The notes under the pieces: generated by a model
The model's input: only the letters and a program-made list of their open reading frames with translations
Databases searched by the model: none
Told to the model about the DNA's origin: nothing
Translations under genes and position numbers: made by a program
Shown here: positions 1 to 64,000 of the stretch, piece after piece
How positions within the stretch are numbered: position 1 is the first letter of the stretch
Layout: each line of letters opens with the position of its first letter
Source of the DNA: Streptacidiphilus rugosus AM-16
Lineage (GTDB): Bacteria; Actinomycetota; Actinomycetes; Streptomycetales; Streptomycetaceae
Assembly: GCF_000744655.1 (NCBI RefSeq)
Contig: NZ_JQMJ01000003.1
Coordinates: 620,001-684,000 of the forward strand
Length of the DNA: 64,000 nt
Direction: 5' to 3'

Positions 1-576
1 ACACTGCGGCAGCTTGCACCGCTGTTCGGCATCTCGAAGTCCGCGGCCGACCGGATCGTCGACCACATCGGCCCGCTGCTGGCGCTCAAGCAGCGGCAGC
101 GTTTCCGCAAGGGAGCCGTGCTCATCGTCGACGGCACTCTCGTGCCCACCCGGGACCACTTCGTCGCGGAACAGTCCAAGAACTATCGGTACTCCACCAA
201 CCACCAGGTCGTCATCGACGCCGACACACAGCTGGTCGTTGTCGTGGGCAGACCGCTCCCGGGCAACCGGAACGACTGCAAGGCATGGGCCGAGTCCGGC
301 GCAAAGGCGGCGGTCGGCAAGACCATCACGATCGCCGATGGCGGCTACCCGGGCACCGGTCTCGTCATGCCTCACCGCCGCTCGCCCGGCGGCGAACTCT
401 GCGACTGGAAGCGGGAGCACAACCGCTCCCACAAGCAGGTCCGGGCCCGCGTCGAGCACGTCTTCGCGCGCATGAAGACCTGGAAGATCCTGCGCGACTG
501 CCGCCTCAAGGGCGACGGGGTCCACCATGCGATGCTCGGCATCGCCCGCCTGCACAACCTCCTCCGGGCCGGATAA
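1..576 (+). CDS. IS5-family (DDE_Tnp_4-type) transposase, C-terminal part
   Basis: The frame is open from base 1 (TLRQLAPLFG...) to the TAA ending at 576, so the N-terminus is outside the window. The catalytic triad can be placed: first Asp in LIVDGTLVPT, second Asp in IADGGYPGTG, and Glu in RARVEHVFARMKTW. The HTH-like segment before the first Asp (LFGISKSAADRIVDH) is typical of this family. The ATG at 118 is internal. No frameshift is seen, so the copy may be functional. It would cut and paste the IS. Confidence 0.85.
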   Translation, partial: TLRQLAPLFGISKSAADRIVDHIGPLLALKQRQRFRKGAVLIVDGTLVPTRDHFVAEQSKNYRYSTNHQVVIDADTQLVVVVGRPLPGNRNDCKAWAESGAKAAVGKTITIADGGYPGTGLVMPHRRSPGGELCDWKREHNRSHKQVRARVEHVFARMKTWKILRDCRLKGDGVHHAMLGIARLHNLLRAG

Positions 577-947
577 CCAGCTGGCCTGCCCTCCGGCACG
601 ACAGCACGCCCACCCGGGAAGATCGATTACGGGACAGCCCTTAGGCGGCTCTGCCGATAAGGCAGGATCCAGGCTGAGTTGGGTGGTTTCTCCTCGATCG
701 GGCAGCTCTGCCGGCCCTGGGAGGTTCCCGGTACGCCTCCGGTGCGCGATCGGGGAGGAGTCGCCCCTCCGCAGGAGGCCGCGCGCTTGGTCGCCTGCAC
801 AGGGCATGAACGACTGGCTTACCGAGGGGCACGGGGCGTCCGATGGGGCACGAATGGTGCACGCAGACGACTCGACTGCGCAGAGTGACTCGTCAGGGCC
901 AGCTTGACCAGCGCGTTCGCGAGTGCGAAGCGCTTCGGCGCGGTTGT
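577..947. other. gene-free stretch between IS and tRNA fragment
   Basis: After the IS end no convincing gene is seen. Open frames on both strands have unlike-protein composition, rich in Arg and Pro. The last part (about 910-947) occupies the place where the 5' half of a tRNA-Ser should be but has no sequence complementary to the acceptor strand AGACTCC at 995-1001. It is probably the edge of an integrated element. Confidence 0.4.
624..640 (-). repeat. candidate terminal inverted repeat of the IS
   Basis: The sequence ends in GGGACAGCCC 48 bases after the transposase stop and is followed by TTA, a possible target duplication. The partner end is not in the window, so this is inference. Confidence 0.45.
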
Positions 948-1004
948 CTTGAAAACCGTCGTGGCAGTGATGTCACCGTGGGTTCAAATCCCACAGACTC
1001 CGCC
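948..1004 (+). pseudogene. 3' half of tRNA-Ser(TGA), att-site-like scar
   Basis: From the anticodon loop CTTGAAA (948-954) onward the sequence is a good class II tRNA: 3' anticodon strand, a long variable arm with a six-pair stem, a T arm (GTGGG/CCCAC around TTCAAAT, 978-994) and acceptor strand AGACTCC plus discriminator G. Upstream there is no GGAGTCT acceptor strand and no D arm, so the gene is incomplete. The break lies in the anticodon loop, as at the AICE att site at 21932, which suggests an att scar. The first bases also allow a CTT-anticodon fold, judged less likely given the long variable arm. Confidence 0.65.
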
Positions 1005-1028
1005 GAGGTCGGTCTGAGCACCGGCCGG

Positions 1029-1059
1029 AAGGGGCACCCCGGCTGTCGGGGTGCCCCTT
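1029..1059 (+). terminator. hairpin terminator after tRNA-Ser fragment
   Basis: A perfect 13-bp stem (1029-1041 with 1047-1059) has a 5-base loop and starts about 25 bases after the tRNA 3' end. No long T-run follows, as is usual in Streptomyces. It is probably the original terminator of the intact tRNA-Ser gene. Confidence 0.75.
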
Positions 1060-1116
1060 CGACGTTCGAGGGGCCCGCGTTCGGCGGCTGGGGCCGCCGT
1101 ACCGCGGGCGGTCTGA

Positions 1117-1603
1117 CCTGGGGATATCCCCTATCCGACTATCGTCCCGGTCGATGCGAGCGGAAAGGTCAGCATCCTGGTCCACGGCAGCAGCCATGTG
1201 GTCGCCGACGTGGTCGGCTTCTTCACCTCCGGCTCAAGCGGCGCGAAGTTCACCAGCGTGACGCCGAACCGTCTGCTGGACACCCGCAACGCGACCGGTG
1301 TGGCCACCAAGACCGTGATCCCGGCCGGGCATACGATCGCGCTCCAGGTCGTGGGGAAGGCCGGTGTCCCGGCCGGGATCACTGCGGTGGTCTTGAACGT
1401 CACGGTCACCCGGACCGCTGGCAGCGGCTTCCTCACCGTCTACGCCGACGGCACGACGGTGCCCGGGGTGTCCAGCCTCAACTGGACGGGGGGCGACGGT
1501 CCCCAACCAGGTCGTCGCGCCGGTCGGGGCGGATGGCAAGGTCGACCTGCACGTCAGCGGAGCCACCGCCGTCATCGCGGACGTTTTCGGCTACTTCAGG
1601 TAG
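1117..1603 (+). pseudogene. fragment of DTR-repeat surface protein, frameshifted
   Basis: The frame after a TGA at 1114-1116 reads as the end of one repeat (IVPVDASGKVSILVHG, VVADVVGFF) and then a full second repeat beginning TPNRLLDTRNATG. It resembles the roughly 120-residue repeats of the neighbouring gene at 1690-3288. The frame breaks at a run of six G (1488-1493). Removing one G restores NWTGATVPNQVVAPVG and runs to the natural end VIADVFGYFR and TAG at 1601-1603. No start or signal peptide remains. It is a truncated paralogue next to the tRNA scar, and the single G could also be a sequencing error. Confidence 0.75.
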
Positions 1604-1689
1604 CGACTACCCGAGCAGTGACGGATGGCGTGAGGCCCGGACCACCATGGTCCGGGCCTCACGCCGTGCGGCAGTGCGGGTGGTGCGGA

Positions 1690-3288
1690 TCAGGCGAAGT
1701 AGCCCGCCACGTCGATGAGGAGGTCGGTGCTGCCCGAGGACATGTTCGCGAAGGCGAGTTCGATGCCGCGGGGGCTGCCCTCGGTGATGGCCATGAAGCC
1801 GTTCGACACGGCCTGGTGCGGGACGTAGTTGGCGCCCGAGGTCGCCTTCGCGCCCGACTGGTCGAGGTAGTCGACCCAGAGCCAGCCGGTCGTGTCCGGG
1901 TTGACCGTGGTCAGGTTGAGCACCATGGCCTGGGCCGGCGCGCCCTCGTTCACGAAGGCCGGGACCACGGTGTACAGCGGCTTGTAGGCCCCGATCCTGC
2001 CCTTCGGGACGGCGTTCTGCCAGGAGAGCCCGGTGCGGGTGTCCAGGATCCGGGTCGCGGCGACCGGGGTCGCGTTGGAGCCGGTCAGCCCGGGCGCCAC
2101 CTGGGCCGGGACGAAGTCCAGGCCGGGGGTGGAGGTGTAGTAGCCCTCGATGTCGGCGACCAGGTCGATCGGCTTGCCCGAGCCGTTGAAGAACCGGACC
2201 TTGCCGTCCGCGCCGAGCGGGACGACGACCAGGTTGGGGACGTCCTGCTTGGCGGCGAAGTTGAGGTTCGAGGCCTGCGGCACCGCCGCGCCGTCCGGAT
2301 AGGCGGTGACGAAGCCGGGCGCGGTGGATCCCGTCTCGGTCAGATTCAGCGCGACCGCCGTGACGCCCTGGGCGGGGACCGCCGGTGCGCCCTCGATCGC
2401 GAGGGTGGCCGAGCCGCGGCCCGGGACCTTCGCCGCGGCGCGGCCGTTGAGGGTGGTGCGCGTGTCCATCAGGCGCGTCGGCACCAGCGGGTGGTAACCC
2501 TGCCCGGCCTGGGCGGCGTAGTAGCCCTGGAGGTCCGCGAGCAGGTCGACGGTGCCACCCTGGTTGTACAGGTGGATCTTTCCGTCGGGGCCCACCGGGA
2601 CGGTCACCGAGTTGGCCCGGGTCTGTCCGGCGAGGTAGTTCAGGCTGGAGCTGGTCGGGCGGCCGCCCGAGATGTCGGACCAGGCGGTGACGTAGCCGCT
2701 TCCGCTGGGGGATACGGCGGTCAGGTTCAGCACCACCGCGGACAGTGGCCCGCCGGGTCGGGCGGGGAAGGTCGCCGGGTCGATGGTGACCGTGTGGCCC
2801 GAAGCAACCCGGGCGGCGGTGCCGGTCCCGGTCCCGGTGCGCGTGTCGAGCACCCGGGCGGGCGTCACAGGGAAGAACTCGCCGCCCTGCGTGGTCAGGG
2901 ACACCTGCTGGGAGGCGATCTGACCGGCCTCGGAGACGGTCACCTGGACCTTGTAGGCGCCGGGCTCCGCGTAGGTGTGCGGAAAGGCGGTCTGCTCCCA
3001 GCGGTTCGCGGCGTCCGAGTAGTCCAGCGTCGACTGCTTGCCGTCGCCCCAGTCGACGGTGAGCGAGCCCGTCCCGGAGACCTGGGACTCCTGGACGTTG
3101 GTCGCGAGCCGCACCGAATGGGTGCCCGTCGCCTGCGCGACGGTGCCCCAGACGCGCAGCGGGTAGGCGGTCGCTCCGGTCGGGTGCGCGGAGGCCGGCA
3201 GCCAGGCGCTGATCAGGCAGACGACTGCGGTGCAGCCGACAACTACGGCACTTCTACGCACACGTTCTCCAGCGATCTGTTCACTCAT
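1690..3288 (-). CDS. secreted PKD and DTR-repeat surface protein
   Basis: The protein has 532 residues from ATG at 3286-3288. This start gives a clean signal peptide (MSEQIAGERVRRSAVVV..., hydrophobic core, cleavage near ASAHP); upstream in-frame codons do not. Residues about 60-120 form a PKD-like fold (LTVDWGDG, FPHTYAEPGAYKVQVTV). Three repeats of about 120 residues follow, each with R(V/L/I)(L/M)DTRT, a (V)LNLT strand, VPxGxDGK and D(L/I)xGYY/F. No LPXTG or lipobox is seen, so it is probably released or bound noncovalently. Such repeats are common in actinobacterial exoproteins. The binding partner is unknown. Confidence 0.8.
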   Translation of the reverse strand: MSEQIAGERVRRSAVVVGCTAVVCLISAWLPASAHPTGATAYPLRVWGTVAQATGTHSVRLATNVQESQVSGTGSLTVDWGDGKQSTLDYSDAANRWEQTAFPHTYAEPGAYKVQVTVSEAGQIASQQVSLTTQGGEFFPVTPARVLDTRTGTGTGTAARVASGHTVTIDPATFPARPGGPLSAVVLNLTAVSPSGSGYVTAWSDISGGRPTSSSLNYLAGQTRANSVTVPVGPDGKIHLYNQGGTVDLLADLQGYYAAQAGQGYHPLVPTRLMDTRTTLNGRAAAKVPGRGSATLAIEGAPAVPAQGVTAVALNLTETGSTAPGFVTAYPDGAAVPQASNLNFAAKQDVPNLVVVPLGADGKVRFFNGSGKPIDLVADIEGYYTSTPGLDFVPAQVAPGLTGSNATPVAATRILDTRTGLSWQNAVPKGRIGAYKPLYTVVPAFVNEGAPAQAMVLNLTTVNPDTTGWLWVDYLDQSGAKATSGANYVPHQAVSNGFMAITEGSPRGIELAFANMSSGSTDLLIDVAGYFA

Positions 3289-3406
3289 ATGGTCGATCGC
3301 GGTGATCCTGTCACAGCCGAAGTCCCTGCGGCGCGGCGTAACTCCGCAGCCCACGCCCGGTTTTCGGGCATACCGGGCCAAAAGGCGGACACGTCGTCCA
3401 CGACGG

Positions 3407-3441
3407 GAGCGGCCCCCGACCGGAAGGGTCGGGGGCCGCTC
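3407..3441 (-). terminator. strong hairpin terminator
   Basis: A perfect 15-bp GC-rich stem (3407-3421 with 3427-3441) with a 5-base loop lies downstream of the minus-strand gene ending at 3529. Confidence 0.75.
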
Positions 3442-3451
3442 GCCCGGCCTG

Positions 3452-3527
3452 CGTCGCGCCGGTCGCGCCGGGTCGCGCCGGGTCGCGCCGGGTCGCTCCG
3501 GGTCGCGCCGGGTCGCGCCGGGCCGCG
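3452..3527. repeat. 10-bp tandem repeat, about seven copies
   Basis: The unit GGTCGCGCCG is repeated without spacing from 3461 to 3520 (six units, one carrying a T change) with degenerate units on both sides. It fills the space between the stop at 3529 and the terminator. Confidence 0.85.
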
Positions 3528-3528
3528 C

Positions 3529-3942
3529 TCAGCGCACGACGTGCACCGTGACCGGGGCGGTCTCGGCGAGCTGCCAGGTCCTGCCGCCCCACGGGTGTTG
3601 GACCTCCTGGAGGACGCCCCGCAGCTCCAGCGTGCCCAGGTGACCGGCACGGACCGAGCCGTAGGCGGTCGCCTCCTGGCGGGTGGAGTCGACGATCCGA
3701 CCGCACCACGTGGTCTGCCAGGCGCCGCTGCTCCCGTAGCGCTCCTGGACGCAGAACCGTTGCAGGCCGGTGCTGTCGGAGATGCCTGCGCCGTGCACGC
3801 CGAACCACTGCCCGACGTGCTGGGAGCGCGGGCCGACCTGGATGTCGATGGTGCTCTTCGCCGAGGCGGTGCCGATCCCGGCGACCGCGACGGCGCCGGC
3901 CATGACGCCGACGGTGAGCAGTCGGGAAGCTGTCCTGAACAC
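3529..3942 (-). CDS. small secreted protein, unknown function
   Basis: The protein has 137 residues from GTG at 3940-3942 with a purine-rich AGAGGGGG about 8 bases upstream. It has a classical Sec signal peptide (MFRTASRLLTVGVMAGAVAVAG, cleavage after TASA). The mature part of about 110 residues has two Cys (FCVQ, WCGR) that could form one disulfide and many aromatic and Val residues, suggesting a small beta-sheet domain. I do not recognise the family. It is transcribed alone and ends beside the tandem repeat. Confidence 0.75.
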   Translation of the reverse strand: MFRTASRLLTVGVMAGAVAVAGIGTASAKSTIDIQVGPRSQHVGQWFGVHGAGISDSTGLQRFCVQERYGSSGAWQTTWCGRIVDSTRQEATAYGSVRAGHLGTLELRGVLQEVQHPWGGRTWQLAETAPVTVHVVR

Positions 3943-4281
3943 GGTGGTCCCCCTCTGGAGCCGTCCTTGCTGACATCGGCCCCCACGTGTCCCGTGCGAT
4001 GCGCGGTTGCGGCGACGCCGCGAATCCGGCCGTTCGGCGGGGGCCGCCCCGCCGAAGGACCGCTCTGCCTCACGCCTCTCCCCGCCGGTCGGCGATCTGC
4101 CGGATCTGCCCTGGTCACAACTGATTTGACGGGCCGTCTCTTACTCTGCTCTCACTCCGGGGCCGGGGGTCGATGCGCCGGCTGTCACTAGTGTTCGGTA
4201 CACGGAGCAGGACGCCCGGGGGGTCGGGGCGCCGCTCCGTACTGACGTTTCCGGCGTCTGCCGGACGATCGAGGGGAATCC
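3943..4281. other. divergent intergenic region
   Basis: This 339-bp region separates two divergent secreted-protein genes. A TTGACG box lies at 4126-4131 but no -10 box at normal spacing. No gene, RNA or repeat is recognised. The right end carries a ribosome site (GAGGGG) for the gene at 4282. Confidence 0.4.
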
Positions 4282-5262
4282 GTGCCCGTGCGCTCTCGCA
4301 CCCTTCTCGCCGCCGTGACGGCAGCCCTGCTCTCCGTCGGTGCGGCCGCCGCCGTTCCCGCCGCTGCCCACGCCGCCGGTCCCGTTCCGCCGAAGCTGCC
4401 GTTGACGCTGTCGGTCACCTCCGACACTCCGGCCGAGCCGCTCCAGCCCGGCGGCGGAGCCAGGTCCGTGACCATCAAGATCAACAACCCGGGCGCCAAG
4501 ACGGTCGACCTGAACCTCGACGACATCGAGCTGACCGCCGGCCCGCTCGCGATCGACCCGAGCGAGATCTCGGCCCGACTGGTGGCCCGGGCCGGGACGC
4601 CGGCCACCGGCTTCTCGATCTTCCCGAAGGGCCACGGGCCGCACTTCGGCACGGGCATGACCGTCTACCCCAAGGGCAACCCGAAGGGCGCCTTCGAGGT
4701 GCCGGCCCACGCGACCTTCGTGTGGAAGCTGAACGTCGGGGTCGGCAGGACCTGGCCGGCCAACGACGGGCAGATCGGCGTCGGGGTGGTCGTCGAGGAG
4801 CAGCACATGAGCATGCACCAGATCCTCGGGACCACGCTGTACGTCGGAAAGAGCAGGACCGGCGGCCCGATCCTGGAGTCGCTGTCCGGTGCCACGACGC
4901 TCTCTCCGCGCCGGAACGCCATGGAGAAGTTCACCGTCACCAACCACTCGGGCGCGCCGATCGCCGGGCAGCTGCACTATCACCCCGACGCGTTCGCCGA
5001 CCAGGCGGGCGTGGCCCTGAAGGTCTACCAGTGGATCCCGGCCAAGGGTGTCGTCAAGGCGCACTGGCAGGACGTCACCAAGACCGGGTTCGCCCTCGCC
5101 GGGATGGCGAACAACGCCTCGACCACGGTCTGGCTGCAGGTCCGGGTGCCGTCCTACACGGCCAAGGCCCCGTCGACGCACGGCATGCTGTGGCTCTTCA
5201 GCGATGAGGTCATGCCGACCCCGGACTCCATGCCCGACGTTCAGCTGACCGTCCTCCGCTGA
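4282..5262 (+). CDS. secreted protein, Ig-like/DUF11-like, unknown function
   Basis: The protein has 326 residues from GTG at 4282 with GAGGGGAA 6-9 bases upstream. The signal peptide (MPVRSRTLLAAVTAALLSV...) ends near AAHAAG. The mature protein looks all-beta, with two likely Ig-like parts: residues 40-170 (SVTIKINNPGAKTVDLNLDD) and 210-326 (KFTVTNHSGAPIAGQL). There is no cell-wall anchor and no catalytic motif. A central GVVVEEQHMSMHQI stretch has clustered Met and His. The family is not recognised with certainty. Confidence 0.75.
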   Translation: MPVRSRTLLAAVTAALLSVGAAAAVPAAAHAAGPVPPKLPLTLSVTSDTPAEPLQPGGGARSVTIKINNPGAKTVDLNLDDIELTAGPLAIDPSEISARLVARAGTPATGFSIFPKGHGPHFGTGMTVYPKGNPKGAFEVPAHATFVWKLNVGVGRTWPANDGQIGVGVVVEEQHMSMHQILGTTLYVGKSRTGGPILESLSGATTLSPRRNAMEKFTVTNHSGAPIAGQLHYHPDAFADQAGVALKVYQWIPAKGVVKAHWQDVTKTGFALAGMANNASTTVWLQVRVPSYTAKAPSTHGMLWLFSDEVMPTPDSMPDVQLTVLR

Positions 5263-5485
5263 CGCCGACGGCGCCGGTGACGCGGCCGCTGTGGCAAGGG
5301 TTCTTACTCGTCCCGGTGACAGGTGCCGGATATGCCGGAGATCCTCCTGATCCACACCAACGGGCGAAAAGGCCTGGTAGGTCTGGCTCTTTGTCGATTC
5401 GTTGAGGAATCTGAGAGTGCGACGTCGCAGTCCCTGAAGTCACGTCAAGTCCCGCAAAGGGCACTTCGCACTCCCAGGAGGACGC

Positions 5486-5782
5486 ATGTCCCGTATCCGT
5501 ACCGCCCTTGTCGCCGTTCCGCTCGCCGCCGCCGCGCTGATGCTCGGAGCGGGGGCCGCAGCCGCCGACAACGGGGCGTTCGCGGGTGGGAACTCGAGCA
5601 GCACCACCGTCTCCGACACCGGTTCGGGCAACCTTTCCGGGTGGGTCGACGGCAATGCCAACTGGGCTCAGCAGACCGCGACCGGCGCGGGGGCGTCGAA
5701 CCAGGACAACACGCTCGGGGTGAAGGGCAACACCGGAACGCTGTACAGCTCGCAGTCCAACGTGCGGATCTTCTTCGGGTGA
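5486..5782 (+). CDS. small secreted Asn/Gly/Ser-rich protein
   Basis: The protein has 98 residues. An AGGAGG 5 bases before ATG fixes the start. A signal peptide of about 28 residues ends in AAAADNG. The 70-residue mature part is rich in Asn, Gly, Ser and Thr with few charges (GNSSSTTVSDTGSGNLSG, GKGNTGTLYSS-like strands), suggesting a beta-rich, possibly self-assembling exported peptide. It lacks the two Cys and the GVxGNP motif of chaplins, and rodlin identity could not be shown. Confidence 0.7.
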   Translation: MSRIRTALVAVPLAAAALMLGAGAAAADNGAFAGGNSSSTTVSDTGSGNLSGWVDGNANWAQQTATGAGASNQDNTLGVKGNTGTLYSSQSNVRIFFG

Positions 5783-5831
5783 TCCGACGTCGCCGCTCCC
5801 GCTGAGACGGGGTGCAGGCCGTAGCAGGAGG

Positions 5832-5863
5832 CAGGGCCCCGGACCGTCCCGTCCGGGGCCCTG
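5832..5863 (+). terminator. hairpin terminator
   Basis: A perfect 13-bp GC-rich stem (5832-5844 with 5851-5863) lies 50 bases after the small secreted gene. Confidence 0.75.
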
Positions 5864-5879
5864 TCGTCGCCTGCGTCTC

Positions 5880-5913
5880 TTGACAGCGCACAGTATCTGA
5901 CGCACTGTCAGAT
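5880..5913 (+). promoter_or_regulatory. -35 box and TetR-like operator at the MaoC gene
   Basis: TTGACA at 5880-5885 is a consensus -35 box. A perfect inverted repeat ATCTGAC-GCACT-GTCAGAT (5895-5913) ends two bases before the GTG start at 5916. A further half-site, TGACAGCGCA, overlaps the -35. Geometry and sequence (TGAC...GTCA) are like TetR-family operators that control acyl-CoA genes. The start may be leaderless. No regulator gene is adjacent. Confidence 0.6.
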
Positions 5914-5915
5914 CC

Positions 5916-7226
5916 GTGAACTTCGACGCTTACCAGGGGCTCCCCTCGGCCGACGGCGGGGTCGCGCCCGATCTCGTCAACGCGCCGATGATCCGGCACT
6001 GGTGCGAGGCCATGGGCGACGCGAACCCCGCCTACACCGGCCCCGACGCCGTCGCGCCGCCCGCGATGCTGCAGGCCTGGACGATGGGCAGCTCGGGGCG
6101 CAGCCCGCACTACGACGCGCTGCTCGGAGGGCTGGAGCAGGCCGGCTACCGGTCCGTCGTGGCGACCGACTGCGAGCAGGAGTACCTGCGGCCGCTGCGG
6201 ATCGGCGAGCGGGTGCTCTTCGACGCCGTCATCGAGAGCGTGTCCGCGGCGAAGCGGACCGCCCTCGGCACCGGCCACTTCGTCACCACCAGGACGGACC
6301 TGCGCGCCTACGACGAGGCGGGAGGCGAGAAGCCGGACGACGCGACGCCACTGGGGTCGCACCGGTTCAGGATCCTCAAGTTCACGCCGGCGGAACGCCC
6401 ACCGGCTGGTTCGGAAGGAGAGCAGCCGCGTCCGCTGCGTCCACGTCCCGTGGTCAACCGGGACAACGCCGGATTCTGGGACGGGGTCGCCGCGGGCGAA
6501 CTGCGCTTCCAGCGCTGCGAGGAGTGCGGTACGCCGCGTTTCCCCTGGCTGCCGGGCTGTAACCGGTGCGGCAGCGACCGCTGGCGGGCCGAGGCGGCGT
6601 CGGGGGACGGCGTCGTCTACTCCAGGGTCACCGTGCACCACCCGATGCCCGCCGCCTTCGGCCGTCCCTACGCGGTCGCGCTCGTCGAACTCGCCGAAGG
6701 CGTGCGGATCGTGGCCAACGTCGTGGGCGTTCCGCCCGAGCAGGTCGGCATCGGCACGCCGGTCAGGCTCGGCTTCCAGCGCTTCGACGAGGAGCTCGAA
6801 CTTCCGGTCTTCCACCCGGGTGGCCCGGACCGGCTGCCGCCGCTGCGGGTCCCGCTGACCCGGACCCTGATCGTCGCCGGGGCCATCGCCTCGCGCGACT
6901 ACCAGGACGTCCACCACGACGCGGAACTCGCGCGGGTCAAGGGCGCGCCGGACATCTTCATGAACATCCTGACCACCAACGGCCTGGTCGGCCGGTACGT
7001 CACCGACTGGGCCGGTCCGGACGCGCGGGTCGAGGCCATCGCGATCCGGCTCGGGGTCCCCGCCTACCCGGGCGACGAGCTGCAGTTCGGTGGTGAGGTC
7101 GTGCGGAGGTCGGACGAACCGGCCGGCGAGCGGGTGGAGCTCGCGGTGCGCGGGACGAACCGGCTCGGGGTCCATGTCAGCGGGACCGTCCAGGTCCTGA
7201 TGCCGAGGAAGGGCGAGCACGCATGA
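5916..7226 (+). CDS. MaoC-like / DUF35 OB-fold / MaoC-like fusion protein
   Basis: The 436-residue protein has three parts. Residues 1-155 are a MaoC/FAS1-type hot-dog dehydratase half. Residues 180-300 are a DUF35 acyl-CoA-binding module with a rubredoxin-like zinc ribbon (Cys201, 204, 215, 218) and an OB fold. Residues 305-430 are a second hot-dog domain with a catalytic-type motif (SRDYQDVHHD). In mycobacterial steroid breakdown ChsH1, ChsH2 and the ChsH2 DUF35 part hydrate an enoyl-CoA and assist Ltp2. Here they appear fused in one chain. It overlaps the Ltp2-like gene by ATGA, so the two are probably made in equal amounts. Confidence 0.85.
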   Translation: MNFDAYQGLPSADGGVAPDLVNAPMIRHWCEAMGDANPAYTGPDAVAPPAMLQAWTMGSSGRSPHYDALLGGLEQAGYRSVVATDCEQEYLRPLRIGERVLFDAVIESVSAAKRTALGTGHFVTTRTDLRAYDEAGGEKPDDATPLGSHRFRILKFTPAERPPAGSEGEQPRPLRPRPVVNRDNAGFWDGVAAGELRFQRCEECGTPRFPWLPGCNRCGSDRWRAEAASGDGVVYSRVTVHHPMPAAFGRPYAVALVELAEGVRIVANVVGVPPEQVGIGTPVRLGFQRFDEELELPVFHPGGPDRLPPLRVPLTRTLIVAGAIASRDYQDVHHDAELARVKGAPDIFMNILTTNGLVGRYVTDWAGPDARVEAIAIRLGVPAYPGDELQFGGEVVRRSDEPAGERVELAVRGTNRLGVHVSGTVQVLMPRKGEHA

Positions 7227-8407
7227 GTCTGCACCGCGCCGACGCGCTGGGCGGTCGCGCCGCCGTCGTCGGCATCGGAGCGACCGAGTTCTCCAAGGAC
7301 TCGGGCCGCAGCGAGCTCAAGCTCGCCGTCGAGGCCGTCCACGCCGCGCTCGACGACGCCGGGCTGACCCCCGCCGACGTCGACGGGATGGTCAGTTTCA
7401 CCATGGACACCAACCCGGAGATCACCGTCGCCCAGGCGGCCGGGATCGGGGAGCTCTCCTTCTTCAGCCGGATCCACTACGGCGGCGGCGCGGCCTGCGC
7501 GACCGTGCAGCAGGCGGCGATGGCGGTGGCGACCGGCGTCGCCGAGGTGGTGGTCTGCTACCGCGCCTTCAACGAGCGTTCGGGCCACCGCTTCGGCTCC
7601 GGGCTCCAGGCGAGGCAGCCCTCGGCCGAGGGCGCGGCCATGGGCTGGACCATGCCGTACGGGCTGCTCACCCCCGCCTCCTGGGTCGCCCTGCACGCCG
7701 CGCGCTACTTGCACACCTACGGGCTCGGCCCGGAGGTCTTCGGTCCGGTCGCGGTCGCCGACCGGCGGCACGCCGCGACCAACCCGGCGGCCTGGTTCTA
7801 CCAGCGGCCGATCACGCTTGAGGAGCACGCCGCCTCCCGTTGGATCGTCGAGCCGCTGCGGCTGCTGGACTGCTGCCAGGAGACCGACGGCGGCCAGGTG
7901 ATCGTGGTCACCTCCCTCGAACGGGCCCGCGACCTGCCGCACCCGCCCGCCGTGATCGCCGCCGCCGCGCAGGGGGCGGGCCGCGGGCAGGAGGCGATGA
8001 CCAGCTTCTACCGCGACGACCTCACCGGGCTGCCGGAGATGGGCGTCGTCGCCCGCCAGTTGTGGCGCACCAGCGGCCTGCGGCCCGAGGAGATCGACAC
8101 TGCGGTGCTCTACGACCACTTCACCCCCTTCGTGCTGATGCAGCTGGAGGAGTTCGGCTTCTGCGGTCGCGGCGAGGCGGCGGACTTCGCCGCGGGCGGA
8201 GGGCTGGAGCTGGGCGGCCGGCTGCCGGTCAACACCCACGGCGGGCAGCTCGGCGAGGCCTACCTGCACGGCATGAACGGCATCGCCGAGGGCGTCCGCC
8301 AGGTGCGCGGCAGCTCCGTCAACCAGGTGGCGGGTGCGTCGAAGGTGCTGGTCACGGCAGGGACCGGGGTGCCGACCTCGGGGCTGGTGCTGACGGCGGA
8401 CCGGTAA
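7223..8407 (+). CDS. thiolase-superfamily lipid-transfer protein (Ltp2-like)
   Basis: The 394-residue protein is translationally coupled to the MaoC/DUF35 fusion by an ATGA overlap. The N-terminal half has the thiolase fold start (AAVVGIGATEFSKDSG) and YGGGAACATVQQAAMAV where thiolases carry the nucleophile. The C-terminal half has ALYDHFTPF-type and NTHGGQLGEAYLHGMNG motifs seen in Ltp2/SCP-x proteins. Ltp2 enzymes are retro-aldolases that need a DUF35 partner, which matches the upstream gene. The substrate is unknown, for example a steroid side chain or branched acyl-CoA. No KstR-regulated steroid genes are adjacent. Confidence 0.85.
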   Translation: MSLHRADALGGRAAVVGIGATEFSKDSGRSELKLAVEAVHAALDDAGLTPADVDGMVSFTMDTNPEITVAQAAGIGELSFFSRIHYGGGAACATVQQAAMAVATGVAEVVVCYRAFNERSGHRFGSGLQARQPSAEGAAMGWTMPYGLLTPASWVALHAARYLHTYGLGPEVFGPVAVADRRHAATNPAAWFYQRPITLEEHAASRWIVEPLRLLDCCQETDGGQVIVVTSLERARDLPHPPAVIAAAAQGAGRGQEAMTSFYRDDLTGLPEMGVVARQLWRTSGLRPEEIDTAVLYDHFTPFVLMQLEEFGFCGRGEAADFAAGGGLELGGRLPVNTHGGQLGEAYLHGMNGIAEGVRQVRGSSVNQVAGASKVLVTAGTGVPTSGLVLTADR

Positions 8408-8448
8408 ATGCTTTGCCTACGGACACTGGGCGCGCGCAGACTCCGGGT

Positions 8449-9462
8449 ATGAGTGCTGACGGAGCGACGGAGCTCACCTGGCGTCCACTGGAACGCGGGG
8501 ACGTCGCCGCGTGGCGGCTGCTGCTGGAGATCATCGAGGCGGTCGAGCGGGAGGACGAGCACCCCTCGGAGCAGGATCTGCTCGAGCGCTTCGACGACCC
8601 CTACGTCGACACGGCCCGCGGCAGCATGGCCGTCTGGGACGGCGACCGGATGGTCGGCTATCACTGGATGAAGGCCCGCACGGCCGCCGATCCGCAGCAC
8701 GACTTCTGGCAGGTCGGCGGCGTGGATCCGGAGTACCGGGGCCGCGGGATCGGTGCGCGGCTGCTCGGCTGGGCGGAGCAGGCGGCGCTGCCGTTGCACG
8801 AGGAGCGCTTTCCCGGCGCCCCACTGGCGCTGATGGACGGCTGCGTGGTCGGCTCGGCCTCGGAGGCGCTGTTCCGGCAGCTCGGCTACGAGCAGGTCCG
8901 CTGGTACCACAACATGGTCGTGGCCGATCTCGCGACCGCCGTCGCCGAGCTTCCCGCGTCCCCGGTGCCGGACGGAGTCGTGTTCCTGCCCTTCACGGCC
9001 GAACGCTCGGCGGACGCCCTGCGGGTGCGCAACGACGCCTTCCGCGACCACTACGGCAGCGTCCCGCAGAGCTCGGAGGGCTGGGCCCATTTCGTGGGCG
9101 GCACCGCGTTCCGGCCCGACGGGAGCTTCATCGCCTACGAGCGCGGCCAGGAGGGCGGGGCCGGAGCGCCGGGTCAGCCGCTGGCCATCGTGCTGGCCGA
9201 GGAGTACGACGGCCATCGGCAGGCCACCGGCAGGCGCGACCTCTACGTCGCCCTGGTGGGCACCGCCCGGGCCGGCCGCAAGCGCGGCATCGCCTCCGCG
9301 CTGCTCGCGCACGCACTGCGCCGCGCGGCGGCGGACGGTTTCGACACTTCCACGCTGGGCGTCGACATGGACTCCCCGACCGGCGCCGTCGGCCTGTACG
9401 AGCGGCTCGGCTACCGGCCGGAGCAGAGCTATGTCGCGCAGCAGAAGTTCCTGCGCAGGTAG
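8449..9462 (+). CDS. tandem GNAT N-acetyltransferase
   Basis: The 337-residue protein starts at ATG 8449; upstream sequence in frame is not protein-like. There are two GNAT modules. In residues 1-165 the acetyl-CoA loop is VGGVDPEYRGRGIGARLL. Residues 175-337 have a second loop (VALVGTARAGRKRGIASALL) followed by the typical end GLYERLGYRPEQSY. The architecture is like mycothiol synthase and other tandem GNATs, but MshD identity is not shown. There is no clear ribosome site, so it may be leaderless. It ends before a palindromic terminator shared with the convergent exporter gene. Confidence 0.8.
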   Translation: MSADGATELTWRPLERGDVAAWRLLLEIIEAVEREDEHPSEQDLLERFDDPYVDTARGSMAVWDGDRMVGYHWMKARTAADPQHDFWQVGGVDPEYRGRGIGARLLGWAEQAALPLHEERFPGAPLALMDGCVVGSASEALFRQLGYEQVRWYHNMVVADLATAVAELPASPVPDGVVFLPFTAERSADALRVRNDAFRDHYGSVPQSSEGWAHFVGGTAFRPDGSFIAYERGQEGGAGAPGQPLAIVLAEEYDGHRQATGRRDLYVALVGTARAGRKRGIASALLAHALRRAAADGFDTSTLGVDMDSPTGAVGLYERLGYRPEQSYVAQQKFLRR

Positions 9463-9478
9463 GGCTCGTCGCGACCGG

Positions 9479-9524
9479 AACAAGATCGCTGGATGCTTCA
9501 CGTGAAGCATCCAGCGATCTTGTT
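9479..9524. terminator. 46-bp perfect palindrome, bidirectional terminator
   Basis: Two 23-base arms (9479-9501 and 9502-9524) are exact reverse complements around TTCACGTGAA with no loop. It sits between convergent genes ending at 9462 and 9564, the expected place for a two-way terminator. Confidence 0.8.
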
Positions 9525-9563
9525 GCGCTTCTCCCGAGGAGCGGGTTCCGGTTCCGCTCCGTC

Positions 9564-10568
9564 TCAGCCGCGCTCGGTCAGCGTCGCACCCGCGCTCGCC
9601 GCGATCACACAGCCGATGCCGGCCAGCTGCGGCAGCGTCAGCACCTGGCCCAGCACCGCCAGCCCGATCAGCGCGCTGACCGCCGGTTCCAGGCTGGCGA
9701 TCACGCTGAAGACCCGCTGCGGCAGTCGGCGCAGCGCCGTCATCTCCAGCAGGTACGGCGCCACGGGGAAGAGCAGCGCCACCCCGGCGACACCCAGGAG
9801 CAGCAGCCACGGGTGGGCGCTCGCCGCAAGGCCGTGCCACGCCTCGCCGAATCCGAAGGGCGCGAGGACCACTGCGGCGACGGTCAGCGAGAGCGCCAGG
9901 CCCTCGAAGCCGCCGAACGCGTTGCCCACCCGGTGCGTCAGCAGGATGTAGAGGGCCAGACAGACCGCCGCGCCGAAGGCGAAGGCCAGGCCGGACGGGG
10001 TGACCCGGGCGCCTCCTCCGCCCACGACGGTGAGCAGCACCACTCCGGCCGCCGCGAGCAGCGCCCACAGCACATGGCCGAGCCGTCGCGAGAAGCCGAG
10101 GGCGACGGCCAGCGGGCCGAGGAACTCGATCGTCGCGGCCGTCCCCATGGGCAGCCGCGCGACCGCGCCGGCGAACAGCAGGGTCATCCCCGCCGAGGCG
10201 AGTCCGAGCAGCGCCGCCGAGCCGAGATCGTGCGCGCTGCGGCCGCGCAGGCGCGGCCGGGTCGCGACGAGCAGGACCGCGGAGGCCGTCACCAGCCGGA
10301 GCGAGGTGGTTCCGGCCACGCCCAGCAGTGGGAAGAGCGGCGTGGAGAGCGCGATGCCCAGCTGCACGGTGAACATCGCCGCCAGACAGAAGAGCGGCGC
10401 CGGAATCCCTCTCCGGCGCCGCTCTCCTTCTGCCCCCGCCGCCGCTGCGGGCGGCAGGACTGCTGAGGGTGACGGTGGTGCGCCGGAGGGCAGCCCGCCC
10501 GTGCCGTCGCTCCAGCCCCCGTGCTCCTCGAAGGGCGCGGTGCGGGCGGAGGAGGAGGGCGTGGTCAT
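9564..10568 (-). CDS. EamA/DMT-family transporter
   Basis: The 334-residue protein has about ten predicted membrane segments in two EamA halves (about residues 57-185 and 198-325). The first 50 residues are a Ser/Pro/Gly-rich cytosolic tail. The segments GTAATIEFLGPLAVAL and VFSVIASLEPAVSALIGL are characteristic of RhtA-like exporters of threonine, homoserine and related metabolites. The substrate is unknown. It is convergent with the GNAT gene and divergent from the DUF1906 gene. The divergent region holds an inverted repeat (10596-10613). Confidence 0.85.
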   Translation of the reverse strand: MTTPSSSARTAPFEEHGGWSDGTGGLPSGAPPSPSAVLPPAAAAGAEGERRRRGIPAPLFCLAAMFTVQLGIALSTPLFPLLGVAGTTSLRLVTASAVLLVATRPRLRGRSAHDLGSAALLGLASAGMTLLFAGAVARLPMGTAATIEFLGPLAVALGFSRRLGHVLWALLAAAGVVLLTVVGGGGARVTPSGLAFAFGAAVCLALYILLTHRVGNAFGGFEGLALSLTVAAVVLAPFGFGEAWHGLAASAHPWLLLLGVAGVALLFPVAPYLLEMTALRRLPQRVFSVIASLEPAVSALIGLAVLGQVLTLPQLAGIGCVIAASAGATLTERG

Positions 10569-10595
10569 GCCGACGAGTATGCGGTAAGGAGCATA

Positions 10596-10613
10596 TAAGT
10601 AGCAAGCAACTTA
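10596..10613. promoter_or_regulatory. inverted repeat in divergent promoter region
   Basis: TAAGT-AGCAAGCA-ACTTA lies 28 bases before the exporter start codon and 51 before the DUF1906 gene. It shares AAGCAACT with the inverted repeat before the MarR gene at 42475-42497. Operator function is inference. Confidence 0.4.
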
Positions 10614-10663
10614 CCCTGGCGTGTCATATCGTCAGATAACGGACAATCAGCTCACGATCGCTT

Positions 10664-11524
10664 GTGACCAAACCGCGAACCGTTCTGCGCTCCCTTCTCG
10701 CCACGATGCTTGCGCTCCTCTGCGTTCCGGCGCTGGCATCCCCCACCGAGGCGGCCGCCGCCCAGCGCCGGCTGCCCCAGGTCTTCACCGGTCAGGCCTT
10801 CGACACCTGCTCCGCCCCCGCCCTCTCGCTGCTCCGCGCCTGGCGTCAGAGATCGCCCTACGGCGCGCTCGGCATCTACATCGGCGGCAGCAACCGCGGC
10901 TGCGCCCAGCCACGCCTGAACCGCGCCTACGTGCAGGCGGCGAACGCCATGGGCTGGCGCCTGCTCCCGCTCTACGTCGGCGCGCAGGCCCCCTGCGTCA
11001 CCGGCGCGCACGGCAAGGGCCATCGGATCGGCTACTGGTCCGCCCTCGGCCAGGGCCAGGCCGAGGGCGCGGACGCGGTCCGGCAGGCGCAGGCGCTCGG
11101 ACTCGCCGACACCAGCCCGATCTACCTCGACATGGAGGCCTACGCCAGGGACCGGGGCAGGTGCAGCCTGGCGGTGCTCCGCTACACCACCGCCTGGTCG
11201 CGGACCGTCCACAGCGGCGGCTACGTGTCCGGTTTCTACAGCTCCGCGGACTCCGGCGTCGCCGACCTCGCCTCGCTCAGCGCGTACCGGGACGTGCCGC
11301 TCACCCGCGCCGCGGAGCAGATCGGCGGCCTGCCGGACGTCATCTGGTACGCCCGCTGGGACCACCGCTCCTCCACCGACGGCTACCGGGCGCTGGGCCA
11401 GAGCCAGTGGACCGGACACCGCCGGGTGCACCAGTACGTGGGCAACCGGACCGAGAGCCACGGCGGCGTCAGGGCCAACATCGACCGCAACGCCGTCGAC
11501 GCGCCGGTGGCGCTCGTCGAGTAG
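10664..11524 (+). CDS. secreted DUF1906 glycoside-hydrolase-like protein
   Basis: The 286-residue protein starts at GTG 10664 and has a signal peptide (TVLRSLLATMLALLCVPALA) cleaved near EAAAA. Residues 38-280 match the DUF1906 TIM-barrel family (Rv2525c-like, related to GH25): GFDTCS-like start QAFDTCSAPA, IGIYIGG-type strand LGIYIGGSNR, and the acidic strand PIYLDMEAYA. The family is thought to act on or bind peptidoglycan in actinobacteria. There is no anchor. It is a single gene. Confidence 0.85.
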   Translation: MTKPRTVLRSLLATMLALLCVPALASPTEAAAAQRRLPQVFTGQAFDTCSAPALSLLRAWRQRSPYGALGIYIGGSNRGCAQPRLNRAYVQAANAMGWRLLPLYVGAQAPCVTGAHGKGHRIGYWSALGQGQAEGADAVRQAQALGLADTSPIYLDMEAYARDRGRCSLAVLRYTTAWSRTVHSGGYVSGFYSSADSGVADLASLSAYRDVPLTRAAEQIGGLPDVIWYARWDHRSSTDGYRALGQSQWTGHRRVHQYVGNRTESHGGVRANIDRNAVDAPVALVE

Positions 11525-11708
11525 GCCGGGCGCCGGTAACGGGCGGATGTGGCGCGCACTGGTTCCACGCAGCGGCCCGGACCATCGTCCAGGGGCATTG
11601 TCCTGGGGCCGGGCGGCGACGAGAATCAGCCCCACACACTCCGCTACCCGCCAGTAGGACGCGGGCGGGTGGCGCGGCCAGGTCAGGTCAGGTCAAGGAG
11701 GCCCCCAG

Positions 11709-13376
<1,668 letters not shown>

Positions 13377-13404
13377 GGTCTGATCCGGCGCGACGTGGAC
13401 GGAC

Positions 13405-13436
13405 GGAGGCACCCGCCGGTGACGGCGGGTGCCTCC
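13405..13436. terminator. hairpin terminator between convergent genes
   Basis: A perfect 14-bp stem (13405-13418 with 13423-13436) with loop GTGA lies between the ligase and the convergent sigma gene. Confidence 0.8.
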
Positions 13437-13449
13437 TGCGCGTGAGCCG

Positions 13450-14328
13450 TCAGGACAGGCCGCGGAGCTTGTCCGGGTTGACCTGGAAGCGGAGGTTCAG
13501 CAGTCGGCCGTCGGCGAGGTCGTAGGTGAGCGCGCCGACCGGGTGGCCGCCCATGGCGAAGAGGACGCTCTGTTCGCCGTTGATGGTCGCCGGTTCCAGG
13601 GTCATGCCCTGGAGTTCGGGCTTGGCCAGCACGCCGAGGATCCAGCGCGCCACCGGGTCGGTGCCGTGCAGGGGGCGGCGGGCGGCGGTGACCTTGCCGC
13701 CGCCGTCGGACCAGGCGGTCACGTCCGGGGCCAGCAGTTCCATCACCGCGTTGAGGTCGCCGCCGGTGCAGGCGGCGAGGAAGCGCTCGGTGACCTCGCG
13801 GCGCCGTGTGGTGTCGCTGTCGAAGCGCGGGCGCCGGGCCTGGACGTGCGCCTTGGCACGGTGGGCGGTCTGGCGGACCGTCGCCTCGTTGCGGCCGAGG
13901 ATGTCGGCGATCTCGGCGTGGGAGTAGCCGAAGGCCTCGCGCAGGACGAAGACGGCCCGCTCCACCGGGGTCAGGCTCTCCAGCACGACGAGCATCGCGG
14001 TGGAGACGGTGTCGGCCAGCTCCGCCTCGTCGGCCACGTCCGGGCCGGTGATCAGTGGTTCCGGCAGCCAAGGGCCGATGTAGGACTCGCGGGTGGCCCG
14101 GGCCGAGGTGAGCCGGTTCAGCGAGAGGTTGGTGACCGTGCGCACCAGGTAGGCGCGCGCGTTGGTCACCGTCTCCCTGTCGGTCCCCGACCACTTCAGC
14201 CACGCGTCCTGCAGCACGTCCTCGGCGTCCGCGACGCTGCCCAACAGCCGGTAGGCGGTGGAGAAGAGCAGGCGGCGGTGCCGGGTGAAGTCGTCCAACA
14301 GGTCGGCGGACGCGGGTGTGTCGATCAC
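13450..14328 (-). CDS. ECF sigma factor, ECF41/SigJ type
   Basis: The 292-residue protein has region 2 (FSTAYRLLGSVADAEDVLQDAWLKW) and region 4 (LTPVERAVFVLREAFGYSHAEIADILGR), then a SnoaL_2 domain to the C-terminus. The linker motif WLPEP (residues about 96-100) and the C-terminal NPDKL are ECF41 hallmarks; in ECF41 the extension modulates activity in place of an anti-sigma factor. ECF41 genes usually sit beside a carboxymuconolactone decarboxylase, oxidoreductase or epimerase gene, and none is adjacent here. The promoter was not identified. Confidence 0.9.
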   Translation of the reverse strand: MIDTPASADLLDDFTRHRRLLFSTAYRLLGSVADAEDVLQDAWLKWSGTDRETVTNARAYLVRTVTNLSLNRLTSARATRESYIGPWLPEPLITGPDVADEAELADTVSTAMLVVLESLTPVERAVFVLREAFGYSHAEIADILGRNEATVRQTAHRAKAHVQARRPRFDSDTTRRREVTERFLAACTGGDLNAVMELLAPDVTAWSDGGGKVTAARRPLHGTDPVARWILGVLAKPELQGMTLEPATINGEQSVLFAMGGHPVGALTYDLADGRLLNLRFQVNPDKLRGLS

Positions 14329-14385
14329 GGTCCTTCAGGCTGCCACCGGGGGCCGGTGGGGGCAAGGGAGTTGAGGTCCTCCGGG

Positions 14386-16005
14386 TCAGGGGGCCGAGTT
14401 GGGGACGTGCGGATAGTCGTCGAACATCATCTGCGGGGTGTGGCCCGGCTGGGTGTACTCGGTGCTCACCTGCACGCAGCCTGCGGACCGCCCGTTGTTG
14501 GCCTGTGCCCCGGCGAGTGCGGCCGCGGTGTCGAGCGGGGCGGCGGAGGGGTGGCCGCCGGGGTAGGCGGTGCCGGTCGTCCAGTCCGCCCCGATCACCA
14601 GCTTCAGCCCGGCGGCGGAACCGGGCCGCAGCGCCGTCGCCGGGAGGCCCAGCGTCGCGGCCACCGCGTGCGCGGCTGCGGCGTCGCTGGGGCCGTAGTC
14701 GAGCGTGGTGGTCGCGGCCGGTGAGGGTTCGGTCAGCGCGGTGCCGCGGTGACTGAAGCCGGCGCGCTCCAGTACGGCCAGCACTGCCGCCGCGCGGCCC
14801 CTGGCGCCGCTGCCGTTGGAGACGGCGACGGCGACCGTGGACGGCTGGACCGTGGCGGCGGGGGAGGCGGTGGCGGAGGCGCCGGTGCTCGCGGCGCCGC
14901 CGGGGCCGGCCGTCAGCGAGTGGTCGTCGGCGATGGCACGGAAGAGGGTGGCGGCTCCGGGGCCGGCCACCACGTGCTTGCTGTGGGGGGCAGGGTCGGG
15001 GGAGTTCTGCATGGTGGTGAAGGTGATCCGCTCGGTGGGCACCTTGTTCAGCTCCCCGGCGAGATCGACCAGCTTGAGCGGGGTGTCGAAGTTGTCGCTC
15101 ACGGTCAGCGACTTGGTCGCGGCGTTCGCGATCCGGTACATCGCGGGGAGATCGGTGAGGGTGCCCGCGCCCTTCAGTCTGTTGATCATCGCCGTGAAGA
15201 AGAGGTGCGTCGCGAACGTCCGGCCGCGGTTGTCGCTGCCGTCGCCGAAGGAGTCCCTGGTCCGCAGGAACTGGAGCGCGGAGGTGCCTTCGAGGACGTG
15301 GTGGCCCGCGGTCAGCTTCAGTCCCGAGTTCCTGTCGTAGAACCGGCTGGTGAAGCAGAGGTCCACCCCGCCCAGCGCCTGCGAGATGCCGATGACCCCC
15401 GCGAAGTCCACCATGGCGAAGCCGTCGATCGGGATGCCGGTGAGCTTGTGGACCGCCGTGTCCGTGCAGCCGGGCCCGTACTGGAGCGTGGAGTTGATCT
15501 GGCCGTAGCCGCCGCTCGTGTGCGCGCCGGTCCGGGCGTCGGTGCAGGCGGGCAACTGGGTCATCAGATCGCGCGGGATGCTCATCACCGTCATGTTGCT
15601 GCGGTCGGCGGAGAGATGGACCAGCATCTCCACGTCCGCCCTGGCCCCCTGGGCGTCCGTGCACGCGCCGCCGAGCCGGCAGTCGGCGGCGGAGGAGCGG
15701 GTGTCCGAGCCGAGCAGCATGATGTTGAGCGGCGTCCGGCCGAAGGGGTCGGCCTTCTCCACGCCCACGGCGGCCGCCCTGTCGCTGCCGGAGTAGGACG
15801 AGTCGGTCCTGATGTTCCCGGCCAGCTGCAGGTACAGGTAGACGGCGCCGCCGCCGGTCAGGACGAGGACCACGGCGAGGGACCACCCGACGATCTTCCA
15901 CGTCCGGCGGCGGCCGCGGCGGCCGGCCCTGCGCAGCGCGGCCCGCCCCTGAGCCGCGGGAGCGGCCGGAGTCGCCTCGGCCGCCGGTATTCGGTCGGTT
16001 CGCAT
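14386..16005 (-). CDS. LCP-family (LytR-CpsA-Psr) protein with LytR_C domain
   Basis: The 539-residue protein starts at ATG 16003-16005 with AGGAGAGG about 4 bases upstream. It has an Arg-rich cytosolic tail, one membrane helix (about residues 37-60), then an extracellular LCP domain (about 85-345: LNIMLLGSDTR, SADRSNMTVMSIPRDLM, GGYGQINSTLQYG, FLRTRDSFGDGSDNRGR). A LytR_C domain follows (about 380-480). LCP enzymes transfer wall polymers from a lipid carrier to peptidoglycan. The conserved Arg and Asp phosphate-binding residues are present. It is downstream of a sigma gene and its membrane partner on the same strand with short gaps, so possibly one operon. Confidence 0.9.
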   Translation of the reverse strand: MRTDRIPAAEATPAAPAAQGRAALRRAGRRGRRRTWKIVGWSLAVVLVLTGGGAVYLYLQLAGNIRTDSSYSGSDRAAAVGVEKADPFGRTPLNIMLLGSDTRSSAADCRLGGACTDAQGARADVEMLVHLSADRSNMTVMSIPRDLMTQLPACTDARTGAHTSGGYGQINSTLQYGPGCTDTAVHKLTGIPIDGFAMVDFAGVIGISQALGGVDLCFTSRFYDRNSGLKLTAGHHVLEGTSALQFLRTRDSFGDGSDNRGRTFATHLFFTAMINRLKGAGTLTDLPAMYRIANAATKSLTVSDNFDTPLKLVDLAGELNKVPTERITFTTMQNSPDPAPHSKHVVAGPGAATLFRAIADDHSLTAGPGGAASTGASATASPAATVQPSTVAVAVSNGSGARGRAAAVLAVLERAGFSHRGTALTEPSPAATTTLDYGPSDAAAAHAVAATLGLPATALRPGSAAGLKLVIGADWTTGTAYPGGHPSAAPLDTAAALAGAQANNGRSAGCVQVSTEYTQPGHTPQMMFDDYPHVPNSAP

Positions 16006-16052
16006 GCTTCCTCTCCTGTTCCTGCTGCCGGTGCGGTGGTCGTCGACGCCGT

Positions 16053-16811
16053 TCACGACGCACCCGCTCGGACCGCGGCCATGGCGGGATCCCAGGCCGG
16101 GCTGGTCACGATGTCCATCAGGTCGGGGAACGACAGCGCGGGATCGGGCCCCGCGGTGCGGACCTCCCGCACGGTCCACCGGCGGCCGTCCGCGGCGGTC
16201 CGCACCGCGGACCAGCGCTGTTGCCCCGGGGCGCCGTCCGCGTGCGCGGAGGACCGCGTGGTGACCAGGACCGAGCCGTCGGGAAGCGTCCAGGCCTCGC
16301 ACACGTCGTGCGACGCGGCCGCGTCGGGCGGGCACCCCTCCTGGAGCGCCGGGACGATCCCGGCCGCCGGCAGCCGGGACAGCGAGACCCGGACCAGCGA
16401 ACCGCCCTGGGCGTTCCGGTAGGTGAGCGCCGCTGCGGGAGTGCGGACGTCGGGTGTGCCGGATGCGTCGGAGACCGTGCCTCCGTGCGGCAGCAGGCTC
16501 TCCAGCGCGGCGACGAGCCCCTGCGCGCCGACGGGGGCGGGGACCGCGCTCGGGGTGGACGGAGCGGGCGACGCGGTCGGGTTCGCCGCGGTCGGACGGC
16601 TGAGACTGTCCGTGTGCCGGGTGACCCCGAGCGTGCTGACCAGGACGGCGACGGCGAGCACGGCCGCCGCTCCGCCGAGCGTCGCGGTCAGCTGACGGCG
16701 ACGGCGGCGGCGTCCGCTGCGCAGCGCGCCCTGGAGGAGCGACGGGGTGTCGGGCTCGACCGCGCTCAGCTCGGCGCGCAAGGCGTTGGTGAAGTCTTCT
16801 TCGACGGGCAT
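16053..16811 (-). CDS. membrane-anchored partner of SigE-family sigma factor
   Basis: The 252-residue protein starts at ATG 16809-16811. The N-terminus (VEEDFTNALRAELSAVEPDTPSLL) is followed by an Arg stretch and one membrane helix (about residues 42-60). The extracytoplasmic part is Pro/Ser/Thr-rich and then folded with two Cys (EGCPPDAA, HDVCEAW). This layout, next to a SigE-family ECF sigma gene, is common in Streptomyces, and an anti-sigma or sensor role is often assumed. It lacks a zinc anti-sigma HxxxCxxC motif, so that role is inference. Confidence 0.75.
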   Translation of the reverse strand: MPVEEDFTNALRAELSAVEPDTPSLLQGALRSGRRRRRRQLTATLGGAAAVLAVAVLVSTLGVTRHTDSLSRPTAANPTASPAPSTPSAVPAPVGAQGLVAALESLLPHGGTVSDASGTPDVRTPAAALTYRNAQGGSLVRVSLSRLPAAGIVPALQEGCPPDAAASHDVCEAWTLPDGSVLVTTRSSAHADGAPGQQRWSAVRTAADGRRWTVREVRTAGPDPALSFPDLMDIVTSPAWDPAMAAVRAGAS

Positions 16812-16878
16812 GGCCGATCCCGGTTTCCGTTGGTCGGAGGGAAGCAGAGGGCAGTTCGGGTGGTGCGCGGCGCGGAGG

Positions 16879-17388
16879 TCAGTGGTACGCGAGCTCGGCG
16901 ATGTCGTGGCCGAGCAGGTCCCTGACCCGGCCGAGCGCGCGCATGCTCCTGTTGCGGACCGCACCGGGCCTGATCTGCAGGATCTCCGCGGTCTCCTCGA
17001 CGCTGCGGTCCTCCCAGTAGCGCAGCAGCAGGACCGCGCGGTCCTGCGGGGCCAGCCTGCCCATCGCGTCCAGCAGGGTGAGCCGCAGCGAGGTGTCCTG
17101 CTCCTCGGCCTCGCGCTCGTCGGGAAGCGTGTCGGTGGGCCGCTCGGTGCTGCTGCGCCGCCGACGGTGGGTCAGAAAGGTACGAACCAGGACGGTCTGC
17201 GCGTAGGCCGCGGGATTGTCTATCTGGGAGATCTTGCGCCAGGTCGCGTACATCCGCCCGAGGGTCTCCTGCACCAGGTCCTCGGCCAGATGGACGTCAC
17301 CGCTGCACAGCACGCACGCGGACCGGAACAGCGGCCCGGAGCGCGCGGCGGCGAACGCCAGGAACTCCTCTTCGTCCCGGCGCCTCAT
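16879..17388 (-). CDS. SigE-family ECF RNA polymerase sigma factor
   Basis: The protein has 169 residues from ATG 17386-17388, the usual length of this Streptomyces family. Region 2 (FRSACVLCSGDVHLAEDLVQETLGRMYATW) and region 4 (MGRLAPQDRAVLLLRYWEDRSVEETAEILQIRPGAV as split blocks) are intact. Two close Cys (about residues 25 and 28) are seen. It is the first gene of a probable operon with the membrane partner and the LCP protein, suggesting control of an envelope response. Confidence 0.88.
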   Translation of the reverse strand: MRRRDEEEFLAFAAARSGPLFRSACVLCSGDVHLAEDLVQETLGRMYATWRKISQIDNPAAYAQTVLVRTFLTHRRRRSSTERPTDTLPDEREAEEQDTSLRLTLLDAMGRLAPQDRAVLLLRYWEDRSVEETAEILQIRPGAVRNRSMRALGRVRDLLGHDIAELAYH

Positions 17389-17557
17389 CCATGATCCCGT
17401 CCGTCGTCCACACTCTGACGACGCGCTGGGACACGCCCCGCGTCCCAGCCTTCCGCAGAAATCTTTCGCGGGGTCGCGGCCGGGCGCGAAGGTCACCGCG
17501 TCGCGGCCGTCGCGAGGTCCCGACGTGCTGAGGTCCCCAGATCCCGAGGTCCTGAGG

Positions 17558-20500
17558 TCAGGCCTCCGCGAGAGAGCCGATCTTGCCGAGCAGGTCGACG
17601 ATCCTGGCCTGCACCTCGGGGGAGGTGGAGCGTTCGGCGAGGAACAGCACGGTCTCGCCCGAGCGCAGGCCCGCACGCTGCTCGGGGCCGTCCACCGAGG
17701 TGTAGACGACGAGCGGGGTGCGGAACAGCCGGTTGTTGCTGCGCAGCCAGTCCACGATGCCCATCCGGCGGCGACGGATCAGCATCAGGTCCATCACCAC
17801 CAGGTTCGGCTGGACGCTGCTGGCACGGGAGACCGCGTCGTTCTCGGACGAGGCGTGCTCGACGTGCATGCCGCGGCGCTCCAGCGTCGCGGTGAAGGCG
17901 GCGGCGACGTGCGGGTCCTGCTCGACCAGCAGCACGCGGGGCGCGTGCCGCTCGCTGTCGCGCGGGGCCAGCGCGCGCAGCAGCACCGCGGGGTCGGCGC
18001 CGTAGGCGGCCTCGGGGGTCGCCTGGCCGAGACCGGCCGTCACCAGCACCGGCACGTTGGCGTCACCGGCGGCGCTGCGCAGCGACTGCAGGGCGGTCCT
18101 GGTGATCGGGCCGGTCAGCGGGTCGACGAAGAGCGCGGCCGGGTATCCGGCGACCTGCGCGTCCACCTCCTCGCGGGAGCTGACGATGACCGGGCGGTAG
18201 CCCCGGTCCTGCAGCGCCTGACGGGTGGACGGATCGGGCTCCGGCCAGACCAGCAGTCGGCGCGGCCGCCCGTCGGCGGCGGGCGAGATCATCGTCGGGT
18301 AGTCCGCGCCCGCGATGAACTCCAGCCGGCTCTCCGTGCCCGGGCCCTCGTCGCCCGGCTGCGGACCGGAGGGGAAGGCGGGGCGGCCCGGCAGTTCGGG
18401 CAACGGCTGCTGCGGATGCTGGGGGTGCTGCGCGGGCTGGGACTGGTGCGGCAGCTCCGTGCCCCTGGGCGGGGTCTGCACGGACTGGAGCGGCGACTGG
18501 GACAGGCTCATCACGCCGCTGCGGCCGCCGAAGGTGCCTCCGGACGCGGCGGGAGGCAACGGCAGCGCGCCGTGGCTGCCGCCCCGGGGACGCGCCTGCT
18601 GCGGGACCGGCGAGGCGCTCGGCGCGGCCGGAGCCGGAGGGGCCGGAGCGGCAGGTGCGGGCGGTGTGGGCCCGGGGCCGAGGGCGAAACGTCCGCCGAA
18701 CGGCTCGGGCGCGGACGGGTGGCTCGGCTCGCTGTCCGGAGACATCTCCGGCAGACCCATCGGCGGCAGCGGCTGCGCCTGCTGCGGCGGCACCGGGATG
18801 GCCGGCGGCACGGGCTCCAGCGCGGCCGGTCCCGAGGCCACGGCCTCGGGCGCGCCGTTCCGGCCGCCCTGCGGGGTCGGGTTCTCGTCGCCCGCGGCGG
18901 GGCCGAGCGCGAGGCGGCGTCGCCGGCCGTTGCCCGCGCTGGCCTGGCGGCGGGGCTCGGGCGCGACCATGCTGCCGGCCGGGGGCAGCGCGTGTTCGAG
19001 ACCCGGGTAGGCCGGAGCGCCGATCAGGCCGGGGAAGCCTTCCTGTGCCCCGGGCTGCGGCTGCTGTGCCTGCTGGCCCTGCTGTGCGTGCTGCGCCTGG
19101 GCTGCGGCTTCGGCCTCTGCGGCGGCCGCGGCCTGGGCCGCCGCCTCCAGCTCCGCCTCCATCGCGCGCGGCGGGCGGACCACCTCGGGAGCGGGCAGGC
19201 GGTTGCGGCGGCGGGAGCGGTCGGTGCCCTCGGCCGGGGTGGGCGACGGCGCGGGCGCGGCGGCGTCCGGCGGCTGCGCCGGCTGCGCCTCGGCGGGCGC
19301 GCCGGCTGCCGCTCCGTCGGTCTCGGCGGGAGCGGGCGCGGGTGCGGCGGCGGCCTTGCGACGTGAAGGTGCGGGAAGCTCCATCGGAAGGTCGGGCAGG
19401 ATCGCCGTCGCGTTGTCCCCCGGTGCGGGCAGCGGGCGCTGGACCGCCGCGTTCGCCGGGTCCAGCGGCAGTTCGACCACGTAGGTGCGGCCCTGACGCC
19501 CTGGCAGCTCGTGCGACTGCAGCACGCCGCCGTGCCGCTCGACGATGCCGCGCGCGATGGGGAGATGGATCGGGCTGCCGTCGCCGCCGGGGCCGCGCAC
19601 CTCGATCCGGGCGACCTCGCCCCGCTGCGCGGCGGCGATCACGACGCCGACGCCCGCGCCGCCCGCGGAGCGGGCCCCGTGCCGGCGTCCCGACAGACCG
19701 GAGGCCACGCCGACGGCCATCCCGTACAGGCCGCCCTTGGCGGCGGGGTCCGCGTCGTCCGCGGTCACCGCCACGTCGGCGACCAGGTGTCCGAGCGCGA
19801 CGGCGAGCCGGTCCGCGTCGACGACGACCTCGACCGAGGACGGGTGCACCGCGAACTCCACCCGGCCGGTGCCGAGCATCGCGGTCGCGGCCTCCACGGC
19901 GTCGTCGATCACCTTGTCCAGGGCGACCGGCTGCCGGTCCAGCTGCTCCTTGCCGGCCTCGGCGGCCGCGTCGAAGCGCTGGTAGTCGAGGACGCCGTCG
20001 ACCAGGTCGGAGGTGCGGCGGCACTCGTCCGCCAGCCGCCGCAGCACCCAGTTGGCCTCCGGCCACAGCTGACCCGCGGGGTCACGGGCCAACTGCTCCA
20101 GGGTGTCGTTCAGCCGGTCGAGCGGCTTGCGCAGCTCCTGCTCGAGCACGGCGGTCAGGTGCTCGTGGCGGGCGTGCAGGGAGAGGTAGGCGCTGCGGTC
20201 GGTGAAGGTCATCACCGCGCCGACCAACTGGTCCCCGTCGCGCACCGGCGCGGTGGACAGCTCCACCGAGACCGGCCGTCCGTCCTTCCGCCACAGCGTG
20301 GCCGAGCGGACCCGGTGGCGGCGTCCCGAGCGCAGCGTGTCGGCGAGCGGCGACTCCTCGGCGGGCAGCGGCGTGCCGTCCGCACGCGAGTGCATCACCA
20401 GCGGCAGCAGTTCCTGGCCGCCCAGCTCGCCGGCCCGATGGCCCAGGATGTGGGCGGCGGCGGGGTTGACCAGCACCACCCGGCCGTCGGTGTCCACACC

Positions 20501-21058
20501 GACGACGCCCTCGGCGGCGGCCCGCAGGATCATCTCGGTCTGCTTGTGCTGACGCCGCAGCTCGGACTCGACCTCGAGCCGCGCGCTCAGGTCCCTGACG
20601 ACGATGAGCAGCAGCTCGCGGTCGCTGGGGGAGGGCATGGAGAGGGAGCTGGAGCCGTAGTAGGCGCCGGTGGAGCCGATGCCCTGGGTGCGGCCGTCGT
20701 CCTCGAACTCGTTGGCCTGCACCTCGACCACGAAGGCGGAGCCGTCCGTGCGGCGTGCGGTCATCCGCACCGGCGCGGTGTCGTCGGCGGCCTCGCCCGC
20801 GGCGTTCTTGCCGCGGGGGCGCATCGAGCCGGGAATCCGGCTCGGATCGAACTCAGGGAGGAGGTCCAGCACGCCCCGGCCGACCAACGACGTCCCGGGA
20901 GCCTGCAGACTCCGCACCGCCGCGTCGTTCGCGTCGACGACGGTGCCGTTGCTGTTCACCAGCAGCAACGCGTCAGGGAGGGCGTCGAGTATCGCTGCGA
21001 GGCGAGCAGTGCCTCGGGTCGGCCTGCTGCTCACGACGGGAGGTCCTCCTACTCGCAT
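17558..21058 (-). CDS. large PAS/HK-like/receiver protein, probable pseudokinase
   Basis: The 1166-residue protein has PAS domains at about 18-165 and 178-290. A HisKA-like helix pair follows at about 298-370, where the usual SHELRTPL reads EQELRKPL, so the phospho-accepting His is Gln. The HATPase-like region (about 400-540) lacks the N-box Asn and a DxGxG box, though RGIVERHGG remains. A Pro/Ala/Gln-rich low-complexity linker covers about 560-960. Two receiver-like domains follow, the last with LVVMDLML supplying a phosphorylatable Asp. It has no membrane segments. It is probably a scaffold or sensor working with other kinases, not an enzyme. Confidence 0.8.
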   Translation of the reverse strand: MRVGGPPVVSSRPTRGTARLAAILDALPDALLLVNSNGTVVDANDAAVRSLQAPGTSLVGRGVLDLLPEFDPSRIPGSMRPRGKNAAGEAADDTAPVRMTARRTDGSAFVVEVQANEFEDDGRTQGIGSTGAYYGSSSLSMPSPSDRELLLIVVRDLSARLEVESELRRQHKQTEMILRAAAEGVVGVDTDGRVVLVNPAAAHILGHRAGELGGQELLPLVMHSRADGTPLPAEESPLADTLRSGRRHRVRSATLWRKDGRPVSVELSTAPVRDGDQLVGAVMTFTDRSAYLSLHARHEHLTAVLEQELRKPLDRLNDTLEQLARDPAGQLWPEANWVLRRLADECRRTSDLVDGVLDYQRFDAAAEAGKEQLDRQPVALDKVIDDAVEAATAMLGTGRVEFAVHPSSVEVVVDADRLAVALGHLVADVAVTADDADPAAKGGLYGMAVGVASGLSGRRHGARSAGGAGVGVVIAAAQRGEVARIEVRGPGGDGSPIHLPIARGIVERHGGVLQSHELPGRQGRTYVVELPLDPANAAVQRPLPAPGDNATAILPDLPMELPAPSRRKAAAAPAPAPAETDGAAAGAPAEAQPAQPPDAAAPAPSPTPAEGTDRSRRRNRLPAPEVVRPPRAMEAELEAAAQAAAAAEAEAAAQAQHAQQGQQAQQPQPGAQEGFPGLIGAPAYPGLEHALPPAGSMVAPEPRRQASAGNGRRRRLALGPAAGDENPTPQGGRNGAPEAVASGPAALEPVPPAIPVPPQQAQPLPPMGLPEMSPDSEPSHPSAPEPFGGRFALGPGPTPPAPAAPAPPAPAAPSASPVPQQARPRGGSHGALPLPPAASGGTFGGRSGVMSLSQSPLQSVQTPPRGTELPHQSQPAQHPQHPQQPLPELPGRPAFPSGPQPGDEGPGTESRLEFIAGADYPTMISPAADGRPRRLLVWPEPDPSTRQALQDRGYRPVIVSSREEVDAQVAGYPAALFVDPLTGPITRTALQSLRSAAGDANVPVLVTAGLGQATPEAAYGADPAVLLRALAPRDSERHAPRVLLVEQDPHVAAAFTATLERRGMHVEHASSENDAVSRASSVQPNLVVMDLMLIRRRRMGIVDWLRSNNRLFRTPLVVYTSVDGPEQRAGLRSGETVLFLAERSTSPEVQARIVDLLGKIGSLAEA

Positions 21059-21218
21059 CCGTGCGGTCGGCCGCGTCGGCCAACCAGCACTATCGCATTG
21101 TTTTTGCGATCCCGGCGACCCGCCTAGTAACGTGGTCGAGGGTTAGCCCCGACCCCCAGGGTTGTGGCATCATCCATGCAGACGGTCGTGATCGCCACCT
21201 GGCGACGCGAACGACTGA

Positions 21219-21309
21219 GGAGGCTTCGCCTAGTCCGGTCTATGGCGCCGCACTGCTAATGCGGTTTGGGTCTTAAAGCCCATCGAGGGTTCAAATCCCT
21301 CAGCCTCCG
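21219..21309 (+). tRNA. tRNA-Ser(GCT)
   Basis: A complete class II tRNA: acceptor GGAGGCT with AGCCTCC, anticodon stem CCGCA/TGCGG around CTGCTAA (anticodon GCT at 21255-21257), long variable arm, and T arm GAGGG/CCCTC. CCA is not encoded. A terminator follows. Confidence 0.95.
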
Positions 21310-21316
21310 CTCCTCA

Positions 21317-21355
21317 CCGAGGGCCCGGCCTGCACACCGCAGGCCGGGCCCTCGG
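21317..21355 (+). terminator. terminator of tRNA-Ser(GCT)
   Basis: A perfect 17-bp stem (21317-21333 with 21339-21355) is followed by GTTTT. Confidence 0.85.
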
Positions 21356-21361
21356 CGTTTT

Positions 21362-21767
21362 CGGGGCGGGCGCGCAGGCAGAGCCCACCCTGCTCGGCCT
21401 CGGCCGCCTCCGCGACCGGCCCGCCCTGGCGGTCCACGACGCCGATCCGGCCCGCGCCGCGGCGGCGCCGTCGCCGCCTCCCCGGCGGCGCCGTCGCCGC
21501 CTCCCCGGCGGCGGTCGGCGCGGCCTCGGGCCCGGTCCTGTGCGCGACCTGGTCCCGGACCCCGCTCCCGTCCCTGACGGACACGCGCCCCGGCCAGCAC
21601 CTCACCGCCCTCGGCGCGGACGAACCCGGCAAGCTCGACCTCTCCCCCGACCTGCTCGCCGCGGCGGTCCTCACCCTCGCCGCCCACCTCCGTCCCACCC
21701 TCCTGGCTCGCCTACCGCCGCGCGACCGCGGCGGGCCTCGGCGCGGTGGCCGACTTCCTGGAGTGAC
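21362..21767 (+). pseudogene. decayed ornithine cyclodeaminase-like fragment
   Basis: Fragments in different plus-strand frames resemble the ornithine cyclodeaminase/mu-crystallin family: a Rossmann-type start (GRLRDRPALAVHDADPARAA) and a longer stretch with TWSRTPL, RPGQHLTALGADEPGKLDL and SPDLLAAA. The last part continues in another frame to a TGA at 21767. There is no start codon or ribosome site. A 23-bp internal tandem duplication (21461-21506) adds to the disruption. Confidence 0.6.
21461..21506. repeat. 23-bp tandem duplication
   Basis: Two adjacent exact copies (21461-21483 and 21484-21506) of a unit beginning GGCGGCGCCGTCGCC lie inside the cyclodeaminase-like remnant. Confidence 0.85.
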
Positions 21768-21900
21768 CGCAGGTGGGGGGCGGTGTCGGGGGCGTGAATA
21801 CTCGATTTCGCCTCCGGCCGGGTCTCGTGTAATGTTCTTCTCGTGAGGCCGCGAGGGGCGAACGAGAGAAGCCCTGAGAGACCACGCACCAACTGAACAA

Positions 21901-21976
21901 GCGCTCGTAGCTCAACGGATAGAGCATTTGACTACGGATCAAAAGGTTGCAGGTTCGAATCCTGCCGAGCGCACCA
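21901..21976 (+). tRNA. tRNA-Arg(ACG), host of the AICE
   Basis: Complete tRNA: acceptor GCGCTCG with CGAGCGC, D arm GCTC/GAGC, anticodon stem TTTGA/TCAAA around CTACGGA (ACG at 21934-21936), T arm GCAGG/CCTGC, and encoded ACCA end. The AICE lies immediately to the right and restores the 3' half through its own copy of the core. Confidence 0.95.
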
Positions 21977-21978
21977 GC
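21932..21978 (+). repeat. attL core (47 bp, inside tRNA-Arg)
   Basis: Begins CTACGGATCAAAAGGTTGCA and ends CACCAGC. It is identical to 35511-35557; the flanking bases differ on both sides, which sets the limits. Confidence 0.93.
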
Positions 21979-21980
21979 TC

Positions 21981-22012
21981 AGAAGCCCCGCACCGGATGG
22001 TGCGGGGCTTCT
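21981..22012 (+). terminator. hairpin after tRNA-Arg, inside the element
   Basis: A 14-bp stem (21981-21994 with 21999-22012) with loop GGAT lies just inside attL. It can terminate both the tRNA and the opposing int transcript. Confidence 0.8.
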
Positions 22013-22035
22013 GACATCAACGGCTGACATCAACG
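22012..22035. promoter_or_regulatory. paired arm-type sites, left end
   Basis: Two direct copies of TGACATCAACG (22012-22022 and 22025-22035) are 13 bp apart. The same pair with the same spacing occurs at the right end (35372-35395). They are probably arm-binding sites of the integrase. Confidence 0.6.
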
Positions 22036-23325
22036 CCGTGCCAGGGCTCCCGCGGTGGGCGGTTCGTCGTCCCCATTCCCGGATGTGTCGGCCGCGGTGC
22101 CGAGCGCCCTATCCATCCGGTCGGCCGCGTCGCGGAGCGTGGTCTCCATCACGTGGCCGTACACGTCCATGGTCATGCTGATGTTCGCGTGGCCTAGGGT
22201 CTCCATGATCGTGCGAACGGCCACGCCTTCCGCCAGCATCAACGACGCTGCGGTGTGCCGCAGGTCGTGCACCCGAACGGGGCGTACATGCGCCGTCCTG
22301 CAGAGCACGGTGAGCATGCGGTTCAGCCCGCGCGGGTCGATGGCGCGCCCGGTAGAGGTGGTGAAGACCAACCCGTTGGGCTGGAACGTGAACGGCTCCC
22401 AGTCCTGGCCTGCCTGCGCACGCTCCGCCTCCTGCTCCACCAGGTGGCGCTTGAGCTGGGCGACGCACGACGCGGGGAGCGCGACGGTCCGCAGCGACCG
22501 GGCCGTCTTCGGCGTGCCGAAGATCAATCCCCTGTTCAGCCTCTGCAGGTTGCGCCGCACCCTGAGCTGCCGGGCCGTCAGGTCGATGTCTCCCCAGGTC
22601 AACCCGAGAACCTCGCCGCGACGCAGGCCGGTGGCCACCAGCAGATGCCAGAGGGCATGGAGCCTGTGGGAGCCGGCGGCCCTGAGCAAGAGCAGCGCTT
22701 CGCCGCGGTCGAGCGGCTGCACCTCGGCATGCGGGACCCTGGGCGTCTCGACCACCCGGGCGACATTGCGCACGATCAACTCCTCTCGCACTGCCTGCTG
22801 CAGAGCGGAGCGCAGCACGGCGTGGGTGTACTGCACGGTCCGGGGGGCGGGCCGGCGGTGGCAGCACTTGCCGACGGCGCAGCACTCGCGGTCCTCGACC
22901 GGGCGGGCCTTGTCCACCCCGCGGAGGCAGCAAAGGCAAGCGCCCTCGAAGTCGGCGACGAACTTCCGGACGTCGGTGGGCGAGAGCCGGTTGAGGCGCT
23001 TTCGCCCCAGCGCGGGCGCGATGTAGAGCCGCACCATCGGTTCGTAGCTGGCAAGGGTGGCGGGCTTGAGTCGAGCCGGGGCGATCCGGGTGAGCCACTG
23101 GGAGAGGAAGTCTCCCAGCGGCATCGCCGACGTAAGCGCGGGCACACCCTTGCGGGTGAGGTCCTGCATCTCGATGAGCTGATCGGCCACTTCCTCCCGG
23201 GTCTTCCCGTAGACGAACTTGCGGGCCCGGGTGCCGTTGGGGCGGTACACGTAGGCCGCTGCCTGATAGCGGCCGTCCTTGCGCTTGGTGATGGTTCCTT
23301 CGCCATTGGCGCGGCGCTTGGCCAT
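22030..23325 (-). CDS. int: tyrosine recombinase (integrase) of the AICE
   Basis: The 431-residue protein starts at ATG 23323-23325, which overlaps the xis stop as TAATG, so the two are coupled. It has an N-terminal arm-binding domain (GEGTITKRKDGRYQAAAYVY), a core-binding domain, and a catalytic domain with Arg (TGLRRGEVLGL), HxLRH (VHDLRHTAASL) and Tyr (ISMTMDVYGHV). A Cys-rich insertion (CLCC...CCAVGKCCHRR, about residues 130-160) lies between the core-binding and catalytic parts and may bind metal. The gene ends 52 bp from attL. It catalyses attP-attB integration and, with Xis, excision. Confidence 0.95.
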   Translation of the reverse strand: MAKRRANGEGTITKRKDGRYQAAAYVYRPNGTRARKFVYGKTREEVADQLIEMQDLTRKGVPALTSAMPLGDFLSQWLTRIAPARLKPATLASYEPMVRLYIAPALGRKRLNRLSPTDVRKFVADFEGACLCCLRGVDKARPVEDRECCAVGKCCHRRPAPRTVQYTHAVLRSALQQAVREELIVRNVARVVETPRVPHAEVQPLDRGEALLLLRAAGSHRLHALWHLLVATGLRRGEVLGLTWGDIDLTARQLRVRRNLQRLNRGLIFGTPKTARSLRTVALPASCVAQLKRHLVEQEAERAQAGQDWEPFTFQPNGLVFTTSTGRAIDPRGLNRMLTVLCRTAHVRPVRVHDLRHTAASLMLAEGVAVRTIMETLGHANISMTMDVYGHVMETTLRDAADRMDRALGTAADTSGNGDDEPPTAGALARR

Positions 23326-23513
23326 TAGCTGTTCTCCAAGGTCCGGGTCTGCATGTAAGCGGCGAGGCTGTCTGCGGAGACTCGCCGCAGGCGGCCAACG
23401 GTGAAGCTGGGCAGTTCGCGGGAACGGATGAGGTCGTAGACGGTGCTCTTGCCGACCCTGAGGGCGGCCATGACCTCGGGCACGGTCAGTGCTTCGGGCG
23501 TGGCGGTGGTCAC
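23325..23513 (-). CDS. xis: excisionase-like HTH protein
   Basis: The 62-residue protein starts at GTG with AAGGAGA 8 bases upstream. It is a MerR-like winged HTH (LTVPEVMAALRVGKSTVYDL, then FTVGRLRRVSADSLAAYM), typical of AICE and phage excisionases that bend att DNA and set recombination direction. It is coupled to int. Repeated TGAGTCGCGA palindromes lie just upstream. Confidence 0.9.
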   Translation of the reverse strand: MTTATPEALTVPEVMAALRVGKSTVYDLIRSRELPSFTVGRLRRVSADSLAAYMQTRTLENS

Positions 23514-23564
23514 TGCGACGTCTCCTTAGAGCAGGGCGCGAGCGAAGTTGGGTTCGCATTGCTC

Positions 23565-23684
23565 TGAGTCGCGACTCAACCGTCTCAGTGCAGGTCAGAG
23601 GCTTTCCGCTGAGTCGTGTATCGCGACTCAGGAGCACGCTGGCGCGACCGTGGCAGCGTGGCTGGTGTGTTCGCTGAGTCGCGA
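23565..23684. promoter_or_regulatory. cluster of TGAGTCGCGA palindromes before xis-int
   Basis: The perfect palindrome TGAGTCGCGACTCA is at 23565-23578. A split version, CTGAGTCG and CGACTCAG with a 7-base gap, is at 23609-23631. A half-site CTGAGTCGCGA is at 23674-23684. They fill the space between the helicase stop and xis, as expected for a regulator or Xis-binding region. Confidence 0.65.
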
Positions 23685-23743
23685 TGTGAGCGCGGGCGAA
23701 ACCCTGTCTGACCTGGGCTGAGACGGTTGAGGCGCGATGTTCT

Positions 23744-25177
23744 CTACTGCGGGCTCAATGGGGCGAGCGTGATGCCGCTGTACGTGGGCACCTGCTGGCC
23801 AGCGGCGTCCCGCGGCCGGGTGCGGTGAAGCTGCGGTACGACGGATTGCAGGTTGCGGCCGAAGATCTGCTTGTTGCCGGCCGGGATGCCGCTGTCTTCG
23901 GCCCACTCCCGCCACACGGTCCACAGGATGTCCACTGGGACCAAAGTGTGCGGGCCAGTGGCGCACCTCTCGCGGATGAATGCGCTGATGGGCGAGGCGG
24001 TGTCCTGCATGATGAGCACGGACTCGCGCGAGGATTCCGGGTCGGTGATCCGTCCGTTTCGCTCCAAGCGCGCCAGCCCGTCGAGGGCCCAGTTGAGGAT
24101 GCCGGGCATCTCCGCGGCCAGCTTCTCCGTGAGACCCGTGTCCTCTTTGCCGAGCCAGCTCACGGTCATGTTCAGCACGACGAACCGCCGTGCGATCACG
24201 CCGCTGCTGTCGCCGAAGCTGGGCAGCTCGTTGGTGAGGATCACCAGCCGGGTCGGCAGCTTGCCGGTCCAGGGGTCGCGGAACTTCCGGTCAATGTCGA
24301 TGGTGTCCTCACCGGAGATGGTGAGCAGCCGCTCGACCACTTGGCCACCGTCTTTGCCGGACAGGCGCGCGTCGGAGATGACCGCGAGCGGCTTGCCGAT
24401 CAGGCTGGACAGGCCGAAGTTCGAGCCCATCCCGGCCAGCGTGGGCCCGGCGAGGTTCTTCCGGCCGACCAGCTCCGCCAGGACGCGGGCGATGGTGCCC
24501 TTGCCCGACCGTGTCGGACCCTTGATGAGCAGGATCTTTTGCTGGTCGGTGCGGCCGGACAGGACATAGCCGAACCACTCCTGCAAGGCCCGGACCGCGT
24601 CCGCGTCGTCCGGCCAGATCCGCCGCAGGAACGTTTCCCACTCAGGTGCGGTGGCCTGCGGGTCGAAGTCGTAGGGGACGGAGACGATGTTGAAGAAGCC
24701 GGGGCCGTGCTGCAGCAGCGCCCGGTCACGGACGCGCAGCAGGCCGTTCGCGCAGGCCACGATGGGCCCACCGTCCGCGTGCTCCGCCTCGTCGATCCAG
24801 GACGGGGCATCGACCTCGCTCGACAGGAGCGTGATCGCGGCAAGCGCGTCGAGCAGGTTGGAGATCTTCGTCCGGGTTGGGGCCCAGTCACGGACCTGCG
24901 ACCGGCCATCCTTGTCCTCGCCCGCGTCGTAGACGGCGTGCTCCAGACGCTCGTACATGTGGGCCCGCACCTGCGCTTCGTCCCACTCGCGCCAGGCCGT
25001 GCCGGTCCAGCGCATCCAGCAGCCGCGCCAGCGCCGGCAGGTCAGTGCCCCGGTGTCGTCCTGTCGCCAGTCGGTGAGCAGGTGGCGGGCGACGGCGAGC
25101 GGGTTGGACGGGGGCGGCATTTCCTCGGTCGGGCTCGCCCCCGGATCGGGGCCAGCTTCGGGCACGGTAAAGGACAT
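23744..25177 (-). CDS. AICE replication protein: D5/SF3-type helicase
   Basis: The 477-residue protein starts at ATG with AGGAAGG 7 bases upstream. It has a D5_N-like N-terminal region (HADGGPIVACANGLLRV) and an SF3 helicase core: Walker A IKGPTRSGKGTIARVL (about residues 220-235), Walker B-like LAVISDARLSG, motif C LVILTNELPSFGDSSG and RRFVVLNM. It is like the P4-type helicase half of phage and plasmid primases. With the Prim-Pol encoded just upstream it forms a split replication initiator, replacing single-chain RepSA. Confidence 0.9.
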   Translation of the reverse strand: MSFTVPEAGPDPGASPTEEMPPPSNPLAVARHLLTDWRQDDTGALTCRRWRGCWMRWTGTAWREWDEAQVRAHMYERLEHAVYDAGEDKDGRSQVRDWAPTRTKISNLLDALAAITLLSSEVDAPSWIDEAEHADGGPIVACANGLLRVRDRALLQHGPGFFNIVSVPYDFDPQATAPEWETFLRRIWPDDADAVRALQEWFGYVLSGRTDQQKILLIKGPTRSGKGTIARVLAELVGRKNLAGPTLAGMGSNFGLSSLIGKPLAVISDARLSGKDGGQVVERLLTISGEDTIDIDRKFRDPWTGKLPTRLVILTNELPSFGDSSGVIARRFVVLNMTVSWLGKEDTGLTEKLAAEMPGILNWALDGLARLERNGRITDPESSRESVLIMQDTASPISAFIRERCATGPHTLVPVDILWTVWREWAEDSGIPAGNKQIFGRNLQSVVPQLHRTRPRDAAGQQVPTYSGITLAPLSPQ

Positions 25178-25331
25178 GAGGAACCTTCCTGAGCCAGGTG
25201 AGCGGGTGCGGGTCAGGACGAAGAGCAGAAGGGGCGGCCTGCGGCCGACGCCCCTCGGTCGCCCACTGCAGCAGCGGGGCCGGACGACCGTGGGCGGGGT
25301 GCGGGCCGGTCGTGGCGCGGGTGTTGGGCTC

Positions 25332-26234
25332 TTAAGCAGAGGAGCGGGCCGGGCCGGGGTTGTGGGCGATCGACCAGTTCAGGGCGTTGGTGATCGTGGC
25401 CCGGCACTCGCGCTCGGTTAGTCCGCAGGCGCGCCCTGCCTCCTTAAGAGCCTCCTCAACTCGCCCGCGGGTGAGCCGGCCATCGGCGACGAACCGCCCC
25501 AGCGCCCGCGCCGCCCGGGTCAGCCGCGCGTTCCGCTGCCCCTCACCCGCACCCGAAACGGCGTTGTACTCGCTGGTCAGCGCCGCTTCCGCGTATCCGC
25601 TGCCCTGCCCGCGGGGCGGGGTGCGCAGGCTGGTCACGGCCAGGCGGGGCGCGGGGGTGAGCAGGGCGAGCATCCAGGCGGGCAGCGGGGCCGGGTCGGC
25701 GAGATCGTGCGCGGCGTACATGCCGGCGGGGGTGACGCTGCCGGGGGCGACGACGTAGCCGCCGCTTCCGCGGGTGTCGATCAGGGGCCCCAACTGGCCT
25801 GCGGTGTTGCCGAGACGTGCCCCGGGCGGAGCGGTGAAGTACAGGTGCCATCCGCCGCCCGCGGTCCGCACGGTGCGGGTCGTGGGCAGGTGCTGGCCGG
25901 CGCGCTCGCAGAGCGCCTTGAAGGTCGTCATGCCGCAAGGCATGTCCCCATCGCTCTTCGGGGCGTCCAGGTCGATGACCAGCAGACCGGCCGGCCCGGT
26001 GGCGATGCCGACGTTGCAGCCGGGCTGCTGCCGCCACCACCCGCGCACCGTGGCCGGGTCGAGCGTGGCGCGCTGCTCCCACTTGGCGTGACCCCGGGCG
26101 CAGGGCCCGGTGTTAGGGCAGGTGGTTTCACCGTGTAGGGCGGGCTTTTTGGTGCCCGGTCGGAGCGGAAAGACGGGCCAACCGCGCTGTACGGCCGCCA
26201 GAGCGGCGTTCGTAAGGTCGAAGGTGGATTCCAT
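25332..26234 (-). CDS. bifunctional DNA primase/polymerase (Prim-Pol)
   Basis: The 300-residue protein starts at ATG with GGGAGG about 11 bases upstream. It has a Prim-Pol N-terminus (RGWPVFPLRPGTKKP), catalytic acidic motif LLVIDLDAPK, and GGGWHLYFTAPPG with the conserved His. The C-terminal part (about 220-300) is helical with one Cys pair region (ACGLTERECRATI). It makes primers for element replication with the helicase gene downstream. The 154-bp gap between the two genes contains GC-rich inverted repeats and may hold an origin, though nothing decisive is seen. Confidence 0.9.
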   Translation of the reverse strand: MESTFDLTNAALAAVQRGWPVFPLRPGTKKPALHGETTCPNTGPCARGHAKWEQRATLDPATVRGWWRQQPGCNVGIATGPAGLLVIDLDAPKSDGDMPCGMTTFKALCERAGQHLPTTRTVRTAGGGWHLYFTAPPGARLGNTAGQLGPLIDTRGSGGYVVAPGSVTPAGMYAAHDLADPAPLPAWMLALLTPAPRLAVTSLRTPPRGQGSGYAEAALTSEYNAVSGAGEGQRNARLTRAARALGRFVADGRLTRGRVEEALKEAGRACGLTERECRATITNALNWSIAHNPGPARSSA

Positions 26235-26341
26235 CTAGCAGACGCCTCCCAGGGCCCCAGAGGGCCCTTTCTGGGCCCCGGTGCCCCTGCATGGGATCTT
26301 CAACTCCCCTGCAGGGCACCAGAGTTGAGATCAACGAGGGT
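26235..26341. other. structured intergenic region in the rep operon
   Basis: Nested inverted repeats occur here, for example AGGGCCC-CAGA-GGGCCCT and TCAACTC...GAGTTGA (26300-26328) around CCTGCAGG. It may be a processing or termination structure or part of the replication origin. Confidence 0.4.
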
Positions 26342-26599
26342 TCAGGCGGCGCGCCGGCCGCTCTGCCGCTGCTGCGCCGCGGGTACATCCGCGTGCGCGG
26401 TGGCCATGTGGTCCAGGTACTCGCGGATCAGTGCCTGCACTTCCATCGCGCCGATCACGGCCCGGGTCTGGCCGCAGCGGCACACGTAGTGCGCCCGCGG
26501 CAGCGACGACGGGGCCCCGGAGTTCCAGCGCGCCCATGGGTTGAACGGGGCGTAGACGTAGATACCGGGGTTGTCATTGCTCGCCCAGCTGCGCATCAC
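26342..26599 (-). CDS. small AICE protein with Cys-Cys motif
   Basis: The 85-residue protein has a CRCG motif and downstream His residues (AHYVCRCGQ, DHMATAHAD), suggesting a small zinc-binding fold. Its start overlaps the stop of the upstream 71-residue gene as ATGA, which supports translation. Function unknown. Confidence 0.7.
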   Translation of the reverse strand: MMRSWASNDNPGIYVYAPFNPWARWNSGAPSSLPRAHYVCRCGQTRAVIGAMEVQALIREYLDHMATAHADVPAAQQRQSGRRAA

Positions 26600-26811
26600 G
26601 CGTCCGGGGCGGTGCCCTCGGTGGCGCGGGCGATGAGGGCGGGCACGCTGGTGCCCAGCTCCCGGAGGCGGGCGGCGATCGCGGTCCAGGACTCCGAGTC
26701 GATGGACATGAGCGCGCCTACGGCGTCGGGGAGGCGCTGTTCGGTTGCGGCGGTGAGCGCGTCGCGCAGATGCGCGGCGGCAAGCGGCCGGATGCTCGCG
26801 GGAACGTCCAC
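26596..26811 (-). CDS. small AICE protein, unknown function
   Basis: The 71-residue mostly helical, acidic protein starts at GTG with AAGGGAG 8 bases before. It has no Cys and no membrane segment. Its stop overlaps the next start (ATGA). Such small helical proteins are frequent between tra and rep genes in AICEs. Function unknown. Confidence 0.7.
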   Translation of the reverse strand: MDVPASIRPLAAAHLRDALTAATEQRLPDAVGALMSIDSESWTAIAARLRELGTSVPALIARATEGTAPDA

Positions 26812-26830
26812 AGTCGTGCTCCCTTCCGCC

Positions 26831-27238
26831 TCAGCGGTTCCGGTTGCGGTTGTGGACGGTGATGTTCACCGCGCCGCCGCCGCGGCCGGCGCCGGAGTGG
26901 GCGAGCAGCCAGATGAGGGCGAGGATGCCGAGCAGGATGCCCAGCGCTGTGGTGGCCGCGGCGAGTGCGGAGAGCAGGAAGCCGAGTCCGATGCCGGCCG
27001 CGCCCGCGCCGATCCCGCCGGCGAGCAGCCGGGCGGCGATCGGGTCGCGCAGCACGCTGTACCCCTGCGCCGGCAGGTCGGGGAGTGGCGCGGGCTGGTG
27101 GACTTGCGCGGGCTGCGGGCTGGGCTGGTAGGGCATCAGCGGAGCAGCGGCCGGCTGCGGGAAGGCGTACATGGGGCGGCCGTCGGCGTCGTAGACGACG
27201 GTGGGGATCAGTGGCGGGGTGTGCTGCGGCGCGTTCAT
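26831..27238 (-). CDS. small AICE membrane protein (Spd-like)
   Basis: The 135-residue protein starts at ATG with GGAGG 9 bases upstream. The N-terminal 65 residues are rich in Pro and Gln. One long or two short hydrophobic segments follow (about 72-112: ARLLAGGIGAGAAGIGLGF, LGILLGILALIWLLA). The C-terminus is basic (VHNRNRNR). Probably an inner-membrane protein linked to intramycelial spread. Confidence 0.75.
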   Translation of the reverse strand: MNAPQHTPPLIPTVVYDADGRPMYAFPQPAAAPLMPYQPSPQPAQVHQPAPLPDLPAQGYSVLRDPIAARLLAGGIGAGAAGIGLGFLLSALAAATTALGILLGILALIWLLAHSGAGRGGGAVNITVHNRNRNR

Positions 27239-27276
27239 GGCGTGTGCCTCCGTAACGTCAGCGTGTTCACGGTGTG

Positions 27277-27450
27277 TGACAGGGAGGGAGGCGCTTCAGG
27301 GCGCGAACACCCGTTCCTGGGGGTGTTTGGGCAGGTCAGCGGCGCGCTGAAAGCGCCTCCCTGTGACGTGTTGTCACTGTTCAGGGCAGGGATGGGGGTT
27401 CAGGGAGGCAGTGAGGGACTTCTCCCTGCCTCCCTGCGCGCCTCCCTCTA
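27277..27450. other. repeat-rich region after tra gene, clt candidate
   Basis: The region has at least six GGGAGG/CCTCCC repeats in both orientations, an imperfect 25-bp inverted repeat (27277-27302 with 27343-27366) and a perfect 10-bp one (AGGGAGGCAG with CTGCCTCCCT). It lies directly at the 3' end of the TraB-type gene. In Streptomyces plasmids the conjugal locus clt, a cluster of TraB-binding repeats, is often found at that place. Assignment is inference. Confidence 0.45.
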
Positions 27451-29616
27451 CTCTGCGTAACCGTCCGTGGGCGTGGCGTCCCGTCGGGCCAGGGCGTCGA
27501 GCACCTTGGTCCGGGTGACGACCATCTGTCCGTCCGACTTGTGCGGGGCCGCGCGGGCGCTCTCCAGGAGCTGCTTGAGGTCCTGCGGGGTCCACGCCCG
27601 GTAGAAGCCCGGGGTGCGCTCCGCGAGTCGCTGAAGCACCTCACGCGTCAGCATCCGCGACGCGTCACCCAGGACCGCGGCCACGTCGGCAAGCGGATCG
27701 ACCTGCACGGCGTCCTTCTCGGTCGCGGCCCGAGTGGCGACCGCGGACCGGGCGGCCTTGGCCCGGTCGGTGATCTCAATTGCCTCGGCGTCGGGGATGT
27801 AGTGCGTCCGCACTGTCACCGACGACTGCCCCGGGGCGAGCTTGATCCCGTCCCCGGTGACGACCAGCGTGCCCTTGTCCAGCCCCTGGCGGAGCAGATG
27901 CGGGGCCGCGCCCCCGTCAACGGCCTTGTCCCCGAGGGCCATGCGGGCCTGCGACTCGGTGCCCACGACCAGCGAAGCGCGGATGTGCGCACCCTCGCGG
28001 ATCAGCTTGGGCAGGTTCTGGTCCGTGGGGTCCTGGGTGCCCTGCCACAGCAGCACGTTCACCACACGGCCCTGGTTGTGGATCTTCCGGCCGGCCATGA
28101 AGTACCGCGACGTCGCCTTCGTGCCGCCGTAGGGGCGCTTGTCCGCCCCGATGATCGGGCACATGAACGCGTTCTGCGCCTCGTCCACGATGCCGATGAG
28201 CGGCGGGAACACGGTGCCGGCCGGGGCCTGCAACCGGCGCTCCATCTCCTCGACCATCTCTTCGAGCATCTCGGTCGCGTCGATCACGTGGTCATCGGTC
28301 GGACCCTGAATCAGCACCGTGGCCAGACCGTCGAACATGCCCCAGTCGCCCACGCCCTTGAGGTCCGCAATCCGGAACTCGACCGTGGGGTCCAGCGCGA
28401 GCCACAGCGCCAGGGAGCGCAGCGACACGGTCTTGCCCTGGTTCGACAGGCCCGTGACCAGCAGGTGCCGCTGGTACAGGCTGATCAGTGCCGCGTCGCC
28501 GCGCAGGTCCTGGCCCCACGGGGCTCGCCCCGTCTTGTAGTTCGCCGTGCTGCTGGCGTCGGTGACCAGCGGGGAAGGGCCGATCGGCTCGTCGAGCGCC
28601 CCGGCGTCCGCGATCCACAGTCGCACCGTGCGCGCCGCGGCGGGGATCGTGATGAACACCTCGTGCTCGTGCCGGTTCAGGTTCTCCGCCAGCTTCCGGC
28701 GGCGCTTCTGGATCTCGTCGGTGGAGACGCCGGTAGGGAGCGTGACGTCCACCTCGACACCGCACCCGGCGATCACGATCGGCGAGAGCATCGCGGCGCC
28801 GGCGTCGCCCATCTCCAGGATCGACTTCCGCAGCGGAGCGATCCCCAGGTCGCGCAGGGCCAGCACCACGCTTGAGGGGGTGATCGGCTCACCCTCCCCG
28901 CCCGCCTTGGCGGGCAGCGCCCATGCCGGGGCGGCCTGGCGGCGGCGTCCGGTGTTCCAGCACGTCAGCAGCGTCAACCACGGAAGCGCGGTCAGCAGCG
29001 GGCCCCAGACCACGGACGCGATGAACACGACCATGTTGGCCAGGTGGACCGCGAACACCATCGGGGCGATCACGTCCCCGATGTGGTGCGACGTGCAGGC
29101 CATGGCGATTCCTAAGGCGAGCAGGATCGCAGCCCCGGCAATGGAGCCAGCAAGCAGGCTCTTGGCGAGCTTGATCGGGGCGGTGATCCAGTCCATGCGG
29201 CGCTGATGCCGGGCGGAGCGGAACGCCGCGGCGCGCTGCTCCCAATCCATCGCCACCTCGGGCTGACCGGCCGCCTCCGCGGCCCGCATCATCCGCTCGT
29301 AGCGGGCGGTGGTGCGCGACTCCCAGCCCCGGCGGGCGAGAACGCCGGCGCCGCCCAGGGCGTACATCCCGTGCCGCACCGTGAACCGGGCGACAGTGGC
29401 GGTGCGCTCGTGCTGCGCGAAACGGCGGGCGAGCCGGCCCGCGGTCACCAGCCGCGCCGGCAGCACCAGCCTGCGCCGTATCGACGCCGGCGCGAGCGCG
29501 GCCGGGGCGGGCACGGTGGGCTCTTTGGTGAGGCGGTCGGGGAACGGCAGCACCGCCGCACCGCCTGCTGCGGCCACCGCGGAGGGGGCCGAGTCGTTCA
29601 GCGGATCGTGGTTCAC
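27448..29616 (-). CDS. TraB/TraSA-type FtsK-SpoIIIE DNA translocase
   Basis: The 722-residue protein starts at GTG 29614-29616, chosen for GAGGAAGG about 8 bases upstream. Two to three membrane segments lie at about 165-225 (LLAGSIAGAAILLALGIAMA, MVVFIASVVWGPLLTALPWL). The motor domain has Walker A VTGLSNQGKTVSLRSL (near residue 410), a FRIADLKG segment, and Walker B LIGIVDEAQNAF. The C-terminal part (about 620-722) is wHTH-like and would bind clt. It moves double-stranded DNA between mycelia without nicking. SNQGKT is a variant of the usual GxTGxGKS loop. Confidence 0.93.
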   Translation of the reverse strand: MNHDPLNDSAPSAVAAAGGAAVLPFPDRLTKEPTVPAPAALAPASIRRRLVLPARLVTAGRLARRFAQHERTATVARFTVRHGMYALGGAGVLARRGWESRTTARYERMMRAAEAAGQPEVAMDWEQRAAAFRSARHQRRMDWITAPIKLAKSLLAGSIAGAAILLALGIAMACTSHHIGDVIAPMVFAVHLANMVVFIASVVWGPLLTALPWLTLLTCWNTGRRRQAAPAWALPAKAGGEGEPITPSSVVLALRDLGIAPLRKSILEMGDAGAAMLSPIVIAGCGVEVDVTLPTGVSTDEIQKRRRKLAENLNRHEHEVFITIPAAARTVRLWIADAGALDEPIGPSPLVTDASSTANYKTGRAPWGQDLRGDAALISLYQRHLLVTGLSNQGKTVSLRSLALWLALDPTVEFRIADLKGVGDWGMFDGLATVLIQGPTDDHVIDATEMLEEMVEEMERRLQAPAGTVFPPLIGIVDEAQNAFMCPIIGADKRPYGGTKATSRYFMAGRKIHNQGRVVNVLLWQGTQDPTDQNLPKLIREGAHIRASLVVGTESQARMALGDKAVDGGAAPHLLRQGLDKGTLVVTGDGIKLAPGQSSVTVRTHYIPDAEAIEITDRAKAARSAVATRAATEKDAVQVDPLADVAAVLGDASRMLTREVLQRLAERTPGFYRAWTPQDLKQLLESARAAPHKSDGQMVVTRTKVLDALARRDATPTDGYAE

Positions 29617-29712
29617 TGAAGCGTCCTTCCTCGCAAGAGATGGGCGGCCGGGGCGCGTCATAGCTGGCAGGCGACACGCGCCCCGGGCCAATTGCCGGGC
29701 CGTACAGGTGGA

Positions 29713-29949
29713 TCAGGTGGTGGGTTCGGGCTGGGGCAGGGCGCGGCAGGTGCCGGCGTGGGTGTTGGCCTCTTCGCGGTTGACCCGCAGCTCCCGGCCC
29801 AGCCGTTCGGTCAGGCAGCCGGTGCAGTGCCACCGGTAGGAGGTGCGGTGCCCTTCCTCGGTGGCGATCACGATCACCAGCGCGCCCAGCAGGTTCGCGA
29901 AGCGGATCAGGGTCAGCGACGGGGCGTTGTCCTTGTCGATGTGCGACAC
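29713..29949 (-). CDS. small AICE zinc-binding-like protein
   Basis: The 78-residue protein starts at GTG 29947-29949 with GGAG 7-10 bases upstream. A hydrophobic strand (LTLIRFANLLGALVIVIAT) is followed by HCTGC...EEANTHAGTC, a C-x2-C...H-x4-C zinc-finger pattern. It lies in the tra operon just before the translocase gene. Function unknown. Confidence 0.75.
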   Translation of the reverse strand: MSHIDKDNAPSLTLIRFANLLGALVIVIATEEGHRTSYRWHCTGCLTERLGRELRVNREEANTHAGTCRALPQPEPTT

Positions 29950-29996
29950 GATCGATCTCCAGATCAGTGGCAGGGAATCGGGGTAGCGCCGTTCCT

Positions 29997-30365
29997 TCAG
30001 GCGGCGAGCGCCGCCGAGTCGTCGCAGGTCACGCAGCAGCCGAGCGAGCGCGGGATCACGTAGCCCGCGTCGCGTCGGCAGGCGGGGCAGGTGCGACGGG
30101 CCAGGTTCGCCGCGGCCAGCGCCGCAGCCTTCCTGGGGGTCATCGGGCGAACCGGCCGGGCCAGATCCACGCGGTACAGGTACGCGCACCGGATCTCGCC
30201 CCGCGCCTTCCGCGACCGCCACATGAGCTGAGCTGCGACCGGCTGACCGCCGGGGCGCAGTCCCCGGGCCCGCAACTGGCGGCGCGTCGCCAACCCCTGC
30301 GGAGCGAGCCGAAACGGGTAGGTGGGCAAGCCGAACCGCTTGCCCGTCGGGTCGTAGAACCTCAC
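29997..30365 (-). CDS. RRQRL-type zinc-binding protein of AICEs
   Basis: The 122-residue protein starts at GTG 30363-30365, overlapping the stop of the Spd-like gene. It has the signature segment ATRRQLRARGLRPGGQ and a C-terminal zinc cluster (CPACRRDAGY, GCCVTCDD). Proteins with an RRQRL motif are recurrent AICE products of unknown role, recalled from annotation practice. It is part of the coupled operon. Confidence 0.8.
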   Translation of the reverse strand: MRFYDPTGKRFGLPTYPFRLAPQGLATRRQLRARGLRPGGQPVAAQLMWRSRKARGEIRCAYLYRVDLARPVRPMTPRKAAALAAANLARRTCPACRRDAGYVIPRSLGCCVTCDDSAALAA

Positions 30366-31174
30366 GCCGCACCCTCACCCGCGGCCGGGTCCGGCACGGA
30401 GTGCAGCGTCCGCCCGTCGGCACGCTCCGACTTGAGCGCGTCGCGCAGCGTGCGGCCGTTGGCCGCGGAGGTGCGCAGCTCGGTCCGCAGCCGGTCCGCG
30501 GTCAGCGCCGCGTCCGACCAGTCAGCCGTCAACGCCCGCGCCTCCGACAGAAGTTCGTCCATGCTGCGAGTCGGACGCTTGGCCCGCGCCGCCACCGGAA
30601 CCGCGCCGGTCGCCCGACGCGGACGCGCCACAGGCGTGGTCGGGGCGGGGTCGGGCGGGGTGTAGACCGACGGCATGGGGTCCGGGTCGGTCGACTCTCC
30701 CAGCTCAGACCCCGACCGATTTGCCCGCATATCCATGGACTCACGGGGTTCGGACTGGTGGTGCAGCACCTTGGCCACAAGATCCGACCCGAAGAAGATC
30801 GAGCCGACCGGCAGCGACGTGGCCAGCAACACCAACGCCCAGTCGGCAGGCGCCCAACTCGCCAACTGCACCCGGCCACCCGACTGGATCGCCGGGACAA
30901 GCCCGTGTACGTAGTTCAGCACCAGCGACGCGACCGTGTAGCCGGCCAGCACCCGCAAGGCGAACTTCCGATCCCGCCCGTCCGGGAGGATCAGCGCCGC
31001 GATCAGCGCCAGCGCCATCAGCCCATCCACAACCAGTGGATAAACCGCAGCGCCCACCAGATCCGCGCCGATCGCGTGCGCCACGTCCCGCAGCGCGTGC
31101 CACGAGACCCGGAACGCCATGCCGACCACAGCCAGCAGACCAGCCACCAGGGAACCCTTCGCCCAGCGATTCAT
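30362..31174 (-). CDS. DUF2637-like Spd membrane protein
   Basis: The 270-residue protein starts at ATG 31172-31174, overlapping the upstream stop as ATGA. Four membrane segments span about residues 7-130 (SLVAGLLAVVGMAFRVSW, VVDGLMALALIAALILP, ALVLLATSLPVGSIFFG). The cytosolic tail is Pro/Arg-rich with a helical end. DUF2637 proteins are constant in AICE and plasmid tra regions and are linked to plasmid spread inside the recipient mycelium. Confidence 0.85.
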   Translation of the reverse strand: MNRWAKGSLVAGLLAVVGMAFRVSWHALRDVAHAIGADLVGAAVYPLVVDGLMALALIAALILPDGRDRKFALRVLAGYTVASLVLNYVHGLVPAIQSGGRVQLASWAPADWALVLLATSLPVGSIFFGSDLVAKVLHHQSEPRESMDMRANRSGSELGESTDPDPMPSVYTPPDPAPTTPVARPRRATGAVPVAARAKRPTRSMDELLSEARALTADWSDAALTADRLRTELRTSAANGRTLRDALKSERADGRTLHSVPDPAAGEGAA

Positions 31175-31386
31175 CCGCGCCGCCCCCCGAACACCGCGTG
31201 CAGCAGGATCAGCGTGAGCAGGTACGCCCCCGCCGCCCCGGCGAGCGCCGGCATACCGAAGTGGTGGAACTTCCAGATCACCGCCGCCGCGGCGATCCCG
31301 GCCACCCACTGCGCGCCCGGGCGGTCACCCGTCCCGCGAGCGGTGGTGTGGTCGCAGGTGCAGTGCGCGTGCTTCTGGCGCTTCAT
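31171..31386 (-). CDS. small AICE membrane protein
   Basis: The 71-residue protein has an N-terminal His/Cys patch (KHAHCTCDHTT) and two hydrophobic segments (WVAGIAAAAVIW and AGAAGAYLLTLILLHAVF). ATGA overlaps on both sides show translational coupling. It is similar in layout to SpdA-like products. Confidence 0.75.
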   Translation of the reverse strand: MKRQKHAHCTCDHTTARGTGDRPGAQWVAGIAAAAVIWKFHHFGMPALAGAAGAYLLTLILLHAVFGGRRG

Positions 31387-31661
31387 GCCGCCACCCCCGT
31401 CCTGGCGGGCCGGCGGCGGACAACGGCCGGCCGCCGCAGCGGCACCGGGGCGGTACGCATCAGCTCCGCGGCGAACCGCGCGGCCTGGGGGTCGATCTCG
31501 TCCAGCTCCGCCAGCACCTCCGCGGCCACGTCCAGCCGCGCGGCCCTGGCAAGGGGCGTTTCGCCCGGCACGCCGGCGAAGAGCTGCCGGTCGATGCCGA
31601 ACGCGAGCGCCACGAACTCATTCGTCGTAGCGGCCTCGTGGCCTGCAACAATGTGCTTCAC
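31383..31661 (-). CDS. first gene of the tra/spd operon, unknown function
   Basis: The 92-residue protein starts at GTG 31659-31661 with GGGAG about 9 bases upstream. It is helical (LDVAAEVLAELDEIDPQAARF) with a very basic C-terminus (VPLRRPAVVRRRPA), possibly DNA- or membrane-binding. It heads the coupled minus-strand operon below the operator cluster at 31994-32056, so it is a likely early gene under KorSA-like control. Confidence 0.7.
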   Translation of the reverse strand: MKHIVAGHEAATTNEFVALAFGIDRQLFAGVPGETPLARAARLDVAAEVLAELDEIDPQAARFAAELMRTAPVPLRRPAVVRRRPARTGVAA

Positions 31662-31993
31662 GGGTCGTGCTCCCTTCGCAAAGGAACGGCCCCGTCAGCG
31701 GCTCCGGTGTTCCAGCACCGGAGCCGCACGCCGTTAGTGGAACCAGCTGATTCCGGCTCCCCTCAGCCCCGCCCGTACGAGACGGGCGGAGGAGGCAACC
31801 GGCCGTCGCATGCGCGACGGAAGGTCGATCGCTCTGTTCCTCACGCGGAGATCCGCGTGGCCGCCTACTTGGCCGAGGAGAGGCGGCGTGATCCCCATTC
31901 AGTTGTCAAAGAACGAGCGCGTCCCTGGCCCTGCGACAGGCTTCCGGGCGCATCAGTGCAGCTCAGAGCAGCCCAAAGAAGGGCCTCTCCTAT
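31662..31993 (-). other. untranslated leader of the tra/spd operon
   Basis: This 332-bp region has no convincing gene. A perfect 12-bp hairpin (31698-31709 with 31716-31727) lies 37 bases before the first start codon and could attenuate transcription. A weaker stem, CCGCCCGTACGAGACGGGCGG, split as CCGCCCGT and ACGGGCGG, lies near 31770. Confidence 0.5.
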
Positions 31994-32056
31994 ACTCCTG
32001 CACTCATGTGCAGGAGTGATGTGTATAAGAGTGCACGGCTCCTGTATATGAGTCAA
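31994..32056. promoter_or_regulatory. operator cluster upstream of tra/spd operon
   Basis: A perfect inverted repeat ACTCCTGCAC-TCAT-GTGCAGGAGT lies at 31994-32017. GCTCCTGTATATGAGTCAA lies at 32038-32056 and is identical to 32905-32923. Read on one strand they share ACTCAT(G/A)T(G/A)CAGGA. The sites are between the tra operon and the GntR gene, fitting repression by the GntR protein. Confidence 0.7.
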
Positions 32057-32087
32057 CCCGCCGCGTGAAGTTCGATGCGGCGGGTTG
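32054..32087 (-). terminator. terminator of the GntR gene
   Basis: A perfect 11-bp stem (CAACCCGCCGC, 32054-32064, with 32077-32087) lies 19 bases after the GntR stop. Confidence 0.75.
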
Positions 32088-32105
32088 CTCAGGTGTGATG
32101 GATGA

Positions 32106-32885
32106 TCAGTCTCCAGCTGGGATACGGTAGTCAAGAATGAACTGGTCAGCGGCCATGATGGTGTCGCACACCTCGACCACTCGCCCATCCTCGGTCAGCG
32201 CGTTCCGAGTCAGGTGGATGACGGGGGAGCCGGGGCTCAGGCTGAGAGCCACCGTCTCTTGCTTCGTCGCGAGGCGGGCACGCACGGTCTCTCGGAGCTC
32301 GGCGAGAACGTGCCCGTGCTCCTCAAGCCGCGCGTAGATGCCTCCGCCGCCCGGATTCTCGGCGAAGAGCTCCGGGATGTCTTGGGCGATGTCCCAAGGC
32401 AGATAGGACGTCGCTTCTTCTGTCGGTACGCCGTCGGTGAAGTACAGGCGCCGTCGCGCCAGTACCTGTGCGCCCGGAAGGACGGACAGGCGATCGGCGA
32501 TGTCCTCGGGCGCTTCGGCCGGCCCGACGAACAGCACGGTGACGCTCGGGGTTGATCCTGCCTGCTCCGCTTCGGCGAGGTATGCGGCCTTGCCAGCGAG
32601 CCGATGTGAACGGCGGAACCGGTCGGATGACTTGCGGTTCACGGGCGGTCGGGTCTTCACGTAGGAGCCCTTGCCGTGGTGCGTCTCGATCAGGCCCGTG
32701 GTGCGGAGTTCGGTCATGGCCTTGCGTACGGTGCCCTGTGCAACCCCGTAGCGGTTCATCAGCTCGGCTTCGCTCGGCACCTGCTCGCCTGGGCTGATCA
32801 CCTTGGCTCTGATCTGCTGAGCCAGGTCGTCAGCGATTTGCAGATAGCGTGGCTTGCCAGAGTCACGCGCGTCAGAGCTCGCCAT
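32106..32885 (-). CDS. GntR/UTRA transcriptional repressor (KorSA-like)
   Basis: The 259-residue protein has an N-terminal GntR winged HTH (YLQIADDLAQQIRAKVISPG, PSEAELMNRYGVAQGTVRKA, GLIETHHGKGSYV) and a C-terminal UTRA ligand domain (about 90-255: SVLPGAQVLARRRLYFTDG, SPVIHLTRNALTEDGRVVEV). It is divergent from the Nudix gene; 19 bp separate its start from an operator copy over the Nudix promoter. By analogy with pSAM2 KorSA it should repress transfer and replication genes. Confidence 0.9.
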   Translation of the reverse strand: MASSDARDSGKPRYLQIADDLAQQIRAKVISPGEQVPSEAELMNRYGVAQGTVRKAMTELRTTGLIETHHGKGSYVKTRPPVNRKSSDRFRRSHRLAGKAAYLAEAEQAGSTPSVTVLFVGPAEAPEDIADRLSVLPGAQVLARRRLYFTDGVPTEEATSYLPWDIAQDIPELFAENPGGGGIYARLEEHGHVLAELRETVRARLATKQETVALSLSPGSPVIHLTRNALTEDGRVVEVCDTIMAADQFILDYRIPAGD

Positions 32886-32889
32886 GTCC

Positions 32890-32923
32890 TTGAGTTCCTC
32901 CTATGCTCCTGTATATGAGTCAA
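32890..32923 (+). promoter_or_regulatory. promoter of Nudix gene with overlapping operator
   Basis: TTGAGT (32890-32895), 16 bp, TATATG (32912-32917). The 19-bp sequence GCTCCTGTATATGAGTCAA (32905-32923), also present at 32038-32056, covers the -10 box, so a bound repressor would block initiation. Confidence 0.65.
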
Positions 32924-32944
32924 GCTACTCTCGGTGGTCCTGCT

Positions 32945-33364
32945 GTGTCACTGCACTCGGTCTCCGTCGCGGGAGCGGTTGTCCGCGAGGATGGTCGGAT
33001 CTTGGTGATTCGCCGCGCGGATAACGGGGCGTGGGAGCTGCCCGGGGGAGTGCTTGAACTCGCCGAGACGCCGGAAGCTGGGGTGCTCCGCGAAGTCTGG
33101 GAAGAGACGGGCATCCGGGTCGCGGTTGAGCGGCTGACCGGTGTGTACAAGAACATGCACCGCGGCGTTGTGGCTCTCGTATTCAGGTGCCAGCCCATCG
33201 GCGGTGAGGCCCGCGCCTCGGACGAGTCCACGGATGTGGAGTGGATCTCGATCGAAGAGGTGAAGCAGCGGATGGATGAGGCGTTCGCAGTTCGTCTGCT
33301 GGACGCCCTCTCCTTGGACGCTCCCCATGTTCGCGCTCACGACGGACGGCGCTTGCTCAAGTGA
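32945..33364 (+). CDS. Nudix hydrolase, Pif-like
   Basis: The 139-residue protein is called from GTG 32945 because earlier in-frame ATGs (32903, 32915) overlap the promoter -10 box; these remain alternatives. The Nudix box is complete: GVLELAETPEAGVL followed by REVWEETGI. In pSAM2 the Nudix protein Pif gives transfer immunity against a second copy and is encoded beside korSA, the same arrangement as here. A housekeeping nucleotide hydrolase cannot be excluded. Confidence 0.85.
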   Translation: MSLHSVSVAGAVVREDGRILVIRRADNGAWELPGGVLELAETPEAGVLREVWEETGIRVAVERLTGVYKNMHRGVVALVFRCQPIGGEARASDESTDVEWISIEEVKQRMDEAFAVRLLDALSLDAPHVRAHDGRRLLK

Positions 33365-33586
33365 CCAAGCACGGGACTTAGCACAGCGCTACCACGTTCG
33401 GGACATTGCACGTCCCATGTAAACCGGTCTCGTTGACTGCCCCATGCTGTCGCCCGGATTCAAGGTAGGCAATCGCATCGAATTGGATGCTCGTAGTGAC
33501 CTCGCCTGACATGATGTTCCGGTGCTGATCGCTCACGATCGTGGGACAGTCTGGCACGGCGCCTAGTTCCTCAATCAACCTCCAGG

Positions 33587-35374
33587 GTGGCTGTCGTGAA
33601 CGCTAAGATTGCAAGTGTCACAGTCGAAGGCTTCAGGGGCGTTTCGAAGGCCACCACTCTGAACTTTTCAAATCGGGAAGACCTCCCCGCATCATCCTGC
33701 CTTATTATTGGGGAGAATGGCAGCGGAAAGTCAACCTTTGTTGACGCTATTGAGTTTTGCCTTGCCGGACGTCCATCGAGCAATCCAGGAATGACCAGGG
33801 CAGAATTTACCAGGCGGCAAGTGAATCTCTCGGGGCATGCGAGCAATCCGCGAGTGACTGTGACATTCTCCGACGAGAAAACGTTCACTAGGGAGCTTGA
33901 ACTCAATGGCGACGGGGAACCAGTCGGCATGCACCCGGAGGCCCCGCATAAGCTATTCAAGGGCAGCGGATTCGTGCTGCGCCGTCAGGATATCATTAGC
34001 TTTCTTCGGGCTTCCCCGGGCCAGCGGTATCCAATCTTCGCATCTTTCATGAAGGGCGTGGCAAGTAATGTCCTTGGTCTGTCTGTGGAGGCAGAGCAGC
34101 GTCTAGAAGAGGCGGCAGCAGAAAAGGTCGAGCGCGTCGAAATCCGAGAGCGCGAGATCGGAGAGCTGGCCTCCTTGCTGCAGATGAATCCGGATCGACT
34201 CGCTGCCCATGTCCTGGATGCGGGGACGTTTCGGATGTGGGTGACTGCTAATGGGCTTAGCAGGGCTCAGACGCGCCACAAGACGGCGCGCAGGGCGAAC
34301 TATCGAGCTATTGCGGCTCAGGTCGAAGTTGTTCGGAAATCAATTGAAGAGTATGTGAAAGCGAGCCAGGAACTTGCGCGCCTGCGGAAGATTGCATCCG
34401 TAACACCGCTCGGTAATGTCTTGAGAGAGGTCAGCGAGACTCTCTCAGAGAGCTTTCTTGAGATTTCACCACAGGCGCAGTCGGTTGCCAAGGTGGAACT
34501 CCATCTTTCGAGCGATGCAACTGAGATCGACCTTTTTGCGACCCTTGCGAATGGGGTTCGCGTGAAAGCCGAGGGCTACTTCAGCGAGGCCAATCTCGAT
34601 TTGCTGGCCCTATTGTTGTTCCTGTCGCTCCTCAAGTTCGCGGGGCAGCATGGCCAAGCCAAGTTCATGGCTCTAGATGACGTACTGCAAAGCGTCGACT
34701 CTCCCGTGCGTGTCAAAGTCGCCCAATTTCTTGTCAGGGAATTTGCCAATTGGCAGCTCTTGATCACATTTCATGATCGACTGTGGAAAGAGCAGTTTGG
34801 TGCAATCCTCTCGCCTGGTCAGCCTTTTGTGGAGAGAGAGATCAAGGCATGGTCTCTGGATTCGGGGCCGCATCTCGTCCAACTTCGACGCAATGCCTCC
34901 AGTGACCTGAGGGAATCCCTTGCTTTGGGTGGGACTCGGTCTATCTGTGGCGATGCTGGGTATTTGCTGGAAGTAATGTCGGACTGGCTCAGTAAGAGCC
35001 TGCAGACCTCGGTTACTCGCCGACATGGCGATAAGTACACTCTGGGCGATACCTGGCCATCTGTTGCCAGCTCGCTAAAGAAAACCGTTGCAACAAGCCT
35101 AGTTGAGAATGTCGAAAAGTATTCTTGGCTGAGGAACGCCCACGGGGCTCACTATAATGAGTGGGCTGAGAGCCTTTCGATTGAGGACGCGCGGGCGTTT
35201 GGCTCGGCCACGATAGCGTTGTGGGATGCGGTGTGGTGCGAGAAGTGCAGAGAGCCCGCCGGCAAGCACGGCGACTTGATCCACTGCCGGTGTGGTCTCG
35301 TGTCGTTGCCGAAGAAGGTGAAGAACTCGCAGAGCGCGGATGACGCATCGGGACGCCAGCCCGGAAGCGATTGA
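33587..35374 (+). CDS. ABC/RecF-type ATPase with HEPN-like motif and zinc ribbon (AICE cargo)
   Basis: The 595-residue protein starts at GTG 33587 (or GTG 33596). The N-terminal ATPase lobe has IEGFRG-like VEGFRGVSKATTL and Walker A GENGSGKST (42-50). A short helical and coiled segment covers about 165-300. The second lobe has a signature-like FSEANLDLLALLLF (332-345), Walker B KFMALDDVLQSVD (359-371) and H-loop ITFHDRL. A helical C-terminal domain has RNAHGAH (R516, H522; HEPN-like R-x5-H), and a zinc ribbon (C551, C554, C567, C569) follows. Base composition is clearly more AT-rich than the host. Its place beside attR marks it as cargo. Probably a phage-defence or toxin ATPase; activity unproven. 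Confidence 0.8.
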   Translation: MAVVNAKIASVTVEGFRGVSKATTLNFSNREDLPASSCLIIGENGSGKSTFVDAIEFCLAGRPSSNPGMTRAEFTRRQVNLSGHASNPRVTVTFSDEKTFTRELELNGDGEPVGMHPEAPHKLFKGSGFVLRRQDIISFLRASPGQRYPIFASFMKGVASNVLGLSVEAEQRLEEAAAEKVERVEIREREIGELASLLQMNPDRLAAHVLDAGTFRMWVTANGLSRAQTRHKTARRANYRAIAAQVEVVRKSIEEYVKASQELARLRKIASVTPLGNVLREVSETLSESFLEISPQAQSVAKVELHLSSDATEIDLFATLANGVRVKAEGYFSEANLDLLALLLFLSLLKFAGQHGQAKFMALDDVLQSVDSPVRVKVAQFLVREFANWQLLITFHDRLWKEQFGAILSPGQPFVEREIKAWSLDSGPHLVQLRRNASSDLRESLALGGTRSICGDAGYLLEVMSDWLSKSLQTSVTRRHGDKYTLGDTWPSVASSLKKTVATSLVENVEKYSWLRNAHGAHYNEWAESLSIEDARAFGSATIALWDAVWCEKCREPAGKHGDLIHCRCGLVSLPKKVKNSQSADDASGRQPGSD

Positions 35375-35395
35375 CATCAGCCGTTGACATCAACG
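35372..35395. promoter_or_regulatory. paired arm-type sites, right end
   Basis: TGACATCAGC (35372-35381) and TGACATCAACG (35385-35395), 13 bp apart and in direct orientation, match the pair at 22012-22035. The first overlaps the stop of the cargo gene. Confidence 0.6.
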
Positions 35396-35510
35396 GGGGT
35401 GGACCACCGCGGACTCAGGCAACCCCGTTCCTGCTTGGATGCAGTCGCTTGGACTTGTTCGACTAGGCAGAGCATGGGGTGGGCAGCCAGCGACAAGGCG
35501 TTGGTTCGGT

Positions 35511-35557
35511 CTACGGATCAAAAGGTTGCAGGTTCGAATCCTGCCGAGCGCACCAGC
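35511..35557 (+). repeat. attR core (47 bp)
   Basis: Exact copy of 21932-21978: the 3' part of tRNA-Arg from the anticodon loop to CACCAGC. The 5' half of the tRNA is absent here, so this is not a functional tRNA. Confidence 0.93.
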
Positions 35558-35596
35558 CAAGAGGCCCTCCCCGAAGTGAACGGGGAGGGCCTCTTG
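35558..35596 (+). terminator. original terminator of tRNA-Arg, displaced
   Basis: A perfect 15-bp stem (35558-35572 with 35582-35596) directly follows attR. In the empty chromosome it would follow tRNA-Arg. Confidence 0.8.
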
Positions 35597-35717
35597 CCGT
35601 TGCGGGGGGCCAAAGCCCAGCGACGTACAGCGAGCGCCCTGGCCGGAGTCAGCCGAGAGCGTCCCAGAGGTGCTGAGCTGCCCGATCGAGCAGGGACCAC
35701 CCCACTCGGACCGATCC

Positions 35718-35750
35718 GTGCCGCGAGCCGTCGGCGACGGCTCGCGGCAC
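35718..35750 (-). terminator. hairpin terminator
   Basis: A perfect 15-bp stem (35718-35732 with 35736-35750) with a 3-base loop lies 37 bases after the stop of the minus-strand membrane protein gene. Confidence 0.75.
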
Positions 35751-35786
35751 ACTCCGTACGATCTGCCTACATTGGCTGATGCGGCG

Positions 35787-36056
35787 TCAGGCGTTCCCGG
35801 CGATGGAACCGAGCAGGCCGAGGACCGAGATGAGCAGACCGAAGCCACCCAGGATCATGAGGATCGTGCCGATCTTGCGGTTCTTGCCGAAGACCAGGAA
35901 AAACCCGGCGTCGTGGCCCTTGAGGACCGCGTCCTCGACGGCGGCGCGGTTGCGGGCGGTGTAATGGGTGGCAACGCCCCTGAAGTCGGTGAACAGGGCG
36001 AGGCCGAAGGCGAAGAAGCCGAGCATGACCGCAGTGAGCAGAATGAAGATCAGCAT
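35787..36056 (-). CDS. small membrane protein, two TM segments
   Basis: The 89-residue protein starts at ATG 36054-36056. Hydrophobic segments lie at about 2-22 (LIFILLTAVMLGFFAFGLAL) and 62-84 (IGTILMILGGFGLLISVLGL) around a polar loop (HYTARNRAAVEDAVLKGHDA). No ribosome site is obvious. Function unknown. It is divergent from the Imm32-like gene with 43 bp between the start codons. Confidence 0.7.
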   Translation of the reverse strand: MLIFILLTAVMLGFFAFGLALFTDFRGVATHYTARNRAAVEDAVLKGHDAGFFLVFGKNRKIGTILMILGGFGLLISVLGLLGSIAGNA

Positions 36057-36099
36057 GGCCGGAGGATTCCAGGATGACCCGCTACCGTCCAGCACTCGC

Positions 36100-36348
36100 A
36101 TGACTGTGACCAACGACAACGTGGCTCGAGTCTTCCGGTGGGAGGAGGACGCGGAAATCAACGTGCGCGTGTTGGGCTCCGAGGTCGTCATCGAGGCCAA
36201 TGCCGCCGGACTGAGAACCCTTGCCGGCCATCTGCTGACCCTTGCGCAAGACGGAACGCCCGACGGCACCCATCTCCACCTTGATCCGGACAGTGGCCTT
36301 GCGGAGGAGTCCGCCAGCCTGGTTCTGGAACGTGACGACGAGAGGTAA
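36100..36348 (+). CDS. Imm32-like immunity-type protein
   Basis: The 82-residue protein starts at ATG 36100. The pattern VRVLGSEVVIEANAAGLRTL, AGHLLTLAQ, GTHLHLDPDSGL and SASLVLERD resembles the Imm32 family of small immunity proteins of polymorphic toxin systems (family recalled by pattern). No toxin gene is adjacent, so it may be an orphan immunity gene. Confidence 0.65.
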   Translation: MTVTNDNVARVFRWEEDAEINVRVLGSEVVIEANAAGLRTLAGHLLTLAQDGTPDGTHLHLDPDSGLAEESASLVLERDDER

Positions 36349-36460
36349 CCCGGACCGGGGGCGGACCGGGCGATCTTCCGGGCGTGGCCACACCAAGGCC
36401 GCCGCAGGAGTACCCGCCGCACGCGTGGGTCCACCATCGGGAAGGCAGGCCCTTACGGTT

Positions 36461-37198
36461 CTACGCCCGTCTGTCCAGGACGAAGTAGGTCCGGGCGTAG
36501 GACGCTCCCGACTCCGGGCGCGGCCAGTCGGCGGCGAGCAGGGCGGCGGCAGCCGGCGCGTGGTCCTGACTGTTGATCCGGACTTCGGCGACGTCCTTGC
36601 CGTGGGAGCTTCCCCAGAAGAACTTGATGCCGATCGGTCCCGGGCCGTTGAGCTGCTCCTCGGTCACCGTCGGGGCGATCAGCCGCAGGAGTGCCTGCCG
36701 GCCCGCCCACATCATCACGGCTTGGCGCTCGGGACCGGTCCCCGCGCCGACGACGCCGCCCTGGATGGAGTGCCATCCGGTGAAGCCCTTGGGATCGTCC
36801 GGCGCGAACCGTTCTCCGTGCCAGCCCCGGCCTTCGAGCAGCTCCAACACGGCCGCGGCCGTGGTCGTCCCCCAAGCCCGTACCGCGCTTTCGAGCCTCT
36901 CCTCGCGGGTCGCGCCGGTCCCTGAGACGCAGTCGCAGAGCGTGGTGCTGTCCGGGCGATCGGTGTCGAGCACGAAAGCCAGGTCGACGTGTCCGTCGGA
37001 GACCGCGTGCTCATGTCCTGATCCGAGCACGACGGCGGCCTTCCCCGGCCCGCGGACCCGGTCACCCTTCACGTGCCAACGGGCGCTGCTCGTGTCGTTC
37101 AGTCGCCGCGCCACGAAGGGCAGCACGTCCAGCCCCGCGCGGTCCTCGCTCATGGTGGCTACGGCTGCACCCTCGTTGCGCCAAGATCTCCACTTCAT
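36461..37198 (-). CDS. DUF6348-like protein
   Basis: The protein has 245 residues from ATG 37196-37198; ATG 37151-37153 is an alternative giving 230 residues. Neither has a strong ribosome site. Features are HVDLAFVLD, TTLCDCVSGTGATREERLES, a helical TTTAAAVLELLEGRG, a middle WHSIQGGVVGAG, and GPIGIKFFWGSSHGKDVAEV near the end. This pattern is shared by uncharacterised actinobacterial DUF6348 proteins as recalled. There is no signal or membrane segment. It lies in a group of single immunity-like genes. Confidence 0.7.
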   Translation of the reverse strand: MKWRSWRNEGAAVATMSEDRAGLDVLPFVARRLNDTSSARWHVKGDRVRGPGKAAVVLGSGHEHAVSDGHVDLAFVLDTDRPDSTTLCDCVSGTGATREERLESAVRAWGTTTAAAVLELLEGRGWHGERFAPDDPKGFTGWHSIQGGVVGAGTGPERQAVMMWAGRQALLRLIAPTVTEEQLNGPGPIGIKFFWGSSHGKDVAEVRINSQDHAPAAAALLAADWPRPESGASYARTYFVLDRRA

Positions 37199-37387
37199 GG
37201 CGGTAGACCATAGTGGGCCGCACCTGACCGATCGTCCGCCGCACGTGTCACAGTCGGTTCGCCTGCCTGCCCAACTCGGGGGAGAGATGATCCTCCGCAG
37301 GCCGATCCAAGGAGTAGCCGTGTTCGCCGTGGTGAGGGGTTCGTCGGCGATTTCGCGCTCGACAACAGTCTCGTCGTCCGACCTCAG

Positions 37388-37930
37388 GTGAAGCCGATGC
37401 ACGGCTTCTCCTTCCGGCACGTCGGCGACCGGGCCCGTACCCTCGCGTACGCGTGGAACGCCGAGCCGGGAGGACACATGCGGTACGTGGTCGTGGAGTG
37501 GCAGGACCGGGGGACACTCGTCCATGACCCCAGCGCCTACCTTGCCGCGCTGCCGAGCTTGCAGGACGCGCTCCCTCCCGGTGCGAGGGCGCACGCGTGC
37601 GATCCGCAGCACTACGACTTCTCCGCAGCGCGCTGCGTCAAGGACCTCCGACTGACGGCGGTGCCACCGACGGACGGTGTCCCGGCGTCCCTCACGGTTC
37701 GGTTCGAACCGAACCCGTGGAAGCACGCCGAGGGCCTCACCATCCGCTATCGGGGCGTTGCCTCCGTGCGCGTGGACACCGACGGAGGAGAGCACTTCGA
37801 CGTCGCGGACGCCAACAGCCTCAGGCTGGACGAGGTTCTCCCCCACCAGGTCGGCTGCAGCCACGAGCTGCGGTTCGTCGAAGGGACCGTCCGGATCCTG
37901 TGCGAGGACTTCGAGGCTTGCTGGGAGTAG
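37388..37930 (+). CDS. hypothetical cytosolic protein
   Basis: The 180-residue protein starts at GTG 37388 (ATG 37397 alternative). It is a mixed alpha/beta protein with four to five Cys (HACDPQHY, ARCVKD, VGCSHELR, ILCEDFEACWE) and Trp/His residues (EPNPWKHAEGLTIRY, VRVDTDGGEHFDV). I do not recognise the family. The size and placement beside the Imm32- and DUF6348-like genes would suit an immunity protein, but this is only inference. Confidence 0.65.
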   Translation: MKPMHGFSFRHVGDRARTLAYAWNAEPGGHMRYVVVEWQDRGTLVHDPSAYLAALPSLQDALPPGARAHACDPQHYDFSAARCVKDLRLTAVPPTDGVPASLTVRFEPNPWKHAEGLTIRYRGVASVRVDTDGGEHFDVADANSLRLDEVLPHQVGCSHELRFVEGTVRILCEDFEACWE

Positions 37931-37994
37931 GCGTCGGCCCGGCCTCGGACCGATGCGGTCGGGCGCACCGGCTGCGGGCCAGGCCGACGGGCCG

Positions 37995-38195
37995 TCAGGT
38001 GGTGGCCTCCAGGGTGAAGAAGAGGAAGCTCGGGTTGTCGGAGAGGGCGCGGAACTCGTCGGGGAAGAGGTCGCGGGCCGCTGGGGCGGGTTGGGGTTCG
38101 CTGATGACGGAGATGTGGAAGCCGGCTGCCGTGAAGGCGTCCGTCATCGCGTGGATGGGGTCAGGCAGCGGGCCAGGTTCGACCCGTCGCTGCAC
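37995..38195 (-). pseudogene. C-terminal remnant of a SAM-dependent methyltransferase
   Basis: The last 50 codons read MTDAFTAAGFHISVISEP, then PAARDLFPDEFRAL and SFLFFTLEATT, which resembles the last strand pair of class I methyltransferases (GF..., EP.P.., LFF.L). The catalytic SAM-binding part is missing, and the upstream sequence in frame is not protein-like. Confidence 0.6.
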
Positions 38196-38281
38196 CGGGC
38201 GTCAACGCCTGAGGGAACCGGCGGCCGGCGCTGTCCGTCTCCTGGCGGGACGGGTGGGGAACGGAGAGCCGGAGGAGTCGC

Positions 38282-38884
38282 GTGAGGGGAACGGGCGGGG
38301 CGGGCGCGGCGCTGCCGGTGCGGACGAGGCGGTGGATCGCCGCGGGAGTGACCGGCACGGCCGTGCTGCTGGGAATCTGGGTCACGCCGATCGCGGTGCA
38401 CGCGGCCCAGGACGTGCTGGACGGGCCGGACGCGTCGGAGCCCTCGTGCTCCTGGACGGCCGTGCGCCTCAGCGGGGCCGACGCCGACCAGGCACGGCTG
38501 GTCCGCTGCTACCTGCGGGCCGTGGCCGAGCACAGCACGGACGGGCTGCGCGCGGTGGTGCGATCGCCGGACAACGGCGGCCCGAGCGGGTTCTCGGCGG
38601 CCGACTTCGCCCATGCCTCGGTCGTCGCGGGCGGTGTCACGACGGTCACCGTCGTGGGGAACACCGACCCGGACCCTGCCGACGCCGCCGTGAACATCCG
38701 GTACGCGGACGGGTCGCGGCAGGTGCTGGAGATCCACATCGCCAACCCGGCGTCCGCGCACTCCTGGCGGTTCGAGGACGTCGGCACCTATCCGGACGAC
38801 GGTCCGCCGCCGACCCAGATGCTGTCAGTGGTGGGTGCCATGCTCGGATTTCATGGAAACCGAACCGTTCTGGCAGCTCATTGA
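38282..38884 (+). CDS. membrane-anchored hypothetical protein
   Basis: The 200-residue protein starts at GTG 38282 with GGAGG 5-9 bases upstream. The N-terminal basic segment is followed by a hydrophobic helix (WIAAGVTGTAVLLGIWV). The outer part (about 45-190) has QARLVRCYLRAVAEHSTDGL and strands VTTVTVVGNTDPDPADA, suggesting an NTF2-like or small alpha/beta domain. Two Cys (SCSW, VRCY) could pair. It overlaps the next gene by 32 bases. Confidence 0.7.
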   Translation: MRGTGGAGAALPVRTRRWIAAGVTGTAVLLGIWVTPIAVHAAQDVLDGPDASEPSCSWTAVRLSGADADQARLVRCYLRAVAEHSTDGLRAVVRSPDNGGPSGFSAADFAHASVVAGGVTTVTVVGNTDPDPADAAVNIRYADGSRQVLEIHIANPASAHSWRFEDVGTYPDDGPPPTQMLSVVGAMLGFHGNRTVLAAH

Positions 38885-39488
38885 GGACGCCCGCGCGCGG
38901 CACGCGGCGATCGTGGCGAGCGCGTCCGTCGACTGCGATCCGGTCGCGGTGACGGCCTCGGCGCTGCTGGCCGTCCGCCCGGAGGAGGCGATCCTCGCGG
39001 CGCAGCGCGCGCTGTGGGCGCTGATGGGTGAGTCCTACCGCAGTCCGCTCTGGGCGGCGGCGTACCTGATCAACGGCGGTTGTTCCGACGACGGGTTCGA
39101 CTACTTCCGTGGCTGGCTGATCCTCCAGGGGCGGGAGGTCTTCGAGCAGGTCGTCGCCGATCCCGACACGCTGGCCGGTCTGCCCGTCGTCCGGGCGGCC
39201 GCCGCGTGCGGGGAGGAGCTGGAGGCGGAGTCGGCGCTCGGCATCGCCTGGAACGCCTATCGCGCGCTGCGGGGCGCGGAGATGCCCGCCGGCGCGTTCA
39301 GCGTGCGGTATCCCGAGCTCGACCAGGCGTGGAACTTCGACTTCGACGACATGGCCGAGATGCGGCGAAGGCTCCCCCGCCTGGTGTCCCTCTACAGCGA
39401 TGCGGACATGGACGTGGACGTGGACGTGGAGGCGGACGCGGACTCCGATGCGCCCGCCGGCGCCGCTCGTCAGTCCGTCGTGCCGTAG
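38853..39488 (+). CDS. DUF4240-like protein
   Basis: The 211-residue protein starts at ATG 38853 (FWQLIEDARA start, typical of DUF4240). Conserved blocks are LWAAAYLINGGCSDDGFDYF, RGWLILQGREVFEQV, DPDTLAGLP and ELEAESALGIAWNAY. The C-terminus ends in an Asp/Val repeat (DADMDVDVDVEADADSD). Members are found mainly in actinobacteria. Function unknown. It is convergent with the PPOX gene, overlapping it by 19 bases. Confidence 0.85.
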   Translation: METEPFWQLIEDARARHAAIVASASVDCDPVAVTASALLAVRPEEAILAAQRALWALMGESYRSPLWAAAYLINGGCSDDGFDYFRGWLILQGREVFEQVVADPDTLAGLPVVRAAAACGEELEAESALGIAWNAYRALRGAEMPAGAFSVRYPELDQAWNFDFDDMAEMRRRLPRLVSLYSDADMDVDVDVEADADSDAPAGAARQSVVP

Positions 39489-40135
39489 AGGTCGCCGCCG
39501 TACCCCGGGCCGTAGTACGCCTCCAGCGCGGTGAGGTCCTCGTTCTGGCGTTCCAGGCTCTTGGCGATCACCGCGCGGGAGGGCGCGGCGTCGGGCGCCC
39601 AGCCCTCCGGCTGCCACAGCCCGGAGCGGAGGAACGCCTTGGAGCAGTGGTAGAAGACCTCCTCGATCTCCACCAGCAGGGCCAGCCGCGGGCGGTGGCC
39701 CTTCACGACCAGCCGGTCGAAGAACGGCGCGTCGCGCAGCAGCCGGGCCCGGCCGTTGACGCGCAGGGTGTCGCCGCGGCCGGGGATCAGGTAGAGCAGT
39801 CCGACGTGCGGGTTGACCAGCACGTTGCGGAACCCGTCCGCGCGGCGGTTGCCGCGTCGCTCGGGCACCACGATCGTCGTGTCGTCGAGGACGAGGGTGA
39901 ACCCGGCCGGGTCGCCCTTCGGGGACGCGTCGCAGTTGCCCTCGGCGTCCGCGGTGGAGACGAGGCAGAACGGGGCGGCGGCGAGCCAGGCGCGGTCGTT
40001 CTCGTGGAGGCGGGTCCGGACCTTGGCGGCGTCGCGGGCGGAGGGTTCGCCGAGCACGGCGGCGAGTTCCGCCTCCGTGGTGACCTCGACGGCGCCCGCG
40101 GGGAGTGGTGCGGCGCCGGTGCTGAGCTGCGTCAA
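39470..40135 (-). CDS. PPOX-type FMN-dependent flavoprotein
   Basis: The 221-residue protein belongs to the pyridoxamine-phosphate-oxidase-like (MSMEG_1061-type) family: FCLVSTADAEGNCDASPKGD, VVPERRGNRRADGFRNVL, NPHVGLLYLIPGRGDTLRVN, GRARLL. These form a split barrel that binds FMN or F420. The substrate is unknown. It is translationally coupled (ATGA) to the ACT-domain gene upstream. Confidence 0.88.
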   Translation of the reverse strand: MTQLSTGAAPLPAGAVEVTTEAELAAVLGEPSARDAAKVRTRLHENDRAWLAAAPFCLVSTADAEGNCDASPKGDPAGFTLVLDDTTIVVPERRGNRRADGFRNVLVNPHVGLLYLIPGRGDTLRVNGRARLLRDAPFFDRLVVKGHRPRLALLVEIEEVFYHCSKAFLRSGLWQPEGWAPDAAPSRAVIAKSLERQNEDLTALEAYYGPGYGGDLYGTTD

Positions 40136-40578
40136 GGGGACTCCTCCTGGGTGAGACGGTGCCCGGCCGCCCGCAGCGCGGCGGTCGCCTCGCCGAGGCG
40201 CGCGGCGGGGACGAGGACGAGGTCGGCCGCGTAGGTGGAGGCGACGAATACCGGCACCGCCGCGGCGGCCAGCGGGTTCAGCAGGGCGGCCAGCATGCCG
40301 GGCACGTCGAGCCCGTGCGCGGTGTCTCCGCCGTAGAGGGCGCGCCAGCGCTCCAGACCGGCCGGATCGTGGGACCGCTCCGCGCGGATGACGGTCAGTC
40401 GGCCCTCGGGGGCGCGGACCAGGGCGAGCCAGTCGTCCGCGCCGTCGCCGATCCCTCCCCGTTGCTCGTCGACGGATCGGCCCTCGACGGACTGCCCCTC
40501 GAGGGACTGCGGCTCGACGGGCTGCCGCTCGACCACGACGAACCTGCCGGGGAGCACACCGAGAAGCTGCGACGTCAT
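40132..40578 (-). CDS. ACT-domain (CASTOR/DUF-type) protein with repeat insert
   Basis: The 148-residue protein has two ACT-like halves: DWLALVRAPEGRLTVI and the C-terminal AAVPVFVASTYAADLVLVPA. Residues 20-42 are an insert of near-repeats of five residues (PVEPQSLEGQSVEGRSVDEQ) encoded by 15-bp tandem repeats. It possibly binds an amino acid. It is coupled to the flavoprotein gene. Confidence 0.75.
   Translation of the reverse strand: MTSQLLGVLPGRFVVVERQPVEPQSLEGQSVEGRSVDEQRGGIGDGADDWLALVRAPEGRLTVIRAERSHDPAGLERWRALYGGDTAHGLDVPGMLAALLNPLAAAAVPVFVASTYAADLVLVPAARLGEATAALRAAGHRLTQEESP
40468..40527. repeat. 15-bp tandem repeat, four units
   Basis: The units GTCGACGGATCGGCC, CTCGACGGACTGCCC, CTCGAGGGACTGCGG and CTCGACGGGCTGCCG are adjacent and in frame inside the ACT-domain gene. 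Confidence 0.8.
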
Positions 40579-40618
40579 GTGATCACACTAGCCAACTCCC
40601 CTCGGCGGCAACGCGCAC

Positions 40619-40652
40619 GCGCCCCCGCCGGGGAGGGACCCGGCGGAGGCGC
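40619..40652 (-). terminator. terminator after the sedolisin gene
   Basis: A 14-bp stem with one mismatch (40619-40632 with 40639-40652) lies between the protease stop and the next minus-strand gene. A second 8-bp stem (40661-40668 with 40675-40682) precedes it. Confidence 0.65.
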
Positions 40653-40729
40653 GCGCTCCGACCGGCCGGGTGAGCGGCCGGTGGAGCCGGTGGAACTGAT
40701 CGAGCGTCAAGCCCGGTGCCGCAGCTGCT

Positions 40730-42253
40730 TCAGTGCGAGGCGGCGACCAGGTCGGGCAGCAGCAGCGCCGCGTTCGGCGTCCCGAGGCCGGTGACCGGGT
40801 CCCAGCCCGTCGTCGCCGAGTAGCCGGGGACGGCCGGGTTGGCGGCGTTGTTGCCGACGGTGATGTCGTTGAAGTCCGCCGCGTACTGCGCCGGGTTCGC
40901 CGCCACCTTGTAGAGCGCCGGGTTGATCAGGCCGAGCCCGCCGCCGTTGATCTGGTCCGCGATCGCCACCAGGCCGGCCCACTGCGGGCAGGAGAGCGAG
41001 GTGCCGCCGATGTCGTACCAGCCGGTGCTGCACGGTGTGCCGGCACAGCTCAGGCCGCCGCTGCCGTCCGGCGGCAGGGAGACGTAGACCAGCATGCCGG
41101 TGCCGGAGCTGGCCTGCAGGCTGATGTCCGGCACACCGCGCATCGCGCCGATGGCGGTGCCGCCGCCGGCCGGCAGGGTGTCCTGGTAGGAGGGGCGGCT
41201 GAAGATCGAGCTGTAGCCGCCGCCGCCGTCGAGCCAGCCGATCTCGGCCTGGCCGGGGTTGGCCGTGCACTTGGCCGGGTTGCTGGCGCTGTCGGTGGTC
41301 CGGCCGGAGGTGGCGTTGGCGTCCGTGCACAGGTAGGTGCCGCCGACGCCGGTCACCAGCGGGTCGGAGGCGGGCCACTCGACGCCGGGGTCGGGCAGCA
41401 CCGTGCCGCCCTTCTTGACCGGCTCCTTGGTCGAGATCGCCGAGCCGCTGTCGCCGGAGGAGCCGAGCACGGTGACGCCGTTGGCCGCCGCGTCCTGGTA
41501 GGCGTACCGCAGGTTCAGCAGCGCCTGGGAGCTGGCGAACGCGCCCTCGCCGGAGGCGAAGGACTGCGAGATGACGTTGGCCAGGTGGTTCTGGACCACG
41601 TAGTCCTCGGCCGCCATCATCTGCGGCAGCCCCTGCACCCCGAGGGTCTCCGCCGTCGGCGTGGTGACCAGCAGGATGTTCGCGCCGGGTGCCATCGCGT
41701 GGGCGGTCTCGACGTCGAGGGCGACCTCGAGGGCCCAGGCGGACTTGTTCTCCTGGCCCGGGCTCTTGGCGTTGGGCGGCGGGGCCTTGGTGGCCGGCGA
41801 CCCCTGCAGATGCAGCTCGCTGAAGGTCGGCATGCCGGGGGCGCAGGTGACGCCCTCCTCGCCGCACATCGCGGCGACGCCGAAGGCCTGGTCGTAGACA
41901 TGGAGGTCGTGGGCCATGGTGTCGCTGCCGTAGGAGTCCACGATCGCGATGGTCATGCCCTTGCCGTTGTAGCCCGCGGAGTAGAGCGGGCCGACGTTGT
42001 AGGCGGCCTGCACCGACAGCGGGTTGAAGCACCGGCGCCCGGCCGAGTTGCACTGGGCCTGGGTCGGCGGAGTGGTGCCGGTGGTCAGCTGGGTGTATTC
42101 GGCCACGGTCGGCTTCAGCGACGGATACGCCGCGGCGGAGGCGGTCGTGGCCACGGAGAAGGCCGCGGTCGCGCTGACCGCGGCGCTCGGGACGGCGAGG
42201 GTGAGGCCGCCCACGACCGCGGCCAGCAGTCGACGTCGAACGGGTGGAACCAT
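40730..42253 (-). CDS. secreted S53 family peptidase (sedolisin)
   Basis: The 507-residue protein has a signal peptide (LLAAVVGGLTLAVPSAAVSA). The catalytic domain has Glu and Asp in WALEVALDVETAHAMAPGA, the oxyanion Asp region SGDSGSA, and Ser in GGTSLSCPQWAG. The C-terminal calcium site is FNDITVGNN...GYSATTGWDPVTGLGTP. It is an acid serine-carboxyl protease acting outside the cell. There is no long pro-domain, so it is shorter than classical sedolisins, as in many Streptomyces homologues. It is divergent from the MarR gene. Confidence 0.9.
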   Translation of the reverse strand: MVPPVRRRLLAAVVGGLTLAVPSAAVSATAAFSVATTASAAAYPSLKPTVAEYTQLTTGTTPPTQAQCNSAGRRCFNPLSVQAAYNVGPLYSAGYNGKGMTIAIVDSYGSDTMAHDLHVYDQAFGVAAMCGEEGVTCAPGMPTFSELHLQGSPATKAPPPNAKSPGQENKSAWALEVALDVETAHAMAPGANILLVTTPTAETLGVQGLPQMMAAEDYVVQNHLANVISQSFASGEGAFASSQALLNLRYAYQDAAANGVTVLGSSGDSGSAISTKEPVKKGGTVLPDPGVEWPASDPLVTGVGGTYLCTDANATSGRTTDSASNPAKCTANPGQAEIGWLDGGGGYSSIFSRPSYQDTLPAGGGTAIGAMRGVPDISLQASSGTGMLVYVSLPPDGSGGLSCAGTPCSTGWYDIGGTSLSCPQWAGLVAIADQINGGGLGLINPALYKVAANPAQYAADFNDITVGNNAANPAVPGYSATTGWDPVTGLGTPNAALLLPDLVAASH

Positions 42254-42474
42254 GAGGCCCTCCAGAGGGTGTGAGGGAGCAGGTTCGTTCGGTCGTGCGG
42301 GGCCACGCTAGAGCGGGTCGAGGCCGCTCCGATCGCACATGTCAGGGCTGACACACGTCTGCAACAGATGTCGGCGCCCATGCCTCCCCGCCGCGGGGTG
42401 GTTTCCTGACCAGCAGCCCACTCGTCGCGTGGCGGAATCCGGTGGTTCCCGAACGGACTGGTGTGGGGTACATT

Positions 42475-42497
42475 TACTTGCTGGGAACAAGCAACTA
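42475..42497. promoter_or_regulatory. MarR-type operator candidate
   Basis: TTGCT (42478-42482) and AGCAA (42490-42494) with outer TA/TA pairs form an imperfect palindrome 35 bases before the MarR start. It lies where an autorepressor of the marR-efflux operon would bind. Confidence 0.5.
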
Positions 42498-42531
42498 TAT
42501 GAACAGCGAGAAGCAGAGGGGGGCGATCGGC

Positions 42532-43080
42532 ATGGGAGCTCGCGCCGCGCACGGCACGCAGAGCACCGGCGCCGAGGAGGCCGCCGCGCTCGTCGGAGAG
42601 CAGATGGGCCGGTTCTTCCGGCTGATCCAGGCATGGAAGCACCGCTCCCGCGACGAGCAGGGCGGCGACCGCCTGCTGCTCGCGACCCTGGTCCGGTGCG
42701 GCCCGAAGCGGGCGACCGATCTCGCCGCCGAGACCTATCTCGACCTTTCCACCGTGAGCCGTCAGATCCGCTCCCTGGTCGATCGCGGCCTGGTCGAGCG
42801 GACTCCCGATCCTGACGACCGGCGTGGTGCACTGCTCACGGTGACCTCTTCGGGGGCCGCCGTGTTCGAGGCGTTCCGGGCCCAGCGCAACCAGGAGCTG
42901 GCCGGGATCCTGCGGGACTGGCCGGGCGAGGATCGGCACGAACTGGTGCGCCTCTTCACCCTGCTGAACGACGGCTTCGCCGAGCACTACGCACTGCACC
43001 ACCACCAGCAGCAGCACGCAGCACAGACAGCACACGCAACGAACACCGCACACGCAGTGCAGCAGGGAGCGGCCCGATGA
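42532..43080 (+). CDS. MarR-family transcriptional regulator
   Basis: The 182-residue protein starts at ATG 42532, preceded by GAGGGGGG at 9 bases; ATG 42499 is an alternative. The winged HTH is ATDLAAETYLDLSTVSRQIR, then VDRGLVERTPDPDDRRGALL. The C-terminal tail is His/Gln/Ala-rich (YALHHHQQQHAAQTAHA). Its stop overlaps the start of the DHA2 transporter (ATGA), so it very likely controls efflux. Confidence 0.88.
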   Translation: MGARAAHGTQSTGAEEAAALVGEQMGRFFRLIQAWKHRSRDEQGGDRLLLATLVRCGPKRATDLAAETYLDLSTVSRQIRSLVDRGLVERTPDPDDRRGALLTVTSSGAAVFEAFRAQRNQELAGILRDWPGEDRHELVRLFTLLNDGFAEHYALHHHQQQHAAQTAHATNTAHAVQQGAAR

Positions 43081-44774
43081 GTCACGGCAGCAGCACGGCG
43101 GCCCAGCCCGCCGCCACGCCGTCCATACCCGGCACGGCCAAGGACGGCCTGAGCCACCGCCAGATCCTGACCATCCTCTCCGGTCTGATGATGGGGATGT
43201 TCCTGGCCTCGCTCGACCAGACGATCGTCACCACCGCCATCCGCACCATCTCCGACGACCTGCACGGTCTGAGCGAGCAGGCCTGGACCACGACGGCGTA
43301 CCTGATCACCTCGACGATCGCCACGCCGCTCTACGGCAAGCTGTCCGACATCTACGGCCGCAAGCCCTTCTTCCTCGCTGCGATCAGCATCTTCATCGTC
43401 GGCTCGGTGGCCTGCACCTTCTCCACCTCGATGATCGAGCTGGCCGCGTTCCGCGCCTTCCAGGGCATCGGCGCCGGCGGTCTGATGTCGCTCGCGCTGG
43501 CGATCATCGGCGACATCGTGCCGCCGCGCGAACGGGCCCGCTACCAGGGCTACATCCTCTCCGTCTTCGCCACCTCCAGCGTGATCGGCCCGCTGGTCGG
43601 CGGCTTCCTCGCCGGGCAGGACACCATCCTCGGCATCTCCGGCTGGCGCTGGGTCTTCCTGGTCAACGTGCCGATCGGGATGGTCGCGCTGTTCGTCGTG
43701 GCCAAGGTGCTCAACGTCCCGCACGTCCGCCGCGCGCAGCGGATCGACTGGTGGGGCGCGGTGACCATCGCGGTCGGTGTGGTGCCGCTGCTGCTCGTCG
43801 CCGAGCAGGGCCAGAGCTGGGGTTGGACCTCGCCGCGCTCGATGGCCTGCTACGCGATCGGCGTCATCGGCGTGATCGCCTGGATCCTGATCGAGCGCCG
43901 GATGGGCGACGCCGCGCTGATCCCGATGCGGCTCTTCTCCAACGCGGTCTTCAGCAAGACCAGCATCCTGTCGGTCCTGGTCGGCATGGCCATGTTCGGC
44001 GGAATGATGATGATTCCGCAGTACCTGCAGATCGTGAAGGGCGCCAGCCCGACCAAGTCCGGTCTGATGATGCTGCCGCTGATGCTCGGCATGATGATCA
44101 CCTCGATCGTGGTCGGCCGACTGATCGCCAGGACCGGCCACTACAAGATCTTCCCGGTCGCCGGCACCGGCGTCATGATCGTGGCGATGCTGCTCTTCCA
44201 CTTCGAGGTGCAGTGGAACACCCCGCTGGCCGAGACCATGGGCTACATGGCCGTCTTCGGCGTCGGCCTCGGCCTCACCATGCAGACGCTGACGCTCGCG
44301 GTCCAGAACGCGGTCCCGCCGCAGGACATGGGCGTGGCCACGGCCTCGGCCACCTTCTTCCGCCAGCTCGGCTCGACCGCCGGAACGGCGATCTTCCTCT
44401 CGGTGCTGTTCAGCACGGTCGGCGACAAGATCAGCGCGGCCTTCAGGTCGGCGCAGACGACTCCGGCGTTCCAGCACGCGCTGGCACAGAACCCGCACGC
44501 GCTGTCGGGCGCCGACTCGTCCTCGGTTCTGAGCGACTCGTCCTTCATCCAGAAGCTGCCGGAGGCGCTGGGCGCACCGTTCAAGATGGGCTTCGCCGAC
44601 TCGATGCACATCGTCTTCCTGCTGGCCTCGGCCGTGGCCGCGGCGGCGTTCCTGCTGTCGCTGGTCATCAAGGAGGTGCCGCTGCGCAAGGTCTCCGGCA
44701 TCCAGGCGCAGGCCGCCGAGGGTGAGGCGGGAGCGGGGGCCGCGGTGGCCGTGGAAGCGGACAAGTCGGCGTAA
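43077..44774 (+). CDS. MFS drug exporter, DHA2 (EmrB/QacA) family
   Basis: The 565-residue protein has about 14 membrane segments. Motif D1 FLASLDQTIVTTAI, motif A GKLSDIYGRKPFF and motif C-like VIGPLVGGFLAG are present. A long loop between the last two helices (AQTTPAFQHALAQNPHALSG) is typical of 14-TM exporters. It exports drugs or toxic compounds with proton exchange. It is coupled to the MarR gene. Confidence 0.92.
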   Translation: MSHGSSTAAQPAATPSIPGTAKDGLSHRQILTILSGLMMGMFLASLDQTIVTTAIRTISDDLHGLSEQAWTTTAYLITSTIATPLYGKLSDIYGRKPFFLAAISIFIVGSVACTFSTSMIELAAFRAFQGIGAGGLMSLALAIIGDIVPPRERARYQGYILSVFATSSVIGPLVGGFLAGQDTILGISGWRWVFLVNVPIGMVALFVVAKVLNVPHVRRAQRIDWWGAVTIAVGVVPLLLVAEQGQSWGWTSPRSMACYAIGVIGVIAWILIERRMGDAALIPMRLFSNAVFSKTSILSVLVGMAMFGGMMMIPQYLQIVKGASPTKSGLMMLPLMLGMMITSIVVGRLIARTGHYKIFPVAGTGVMIVAMLLFHFEVQWNTPLAETMGYMAVFGVGLGLTMQTLTLAVQNAVPPQDMGVATASATFFRQLGSTAGTAIFLSVLFSTVGDKISAAFRSAQTTPAFQHALAQNPHALSGADSSSVLSDSSFIQKLPEALGAPFKMGFADSMHIVFLLASAVAAAAFLLSLVIKEVPLRKVSGIQAQAAEGEAGAGAAVAVEADKSA

Positions 44775-44810
44775 CTTGGATCATTCGTACGGGTGATACG
44801 GTGACCCGCC

Positions 44811-45239
44811 ATGAAGGGTTTCCGGAAGTTTCTGCTCCGCGGCAATGTCGTTGATCTCGCCATCGGTATCGTCATCGGTGCGGCGTTCACGGCGATCGTC
44901 ACCAAGTTCGTGGCCGCGTTCCTGACGCCGATCGTGGGAGTGATAACGAATCACTCCGGCGACTTCAACGGGGCCGTGTTCCACATCCGGAAGACCGCTT
45001 TCCCCTACGGGGACTTCATCTCCGCGGTCATCAGCTTCGTGATCGTGGCCGCGGTGCTCTACTTCTTCGTCGTGCTGCCGGTCAACAAGCTGACCGCCCG
45101 CTTCGAGACCAAGACCGAGGTCGACGCGCCGAAGAAGGACTGCCCGGAGTGCCTCAGCTCCATCCCGGCGGCCGCGACCCGCTGCTCCTTCTGCACCGTC
45201 CAGGTGCCGGTGCACGCGGTGAGCTTCCCGAAGCAGTAG
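44811..45239 (+). CDS. mscL: large-conductance mechanosensitive channel with zinc-ribbon tail
   Basis: The 142-residue protein starts MKGFRKFLLRGNVVDLAIG, the conserved MscL amphipathic helix and TM1 (VVDLAIGIVIGAAFTAIV). TM2 is at about 65-88 (ISAVISFVIVAAVLYFFVVL). The pentameric channel opens on membrane tension to release solutes. The usual C-terminal helix is followed by CPECLSSIP and CSFCTVQVP, a four-Cys ribbon seen in actinobacterial members. It is a single gene. Confidence 0.95.
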   Translation: MKGFRKFLLRGNVVDLAIGIVIGAAFTAIVTKFVAAFLTPIVGVITNHSGDFNGAVFHIRKTAFPYGDFISAVISFVIVAAVLYFFVVLPVNKLTARFETKTEVDAPKKDCPECLSSIPAAATRCSFCTVQVPVHAVSFPKQ

Positions 45240-45242
45240 CCG

Positions 45243-45872
45243 TCACGTATCGCTGACCACCAGTGCGGGCCGACGAGGATCGTCGGCCCGCACTGTCATG
45301 TCGGCCGCCTGCTGGGGCTGTTGCTCGGCCTCGTAGCGGGCCAGGGCGGGCAGCGTCCAGTGCTGCTCGGGCGCGGTGCGGCGCTCCAGCGCCGCCGGGC
45401 TCAGATGCAGATGGACCGTCAGGTCCAGCGGGAACCAGCGGCCCAGCAGCAGTGGGCCGTCCAGCAGCAGCACGCCGCCCGGCGGCAGCGGGACGCGCTC
45501 CGCGCGGGTGGCGCGGTCCGTCGCGGCGTCCCAGAGCGTCGGCAGCACCAGGCCGCTGCCGCCCGGTTCCAGCGGGTCGAAGACCTCCCGGAACAGCGCG
45601 CCCGCGTCCAGCCAGCGGTCCAGGTAGGCGTCCGCGTCCTGACGGCCGAACTCGAAGCGCAGCGAGGCCGGCCGCAGGAAGTCGCGCGCGTGGACCCGCT
45701 GCACCGGACGGCCGCGCAGGCGCAGCGGCGCGACCAGTGCGTCGGCCAGCTCACCGGGACGGGCCGCGTCGGCGCCGTCGACGGCGACCCGCGCCCACGG
45801 ACCGGGCAGCGCGGCGATCCGTTCCGCGAGCTCCTCGGCGAGCAGCTCCGGGGCCAGCGGGCGGATCTGCAT
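45243..45872 (-). CDS. uridine-kinase-like protein with degenerate P-loop
   Basis: The 209-residue protein starts at ATG 45870-45872 with GGGAGA 4-9 bases upstream. The fold matches Streptomyces proteins annotated as uridine kinases: ARVAVDGADAARPGELADAL, the acidic FGRQDADAYLDRWLD, and LLLDGPLLLGRWFPLDLTVHL. The Walker A loop lacks the GKT lysine (ADAARPGEL), so nucleotide hydrolysis is doubtful. It is convergent with mscL. Confidence 0.75.
   Translation of the reverse strand: MQIRPLAPELLAEELAERIAALPGPWARVAVDGADAARPGELADALVAPLRLRGRPVQRVHARDFLRPASLRFEFGRQDADAYLDRWLDAGALFREVFDPLEPGGSGLVLPTLWDAATDRATRAERVPLPPGGVLLLDGPLLLGRWFPLDLTVHLHLSPAALERRTAPEQHWTLPALARYEAEQQPQQAADMTVRADDPRRPALVVSDT
45262..45294. 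terminator. hairpin inside the end of the kinase-like gene
   Basis: A perfect 13-bp stem (45262-45274 with 45282-45294) lies 23 bases after mscL and within the last codons of the convergent gene, so it is part of coding sequence. Confidence 0.65.
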
Positions 45873-46011
45873 CGACTCTCCCGTTCCTGTTCCTTCGTGC
45901 TGATGGTCGGCGGCGCCCGGGGTGACCGGGCGACCGACGCCGCCGTCCGAGCCGGTCGCGGTCGGCCGGCTCGGACCGCGGGTCAAGGCCGGCCGACGAG
46001 GGGGACCCGGC

Positions 46012-46965
46012 TCAGGCCGAGGCGGCCGTCAGCGCGTCCAGCTCGGGGGCGGTGAGCGTGAGCGAGGGGAAGGCGACCAGGTCGGCCAACTGCTCCACGG
46101 TACGGGCGGAGGCGATCGGCGCGGCGACCGTCGGCTGCGCCGCGAGCCAGGCCAGCGCGACCGTGGCATGCGCGACGCCGCGCGCGGACGCGACGGCGTC
46201 CAGCGCCGCCAGCACCCGCTGTCCGCGCTCGCTCGCCAGCAGCTTCGCCGCGCCCCCGGCGCGGACGCTGTCCACCGCGGGGCCGCCCGGCCGGTACTTG
46301 CCGGTCAGGAAGCCGGACGCCAGCGCGTAGTAGGGCACGCAGGACAGGCCGAACTCCGCCGCGACGGCCGCCGGCTCGCCCTCGTAGGTCTCCCGCGAGA
46401 CCAGGTTGTAGTGCGGCTGCAGCGCCACGTAGCCGGCCAGGCCCTCGGCCGCGGCGAACTCCATCGAGGCGCGCAGCCGGGCCGGGGATATGTTGGACGC
46501 GCCGATCCGGCGGACCTTGCCCGCGCGGACCAGGGCGTCCAGTGCGGTCATGATCTCCTCGACGGGGGTGCTCTCGTCGTCGAAGTGCGTGTAGAGCAGG
46601 TCGATCCTGTCGGTGCCGAGACGCAGCAGCGACTCCTCGGCGGCGGCGGTGACGGTGTCGGCCTTGAGGCCCCTGAACTTCGGGTGGGCGCCGATCTTGG
46701 TGGCCACCACGATGTCGTCGCGGTTGCCGCGGGCGGCGAGCCAGCCGCCGATGATCCGCTCGGACTCGCCGCCCTCGTTGCCGGGCGCCCAGGCCGAGTA
46801 GGAGTCCGCGGTGTCGAGGAAGTTGCCGCCGGCCGCGGCGTAGGCGTCGAGGACCGCGTAGGAGGCGTTCCGGTCGGCGTTCCAGCCGAAGACGTTGCCG
46901 CCGAGAGCGAGCGGGAAGACGGAGAGGTCCGAGGCGCCCAGGGGCGTGCGGGGAGAGTCGGTCAT
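46012..46965 (-). CDS. aldo/keto reductase
   Basis: The 317-residue protein starts at ATG 46963-46965. AKR motifs are present: LALGGNVFGWN, FLDTADSYSAW (catalytic Asp and Tyr), VATKIGAHP (Lys), LLYTHFDDESTPVEE (His), and the NADPH-binding end PIASARTVEQL. It reduces aldehydes or ketones with NADPH. The substrate is unknown. Confidence 0.92.
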   Translation of the reverse strand: MTDSPRTPLGASDLSVFPLALGGNVFGWNADRNASYAVLDAYAAAGGNFLDTADSYSAWAPGNEGGESERIIGGWLAARGNRDDIVVATKIGAHPKFRGLKADTVTAAAEESLLRLGTDRIDLLYTHFDDESTPVEEIMTALDALVRAGKVRRIGASNISPARLRASMEFAAAEGLAGYVALQPHYNLVSRETYEGEPAAVAAEFGLSCVPYYALASGFLTGKYRPGGPAVDSVRAGGAAKLLASERGQRVLAALDAVASARGVAHATVALAWLAAQPTVAAPIASARTVEQLADLVAFPSLTLTAPELDALTAASA

Positions 46966-47090
46966 GACTGGGGCAACGGCGGCCGAGGCGGCCGGTGTTC
47001 CCGTCTGTCGCGACCGCGTCAGGGTTCTGGTACAGAGCTGCGACATTGGGGGGTCCAGGTTCCGCTCCTGATTGGCTAGAGTCAGGCCAC

Positions 47091-47288
47091 ATGTCGAACT
47101 ACCAGAACTTCCCGCCCGCGAACGAGGACACCTCCGCGAGCACGCAGATGTTCCGCGCCTTCGTCGACGAGCCCGTCGCGCAGCCGGCCACGGCGCCGAG
47201 CGAGACCCGTCGCACGGGCCTGCTCGCCCTCGTGGCGGTCGTCGTCCTGGCCGTGGTCGTGGGCGTCGTCTACCTGGCGATGAAGTAG
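47091..47288 (+). CDS. small tail-anchored membrane protein
   Basis: The 65-residue protein starts at ATG 47091. A polar N-terminus (YQNFPPANEDTSASTQMF) is followed by one C-terminal hydrophobic helix (LLALVAVVVLAVVVGVVYLA) with a final MK. Function unknown. Confidence 0.7.
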   Translation: MSNYQNFPPANEDTSASTQMFRAFVDEPVAQPATAPSETRRTGLLALVAVVVLAVVVGVVYLAMK

Positions 47289-47345
47289 TCCCTTCCGGTC
47301 CTCACCCGCCGCGTCCCGCTCACCGGCTTCCACCGGCGGCGTTCC

Positions 47346-48109
47346 TCAGCCGAGGGACGCCGCGCGCGTCTCCATGTGCATCCCCGCGGGGACTCGCCAG
47401 GAGTCCAGGCAGACGGTCCAGCTCTCGTTGACGCTGCTGTGTCCGGCGACGGGCGCGGCCAGCGGCTGGCTGGTCTGGTACGTCCACCAGTCGACGCCGA
47501 GCGAGCCGATCACATGGGTCGCGAAGGTGACCGTGCCGCCGCTCGCGGCGCGGTCGCCGCTGTTGGCGATCCCGAGGGTGACCCGCTGGCACCAGCGCTG
47601 ACCGGTGTCGGCGGTGTGCAGCGCGGTCACGGTGAGGCTGGCCTGGGACTGCGGCGGGCCGCTGGTCGGGCCGCCGCCGGGGGCGGCGTCGGCGTGCCGC
47701 TGCCGCCTGCGCTTCCGCCGCCGGTGCTCCCGCTGCCGCCCGTGCCGGTGGCCCCGGTGGAGCCTGTGCCGCCCGAGGGCGTGCTGCCGCCGCCGGTGCC
47801 GGTACTGCCGCCGGTCGAGGACGGCGGGCGGCCCGTGGTGGAGCCGGACGCGGTGCCCGCCGGAGCTGTGCTGGTGCCGGGGCTGCCAGGGACGCCGGTG
47901 GGGGTGCTGCCGGCCGAGGCGCCCGGCGTCGGCGAATCGAGTGGGACGAAGACCACACCGCTGCTGGAGGGCGTCGTCGCGAGGGGCGCGGGCGGTGCGC
48001 CGCCGATCGCGACCGAGCCGGCGCGGTCGGCCCCGCAGGCGGACAGCGCGAGCAGCGTCGCGCCCAGCAGCCCGCCGACGAGCGGACGAATCGCGGAACG
48101 CCCCATCAC
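47346..48109 (-). pseudogene. lipoprotein gene broken by a one-base shift
   Basis: The N-terminal frame (48109 to about 47680) has a lipoprotein signal (GGLLGATLLALSACGADR, lipobox LSAC), then a Gly/Ser/Thr/Pro linker. The C-terminal frame (about 47685 to 47346) gives a folded domain: SQASLTVTALHTADTGQRWC, VTLGIANSGDRAASGGTVTF, WTVCLDSWRVPAG. The frames would join if the G run at 47679-47683 (plus strand) had six G and not five. The start has GGAGGG 9 bases before ATG 48104-48106. It is either a true frameshift, a slippery G tract, or a sequencing error. The intact protein would be about 250 residues and surface-bound. Confidence 0.7.
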
Positions 48110-48268
48110 CGCTCACCCTCCCCGGGAGTCGTTCGGTGGCGCCAGTTTACTGATGGGTCATCAGATGAAAAGGGCGCGCTTCGGTTGCAATCCGCACCCG
48201 CCTAGACTGGCGGGTGCCCCACCCCGTATCTTCCGAGCCCCGGCCGGGGCTGTCCCCGAGGAGCCCAC

Positions 48269-49099
48269 GTGACCGACCAGGACCGCGCCGCCGACCTCGT
48301 CCCCGGCCGCAGCCTTGGCCTCCAGGGCGCCGTGAACGCCCGTGACCTGGGCGGATACCGCAACGACGAGGGCCGGACCGTCCGTGCGGGCGTCGCCCTG
48401 CGGGGCGACGCGCTGCACCGGGCCACGGACGAGGACATAGCCACGCTCGCGGCGCTCGGGCTCCGTACGGTGATCGACCTCCGGGGCCTGAACGAGGTCG
48501 CCCAGAACGGTACGGACCGCGTGCCCGAGGGCGCCGTGCTGGAGGCGCAGCCGGTCTACGCGACGGACCACGACATCTACGTGGCGCTCCGCGACAGCCT
48601 GGCGGGCAAGGACGCCGACGCGCAGCGGGCCCTGCTGGGCGACGGTGGCGCCGAGCGGCTGATGATCGAGATGTACGGCTGGTTCGTCACCGACCCGGAG
48701 ATCCGCGGGCGCTTCGCGGAGACGGTCCGGGCGCTGTGCCGGCCGGAGCGGGTCCCGCTCTTCTTCCACTGCACGGCGGGCAAGGACCGCACCGGCTGGA
48801 CCGCGGCGATCGTGCTGACCGCGCTGGGTGTGGACCGCGGGACGGTCTACGAGGACTACCTGCTCACCAACGACCGCACGGCCGCGCTGATCGCGCGGAT
48901 CATGGAGTCGATGGGCACGCAGGGCGTCATGCGCGAGCCCGAGCTGATGCTTCCCGTGATGCGGGCGGACCGCGCGTACCTCGACGCGGCGTTCGCGGCG
49001 GTCGCCGCGGGCTGGCCGACCTTCGACGCCTTCCTCTCCGACGGCCTCGGCCTCACCGACGAGGACCTCGAAGGCCTCCGCAAGAACCTCCTGGCCTAG
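48269..49099 (+). CDS. tyrosine-protein phosphatase (PtpB-like)
   Basis: The 276-residue protein starts at GTG 48269 with GAGGAG about 6 bases before. The N-terminal block (GAVNARDLGGYRNDEGRTVR, LRTVIDLRG) and P-loop FHCTAGKDRTGWTAAIVL match the PtpB/Y_phosphatase3 family, which can also act on phosphoinositides. The catalytic Cys, Lys-Asp pair and Arg are intact. It is a single gene ending before a palindromic repeat. Confidence 0.9.
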   Translation: MTDQDRAADLVPGRSLGLQGAVNARDLGGYRNDEGRTVRAGVALRGDALHRATDEDIATLAALGLRTVIDLRGLNEVAQNGTDRVPEGAVLEAQPVYATDHDIYVALRDSLAGKDADAQRALLGDGGAERLMIEMYGWFVTDPEIRGRFAETVRALCRPERVPLFFHCTAGKDRTGWTAAIVLTALGVDRGTVYEDYLLTNDRTAALIARIMESMGTQGVMREPELMLPVMRADRAYLDAAFAAVAAGWPTFDAFLSDGLGLTDEDLEGLRKNLLA

Positions 49100-49117
49100 C
49101 TGTTCCCCAGAGGGGAC

Positions 49118-49247
49118 GTTGCAGGCACCTCACGGGCGCGGGGAACTGCGCGAGAAACCCGCCGACGCGGATGGCCCTGTCCGTTGAGGACCATCCACAC
49201 ACCGGTGGCTTGTCGCGCAGTTCCCCGCGCCCCTGAGGCAGTGCAAC
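49118..49247. repeat. dispersed palindromic repeat, copy A
   Basis: A 130-bp unit with imperfect inverted ends GTTGCA...TGCAAC, inner arms GCGCGGGGAACTGCGCGA and its complement, and a core with GGACCATCC. It lies between convergent genes and can fold as a terminator. It is related to 60408-60551 and 63195-63319. Confidence 0.8.
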
Positions 49248-49267
49248 GAGCGCTTTGCCGGAAGGCC

Positions 49268-50104
49268 TCACCCTTCCGAGATGAGGCCTTCGCGGAGGGT
49301 GGCGAGGGTGCGGGTCAGCAGGCGGGAGACGTGCATCTGGGAGATGCCGATCTCGTCCCCGATCTGCGACTGCGTCATGTTCCCGAAGAACCGCAGCATG
49401 ATGATCCGCCGCTCGCGCGCCGGCAGGCGCGCCAGCAGGGGCTTGAGGGACTCGCGGTACTCCACGCCCTCCATCGCCGCGTCCTCGTAGCCCAGGCGCT
49501 CCGCCAGCGGGCCGTCGCCGTCCTCCTCCGTGGGCGCGCTGTCGAGCGAGGACGCCGTGTAGGCGTTGCCGACGGCCAGGCCCTCGACGACCTCCTCCTC
49601 GGTGACGCCCAGGCACTGCGCCAGCTCCGCGACGGTCGGTGAGCGGTCCAGCCGCTGGCTCAGCTCGTCGCCGGCCTTGGTCAGCGCCAGGCGCAGCTCC
49701 TGCAGGCGGCGCGGCACCCGGACCGACCAGCTCGTGTCACGGAAGAAGCGCTTGATCTCGCCGATGATCGTCGGCATCGCGAAGGTCGGGAACTCGACAC
49801 CGCGGTCGTGGTCGAACCGGTCGATGGCCTTGATCAGGCCGATCGTGCCGACCTGGACGATGTCCTCCATCGGCTCGTTGCGGCTGCGGAAGCGCGCCGC
49901 CGCGTACCGGACCAGGGGCAGGTTCAGCTCGATCAGGGTGTTGCGCACGTAGGCGTAGTCCGGGTGCGCCGGGGTGAGCTCCGCGAAGCGGAGGAAGAGT
50001 GAGCGGGACAGAGTGCGGGTGTCGAGTCCGTCCTCTCCCGCGGAGGCCGCCCGTGGGGCGGGGAGGACCCGCTGTGCGGCGCCGGTGAACAGAGCGTCGG
50101 ACAC
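49268..50104 (-). CDS. SigB/SigF-type RNA polymerase sigma factor (first of pair)
   Basis: The 278-residue protein is a group 3 sigma: region 2 ([38 protein letters not shown] read in blocks), region 3 ([20 protein letters not shown]) and region 4 ([37 protein letters not shown]). In Streptomyces such factors serve stress responses and sporulation and are held by anti-sigma factors. None is encoded nearby. Position beside a second copy and near tadA and upp suggests the SigN/SigF locus. A SigB-type promoter (50171-50196) lies upstream. Confidence 0.9.
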   Translation of the reverse strand: MSDALFTGAAQRVLPAPRAASAGEDGLDTRTLSRSLFLRFAELTPAHPDYAYVRNTLIELNLPLVRYAAARFRSRNEPMEDIVQVGTIGLIKAIDRFDHDRGVEFPTFAMPTIIGEIKRFFRDTSWSVRVPRRLQELRLALTKAGDELSQRLDRSPTVAELAQCLGVTEEEVVEGLAVGNAYTASSLDSAPTEEDGDGPLAERLGYEDAAMEGVEYRESLKPLLARLPARERRIIMLRFFGNMTQSQIGDEIGISQMHVSRLLTRTLATLREGLISEG

Positions 50105-50170
50105 GCTACTACCCCCTTCAGCTCAGCCATCGATGAGTCGACATGGCGACGACTCCGTACCTCCACTGGG

Positions 50171-50196
50171 ATACCGGCACAGCATCCACTGCAAAC
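50171..50196 (-). promoter_or_regulatory. SigB-type promoter candidate
   Basis: On the minus strand GTTTGC (50196-50191), 14 bp, CGGTAT (50176-50171), close to the general SigB consensus GTTTAA-N12-14-GGGTAT. It lies 67 bases before the sigma gene, suggesting auto- or cross-regulation. Confidence 0.5.
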
Positions 50197-50319
50197 CCCG
50201 ACACGGCCAGATGTCACGCGACAGCAACGCGACGTCATGAGTAAAACACGAGGTCAATTAATAGGACGATTAGTGCATTTGACGGAAAGTCGACTACGCA
50301 CAGCGATGATCCCCGCGGG

Positions 50320-51273
50320 TCAGCTCTCCCAGCTGTTGCCGTTGCGCAGGCGGGCGAAGATCCGTGCGAGCAGCCGCGAGACATGCATCTGGGACATGCC
50401 GAGCTCGGTCGAGATCTGCGACTGGGTCAGGTTGCCGAAGAAGCGCAACATCACAATCTGTCGCTCCCGGTCCGGGAGTTGGACCAGCAGATGGCGCACC
50501 ATGTCGCGATGCTCCACATGGGTGAGTGCGGAGTCCTCGTAGCCCAGCCGGTCGAGCAGGGCGAGGCCGCCGTCGTGCTCCTGCTGGGCCTCCAGCGAGG
50601 TGGCGTTGTAGGCGCGGCCGGCGTCCAGACAGGCGCGGACGTCCTCCTCGGGGATGCGCAGCGAGGCGGCGATCTCCGGCACCTTGGGCTGGCGGCCGTG
50701 AGTGACCGTCAACTCCTCCATCGCGCCGCTGACCTGGACCCACAGTTCCTGGAGTCGACGCGGTACGTGCATGGTCCGGACGTTGTCGCGGAAGTAGCGC
50801 TTGATCTCGCCGAGGATCGTCGGCAGCGCGTAGGTGGGGAACTGCACGCCCCGGGTCAGGTCGAAGCGGTCGATCGCGTTGATCAGACCGATCGTGCCGA
50901 CCTGGACCACGTCCTCCATCGGCTCGCTGCGGCCGCGGAAGCGCGCGGCCGCGTAGCGCACCAGCGGGAGGTTGACCTCGATCAGCGCGGCGCGGACCCG
51001 CTCGTGCTCCGGCGAGCCCGGCGGGAGTTCGGCCAACCGCTCGAAGAGCACCCGGGTGAGCGCACGCACGTCCACCCGCGACTGCTCGATCGCCTCCGTC
51101 AGCGGTACGGACGGGGGTGCGGGCTGTGTTTCCTTCGGCGGCCCGGACTGGGCCGGGGGCCCCTGGGGTCCCTGCGGACCCGGGCCCGGTGGCTCCGCCG
51201 GAGCGGCCGGGGTGGGCAGGGACGCGGGCTCCCCCGGCGTCCTGGGCGCATCGCCCTGTGCCTGCATCGCCAC
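50320..51273 (-). CDS. SigB/SigF-type RNA polymerase sigma factor (second of pair)
   Basis: The 317-residue protein has a 50-residue Pro/Gly/Gln-rich N-terminal extension. Regions 2-4 are closely parallel to the neighbouring gene: [59 protein letters not shown]. It probably arose by duplication. A Pro-rich start and the locus suggest SigF (spore maturation), with the other gene SigN, but the assignment is by memory of gene order. An inverted repeat TTGCCAG-N8-CTGGCAA (51307-51328) lies upstream. Confidence 0.9.
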
Positions 51274-51484
51274 GCCGCCCCTCGAGTGCTCCTGCGAGCC
51301 GGGTCGTTGCCAGTCCCATATCTGGCAAAACTGGTCATAGCATCACAAGCCGGTCACGGGGCGAGCAAGCACCAGGGTTACGCGTGTTGGTGGAATCCGG
51401 GATTCCGTTACTGCGTCCGGCGGCACCTCGCGGAGGCCGGGGGGCGGCTGAGGGCAGCGGTGGACTGTGGCGGACGGTCGGGGA

Positions 51485-51778
51485 TCAGACCTCGAAGTCG
51501 GCGATGACCCAGGTGGCGAACTCGCGCCAGAGCTGCGCGGCGGCCTGGTGGTCGGGGTGGGTCAGGTAGGCCTGCAGCGCGTCGCGGTCCTCGACCAGGC
51601 TGTTGATCGCGAAGTCGTAGGCGATGTCGCGGTCGGTGATGTTCCAGCCGATCTGCCATTCGCGCAGCTCCGGCACGGTCTGGCCGACCTTCTCGAAGGC
51701 CGCGACGGCGTCGGGGACGCGTGGGTCGTCCTGCGTGACGCCGGCGTTGAGCTTGAAGAGGACCAGGTGGCGGATCAT
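51485..51778 (-). CDS. Dabb-family (stress-responsive A/B barrel) protein
   Basis: The protein has 97 residues from ATG 51776-51778, selected by AAGGAG 8 bases upstream. The Dabb pattern is IRHLVLFKLNAGVT, LREWQIGWNITDRDIAYDFA and YLTHPDHQAAAQLW. It is a small dimeric barrel. The family is stress-linked in plants and of unknown role in actinobacteria. Confidence 0.88.
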   Translation of the reverse strand: MIRHLVLFKLNAGVTQDDPRVPDAVAAFEKVGQTVPELREWQIGWNITDRDIAYDFAINSLVEDRDALQAYLTHPDHQAAAQLWREFATWVIADFEV

Positions 51779-51829
51779 CGGAGGCACTCCTTGAGGGGTT
51801 GAGTGCCCCGAGGGTACTTCACCTGCGGA

Positions 51830-51994
51830 TTACTTGATCAGGTTGGTCATGAACGTACCGAAGGCCTTCGCCGCGTGCGAGATCCCGGTGAAGCCGACCT
51901 GGACCAGGTCCGCCGCCCGCACCGGCGAGGTGATGATCGTGTAGAGCACGAAGATCACAACAGCCCAGGTGGCGATCTTCCTTGCCTGCCCCAT
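51830..51994 (-). CDS. short single-TM protein
   Basis: The protein has 54 residues from ATG 51992-51994 with GGGAGG about 9 bases upstream, which decides this start. One hydrophobic helix (IATWAVVIFVLYTIITSP) is followed by an amphipathic end (AADLVQVGFTGISHAAKAF). Function unknown. Confidence 0.7.
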   Translation of the reverse strand: MGQARKIATWAVVIFVLYTIITSPVRAADLVQVGFTGISHAAKAFGTFMTNLIK

Positions 51995-52089
51995 CTCGCC
52001 GTGCCTCCCCGCGCCCGGTCCACACCTGATGCCCATTCACTCCTACGGGCGAAGCCTAGCGCTGCCCGCCCGCAGGTCACGCCCTGCTG

Positions 52090-52386
52090 ACCTAATCAAT
52101 CCGTCAACCCGGAAGGACCAAGGTCCTGACACAAGGGGTCCAATGCGGCATGCGCGGGCCTCCGCGGCGAGGGAGAGTTGAACGTGTACCGGGCAGGTCT
52201 GGCAGGAACCGTCCGGTGCGTGGATCCGGAGCCCCCGCTGTGGGATCGGCCGGCGCGTCTCCCCCGACGTGTCGCCGATTGTGGGGCTCCGCCGGGGGAG
52301 CGGCTTCGTCCCCCAGAGCCGCTTCCCCCTCCTCGTGAGGCCCTGCTCCCGGACATGGGTGGTCAAGGTTCGGGAGCAGGGCTTTT
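52090..52386 (+). ncRNA. candidate structured leader or small RNA
   Basis: This gene-free plus-strand stretch contains competing stems: CTCCCCCG (52259-52266) can pair with CGGGGGAG (52291-52298), and the same GGGGGAGCGGCT can pair with AGCCGCTTCCCCC downstream (about 52313-52325). A strong terminator with a T-run follows. Alternative pairing ahead of a terminator is typical of attenuators or regulatory RNAs. It does not have the SRP RNA signature. The 5' end is unknown. It could be the leader of the gene at 52464 or an independent sRNA. Confidence 0.4.
52340..52386 (+). terminator. intrinsic terminator with U-tract
   Basis: A perfect 12-bp stem GCCCTGCTCCCG (52340-52351) with CGGGAGCAGGGC (52371-52382) is followed by TTTT. 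No protein gene precedes it on this strand for several kb. Confidence 0.7.
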
Positions 52387-52463
52387 CGCGTCCCCGGCGC
52401 TCCGCGCCCGTCCCCGCGGGGCCGTCCGGCGTTCGCGTGCGGGCCGTCCGGGAGAATGGACGC

Positions 52464-53294
52464 ATGCCGGACCATCTGCCCTCCACCGACGAACTGTCGC
52501 TGATCTCCGACTGCGGCTCCTGCTTCGGCCTGTGCTGCGTCGCGCTCCCCTTCGCCGCCTCGGCCGACTTCGCCGTGGACAAGCGGGCGGGAACGCCCTG
52601 CTCGCACCTCGACGCGGACTTCCGCTGCGGCATTCACACACGGCTGCGTGGCTCGGGCTACCAGGGCTGCACCGTGTTCGACTGCTTCGGAGCGGGGCAG
52701 AAGGTGTCGCAGGTGACCTTCGGCGGCGTCGACTGGCGGCGCGAGCCCGGCTCCGCGCCGGAGATGTTCCAGGCCTTCCCGGTCATGCGGCAGCTGCACG
52801 AGCTGCTCTGGTACGTCCGCGAGGCGCTGTCCCTGGCCGCGGTCGCGCCGCTCCACGAGCGGCTGCGCCGTGCGCTCGACGACGTCGACGCGATGACCCG
52901 CGGCGACGCCGCCGCGCTCGCGGCCCTGGACGTGCCGGCGGTCCGGGCGGGCGTCAACGAACTGCTGCTGGAGGCGAGCGAGCTGGCCCGCGCCGACGTT
53001 CCCGGCCGCCGACGCAACCACCGCGGCGCTGACCTGATCGGGGCCAGACTCCGCAACGCGCAACTGCGCGGCGCCAACCTGCGCGGCGCCTACCTCATCG
53101 CCGCCGACCTGCGCGGCGCGGACCTGCGCCGGGCCGACGTGATCGGTGCGGACCTGCGCGACGCCGACCTGCGCGGCGCCGACCTGACCGGCGCGCTCTT
53201 CCTCACCCAGGCCCAGCTCAACGCCGCCCGCGGCGACGCCGCCACCCGCCTGCCCGCGGCCCTCGACCGGCCGGGTCACTGGGCCGCGGACTGA
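52464..53294 (+). CDS. Cys-rich plus pentapeptide-repeat protein
   Basis: The 276-residue protein starts at ATG 52464 with GGGAGA about 9 bases before. The N-terminal 70 residues carry at least seven Cys (SDCGSCFGLCCVALPF, TPCSHL, FRCGIHTR, GCTVFDCFG), a likely metal site like YkgJ-type proteins. A helical middle is followed by pentapeptide repeats A(D/N)LRG from about residue 190 (GADLIGARLRNAQLRGANLR, ADLRGADLRRADVIGADLRD). The repeats form a right-handed helix that may mimic DNA. It is downstream of the structured leader and terminator. Confidence 0.85.
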   Translation: MPDHLPSTDELSLISDCGSCFGLCCVALPFAASADFAVDKRAGTPCSHLDADFRCGIHTRLRGSGYQGCTVFDCFGAGQKVSQVTFGGVDWRREPGSAPEMFQAFPVMRQLHELLWYVREALSLAAVAPLHERLRRALDDVDAMTRGDAAALAALDVPAVRAGVNELLLEASELARADVPGRRRNHRGADLIGARLRNAQLRGANLRGAYLIAADLRGADLRRADVIGADLRDADLRGADLTGALFLTQAQLNAARGDAATRLPAALDRPGHWAAD

Positions 53295-53319
53295 AAAATC
53301 TCGCGCGCTCCCGCCCGGC

Positions 53320-53345
53320 TGTCGAAAACAGCGGGTCCCGTTCGT
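53320..53345 (+). promoter_or_regulatory. ECF42-type promoter of the YCII-sigma operon
   Basis: TGTCGA (53320-53325), 17 bp, CGT (53343-53345). This fits the recalled ECF42 consensus (TGTCGA at -35, CGA/T-type at -10), so the sigma gene at 53760 probably activates its own operon. A hairpin (53359-53366 with 53373-53380) follows in the leader. Confidence 0.6.
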
Positions 53346-53401
53346 GTAGAGGGTGAGACCACCGGGCACCGGCCCGGTGGCACGAGCCCGAGGAGAGCGC
53401 G

Positions 53402-53755
53402 ATGAAGCAGTATCTGCTCAGCATGTACCAGCCCGAGGGCCCCGTCCCTTCGCCGGAGTTCCTGGAGCGGGTCATGGCCGATCTCGGTGTGCTGCGCCGG
53501 GAGCTGGAGTCCACCGGATCCTGGGTCTTCGGCAACGGCCTGCACGCCCCTGACACGGCGACGGTGCTCCGGCCCGGCGAGGGGGAGGTGCTGGTGACGG
53601 ACGGACCGTTCACCGAGGGCAAGGAGTACCTCGGCGGCGTCACCGTCATCAAGGCGCCGGACCTGGACGCCGCGCTGGCCTGGGGACGGCGCTACGCGCT
53701 GGCGACCGGGCTGCCGATCGAGGTGCGACCGTTCCAGGGCGAGGTCGGGGACTGA
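53402..53755 (+). CDS. YCII/DGPF-family protein, partner of ECF42
   Basis: The 117-residue protein has GAGGAGAG 4-9 bases before ATG. The signature DGPF segment ([16 protein letters not shown]) and [13 protein letters not shown] start identify the DGPF type of YciI-like proteins. These are encoded next to ECF42 sigma factors, as here with a 4-bp gap. Catalytic role unknown. Confidence 0.9.
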
Positions 53756-53759
53756 TCCC

Positions 53760-55142
53760 GTGGCGGCCACGAACGGCGACGCCGACCCGTCCGGCCGGGA
53801 CCGGTCCGACCGGACGGGTCCCGGCCGGACGGACCGGGACGACCTGGCCGGTCCTGTTGATCCGGTCGGCCCGGTCCCGGCCGGAGCGGGTGACGGGGCT
53901 GCCGTGGCCGACGCCGACATCGCCCGCGTCTTCCGCGCCGAGTACGGGCGGGCCGTCGCCGTCCTGGTCCGCCTCGTGGGTGACATCGACCTCGCCGAGG
54001 AGGCGGTCCAGGACGCGTTCGCGACGGCGGCCGAGCGCTGGCCCGCCGCCGGCCTGCCGCCGAGCCCGGCGGGGTGGATCATCACCACGGCCCGCCGTCG
54101 GGCCGTCGACCGGCAGCGCAGGGAGTCCTCCCGCGTGGACCGGCACGCCCAGGCACTGCTGATCCATAGCCCCGGCGAGGAACCGGCCGAGGAGGGCCCC
54201 GTGCACGACGACCGGCTGCGACTGATCTTCACCTGCTGCCACCCGGCCCTCGCCGAGTCCGCGCAGGTGGCGCTGACCCTGCGGCTGCTCGGCGGGCTGA
54301 CCACCGCCGAGATCGCCCGCGCGTTCCTGGTCGCCGAGCCGACGATGGCGCAGCGACTGGTCCGGGCCAAGGCCAAGATCCGGGACGCGGGCATCCCGTA
54401 CCGCGTCCCCGCCGACGCGGACCTGCCGGACCGGCTGCGACCGGTGCTGGCCGTGGTCTACCTGATCTTCAACGAGGGCTATCTGCCCTCGGGGCCCGGA
54501 CCGGATCCCGTCGAAGGCCCGGTGCGGGCGGAGCTCTGCGCCGAGGCGATCCGCCTGGCCCGGCTGCTCGCGGAGCTGATGCCGGACGAGCCCGAGGTCC
54601 TCGGCCTGCTCGCGCTGCTGCTCCTGATCCACGCCCGGCGTCCGGCCCGCACCACCGCCGACGGCGACCTGGTGCTCCTCGCCGAGCAGGACCGCACCCG
54701 CTGGGACCGTGAGCTCCTCGCGGAGGGACAGGCCCTGGTCCGCCGCTGCCTCCGGCGCGGCCGGCCGGGCCCGTACCAGATCCAGGCGGCGATCAACGCC
54801 GTCCACAGCGACGCACCCACCGCCGCCGACACGGACTGGCGGCAGATCGTCCAGCTCTACGACCAGCAGCTGGAGTTGGCCCCCAGCCCGGTCGTCGCCC
54901 TGCACCGCGCGGTCGCCCTGGCCGAGGTCGAGGGCCCGGCCAGGGCGCTGGAGACGGTCGAGCGCCTCGACCTCGACGGCTACTACCTCTGGCACGCCCT
55001 CCGCGCCGACCTGCTGCGCCGCCTCGGCCGTGACGCCGAGGCGGCGCTCGCCTACGAGACCGCCCTCGCGCTCACCCACAATCCCGCCGAGCAGGCCCAA
55101 CTCCGGTGCGGCCTGCGGTCGGTGACACGGCGGGACGGTTGA
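53760..55142 (+). CDS. ECF42 sigma factor with TPR-like C-terminal domain
   Basis: The protein has 460 residues from GTG 53760; the first 50 residues are Asp/Arg/Gly/Pro-rich and a later GTG start (near [15 protein letters not shown]) is possible. Sigma region 2 ([20 protein letters not shown]) and region 4 ([40 protein letters not shown]) are intact. A helical extension (about 230-455: [41 protein letters not shown]) is required for ECF42 activity in published work. No anti-sigma gene is present. An ECF42 promoter precedes the operon. Confidence 0.92.
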
Positions 55143-55473
55143 CCCGGGGGTGCCCGCCACTCGTCAGGCGGCGGCTCCGCGGTCAAGTGGCCCCGCACGC
55201 CTACGCGTTCTGCCGAGTCCGGTTCGTGCCTGACCGCTGCGGTGTCAGTCGCAGGTCGGAGTGGCCGCGCAGATCACCGTCGGACCGCTTGGTGCTGAGC
55301 CGAACGCGATCCGAACCGGGACTGCGGCTCGCGGCCCCGGCTCAGATCCCTGCCATGGCGGGGGCTGTGCCCCGGTGGGCACCCCGGCATGGGATTGCCC
55401 TGCATCGGGTGAGAGCGTTGCTCCGCACGCTGGCGGATCCGGTTGCTCCGGACCTCGGGACACGGAGACACGA
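55143..55473. other. gene-free region
   Basis: This 331-bp stretch has weak inverted repeats (for example GCCCCGG...CCGGGGC-like near 55335-55385) and no convincing gene. GTG-initiated reading frames upstream of 55474 are compositionally unlike protein. Confidence 0.35.
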
Positions 55474-56019
55474 GTGGCGAGTCGACCAACTCTTCGGGAG
55501 GCGGCCAGGGCAACGGACAAGCCTGTGGGGATCCTGGCGACCTTCGTGCTCCTCCTCCTCGCGGTGGGGGTTGCCGCGCTGCTCTCCAGCGTGCCGAACG
55601 TCGCCTACGCAGGACGATGGGCTGGGAACCCGGGCCTGTTCACCGTCGGCTCCTGCACACAGGTCGGGGAGGGCAAGGAACGACACACGGAGTGCGCCGG
55701 TACGTTTCGGCCCGACAACGGCGGGCCCGTGGACACCCATGCGCTCATCACCAGGGATCTGGCCGCAGGTGAAGCCGTTCCGGTGCAGCAGACATCGGAC
55801 GGCGGGTACACGCGCGTGGGAGTCGCACCGTTGCTCGGGTGGCTGACTGTCGCTCTCTTCGGCCTCGCCGTGATCCAGGCCTGCGTCCTGATCGTCGTCG
55901 CGGCACTGCGCCGGGTCTGGTCGAAGGCGGCCTGGTGGGCTCCGGGGCTCTGTGTCGCGGCGGCCCTGCTCTGCGCCGTGATCGGTGCAGTCAGCGGTGT
56001 CATCGCCGGCGGTACCTGA
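55474..56019 (+). CDS. membrane protein with three TM segments
   Basis: The 181-residue protein starts at GTG 55474 with GGAG about 8 bases before. TM segments lie at about 17-36 (VGILATFVLLLLAVGVAALL), 113-136 (LLGWLTVALFGLAVIQACVL) and 148-172 (APGLCVAAALLCAVIGAVSG). The extracytoplasmic loop has two Cys (VGSCTQVGEG, HTECAGTF). The layout resembles small DUF3592-type proteins but the family is not certain. Confidence 0.7.
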   Translation: MASRPTLREAARATDKPVGILATFVLLLLAVGVAALLSSVPNVAYAGRWAGNPGLFTVGSCTQVGEGKERHTECAGTFRPDNGGPVDTHALITRDLAAGEAVPVQQTSDGGYTRVGVAPLLGWLTVALFGLAVIQACVLIVVAALRRVWSKAAWWAPGLCVAAALLCAVIGAVSGVIAGGT

Positions 56020-56248
56020 GCCTGAGTGGCGACTACGTCGAGGATGGCCGCCATCACGCTCGATTCATCTGGCGACGAGCGTGTGCGGACGAGCCCTTGT
56101 TGTGCCGGGTCAGCGCACTGCGGCGCAGTTGCTGGACGCGGCGCAGGAGCGCGCCGCAGGGCGGCGTTCGCACCGGTAGGGGCGTGCAGGGAAGCAGTGA
56201 TGCGAGACAGGCGCCGACGCGCGGGCGAGCCGCGTGGCGTCCGGGGGA

Positions 56249-56283
56249 GAGAGAAGTACAGTTATGGCAACTGTACTTCTCTC
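56249..56283. promoter_or_regulatory. perfect 15-bp inverted repeat at the ATPase gene
   Basis: GAGAGAAGTACAGTT, ATGGC, AACTGTACTTCTCTC. The right arm ends two bases before ATG 56286. It is more AT-rich than its surroundings. It is a likely operator, or a hairpin over the start if transcription begins upstream. Confidence 0.7.
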
Positions 56284-56285
56284 AC

Positions 56286-57767
56286 ATGGTGGCCTCCGTG
56301 CTGAAGCCTGCAGACATGTTCGACCGGGACCGGGAATGGGCCCAGTTGGTCGGCTTCGTGGAGGACGAGCGGCCAGGTGCCACCCTCGGAGTCGTCTCGG
56401 GGCGACGGAGGCAGGGGAAGAGCTTCCTGCTGGAGGCGGTCTGCCAGCAGGCCGGGGGTTTCTACTTCTCGGCGCAGGAAGCGACCGAGGCGGAGTCGCT
56501 GGCGCTGATGGGTGCGGCTCTGACGCGGTACCTGGACCCGGTTGCGCCGATCGAACCGAGAGACTGGCCCACGGTGCTCGACACCTTGTTGCGGATCGGC
56601 CGGGATCGGTCGGTGCCCGTGGTCATCGATGAGTTCCCGTACTTGGCGCGTACCTCGCCGGCTCTGCCCTCGATGATCCAGGCGGCCTACGCGCCCCGAC
56701 GCGCGGAGCGGGTGGACTCCCGGACGCGGTTGCTGCTGTGCGGATCGGCGATGTCCTTCATGGGGGGACTGCTCTCCGGCGACGCGCCCCTTCGCGGCCG
56801 GGCTTCGCTGGACCTCACGGTTCACACACTCGACCACCGTGCCGCGGCACGCTTCTGGGACATCACCGAACCACGACTCGCGCTGCTCGTGCACGCGGTC
56901 GTCGGTGGCACTCCTGCCTATCGGACCGAGATGATCCGTTACGACGCCCCGAGGGACCTGGCCGACTTCGACGCATGGGTGTCCCGCGCGATCCTGTCGC
57001 CGGGCAGCCCGATGTTCCTGGAGGCCCGGTACCTGCTCGCCGAGGAGCCGGATCTGCGCGACGGGGCTCTGTACCACTCGGTGCTCGCGGCGATCGCGGA
57101 GGGGAACACCGGGCGGGGCGGCATCGCAGGGCATGTGGGACGCAAGAGCAACGAGCTCGCTCACCCGCTCACTGTGCTCGAGGATGCCGGACTCGTCCTG
57201 CGGGAGCAGGACGCTTTCCGGGGCAACCGGACCGACTTCCGGATCAACGAGCCGCTCCTTGCCTTCTACCACGCGATCATGCGCCCGTACTGGTCCCAAC
57301 TGTTGAGGGGGACCGGAGCCGACCGGATCTGGGAACGAAGCCAAGGACGGTTCGCCGGCGGCATCCTCGGACCACACTTCGAGAGGGTCTGCCGGGAGTG
57401 GACGCTCTACAGCTCGGGGGACCGCTTCGGCGACTGGCCCACCCAGGTCGCGGCCGGAACCGTCAACGACCCGAAGAACAAGACCACGTGCCAGGTCGAT
57501 GTGGCCGTGGTCGGCCACGCGGACGGGGCCCGTCCACCGCTGCTTGCCATCGGTGAGGCCAAGTGGAACGAGGTCATGGGATTGGGTCATCTGGAGCGCC
57601 TTCGCCGTATTCGCGAGCTGCTCGCGGCCAACGGCAAGTACGACACGTCCGGCACTCGGTTGGCGTGTTTCTCCGGTGCCGGATTCTCCGAGGACCTGCA
57701 CGCGCGGGCGGTGCGAGGGGAGGTCGAGTTGATCGGGCTCGACGATCTCTATGCCGCCGCGGACTGA
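56286..57767 (+). CDS. AAA-type archaeal ATPase with DUF234/PD-(D/E)XK-like domain
   Basis: The 493-residue protein is called from ATG 56286; ATG 56316 (MFDRDREWAQL) gives the usual family start. Walker A is VVSGRRRQGKSFLLEAV, Walker B VPVVIDEFPYLA, sensor region RLLLCGSAMSFMGGLLSG. A wHTH follows (IAGHVGRKSNELAHPLTVLE, DAGLVLREQDAF). The C-terminal DUF234 region has VDVAVVG...LLAIGEAKW, the D...ExK pattern of a nuclease fold. Such ATPases are common in archaea and some bacteria; functions are mostly unknown. The perfect inverted repeat at its start suggests autoregulation. Confidence 0.88.
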   Translation: MVASVLKPADMFDRDREWAQLVGFVEDERPGATLGVVSGRRRQGKSFLLEAVCQQAGGFYFSAQEATEAESLALMGAALTRYLDPVAPIEPRDWPTVLDTLLRIGRDRSVPVVIDEFPYLARTSPALPSMIQAAYAPRRAERVDSRTRLLLCGSAMSFMGGLLSGDAPLRGRASLDLTVHTLDHRAAARFWDITEPRLALLVHAVVGGTPAYRTEMIRYDAPRDLADFDAWVSRAILSPGSPMFLEARYLLAEEPDLRDGALYHSVLAAIAEGNTGRGGIAGHVGRKSNELAHPLTVLEDAGLVLREQDAFRGNRTDFRINEPLLAFYHAIMRPYWSQLLRGTGADRIWERSQGRFAGGILGPHFERVCREWTLYSSGDRFGDWPTQVAAGTVNDPKNKTTCQVDVAVVGHADGARPPLLAIGEAKWNEVMGLGHLERLRRIRELLAANGKYDTSGTRLACFSGAGFSEDLHARAVRGEVELIGLDDLYAAAD

Positions 57768-57815
57768 CGCGGCCCGCCGATGCCGGTACTCGCGGGCGAC
57801 TGCCGGCGAGACCGA

Positions 57816-57857
57816 AACGCCGAGGGCCCGTCAGATCACTGACGGGCCCTCGGCGTT
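57816..57857. terminator. bidirectional terminator
   Basis: A perfect 18-bp stem (57816-57833 with 57840-57857) with a 6-base loop lies between the ATPase gene and the convergent tRNA-Ser gene. Confidence 0.85.
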
Positions 57858-57871
57858 CGTCCTGCTCAGAG

Positions 57872-57958
57872 CGGTAGCGGTGGGATTCGAACCCACGGTG
57901 AAGTTGCCCCCACACACGCTTTCGAGGCGTGCTCCTTTGGCCGCTCGGACACGCTACC
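57872..57958 (-). tRNA. tRNA-Ser(CGA)
   Basis: On the minus strand: acceptor GGTAGCG with CGCTACC, anticodon loop CTCGAAA (CGA, 57922-57924), long variable arm and T arm GTGGG/CCCAC. CCA is not encoded. Confidence 0.95.
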
Positions 57959-58043
57959 GTGGGACAGCCTACCGGACGTCGGGCAGTGCTCCTAAACGCG
58001 TTTCCGGCGCGGCCGCGGTCCTGAGGGGTCCGAGTGGTGCAGG

Positions 58044-58544
58044 TCACTCACGGTGGCCGTCGAAGAAGTCGCGCAGTTGCTCGGCGCAGGCGTCGGCGAG
58101 GACGTCCGGGATGACCTCGGGCCGGTGGTTGAGGCGGCGGTCGCGGATCACGTCCCAGAGGGAGCCCGCCGCGCCGGCTTTCGCGTCCAGGGCGCCGTAG
58201 ACGACGCGGTCGAGGCGGGAGAGGACGATCGCGCCCGCGCACATCGTGCAGGGCTCCAGGGTGACCACCAGCGTGCAGCCGGTCAGCCGCCATTCCCCCA
58301 CGGCCTGCGCAGCCTCGCGGATGGCCAGGACCTCCGCGTGGGCGGTCGGGTCGCCGACGGCCTCACGGGCGTTGTGGCCGCGGCCGATGACCGTGCCGTC
58401 CGGGCCGAAGATCAGCGCGCCGACCGGGACGTCGCCCGTGGCCGGGGCGAGCGCGGCCTCCGCCAGGGCGAGGCGCATGGCCGGCTCCCAGCGGGTACGG
58501 ACGGGATCGGGGCGGTAGGGCAGCTGACCGGGCATGCGGGACAT
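58044..58544 (-). CDS. tadA: tRNA adenosine(34) deaminase
   Basis: The 166-residue protein has the cytidine/deoxycytidylate deaminase zinc motifs HAEVLAIREAA and TLEPCTMCAGAIVLSRL, with Glu as proton shuttle. It converts A34 to inosine in tRNA-Arg(ACG), which is encoded in this window. The next gene upstream on the same strand is the actinobacterial tadA-associated protein, supporting TadA over a free-base deaminase. Confidence 0.9.
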   Translation of the reverse strand: MSRMPGQLPYRPDPVRTRWEPAMRLALAEAALAPATGDVPVGALIFGPDGTVIGRGHNAREAVGDPTAHAEVLAIREAAQAVGEWRLTGCTLVVTLEPCTMCAGAIVLSRLDRVVYGALDAKAGAAGSLWDVIRDRRLNHRPEVIPDVLADACAEQLRDFFDGHRE

Positions 58545-58584
58545 GCGATCAGTCTGTCCTACCCCACGACCTCACGGCGCCGCG

Positions 58585-59157
58585 CTACCGCACGGCCTCC
58601 AGGACCTCGCCACAGCCCAGGGCGTCGGCGATGTCGGTCAGGGCGTCGCCGGGCACGGAGCCCTCCGCCGCCAGGTCCATCAGCTCCTTGGCGCCGAATC
58701 CGAAGTCGATCAGCAGACCCGCGTCGCCCAGCGGCCCGGCGGGGATGCCGTCCGAGCCCGCGGCGGCCGCGCCGTCGGTGTCGTCCTCGTCCTCGTCCGA
58801 GGCGCCCGCGGAGGCCTCCTCGTCGTCGAGATCGACCACCAGACGGTCCAGGTCGCCGAGGTCGTCCTCGCCGTCCCGGCCCAGCAGTTCCTCGGTCAGC
58901 ACGAGCTCGCCGTAGGCGCTGCGCGAGGCGGCGGCCGCGTCGGAGACGAAGACCCGCGGGTCCTCCTCGCCGTCCACGCGGACGACGGCGAACCACGCGT
59001 CCTCCTGTTCGATGAAGACCAGCACGGTCTCCTCGTCCTCGGCGGCCTCGCGCGCCAGGTCGGCCAGGTCGGCGAGGGTTTCGACGTCGTCGAGATCGGT
59101 CTCGCTCACGTCCCACCCGTCCTCGGTGCGAGCGAGCAATGCAGCGAAGTACGCCAC
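58585..59157 (-). CDS. tRNA adenosine deaminase-associated protein
   Basis: The protein has 190 residues from GTG 59155-59157 with GGGAGA about 8 bases before. The family start is [21 protein letters not shown]. The protein is strongly acidic ([10 protein letters not shown] linker) and ends with [20 protein letters not shown]. It is found beside tadA in actinobacteria. Its biochemical role is unknown. Confidence 0.85.
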
Positions 59158-59374
59158 CAGCGACTCTCCCAGGTCATTGGCCGTTGGGACCGGTCGTGCG
59201 GTCCAGGGCCGCCAGGTACGGAGGCCCCATCGGCATCGTGACAGAAAGCAGCGCCCTGCGGGGAGTGTTCTGGCGCGCGTCTTCGCTGGTCGTGTCACGG
59301 AGTTGGGAATCGGCGACGAACGGTGGGCGCCCGAATACCCGCCGGTGGACGGGAAGAAACGGATCTGTGGCCGA

Positions 59375-59626
59375 TCAGAAACGGAACGTGCGCATCCGGG
59401 CAGCCTGCCGCAGCCGCATCGCCTTCGTCCGGCGCGGATGGACGCGCTCACGCAGCTCTCGCGCCTCGGCGAGCTCGCGCAGGAACCGTGCGCGACGCCT
59501 GCGGCGCTCGGCCGGATCCTCGGGGACGGGTATTTCCGTGGTCTCGGGCTCGTCCTCGGGCGCGGCGGCGTCCGCCCGGGCTTCGTGGGCGGGCTTGGGG
59601 CGGGCGGCGCGCTTCGGCTTGGCCAT
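59375..59626 (-). CDS. small basic protein, unknown function
   Basis: The 83-residue protein has an N-terminal Lys/Pro/Ala-rich segment ([17 protein letters not shown]) and an Arg-rich helical C-terminal half ([20 protein letters not shown]). It may bind nucleic acid. A purine-rich AGGGGGC lies upstream. Composition alone could also come from GC-rich non-coding sequence, hence moderate confidence. Confidence 0.55.
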
Positions 59627-59732
59627 CGTCGGTCAGCCCCCTGGGGGTCGCGGATCGTTCTCCCTTCACTTTCCCTCGCGATTCCAGCGGATACCAGTCC
59701 GGTGCAGTGTGGGCTTCGACCCGGTCCGCTCG

Positions 59733-59738
59733 GATAAT
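59733..59738 (+). promoter_or_regulatory. -10 box of a probably leaderless upp transcript
   Basis: GATAAT lies 9 bases before ATG 59748, so the transcript would start at or just before the start codon. There is no ribosome site. Confidence 0.55.
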
Positions 59739-59747
59739 GTCGTGTCT

Positions 59748-60386
59748 ATGCGGATTCATGTCCTGGACCACCCCCTGGTCGCGCACAAGCTGTCCACCCT
59801 GCGCGACGAGCGCACCGACTCGCCGACCTTCCGTCGTCTCACCGACGAGCTCGTGACGCTGCTGGCCTACGAGGCCACCCGGGACGTCCGCACGGACCAG
59901 GTGGAGATCACCACGCCCGTCGCGGTCACCACCGGCGTCAAGCTGAGCTATCCCCGCCCGCTGGTGGTGCCGATCCTGCGCGCCGGCCTCGGCATGCTGG
60001 ACGGCATGACGCGGCTGCTGCCGACGGCCGAGGTCGGCTTCCTCGGCATGGTCCGCAACGAGGAGACGCTCGAGGCCTCCACCTACGCGACGCGCATGCC
60101 GGACGACCTCTCCGGGCGGCAGGTCTACGTCCTCGACCCGATGCTCGCGACCGGCGGCACGCTGGTGGCGGCGATCCGCGTGCTGATCGAGCGCGGCGCC
60201 ACGGATGTGACGGCGATCTGCCTGCTGGCCGCGCCGGAGGGCGTCGCCGTCCTGGAGAAGGAGCTGGCCGGCCTTCCGGTGACCGTCGTGACGGCGGCGG
60301 TGGACGACCACCTCAACGACCAGGGCTACATCGTCCCCGGCCTCGGCGACGCGGGCGACCGCCTGTACGGCACCGCCGGCGACTGA
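59748..60386 (+). CDS. upp: uracil phosphoribosyltransferase
   Basis: The 212-residue protein starts at ATG 59748 ([20 protein letters not shown], the family N-terminus). The PRPP loop is [18 protein letters not shown], and uracil-binding residues are in [17 protein letters not shown]. It salvages uracil to UMP. It is single, with a probably leaderless mRNA, and ends before palindromic repeat copy B. Confidence 0.97.
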
Positions 60387-60407
60387 TCCTTTTCAGCAGC
60401 GGGCTCG

Positions 60408-60551
60408 TTGCAACCGCCCAGGGGCGCGAGGCCCTGCTTGATCAACTGCGTGCGCGACAAGCCACCGGCGAGCGGATGGTCCTCAACGTGCAGGGCCATC
60501 CGCACAGGGTGGTTGCCCGCGCAGTTCCTCGCGCCCCTGGGGTCGTGCAAC
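60408..60551. repeat. dispersed palindromic repeat, copy B
   Basis: A 144-bp unit with GTTGCA and TGCAAC ends, GGGGCGCGAGG/CCTCGCGCCCC arms and the core GGATGGTCCTCAACG...CCATCCG shared with copies A and C. It lies between convergent genes. Confidence 0.8.
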
Positions 60552-60552
60552 C

Positions 60553-61254
60553 TCAGCAGTGCGCGCCGGCGGAGGCCGAGGGGGACGCGGCGAGGGCGAG
60601 GGCCTGGGAGACCTGGGCCGGGGTCAGCAGCGCGGTGAAGCCGTTGCCGATGTAGAGGTCGACGCTGGCGTCCTTGCGGGCGTCCGTCGTCGACGTCGCG
60701 CCGGAGACCTCAGAGCCGACCAGGGACATCGCCGCGTGGCCCGTCGCTCCGCCGGTGACCTGGGCCGAACCGGTGATTTTGTTCTCCAGCGTGGCGGGGG
60801 CGTTACCGATCTTGCCGATCTTGAAGCCGCGCAGCCGCAACTGCGCCGCCGTCTGGCCGGCCAGGCCCGCGCGGTTGGTCGCGTTGAAGACGTTCACCGT
60901 GATCGTCGCCGGCTGCGGCACGCCGCTCGGCAGCACCAGCGGCGCCGCAGCTGCCGACGCACCCGCGCTCGCGCCGGCCGAGGCGCCCGCGCTCGGCGTG
61001 GCCGAAGGCTTCGCCGCGTCGGCCGCCGAGGCCTTGGCCGGATGCGTACAGTCCTTGCCCGCCGCCACCGGCTTCTTCTTGCCGCCGAAGACGGTGACCA
61101 ACTGCACCGTGCCCCAGCCGAGCACCGCGACGGCGACGACCGCCGCCATGATCTGGAGCACCCGACGGCGTTTCTGACCCGGCCGCGAGAGCCGCGGATA
61201 GGCCTTGCCGCTGATGCGGTACTGCTTTCCCTTGAGACCGGGGGGAGTCAACAT
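60553..61254 (-). CDS. membrane-anchored LytR_C-domain protein
   Basis: The protein has 233 residues from ATG 61252-61254. A basic cytosolic start (PPGLKGKQYRISGKAY) precedes one TM helix (IMAAVVAVAVLGWGTVQLVT), an Ala/Ser/Gly linker with GASAGASAGA repeats, and a LytR_C domain (about 115-215: TITVNVFNATNRAGLAGQTA, QLRLRGFKIGKIGNA, SVDLYIGNGF). No LCP catalytic domain is present. Probably a cell-wall-associated accessory protein. Confidence 0.88.
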   Translation of the reverse strand: MLTPPGLKGKQYRISGKAYPRLSRPGQKRRRVLQIMAAVVAVAVLGWGTVQLVTVFGGKKKPVAAGKDCTHPAKASAADAAKPSATPSAGASAGASAGASAAAAPLVLPSGVPQPATITVNVFNATNRAGLAGQTAAQLRLRGFKIGKIGNAPATLENKITGSAQVTGGATGHAAMSLVGSEVSGATSTTDARKDASVDLYIGNGFTALLTPAQVSQALALAASPSASAGAHC

Positions 61255-61383
61255 GCTCACCGCGGGTTGCCCCCTTGTGCGCGTGGGCTGGATTGCCGTC
61301 GTACGTGTTGTGAGGCCCACAGTAGACCGGCTGTCGGGCCCCGCGCCTGCGCAGGCGTACTAACGGATGATCAGTGAACCCGT

Positions 61384-61680
61384 TCAGTCCATTTCCAGCA
61401 CGCGCGCATGCAGCACCTGACGCTGCTGCAGCGCCGCGCGGACCGCGCGGTGGAGGCCGTCCTCCAGGTACAGGTCGCCCTGCCACTTCACCACGTGGGC
61501 GAACAGGTCGCCGTAGAACGTGGAGTCCTCCGCCAGGAGCGTCTCGAGGTCGAGTTGGCCCTTGGTGGTGACGAGTTGGTCCAGGCGGACCGGTCGCGGT
61601 GCGACGTCCGCCCACTGGCGGGTGCTGACCCGGCCGTGGTCGGGGTACGGCCGCCCGTTGCCGATGCGCTTGAAGATCAC
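61384..61680 (-). CDS. conserved small protein, ParB-nuclease-like end
   Basis: The 98-residue protein starts at GTG 61678-61680. The sequence VRLDQLVTTKGQLDLETLL, FYGDLFAHVVKWQGDLYLED, GLHRAVRAALQQ resembles a ParB/sulfiredoxin-like fold in which DGxHR forms the active loop. Conserved in actinobacteria as recalled. Sometimes annotated as an antitoxin, without proof. Confidence 0.75.
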   Translation of the reverse strand: MIFKRIGNGRPYPDHGRVSTRQWADVAPRPVRLDQLVTTKGQLDLETLLAEDSTFYGDLFAHVVKWQGDLYLEDGLHRAVRAALQQRQVLHARVLEMD

Positions 61681-61695
61681 ACGGAAAGCCTACCG

Positions 61696-62862
61696 TCAAT
61701 GACCCAGTGCCGCGCCTATCCGGTCCATGGATGCGAGCCGCATCAGCCCGTAATGGTAGAACTCGACCTCCGGAACCCCGAGCTCGCGCAGCGCCGCGAC
61801 CTTGTCGGCGAGGTTCTCCGGGCCGTCGCAGTCCTGCGCCATGGGGCGCAGAATGACCGCGAGCGCGCCCGGGTCGACGCCGTGCAGCGCGAACGCCGCG
61901 ACCTTCTCCCGCACCTGAGCGGCGGTCGGGGCGTAGCCGAGCGTCTCGATCTGCGGTACCGCCTTGGTCAGGGCCGGCAGGTCGATGCCGGAGAGCCAGC
62001 CCTTGCCCGGGCCGCCGCCGTCCATGAAGCTCAGTCGCATGCCGAGGGAGGCGGCCGTCTCGGCCGCCTCGGCGGCGAGCGAGGTGACCGTGCCCGCCGA
62101 CGCGTCGACGTACGCGGCGACCGCGCCGTCCGCGAGCTCGTCGAGTGCGCAGGGCTCCGCCGCGGCGGTCTCGTCGGCGAGCCGTGCGCGGATCGCCGTG
62201 CGGACGGTCTCGCGCACCTCGTCGGCGGGGACGCCCGCGGCGCGGGCGGCGGCACGGCAGTGCGTGCAGAAACAGAGGCCGAGCAGAGCCTCGGCGACCG
62301 GTCCGAGCTGCTCGAAATAGCGTTCGTGGTGGTAACCGTGACGCAGGCCGTGGAAGTGCAGCGACTCGGCGCGGATCGCGTCGACGCCGTAGCGGGCGTG
62401 CTCGGCGACGAGGGTGCCGACGTAGGCGCGCACCTCCGGGTGGGCCGGGCAGAGCTCGGTGAGGTGGCGGTCGCCGAAGGCGTTCTCGGGGGCGCAGTCG
62501 GGGTGCAGGAAGCCGAGGCGGTCGTTGTGCAGGAAGACGGTCCAGGCGTGCAGCTTCATCCCGCGTGACTGTGCCTCGGCGGCGGCCAGGGCGAAGGGGT
62601 CGCTGTCGCCGATCGCGGTGGACGGCGCGGGCCGCAGCCGGCTGTCCGCCCAGGCGGCGGGGTCGGGCCGGAAGTAGGCGGCGCCGGGTTCGAGGTAGCG
62701 CAGCACCCGGCGCGGGTTGTGCGGGAAGACGTCCCGTGCCTCGTGGTAGACGGAGGCCAGGGTCACCCCGCCGACGCCGGCGCGGTCGCGGAGGTTGCCG
62801 AAGAAGGCGTCGGGCCCCTCGTCCAGCAGGTCGGTGGCGAAGGCGAGGACGGACGACTGCAC
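61696..62862 (-). CDS. TIM-barrel glycosidase-like protein
   Basis: The 388-residue protein reads like a glycoside-hydrolase-type barrel: GGVTLASVYHEARDVFPHNP, GMKLHAWTVFLHNDRLG, EVRAYVGTLVAEHARYGVDA, IRAESLHFHGLRHGYHHERY, LCFCTHCRAAARAAGV, and MRLSFMDGGGPGKGW. The CFCTHC cluster may bind metal. No signal peptide is seen, so it acts in the cytosol. Related actinobacterial proteins are of unknown function. Confidence 0.75.
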   Translation of the reverse strand: MQSSVLAFATDLLDEGPDAFFGNLRDRAGVGGVTLASVYHEARDVFPHNPRRVLRYLEPGAAYFRPDPAAWADSRLRPAPSTAIGDSDPFALAAAEAQSRGMKLHAWTVFLHNDRLGFLHPDCAPENAFGDRHLTELCPAHPEVRAYVGTLVAEHARYGVDAIRAESLHFHGLRHGYHHERYFEQLGPVAEALLGLCFCTHCRAAARAAGVPADEVRETVRTAIRARLADETAAAEPCALDELADGAVAAYVDASAGTVTSLAAEAAETAASLGMRLSFMDGGGPGKGWLSGIDLPALTKAVPQIETLGYAPTAAQVREKVAAFALHGVDPGALAVILRPMAQDCDGPENLADKVAALRELGVPEVEFYHYGLMRLASMDRIGAALGH

Positions 62863-62886
62863 GGCGGTGCTCCGGGGATCGGCGGA

Positions 62887-63099
62887 TCAGGGGGAGGTGC
62901 GCGCGCCGACGCCCGGATCCTGCGTGGCCGCGGGTGCGGCGGGCGCCGACGCGGTCAACGCTAGCGAGTGCGCCGCGGCTGGTCTAGACCTGCTGGCGGC
63001 ATGGGCGGAACTCGGCAGCAGCGAGGTGCCGAAGGTGACGACGGCGGTCAGCAGCACGGCGACGACGGTCGCCGCCCGGCGGCGTGCGCGGGGATCCAT
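62887..63099 (-). CDS. small secreted peptide, uncertain
   Basis: The 70-residue product has a signal-like N-terminus (RRRAATVVAVLLTAVVTFGT, cleavage near SAHAAS) and an Ala/Pro/Ser-rich remainder of about 35 residues. No ribosome site is convincing. It could be a remnant. Confidence 0.45.
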   Translation of the reverse strand: MDPRARRRAATVVAVLLTAVVTFGTSLLPSSAHAASRSRPAAAHSLALTASAPAAPAATQDPGVGARTSP

Positions 63100-63194
63100 G
63101 CCTCAAGCCTCCTCCGGCCATCCCCCGATTCCATGATCCCGCCGTCACAGCTCCGCTACAGCGCTCGGGCGCGAGCCTTCGTGCAAGGAGGATA

Positions 63195-63319
63195 TTGCAG
63201 CCTCCAGGGGCACGGGGAGCTGTCCGACAAGCCACCGACGAGCGGGTGGTCCTCAACGCGCAGGGCCGTCCGCGCACCGTGGTTTCTCGAGCAGTTCCCC
63301 GCGCCCCTGGGGGTGCAAC
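63195..63319. repeat. dispersed palindromic repeat, copy C
   Basis: A 125-bp unit with TTGCA and TGCAA ends, the arm GCAGTTCCCCGCGCCCCTGG and the core GGTGGTCCTCAACG...CCGTCCG. It is related to copies A and B. It lies upstream of the MFS gene. Confidence 0.75.
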
Positions 63320-63446
63320 TGCTCTCTGGTCGAAGGTTCCTCGCGCCCTGGGGGTGCCGTGGCCGGCCGGGGCGTCGCCTGGAGTCCACCCAGTGGACAC
63401 TTGCATCCCCTTCCGATTATGTCTGTGCCCGATATAAACTGGTCGT

Positions 63447-64000
63447 ATGGCTATCGGCGAGCAACCCCAGCTGCCCCTCCCGGGCGTCACCCCGCGCGGG
63501 TGGCAGCTGCTGACCAGCGAGAGGCCGAGGCCGGAGGCCATCCGCGGACGGTCGTGGGCCTGGCGGCTCGCCGTCGCGACGGTCTGCTTCGGTGCGTTCA
63601 TGGGGCAGCTCGACGCCAGCATCGTCACGCTCACCTACCAGCCGCTGGGCGCCGAGTTCCACGCCTCGCCCGCCGCAGTCGAGTGGGTGTCGCTCGCCTA
63701 CCTGCTGACCCTCGTCGCGCTCCTGGTGCCCGTCGGCCGGTTCTCCGACGCGCACGGGCGCAAGCTGATGTACCTCTACGGCTTCGGCGTCTTCACGCTC
63801 GCGTCCGCCGCCTGCGGCCTCGCGCCCACCCTGCTGGCGCTCGTCGCCTTCCGCGTGGTGCAGGCGCTCGGCGCGGCCCTCATGCAGGCGAACAGCGTCG
63901 CCCTGGTCACCACGAGCGCGCCGCCGGGACGGAGGCGCAGCGCGCTCGGGATGCAGGCGGCCGGCCAGGCGATCGGGCTCGCGCTCGGGCCGACCGTCGG
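63447..64000 (+). CDS. MFS transporter, DHA2-like, cut by window end
   Basis: The frame starts at ATG 63447 and is open to the last base; 184 codons are visible. A cytosolic N-terminus is followed by TM1 with GAFMGQLDASIVTLTYQPLG (motif D1), motif A VGRFSDAHGRKLMYLYG, then further helices (GVFTLASAACGLAPTLLALV). The type and size predict a 14-TM proton-coupled exporter. A TATAAA at 63433-63438 close to the ATG and no ribosome site suggest a leaderless mRNA. Confidence 0.88.
   Translation, partial: MAIGEQPQLPLPGVTPRGWQLLTSERPRPEAIRGRSWAWRLAVATVCFGAFMGQLDASIVTLTYQPLGAEFHASPAAVEWVSLAYLLTLVALLVPVGRFSDAHGRKLMYLYGFGVFTLASAACGLAPTLLALVAFRVVQALGAALMQANSVALVTTSAPPGRRRSALGMQAAGQAIGLALGPTV

Follow-up and report, generated by a model that had tools for sequence, protein, structure and literature searches.

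The intergenic stretch analysed in this work most likely carries an independent, structured small regulatory RNA, which has two C-rich loops and its own predicted promoter, and most likely is not a switch for the neighbouring gene of a Cys-rich protein (Table 1; "the window" denotes the whole 64-kb stretch of DNA that was analysed). To the full reading, i.e., a free-standing structured small RNA gene that is controlled by an activator and whose product acts in trans via its C-rich loops, we assign a probability of roughly 0.62. The basis obtained in this analysis comprises homology, synteny, covariation, fixed promoter spacing, and absence of the RNA from part of the family. The preliminary description of this DNA had proposed either an attenuator or a terminated small RNA; the latter proposal is supported by the homologs and their covariation, by the conservation of the promoter, and by the terminator-like hairpin, which together point to a small RNA with a predicted terminator.

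Table 1. Features of the small RNA locus and its surroundings (A1, alignment of 18 sequences; A3, alignment of 40 presumed Streptomyces sequences; box centres take the start as about +12, counted from the base with which the -10 begins)
Feature	Position	Strand	Basis
Palindrome-like promoter box 1 (AAGGACCAAGGTCCT), centred at about -64 relative to the predicted start	52113..52127	+	Ungapped profile of 66 loci
Promoter box 2 (GGcCcTTtgCC as consensus of the family), centred at about -42 relative to the predicted start	52135..52149	+	Same 66-locus profile
Predicted -10, GAGAGT in the window	52173..52178	+	Placed by alignment; missed by the pattern used
Predicted small RNA, about 200 nt	52184..52386	+	Homology and covariation for 52182-52337; 5' end placed from the -10, 3' end from the U-tract
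Hairpin H1, conserved apex GGUCUGGCAGGAACC	52184..52221	+	Both sides changed in 7 of 15 pairs of helix 1
Hairpin H2, long stem with irregularities, C-rich apical loop UCCCCC at 52260-52265	52226..52291	+	Covariation (A1 helices 2-4, A3 helices 3-5)
Hairpin H3, C-rich loop UCCCCC at 52309-52314	52294..52329	+	Covariation (A1 helices 5-6, A3 helix 6)
Hairpin H4, 12-bp stem and TTTT, terminator-like	52340..52386	+	Sequence and fold
Small hydrophobic protein gene, 68 aa, divergent, most constant neighbour	51830..52036	-	ORF; no Pfam match
Gene of a Dabb (stress-responsive A/B barrel) protein, often present as a further neighbour	51485..51787	-	Pfam
Cys-containing pentapeptide-repeat protein gene	52464..53294	+	Pfam PF00805; in 6 of 19 loci

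When 61 genomes were searched with the DNA of positions 52040-52480, 27 of them had matches at E ≤ 0.001. In 19 of the 27, among them the own genome, the best match was located within the RNA part, with E values of 3.8e-6 or lower, and the other eight matched only the GC-rich stretch past the terminator, from 52388 onwards; the conserved stretch extends from about 52102 to about 52333. Two covariance models, R1 (built on 18 sequences) and R2 (built on 40 presumed Streptomyces sequences), recognised the RNA in 167 (E ≤ 0.01) and 185 (E ≤ 0.001) of the same 394 Streptomycetaceae genomes, respectively. Taken together, the two models found it in 195 genomes, i.e., roughly every second genome of the family that was searched is without a match. 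Outside the family, R1 matched none of 15 genomes of other families sampled from the order, and in a set of 296 genomes from the class it had six matches, all of them in the own family. In the hit tables, the RNA occupies one place per genome, and both the DNA search and the covariance model search revealed no second copy in the own genome. The exception is genome G002, in which an insertion splits the R1 match: at this locus (L010), about 28 nt forming a G/C-rich inverted repeat are inserted between H1 and H2, and both parts of the RNA are still recognisable. This locus was left out of A1.

The distribution was further examined in 24 genomes hand-picked for having no RNA match (21 of the family and three of other families), 23 of which match the small gene that neighbours the RNA. 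Around this gene in the 23 RNA-less loci R2 gave no significant match (the best one reached 19 bits, E 0.069), so in these loci the RNA is absent, not just diverged.

The same three hairpins, H1-H3, were obtained with compensatory changes from A1 and A3, two alignments that have no sequence in common. Structures were proposed by RNAalifold, with two pairs of the A1 proposal omitted, and A3 was assembled from 54 loci, 14 of which were missed by the anchor pattern. In A1, 90.5% of cells are paired, changes on both sides occur in 25 of 53 pairs (12.3 in shuffles) and covariation is 0.238, compared with 0.140 after shuffling and at most 0.097 in slid versions; in A3, the respective values are 93.8%, 21 of 56 pairs (12.4 in shuffles), 0.213, 0.124, and at most 0.063, where for both alignments the structures were counted on the sequences they came from and the shuffles ignore relatedness. 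The predicted transcript also folds unusually well: 52183-52388 (206 nt) reached -130 kcal/mol (z -6.08), and none of 200 shuffles was equally good.

The possibility of a coding gene at 52178 or 52184 was rejected on gap lengths, as among the internal gap runs only 33 out of 149 and 30 out of 487 have a length divisible by three. No frame is stop-free throughout, and two of the three frames are stop-free in 17 of the 18 sequences of the 18-sequence alignment; frames are thus mostly open, as high G+C would give, and the non-coding test therefore rests on the gaps.

At the 3' side, the reported 12-bp stem (52340-52351 with 52371-52382) followed by TTTT (52383-52386) is indeed present in the sequence, and 52330-52400 folds to -42.8 kcal/mol (z -4.0), with one of 200 shuffles equally good. 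A simple terminator scan of 51000-54000 returned no entries under its rule of at least five T and a loop of 3-8, a rule to which the H4 hairpin does not conform. The sequence of the terminator hairpin is not conserved family-wide, since 21 of 83 loci (among which at least one genome is included twice) have an H4 apex of the GGUGGUCA type. At locus L161, six T follow H3 itself.

The features expected of a trans-acting sRNA, i.e., an intergenic position, a promoter of its own (predicted by conservation), and a conserved structure, were found at this locus. In the mechanism that we propose, judging from conservation, an activator bound to the two boxes near -64 and -42 would recruit RNA polymerase to a promoter with a -10 and no conserved -35. 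The transcript, predicted to span about 52184-52386, would fold into H1-H3 and, in the window and in some relatives, would end at the fourth, terminator-like hairpin. It would most likely act in trans, with H2 and H3 pairing through their C-rich loops with G-rich ribosome-binding sites and so altering translation of target mRNAs, as in published accounts of other sRNAs whose loops are C-rich. The 6C RNA of M. tuberculosis is said, in the title of a work by Mai et al. 2019, to bind mRNAs via C-rich loops. In the relevant section of PMC8388888, the C-rich loops of the mycobacterial 6C RNA are given as a known target-binding mode, and a passage of PMC3765725 draws a comparison with RNAIII for C-rich loops, leaving open its validity in GC-rich Streptomyces.

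A C-run of at least five is present in the H2 loop of 16 of the 18 A1 sequences and 36 of the 40 A3 sequences, and in the H3 loop of 17 of 18 and 40 of 40, respectively (57 of 58 in total); 52 of the 58 sequences have such runs in both loops. At the G+C content of this RNA (74%), C-rich loops are less telling as evidence. The main rival to pairing in trans is that the RNA binds a protein (e.g., RNA polymerase or a ribosomal factor) via the apex of H1, and that the C-rich loops are structural. This apex is nearly invariant (GGCAGG is identical in 18 of 18 A1 sequences and CAGGA in 40 of 40 A3 sequences), and a precedent is known from Streptomyces coelicolor, i.e., Ms1 (scr3559), which binds RNA polymerase (PMC9130861, in part). 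However, Ms1 is encoded at another locus, sco3558-sco3559 (same source), no Rfam match above threshold was found for Ms1 or 6S RNA in the window, and the C-runs are kept in both loops, so that we consider protein binding rather unlikely and retain the trans-acting small RNA as the preferred reading.

The RNA has no match to any Rfam family above threshold. With Rfam 15 at the gathering score, only three tRNAs were detected in the 64-kb window and nothing at the RNA, and the 16 homologous loci likewise gave only tRNAs; the earlier statement that the element could not be assigned to a known class therefore holds for Rfam 15. Lax Rfam searches pointed to 6C, Spy779816, sX13 and others, all of them under their own cut-offs and notable solely in that 6C and sX13 are C-rich-loop RNAs. 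Of these, 6C (RF01066) gave the best sub-threshold match, 25.3 bits, and both RNAs are actinobacterial with two stem-loops bearing C-runs (6C as described in part of PMC8388888), which would be consistent with a divergent paralogue. Nevertheless, such a paralogy is very unlikely: the score lies below the 47-bit cut-off, with an E value that varies with the size of the search (0.22-1.31), a third place in the own genome reaches 24.8 bits and this level is thus that of background, and the match spans H3 and omits most of the second hairpin of the model. Moreover, the genome contains a canonical 6C RNA elsewhere (L035:1523-1599, corresponding to G000:C3:853822-853898, at a distance of about 181 kb), which scores 56.4 bits and only 10.7 bits against R1. 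Unlike 6C RNA, the window RNA is longer, has the extra hairpin H1 with its own conserved apex, and occupies another locus.

Similarity in loop type was also seen to scr5583 and scr1434, conserved Streptomyces sRNAs with C-rich loops whose own expression is documented (PMC3765725, in part); they differ from the window RNA in locus, their names being those of the flanking genes SCO5583 and SCO1434, as opposed to tRNA-Ser and a tadA-like gene. No published name for the RNA was found in the open-licence main texts of PubMed Central that were searched, and for scr4033-4040 and SCO4036-4038 the same texts gave only a mention of tadA. No sRNA at such a locus was found in PMC2422843, PMC4681348, PMC11678152, and PMC8079986. 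The RNA may already figure in supplementary sRNA tables (e.g., those of PMC3765725), perhaps as scr4038.

The promoter region was analysed by means of an ungapped profile aligned on the -10, which included 66 of 71 loci (in the other five, one of which is the window, no -10 was recognised). The profile consists of the blocks GGACcAAgGnCCC and ggGGcCcTTtgCC, a variable spacer, and GCAGgAT, and it shows no conserved -35. The -10 of the relatives is mostly CAGGAT, CAGTAT, or CAGAGT, and box 2 of the window is a diverged example of the family consensus. The spacing was counted in 74 loci, three of which are repeats (L161-L163, identical with L009, L018, and L019, and dropped from the profile, the OsdR matrix, the H4-apex, and the loose-box counts); a strict box 1 was recognised in 49 loci and both this box and the -10 in 45, and in 44 of these 45 the distance between them is identical. 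A loose box 1 pattern was found in 64 of 71 RNA loci vs. one of 23 RNA-less loci, which indicates that the occurrence of the box is tied to the RNA, not to the small gene. In genome G103 (locus L218), box 1 and an apparently decayed box 2 are situated upstream of the small gene and the RNA is gone, as after a deletion.

Of 16 genomes, 10 had a match to a tandem promoter pattern that was too strict to recover the window's own copy; nine of them had it at the RNA promoter and G001 elsewhere, and the control pattern gave one match. The match in G001, another Streptacidiphilus, is an isolated second site (L242, about 1501-1529; G001:C134:215884) with no obvious RNA or regulated gene. The pattern GGGACNWWNGTCCC occurs in one place of the own genome, which is not the window, and its reversed control is equally frequent.

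The arrangement of the sites fits a promoter of the DosR/OsdR type, with one block at about -42 overlapping the -35 region and a further one at about -64, which would be bound by the activator. According to the part of PMC5360333 concerned with this regulator, DosR binds cooperatively at several sites, the proximal one overlapping the -35, and drives in this manner DrrS (MTS1338), a DosR-regulated sRNA of M. tuberculosis with a class II-like promoter. The window RNA resembles DrrS in having a putative activator site over the -35, although the two come from different bacterial families and the likeness is one of promoter layout. The boxes are also similar to OsdR/DevR (DosR) operators in their symmetry and GGG..CCC core (OsdR consensus AGGGCCGATCGGCCCT, from a section of PMC5069765). 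When the narG2 OsdR site given there is reversed and compared by hand with CGGGACGAAGGTCCCC, present in several presumed Kitasatospora copies, 3 of 16 positions differ. Compared with the published OsdR sites, matrix scores at the RNA loci are lower: with a matrix of 25 published sites, the best site coincides with box 1 in 57 of 71 loci, and the median is 7.2 (71 loci) vs. 11.9-18.6 for the 25 source sites. In only 33 of the 71 loci is the best site equalled by no more than 5 of 100 shuffles, and the window box scores 2.9, with 34 of 100 shuffles equally good. OsdR itself is thus a weak candidate for the activator of the RNA promoter, and a regulator of the OsdR/DosR type can be taken as a lead.

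A more far-reaching and doubtful idea is that this would be an undescribed Streptomycetaceae sRNA family forming the RNA arm of a DosR/OsdR-type oxygen/dormancy response, repressing many mRNAs via its two C-rich loops, and representing a counterpart of independent origin to the mycobacterial DosR-controlled sRNA. If the activator were OsdR, antibiotic producers would have a link between oxygen/dormancy signalling and post-transcriptional control. The trigger or target is known for few streptomycete sRNAs, a point also made in a passage of PMC8388888. Owing to the conserved structure and the unusually clear double operator, the activator, the signal, and the target mRNAs are directly testable in this case, and the many relatives without the RNA constitute natural controls.

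Concerning the genomic surroundings, the small-protein gene is found in 19 of 19 loci and in 43 of 44 loci of a second set (partly the same genomes), and it is divergent from the RNA except in G015. Its constancy and the intergenic region shared with the RNA would fit a cis-acting or antisense element for this divergent gene for a small membrane protein, with the boxes serving that gene. We regard this explanation as highly improbable: box 1 is missing in 22 of the 23 loci that match the gene and lack the RNA, the spacing of the boxes is fixed relative to the -10 of the RNA, and the RNA persists in G015 although the gene sits beyond it, on the same strand. The arrangement in G015 (L009/L161), in which the gene lies downstream of the kept RNA, represents a local rearrangement.

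Farther on the other side, tRNA-Ser(CGA) was detected in 19 of 31 loci scanned; in the window it is situated at 57871-57958 on the opposite strand, about 5.5 kb past the RNA. As this tRNA gene is convergent to the RNA in all 19 loci holding it, the RNA leads no conserved gene there. A tadA-like gene (recognised by eye) comes next in the two loci whose ORFs were examined; in S. coelicolor, TadA is SCO4038 (PMC4932002, in part).

The gene that follows the terminator-like hairpin in the window, previously described as that of a Cys-rich protein, begins at 52464 and encodes a Cys-containing product with pentapeptide repeats. As to the mutually exclusive stems proposed upstream of it, the G-tract GGGGGA (52294-52299) can pair with three C-tracts, located in the H2 loop (52260-52265), the H3 loop (52310-52314), and the 3' arm of H3 (52325-52329). 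Two alternative helices are formable in 96.5% and 97.2% of cells of the 40 presumed Streptomyces sequences, compared with 66-79% and 44-74% for slid controls. Their covariation, however, does not exceed the shuffle level (0.088 vs. 0.086, 0.074 vs. 0.069, and 0.147 vs. 0.150), and the H2-loop alternative shows no double changes in 97 cells of the 18-sequence set. Stem switching is thus possible in the molecule and was rejected as unsupported by evolution, the changes in the alternatives being at shuffle level. The stems can form where proposed, and what failed is their conservation as alternatives, given that H3 covaries and they do not; the covariance check with homologs named in the preliminary description has accordingly favoured H1-H3, in two alignments, and not the alternative stems.

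A leader of the attenuator or riboswitch type, switching such stems to control the Cys-rich gene at 52464, is hardly credible in spite of the three C-tracts competing for one G-tract, the alternatives formable in most sequences, and the 12-bp hairpin with TTTT (function predicted) ahead of the gene on the same strand, for the RNA persists where the gene is absent (it is present in only 6 of 19 loci, as counted on flanks of about 1.5 kb), elsewhere a convergent tRNA-Ser lies beyond the RNA, and covariation of the alternative helices stays at the level of shuffles. As we read it, the Cys-rich pentapeptide gene lies outside the RNA system.

On the other flank, to the left of the Dabb gene, two adjacent genes resembling those of SigB/SigF-type sigma factors (recognised by eye) are located at 49268-51273 on the - strand, and we take them to be probable counterparts of SCO4034-SCO4035.
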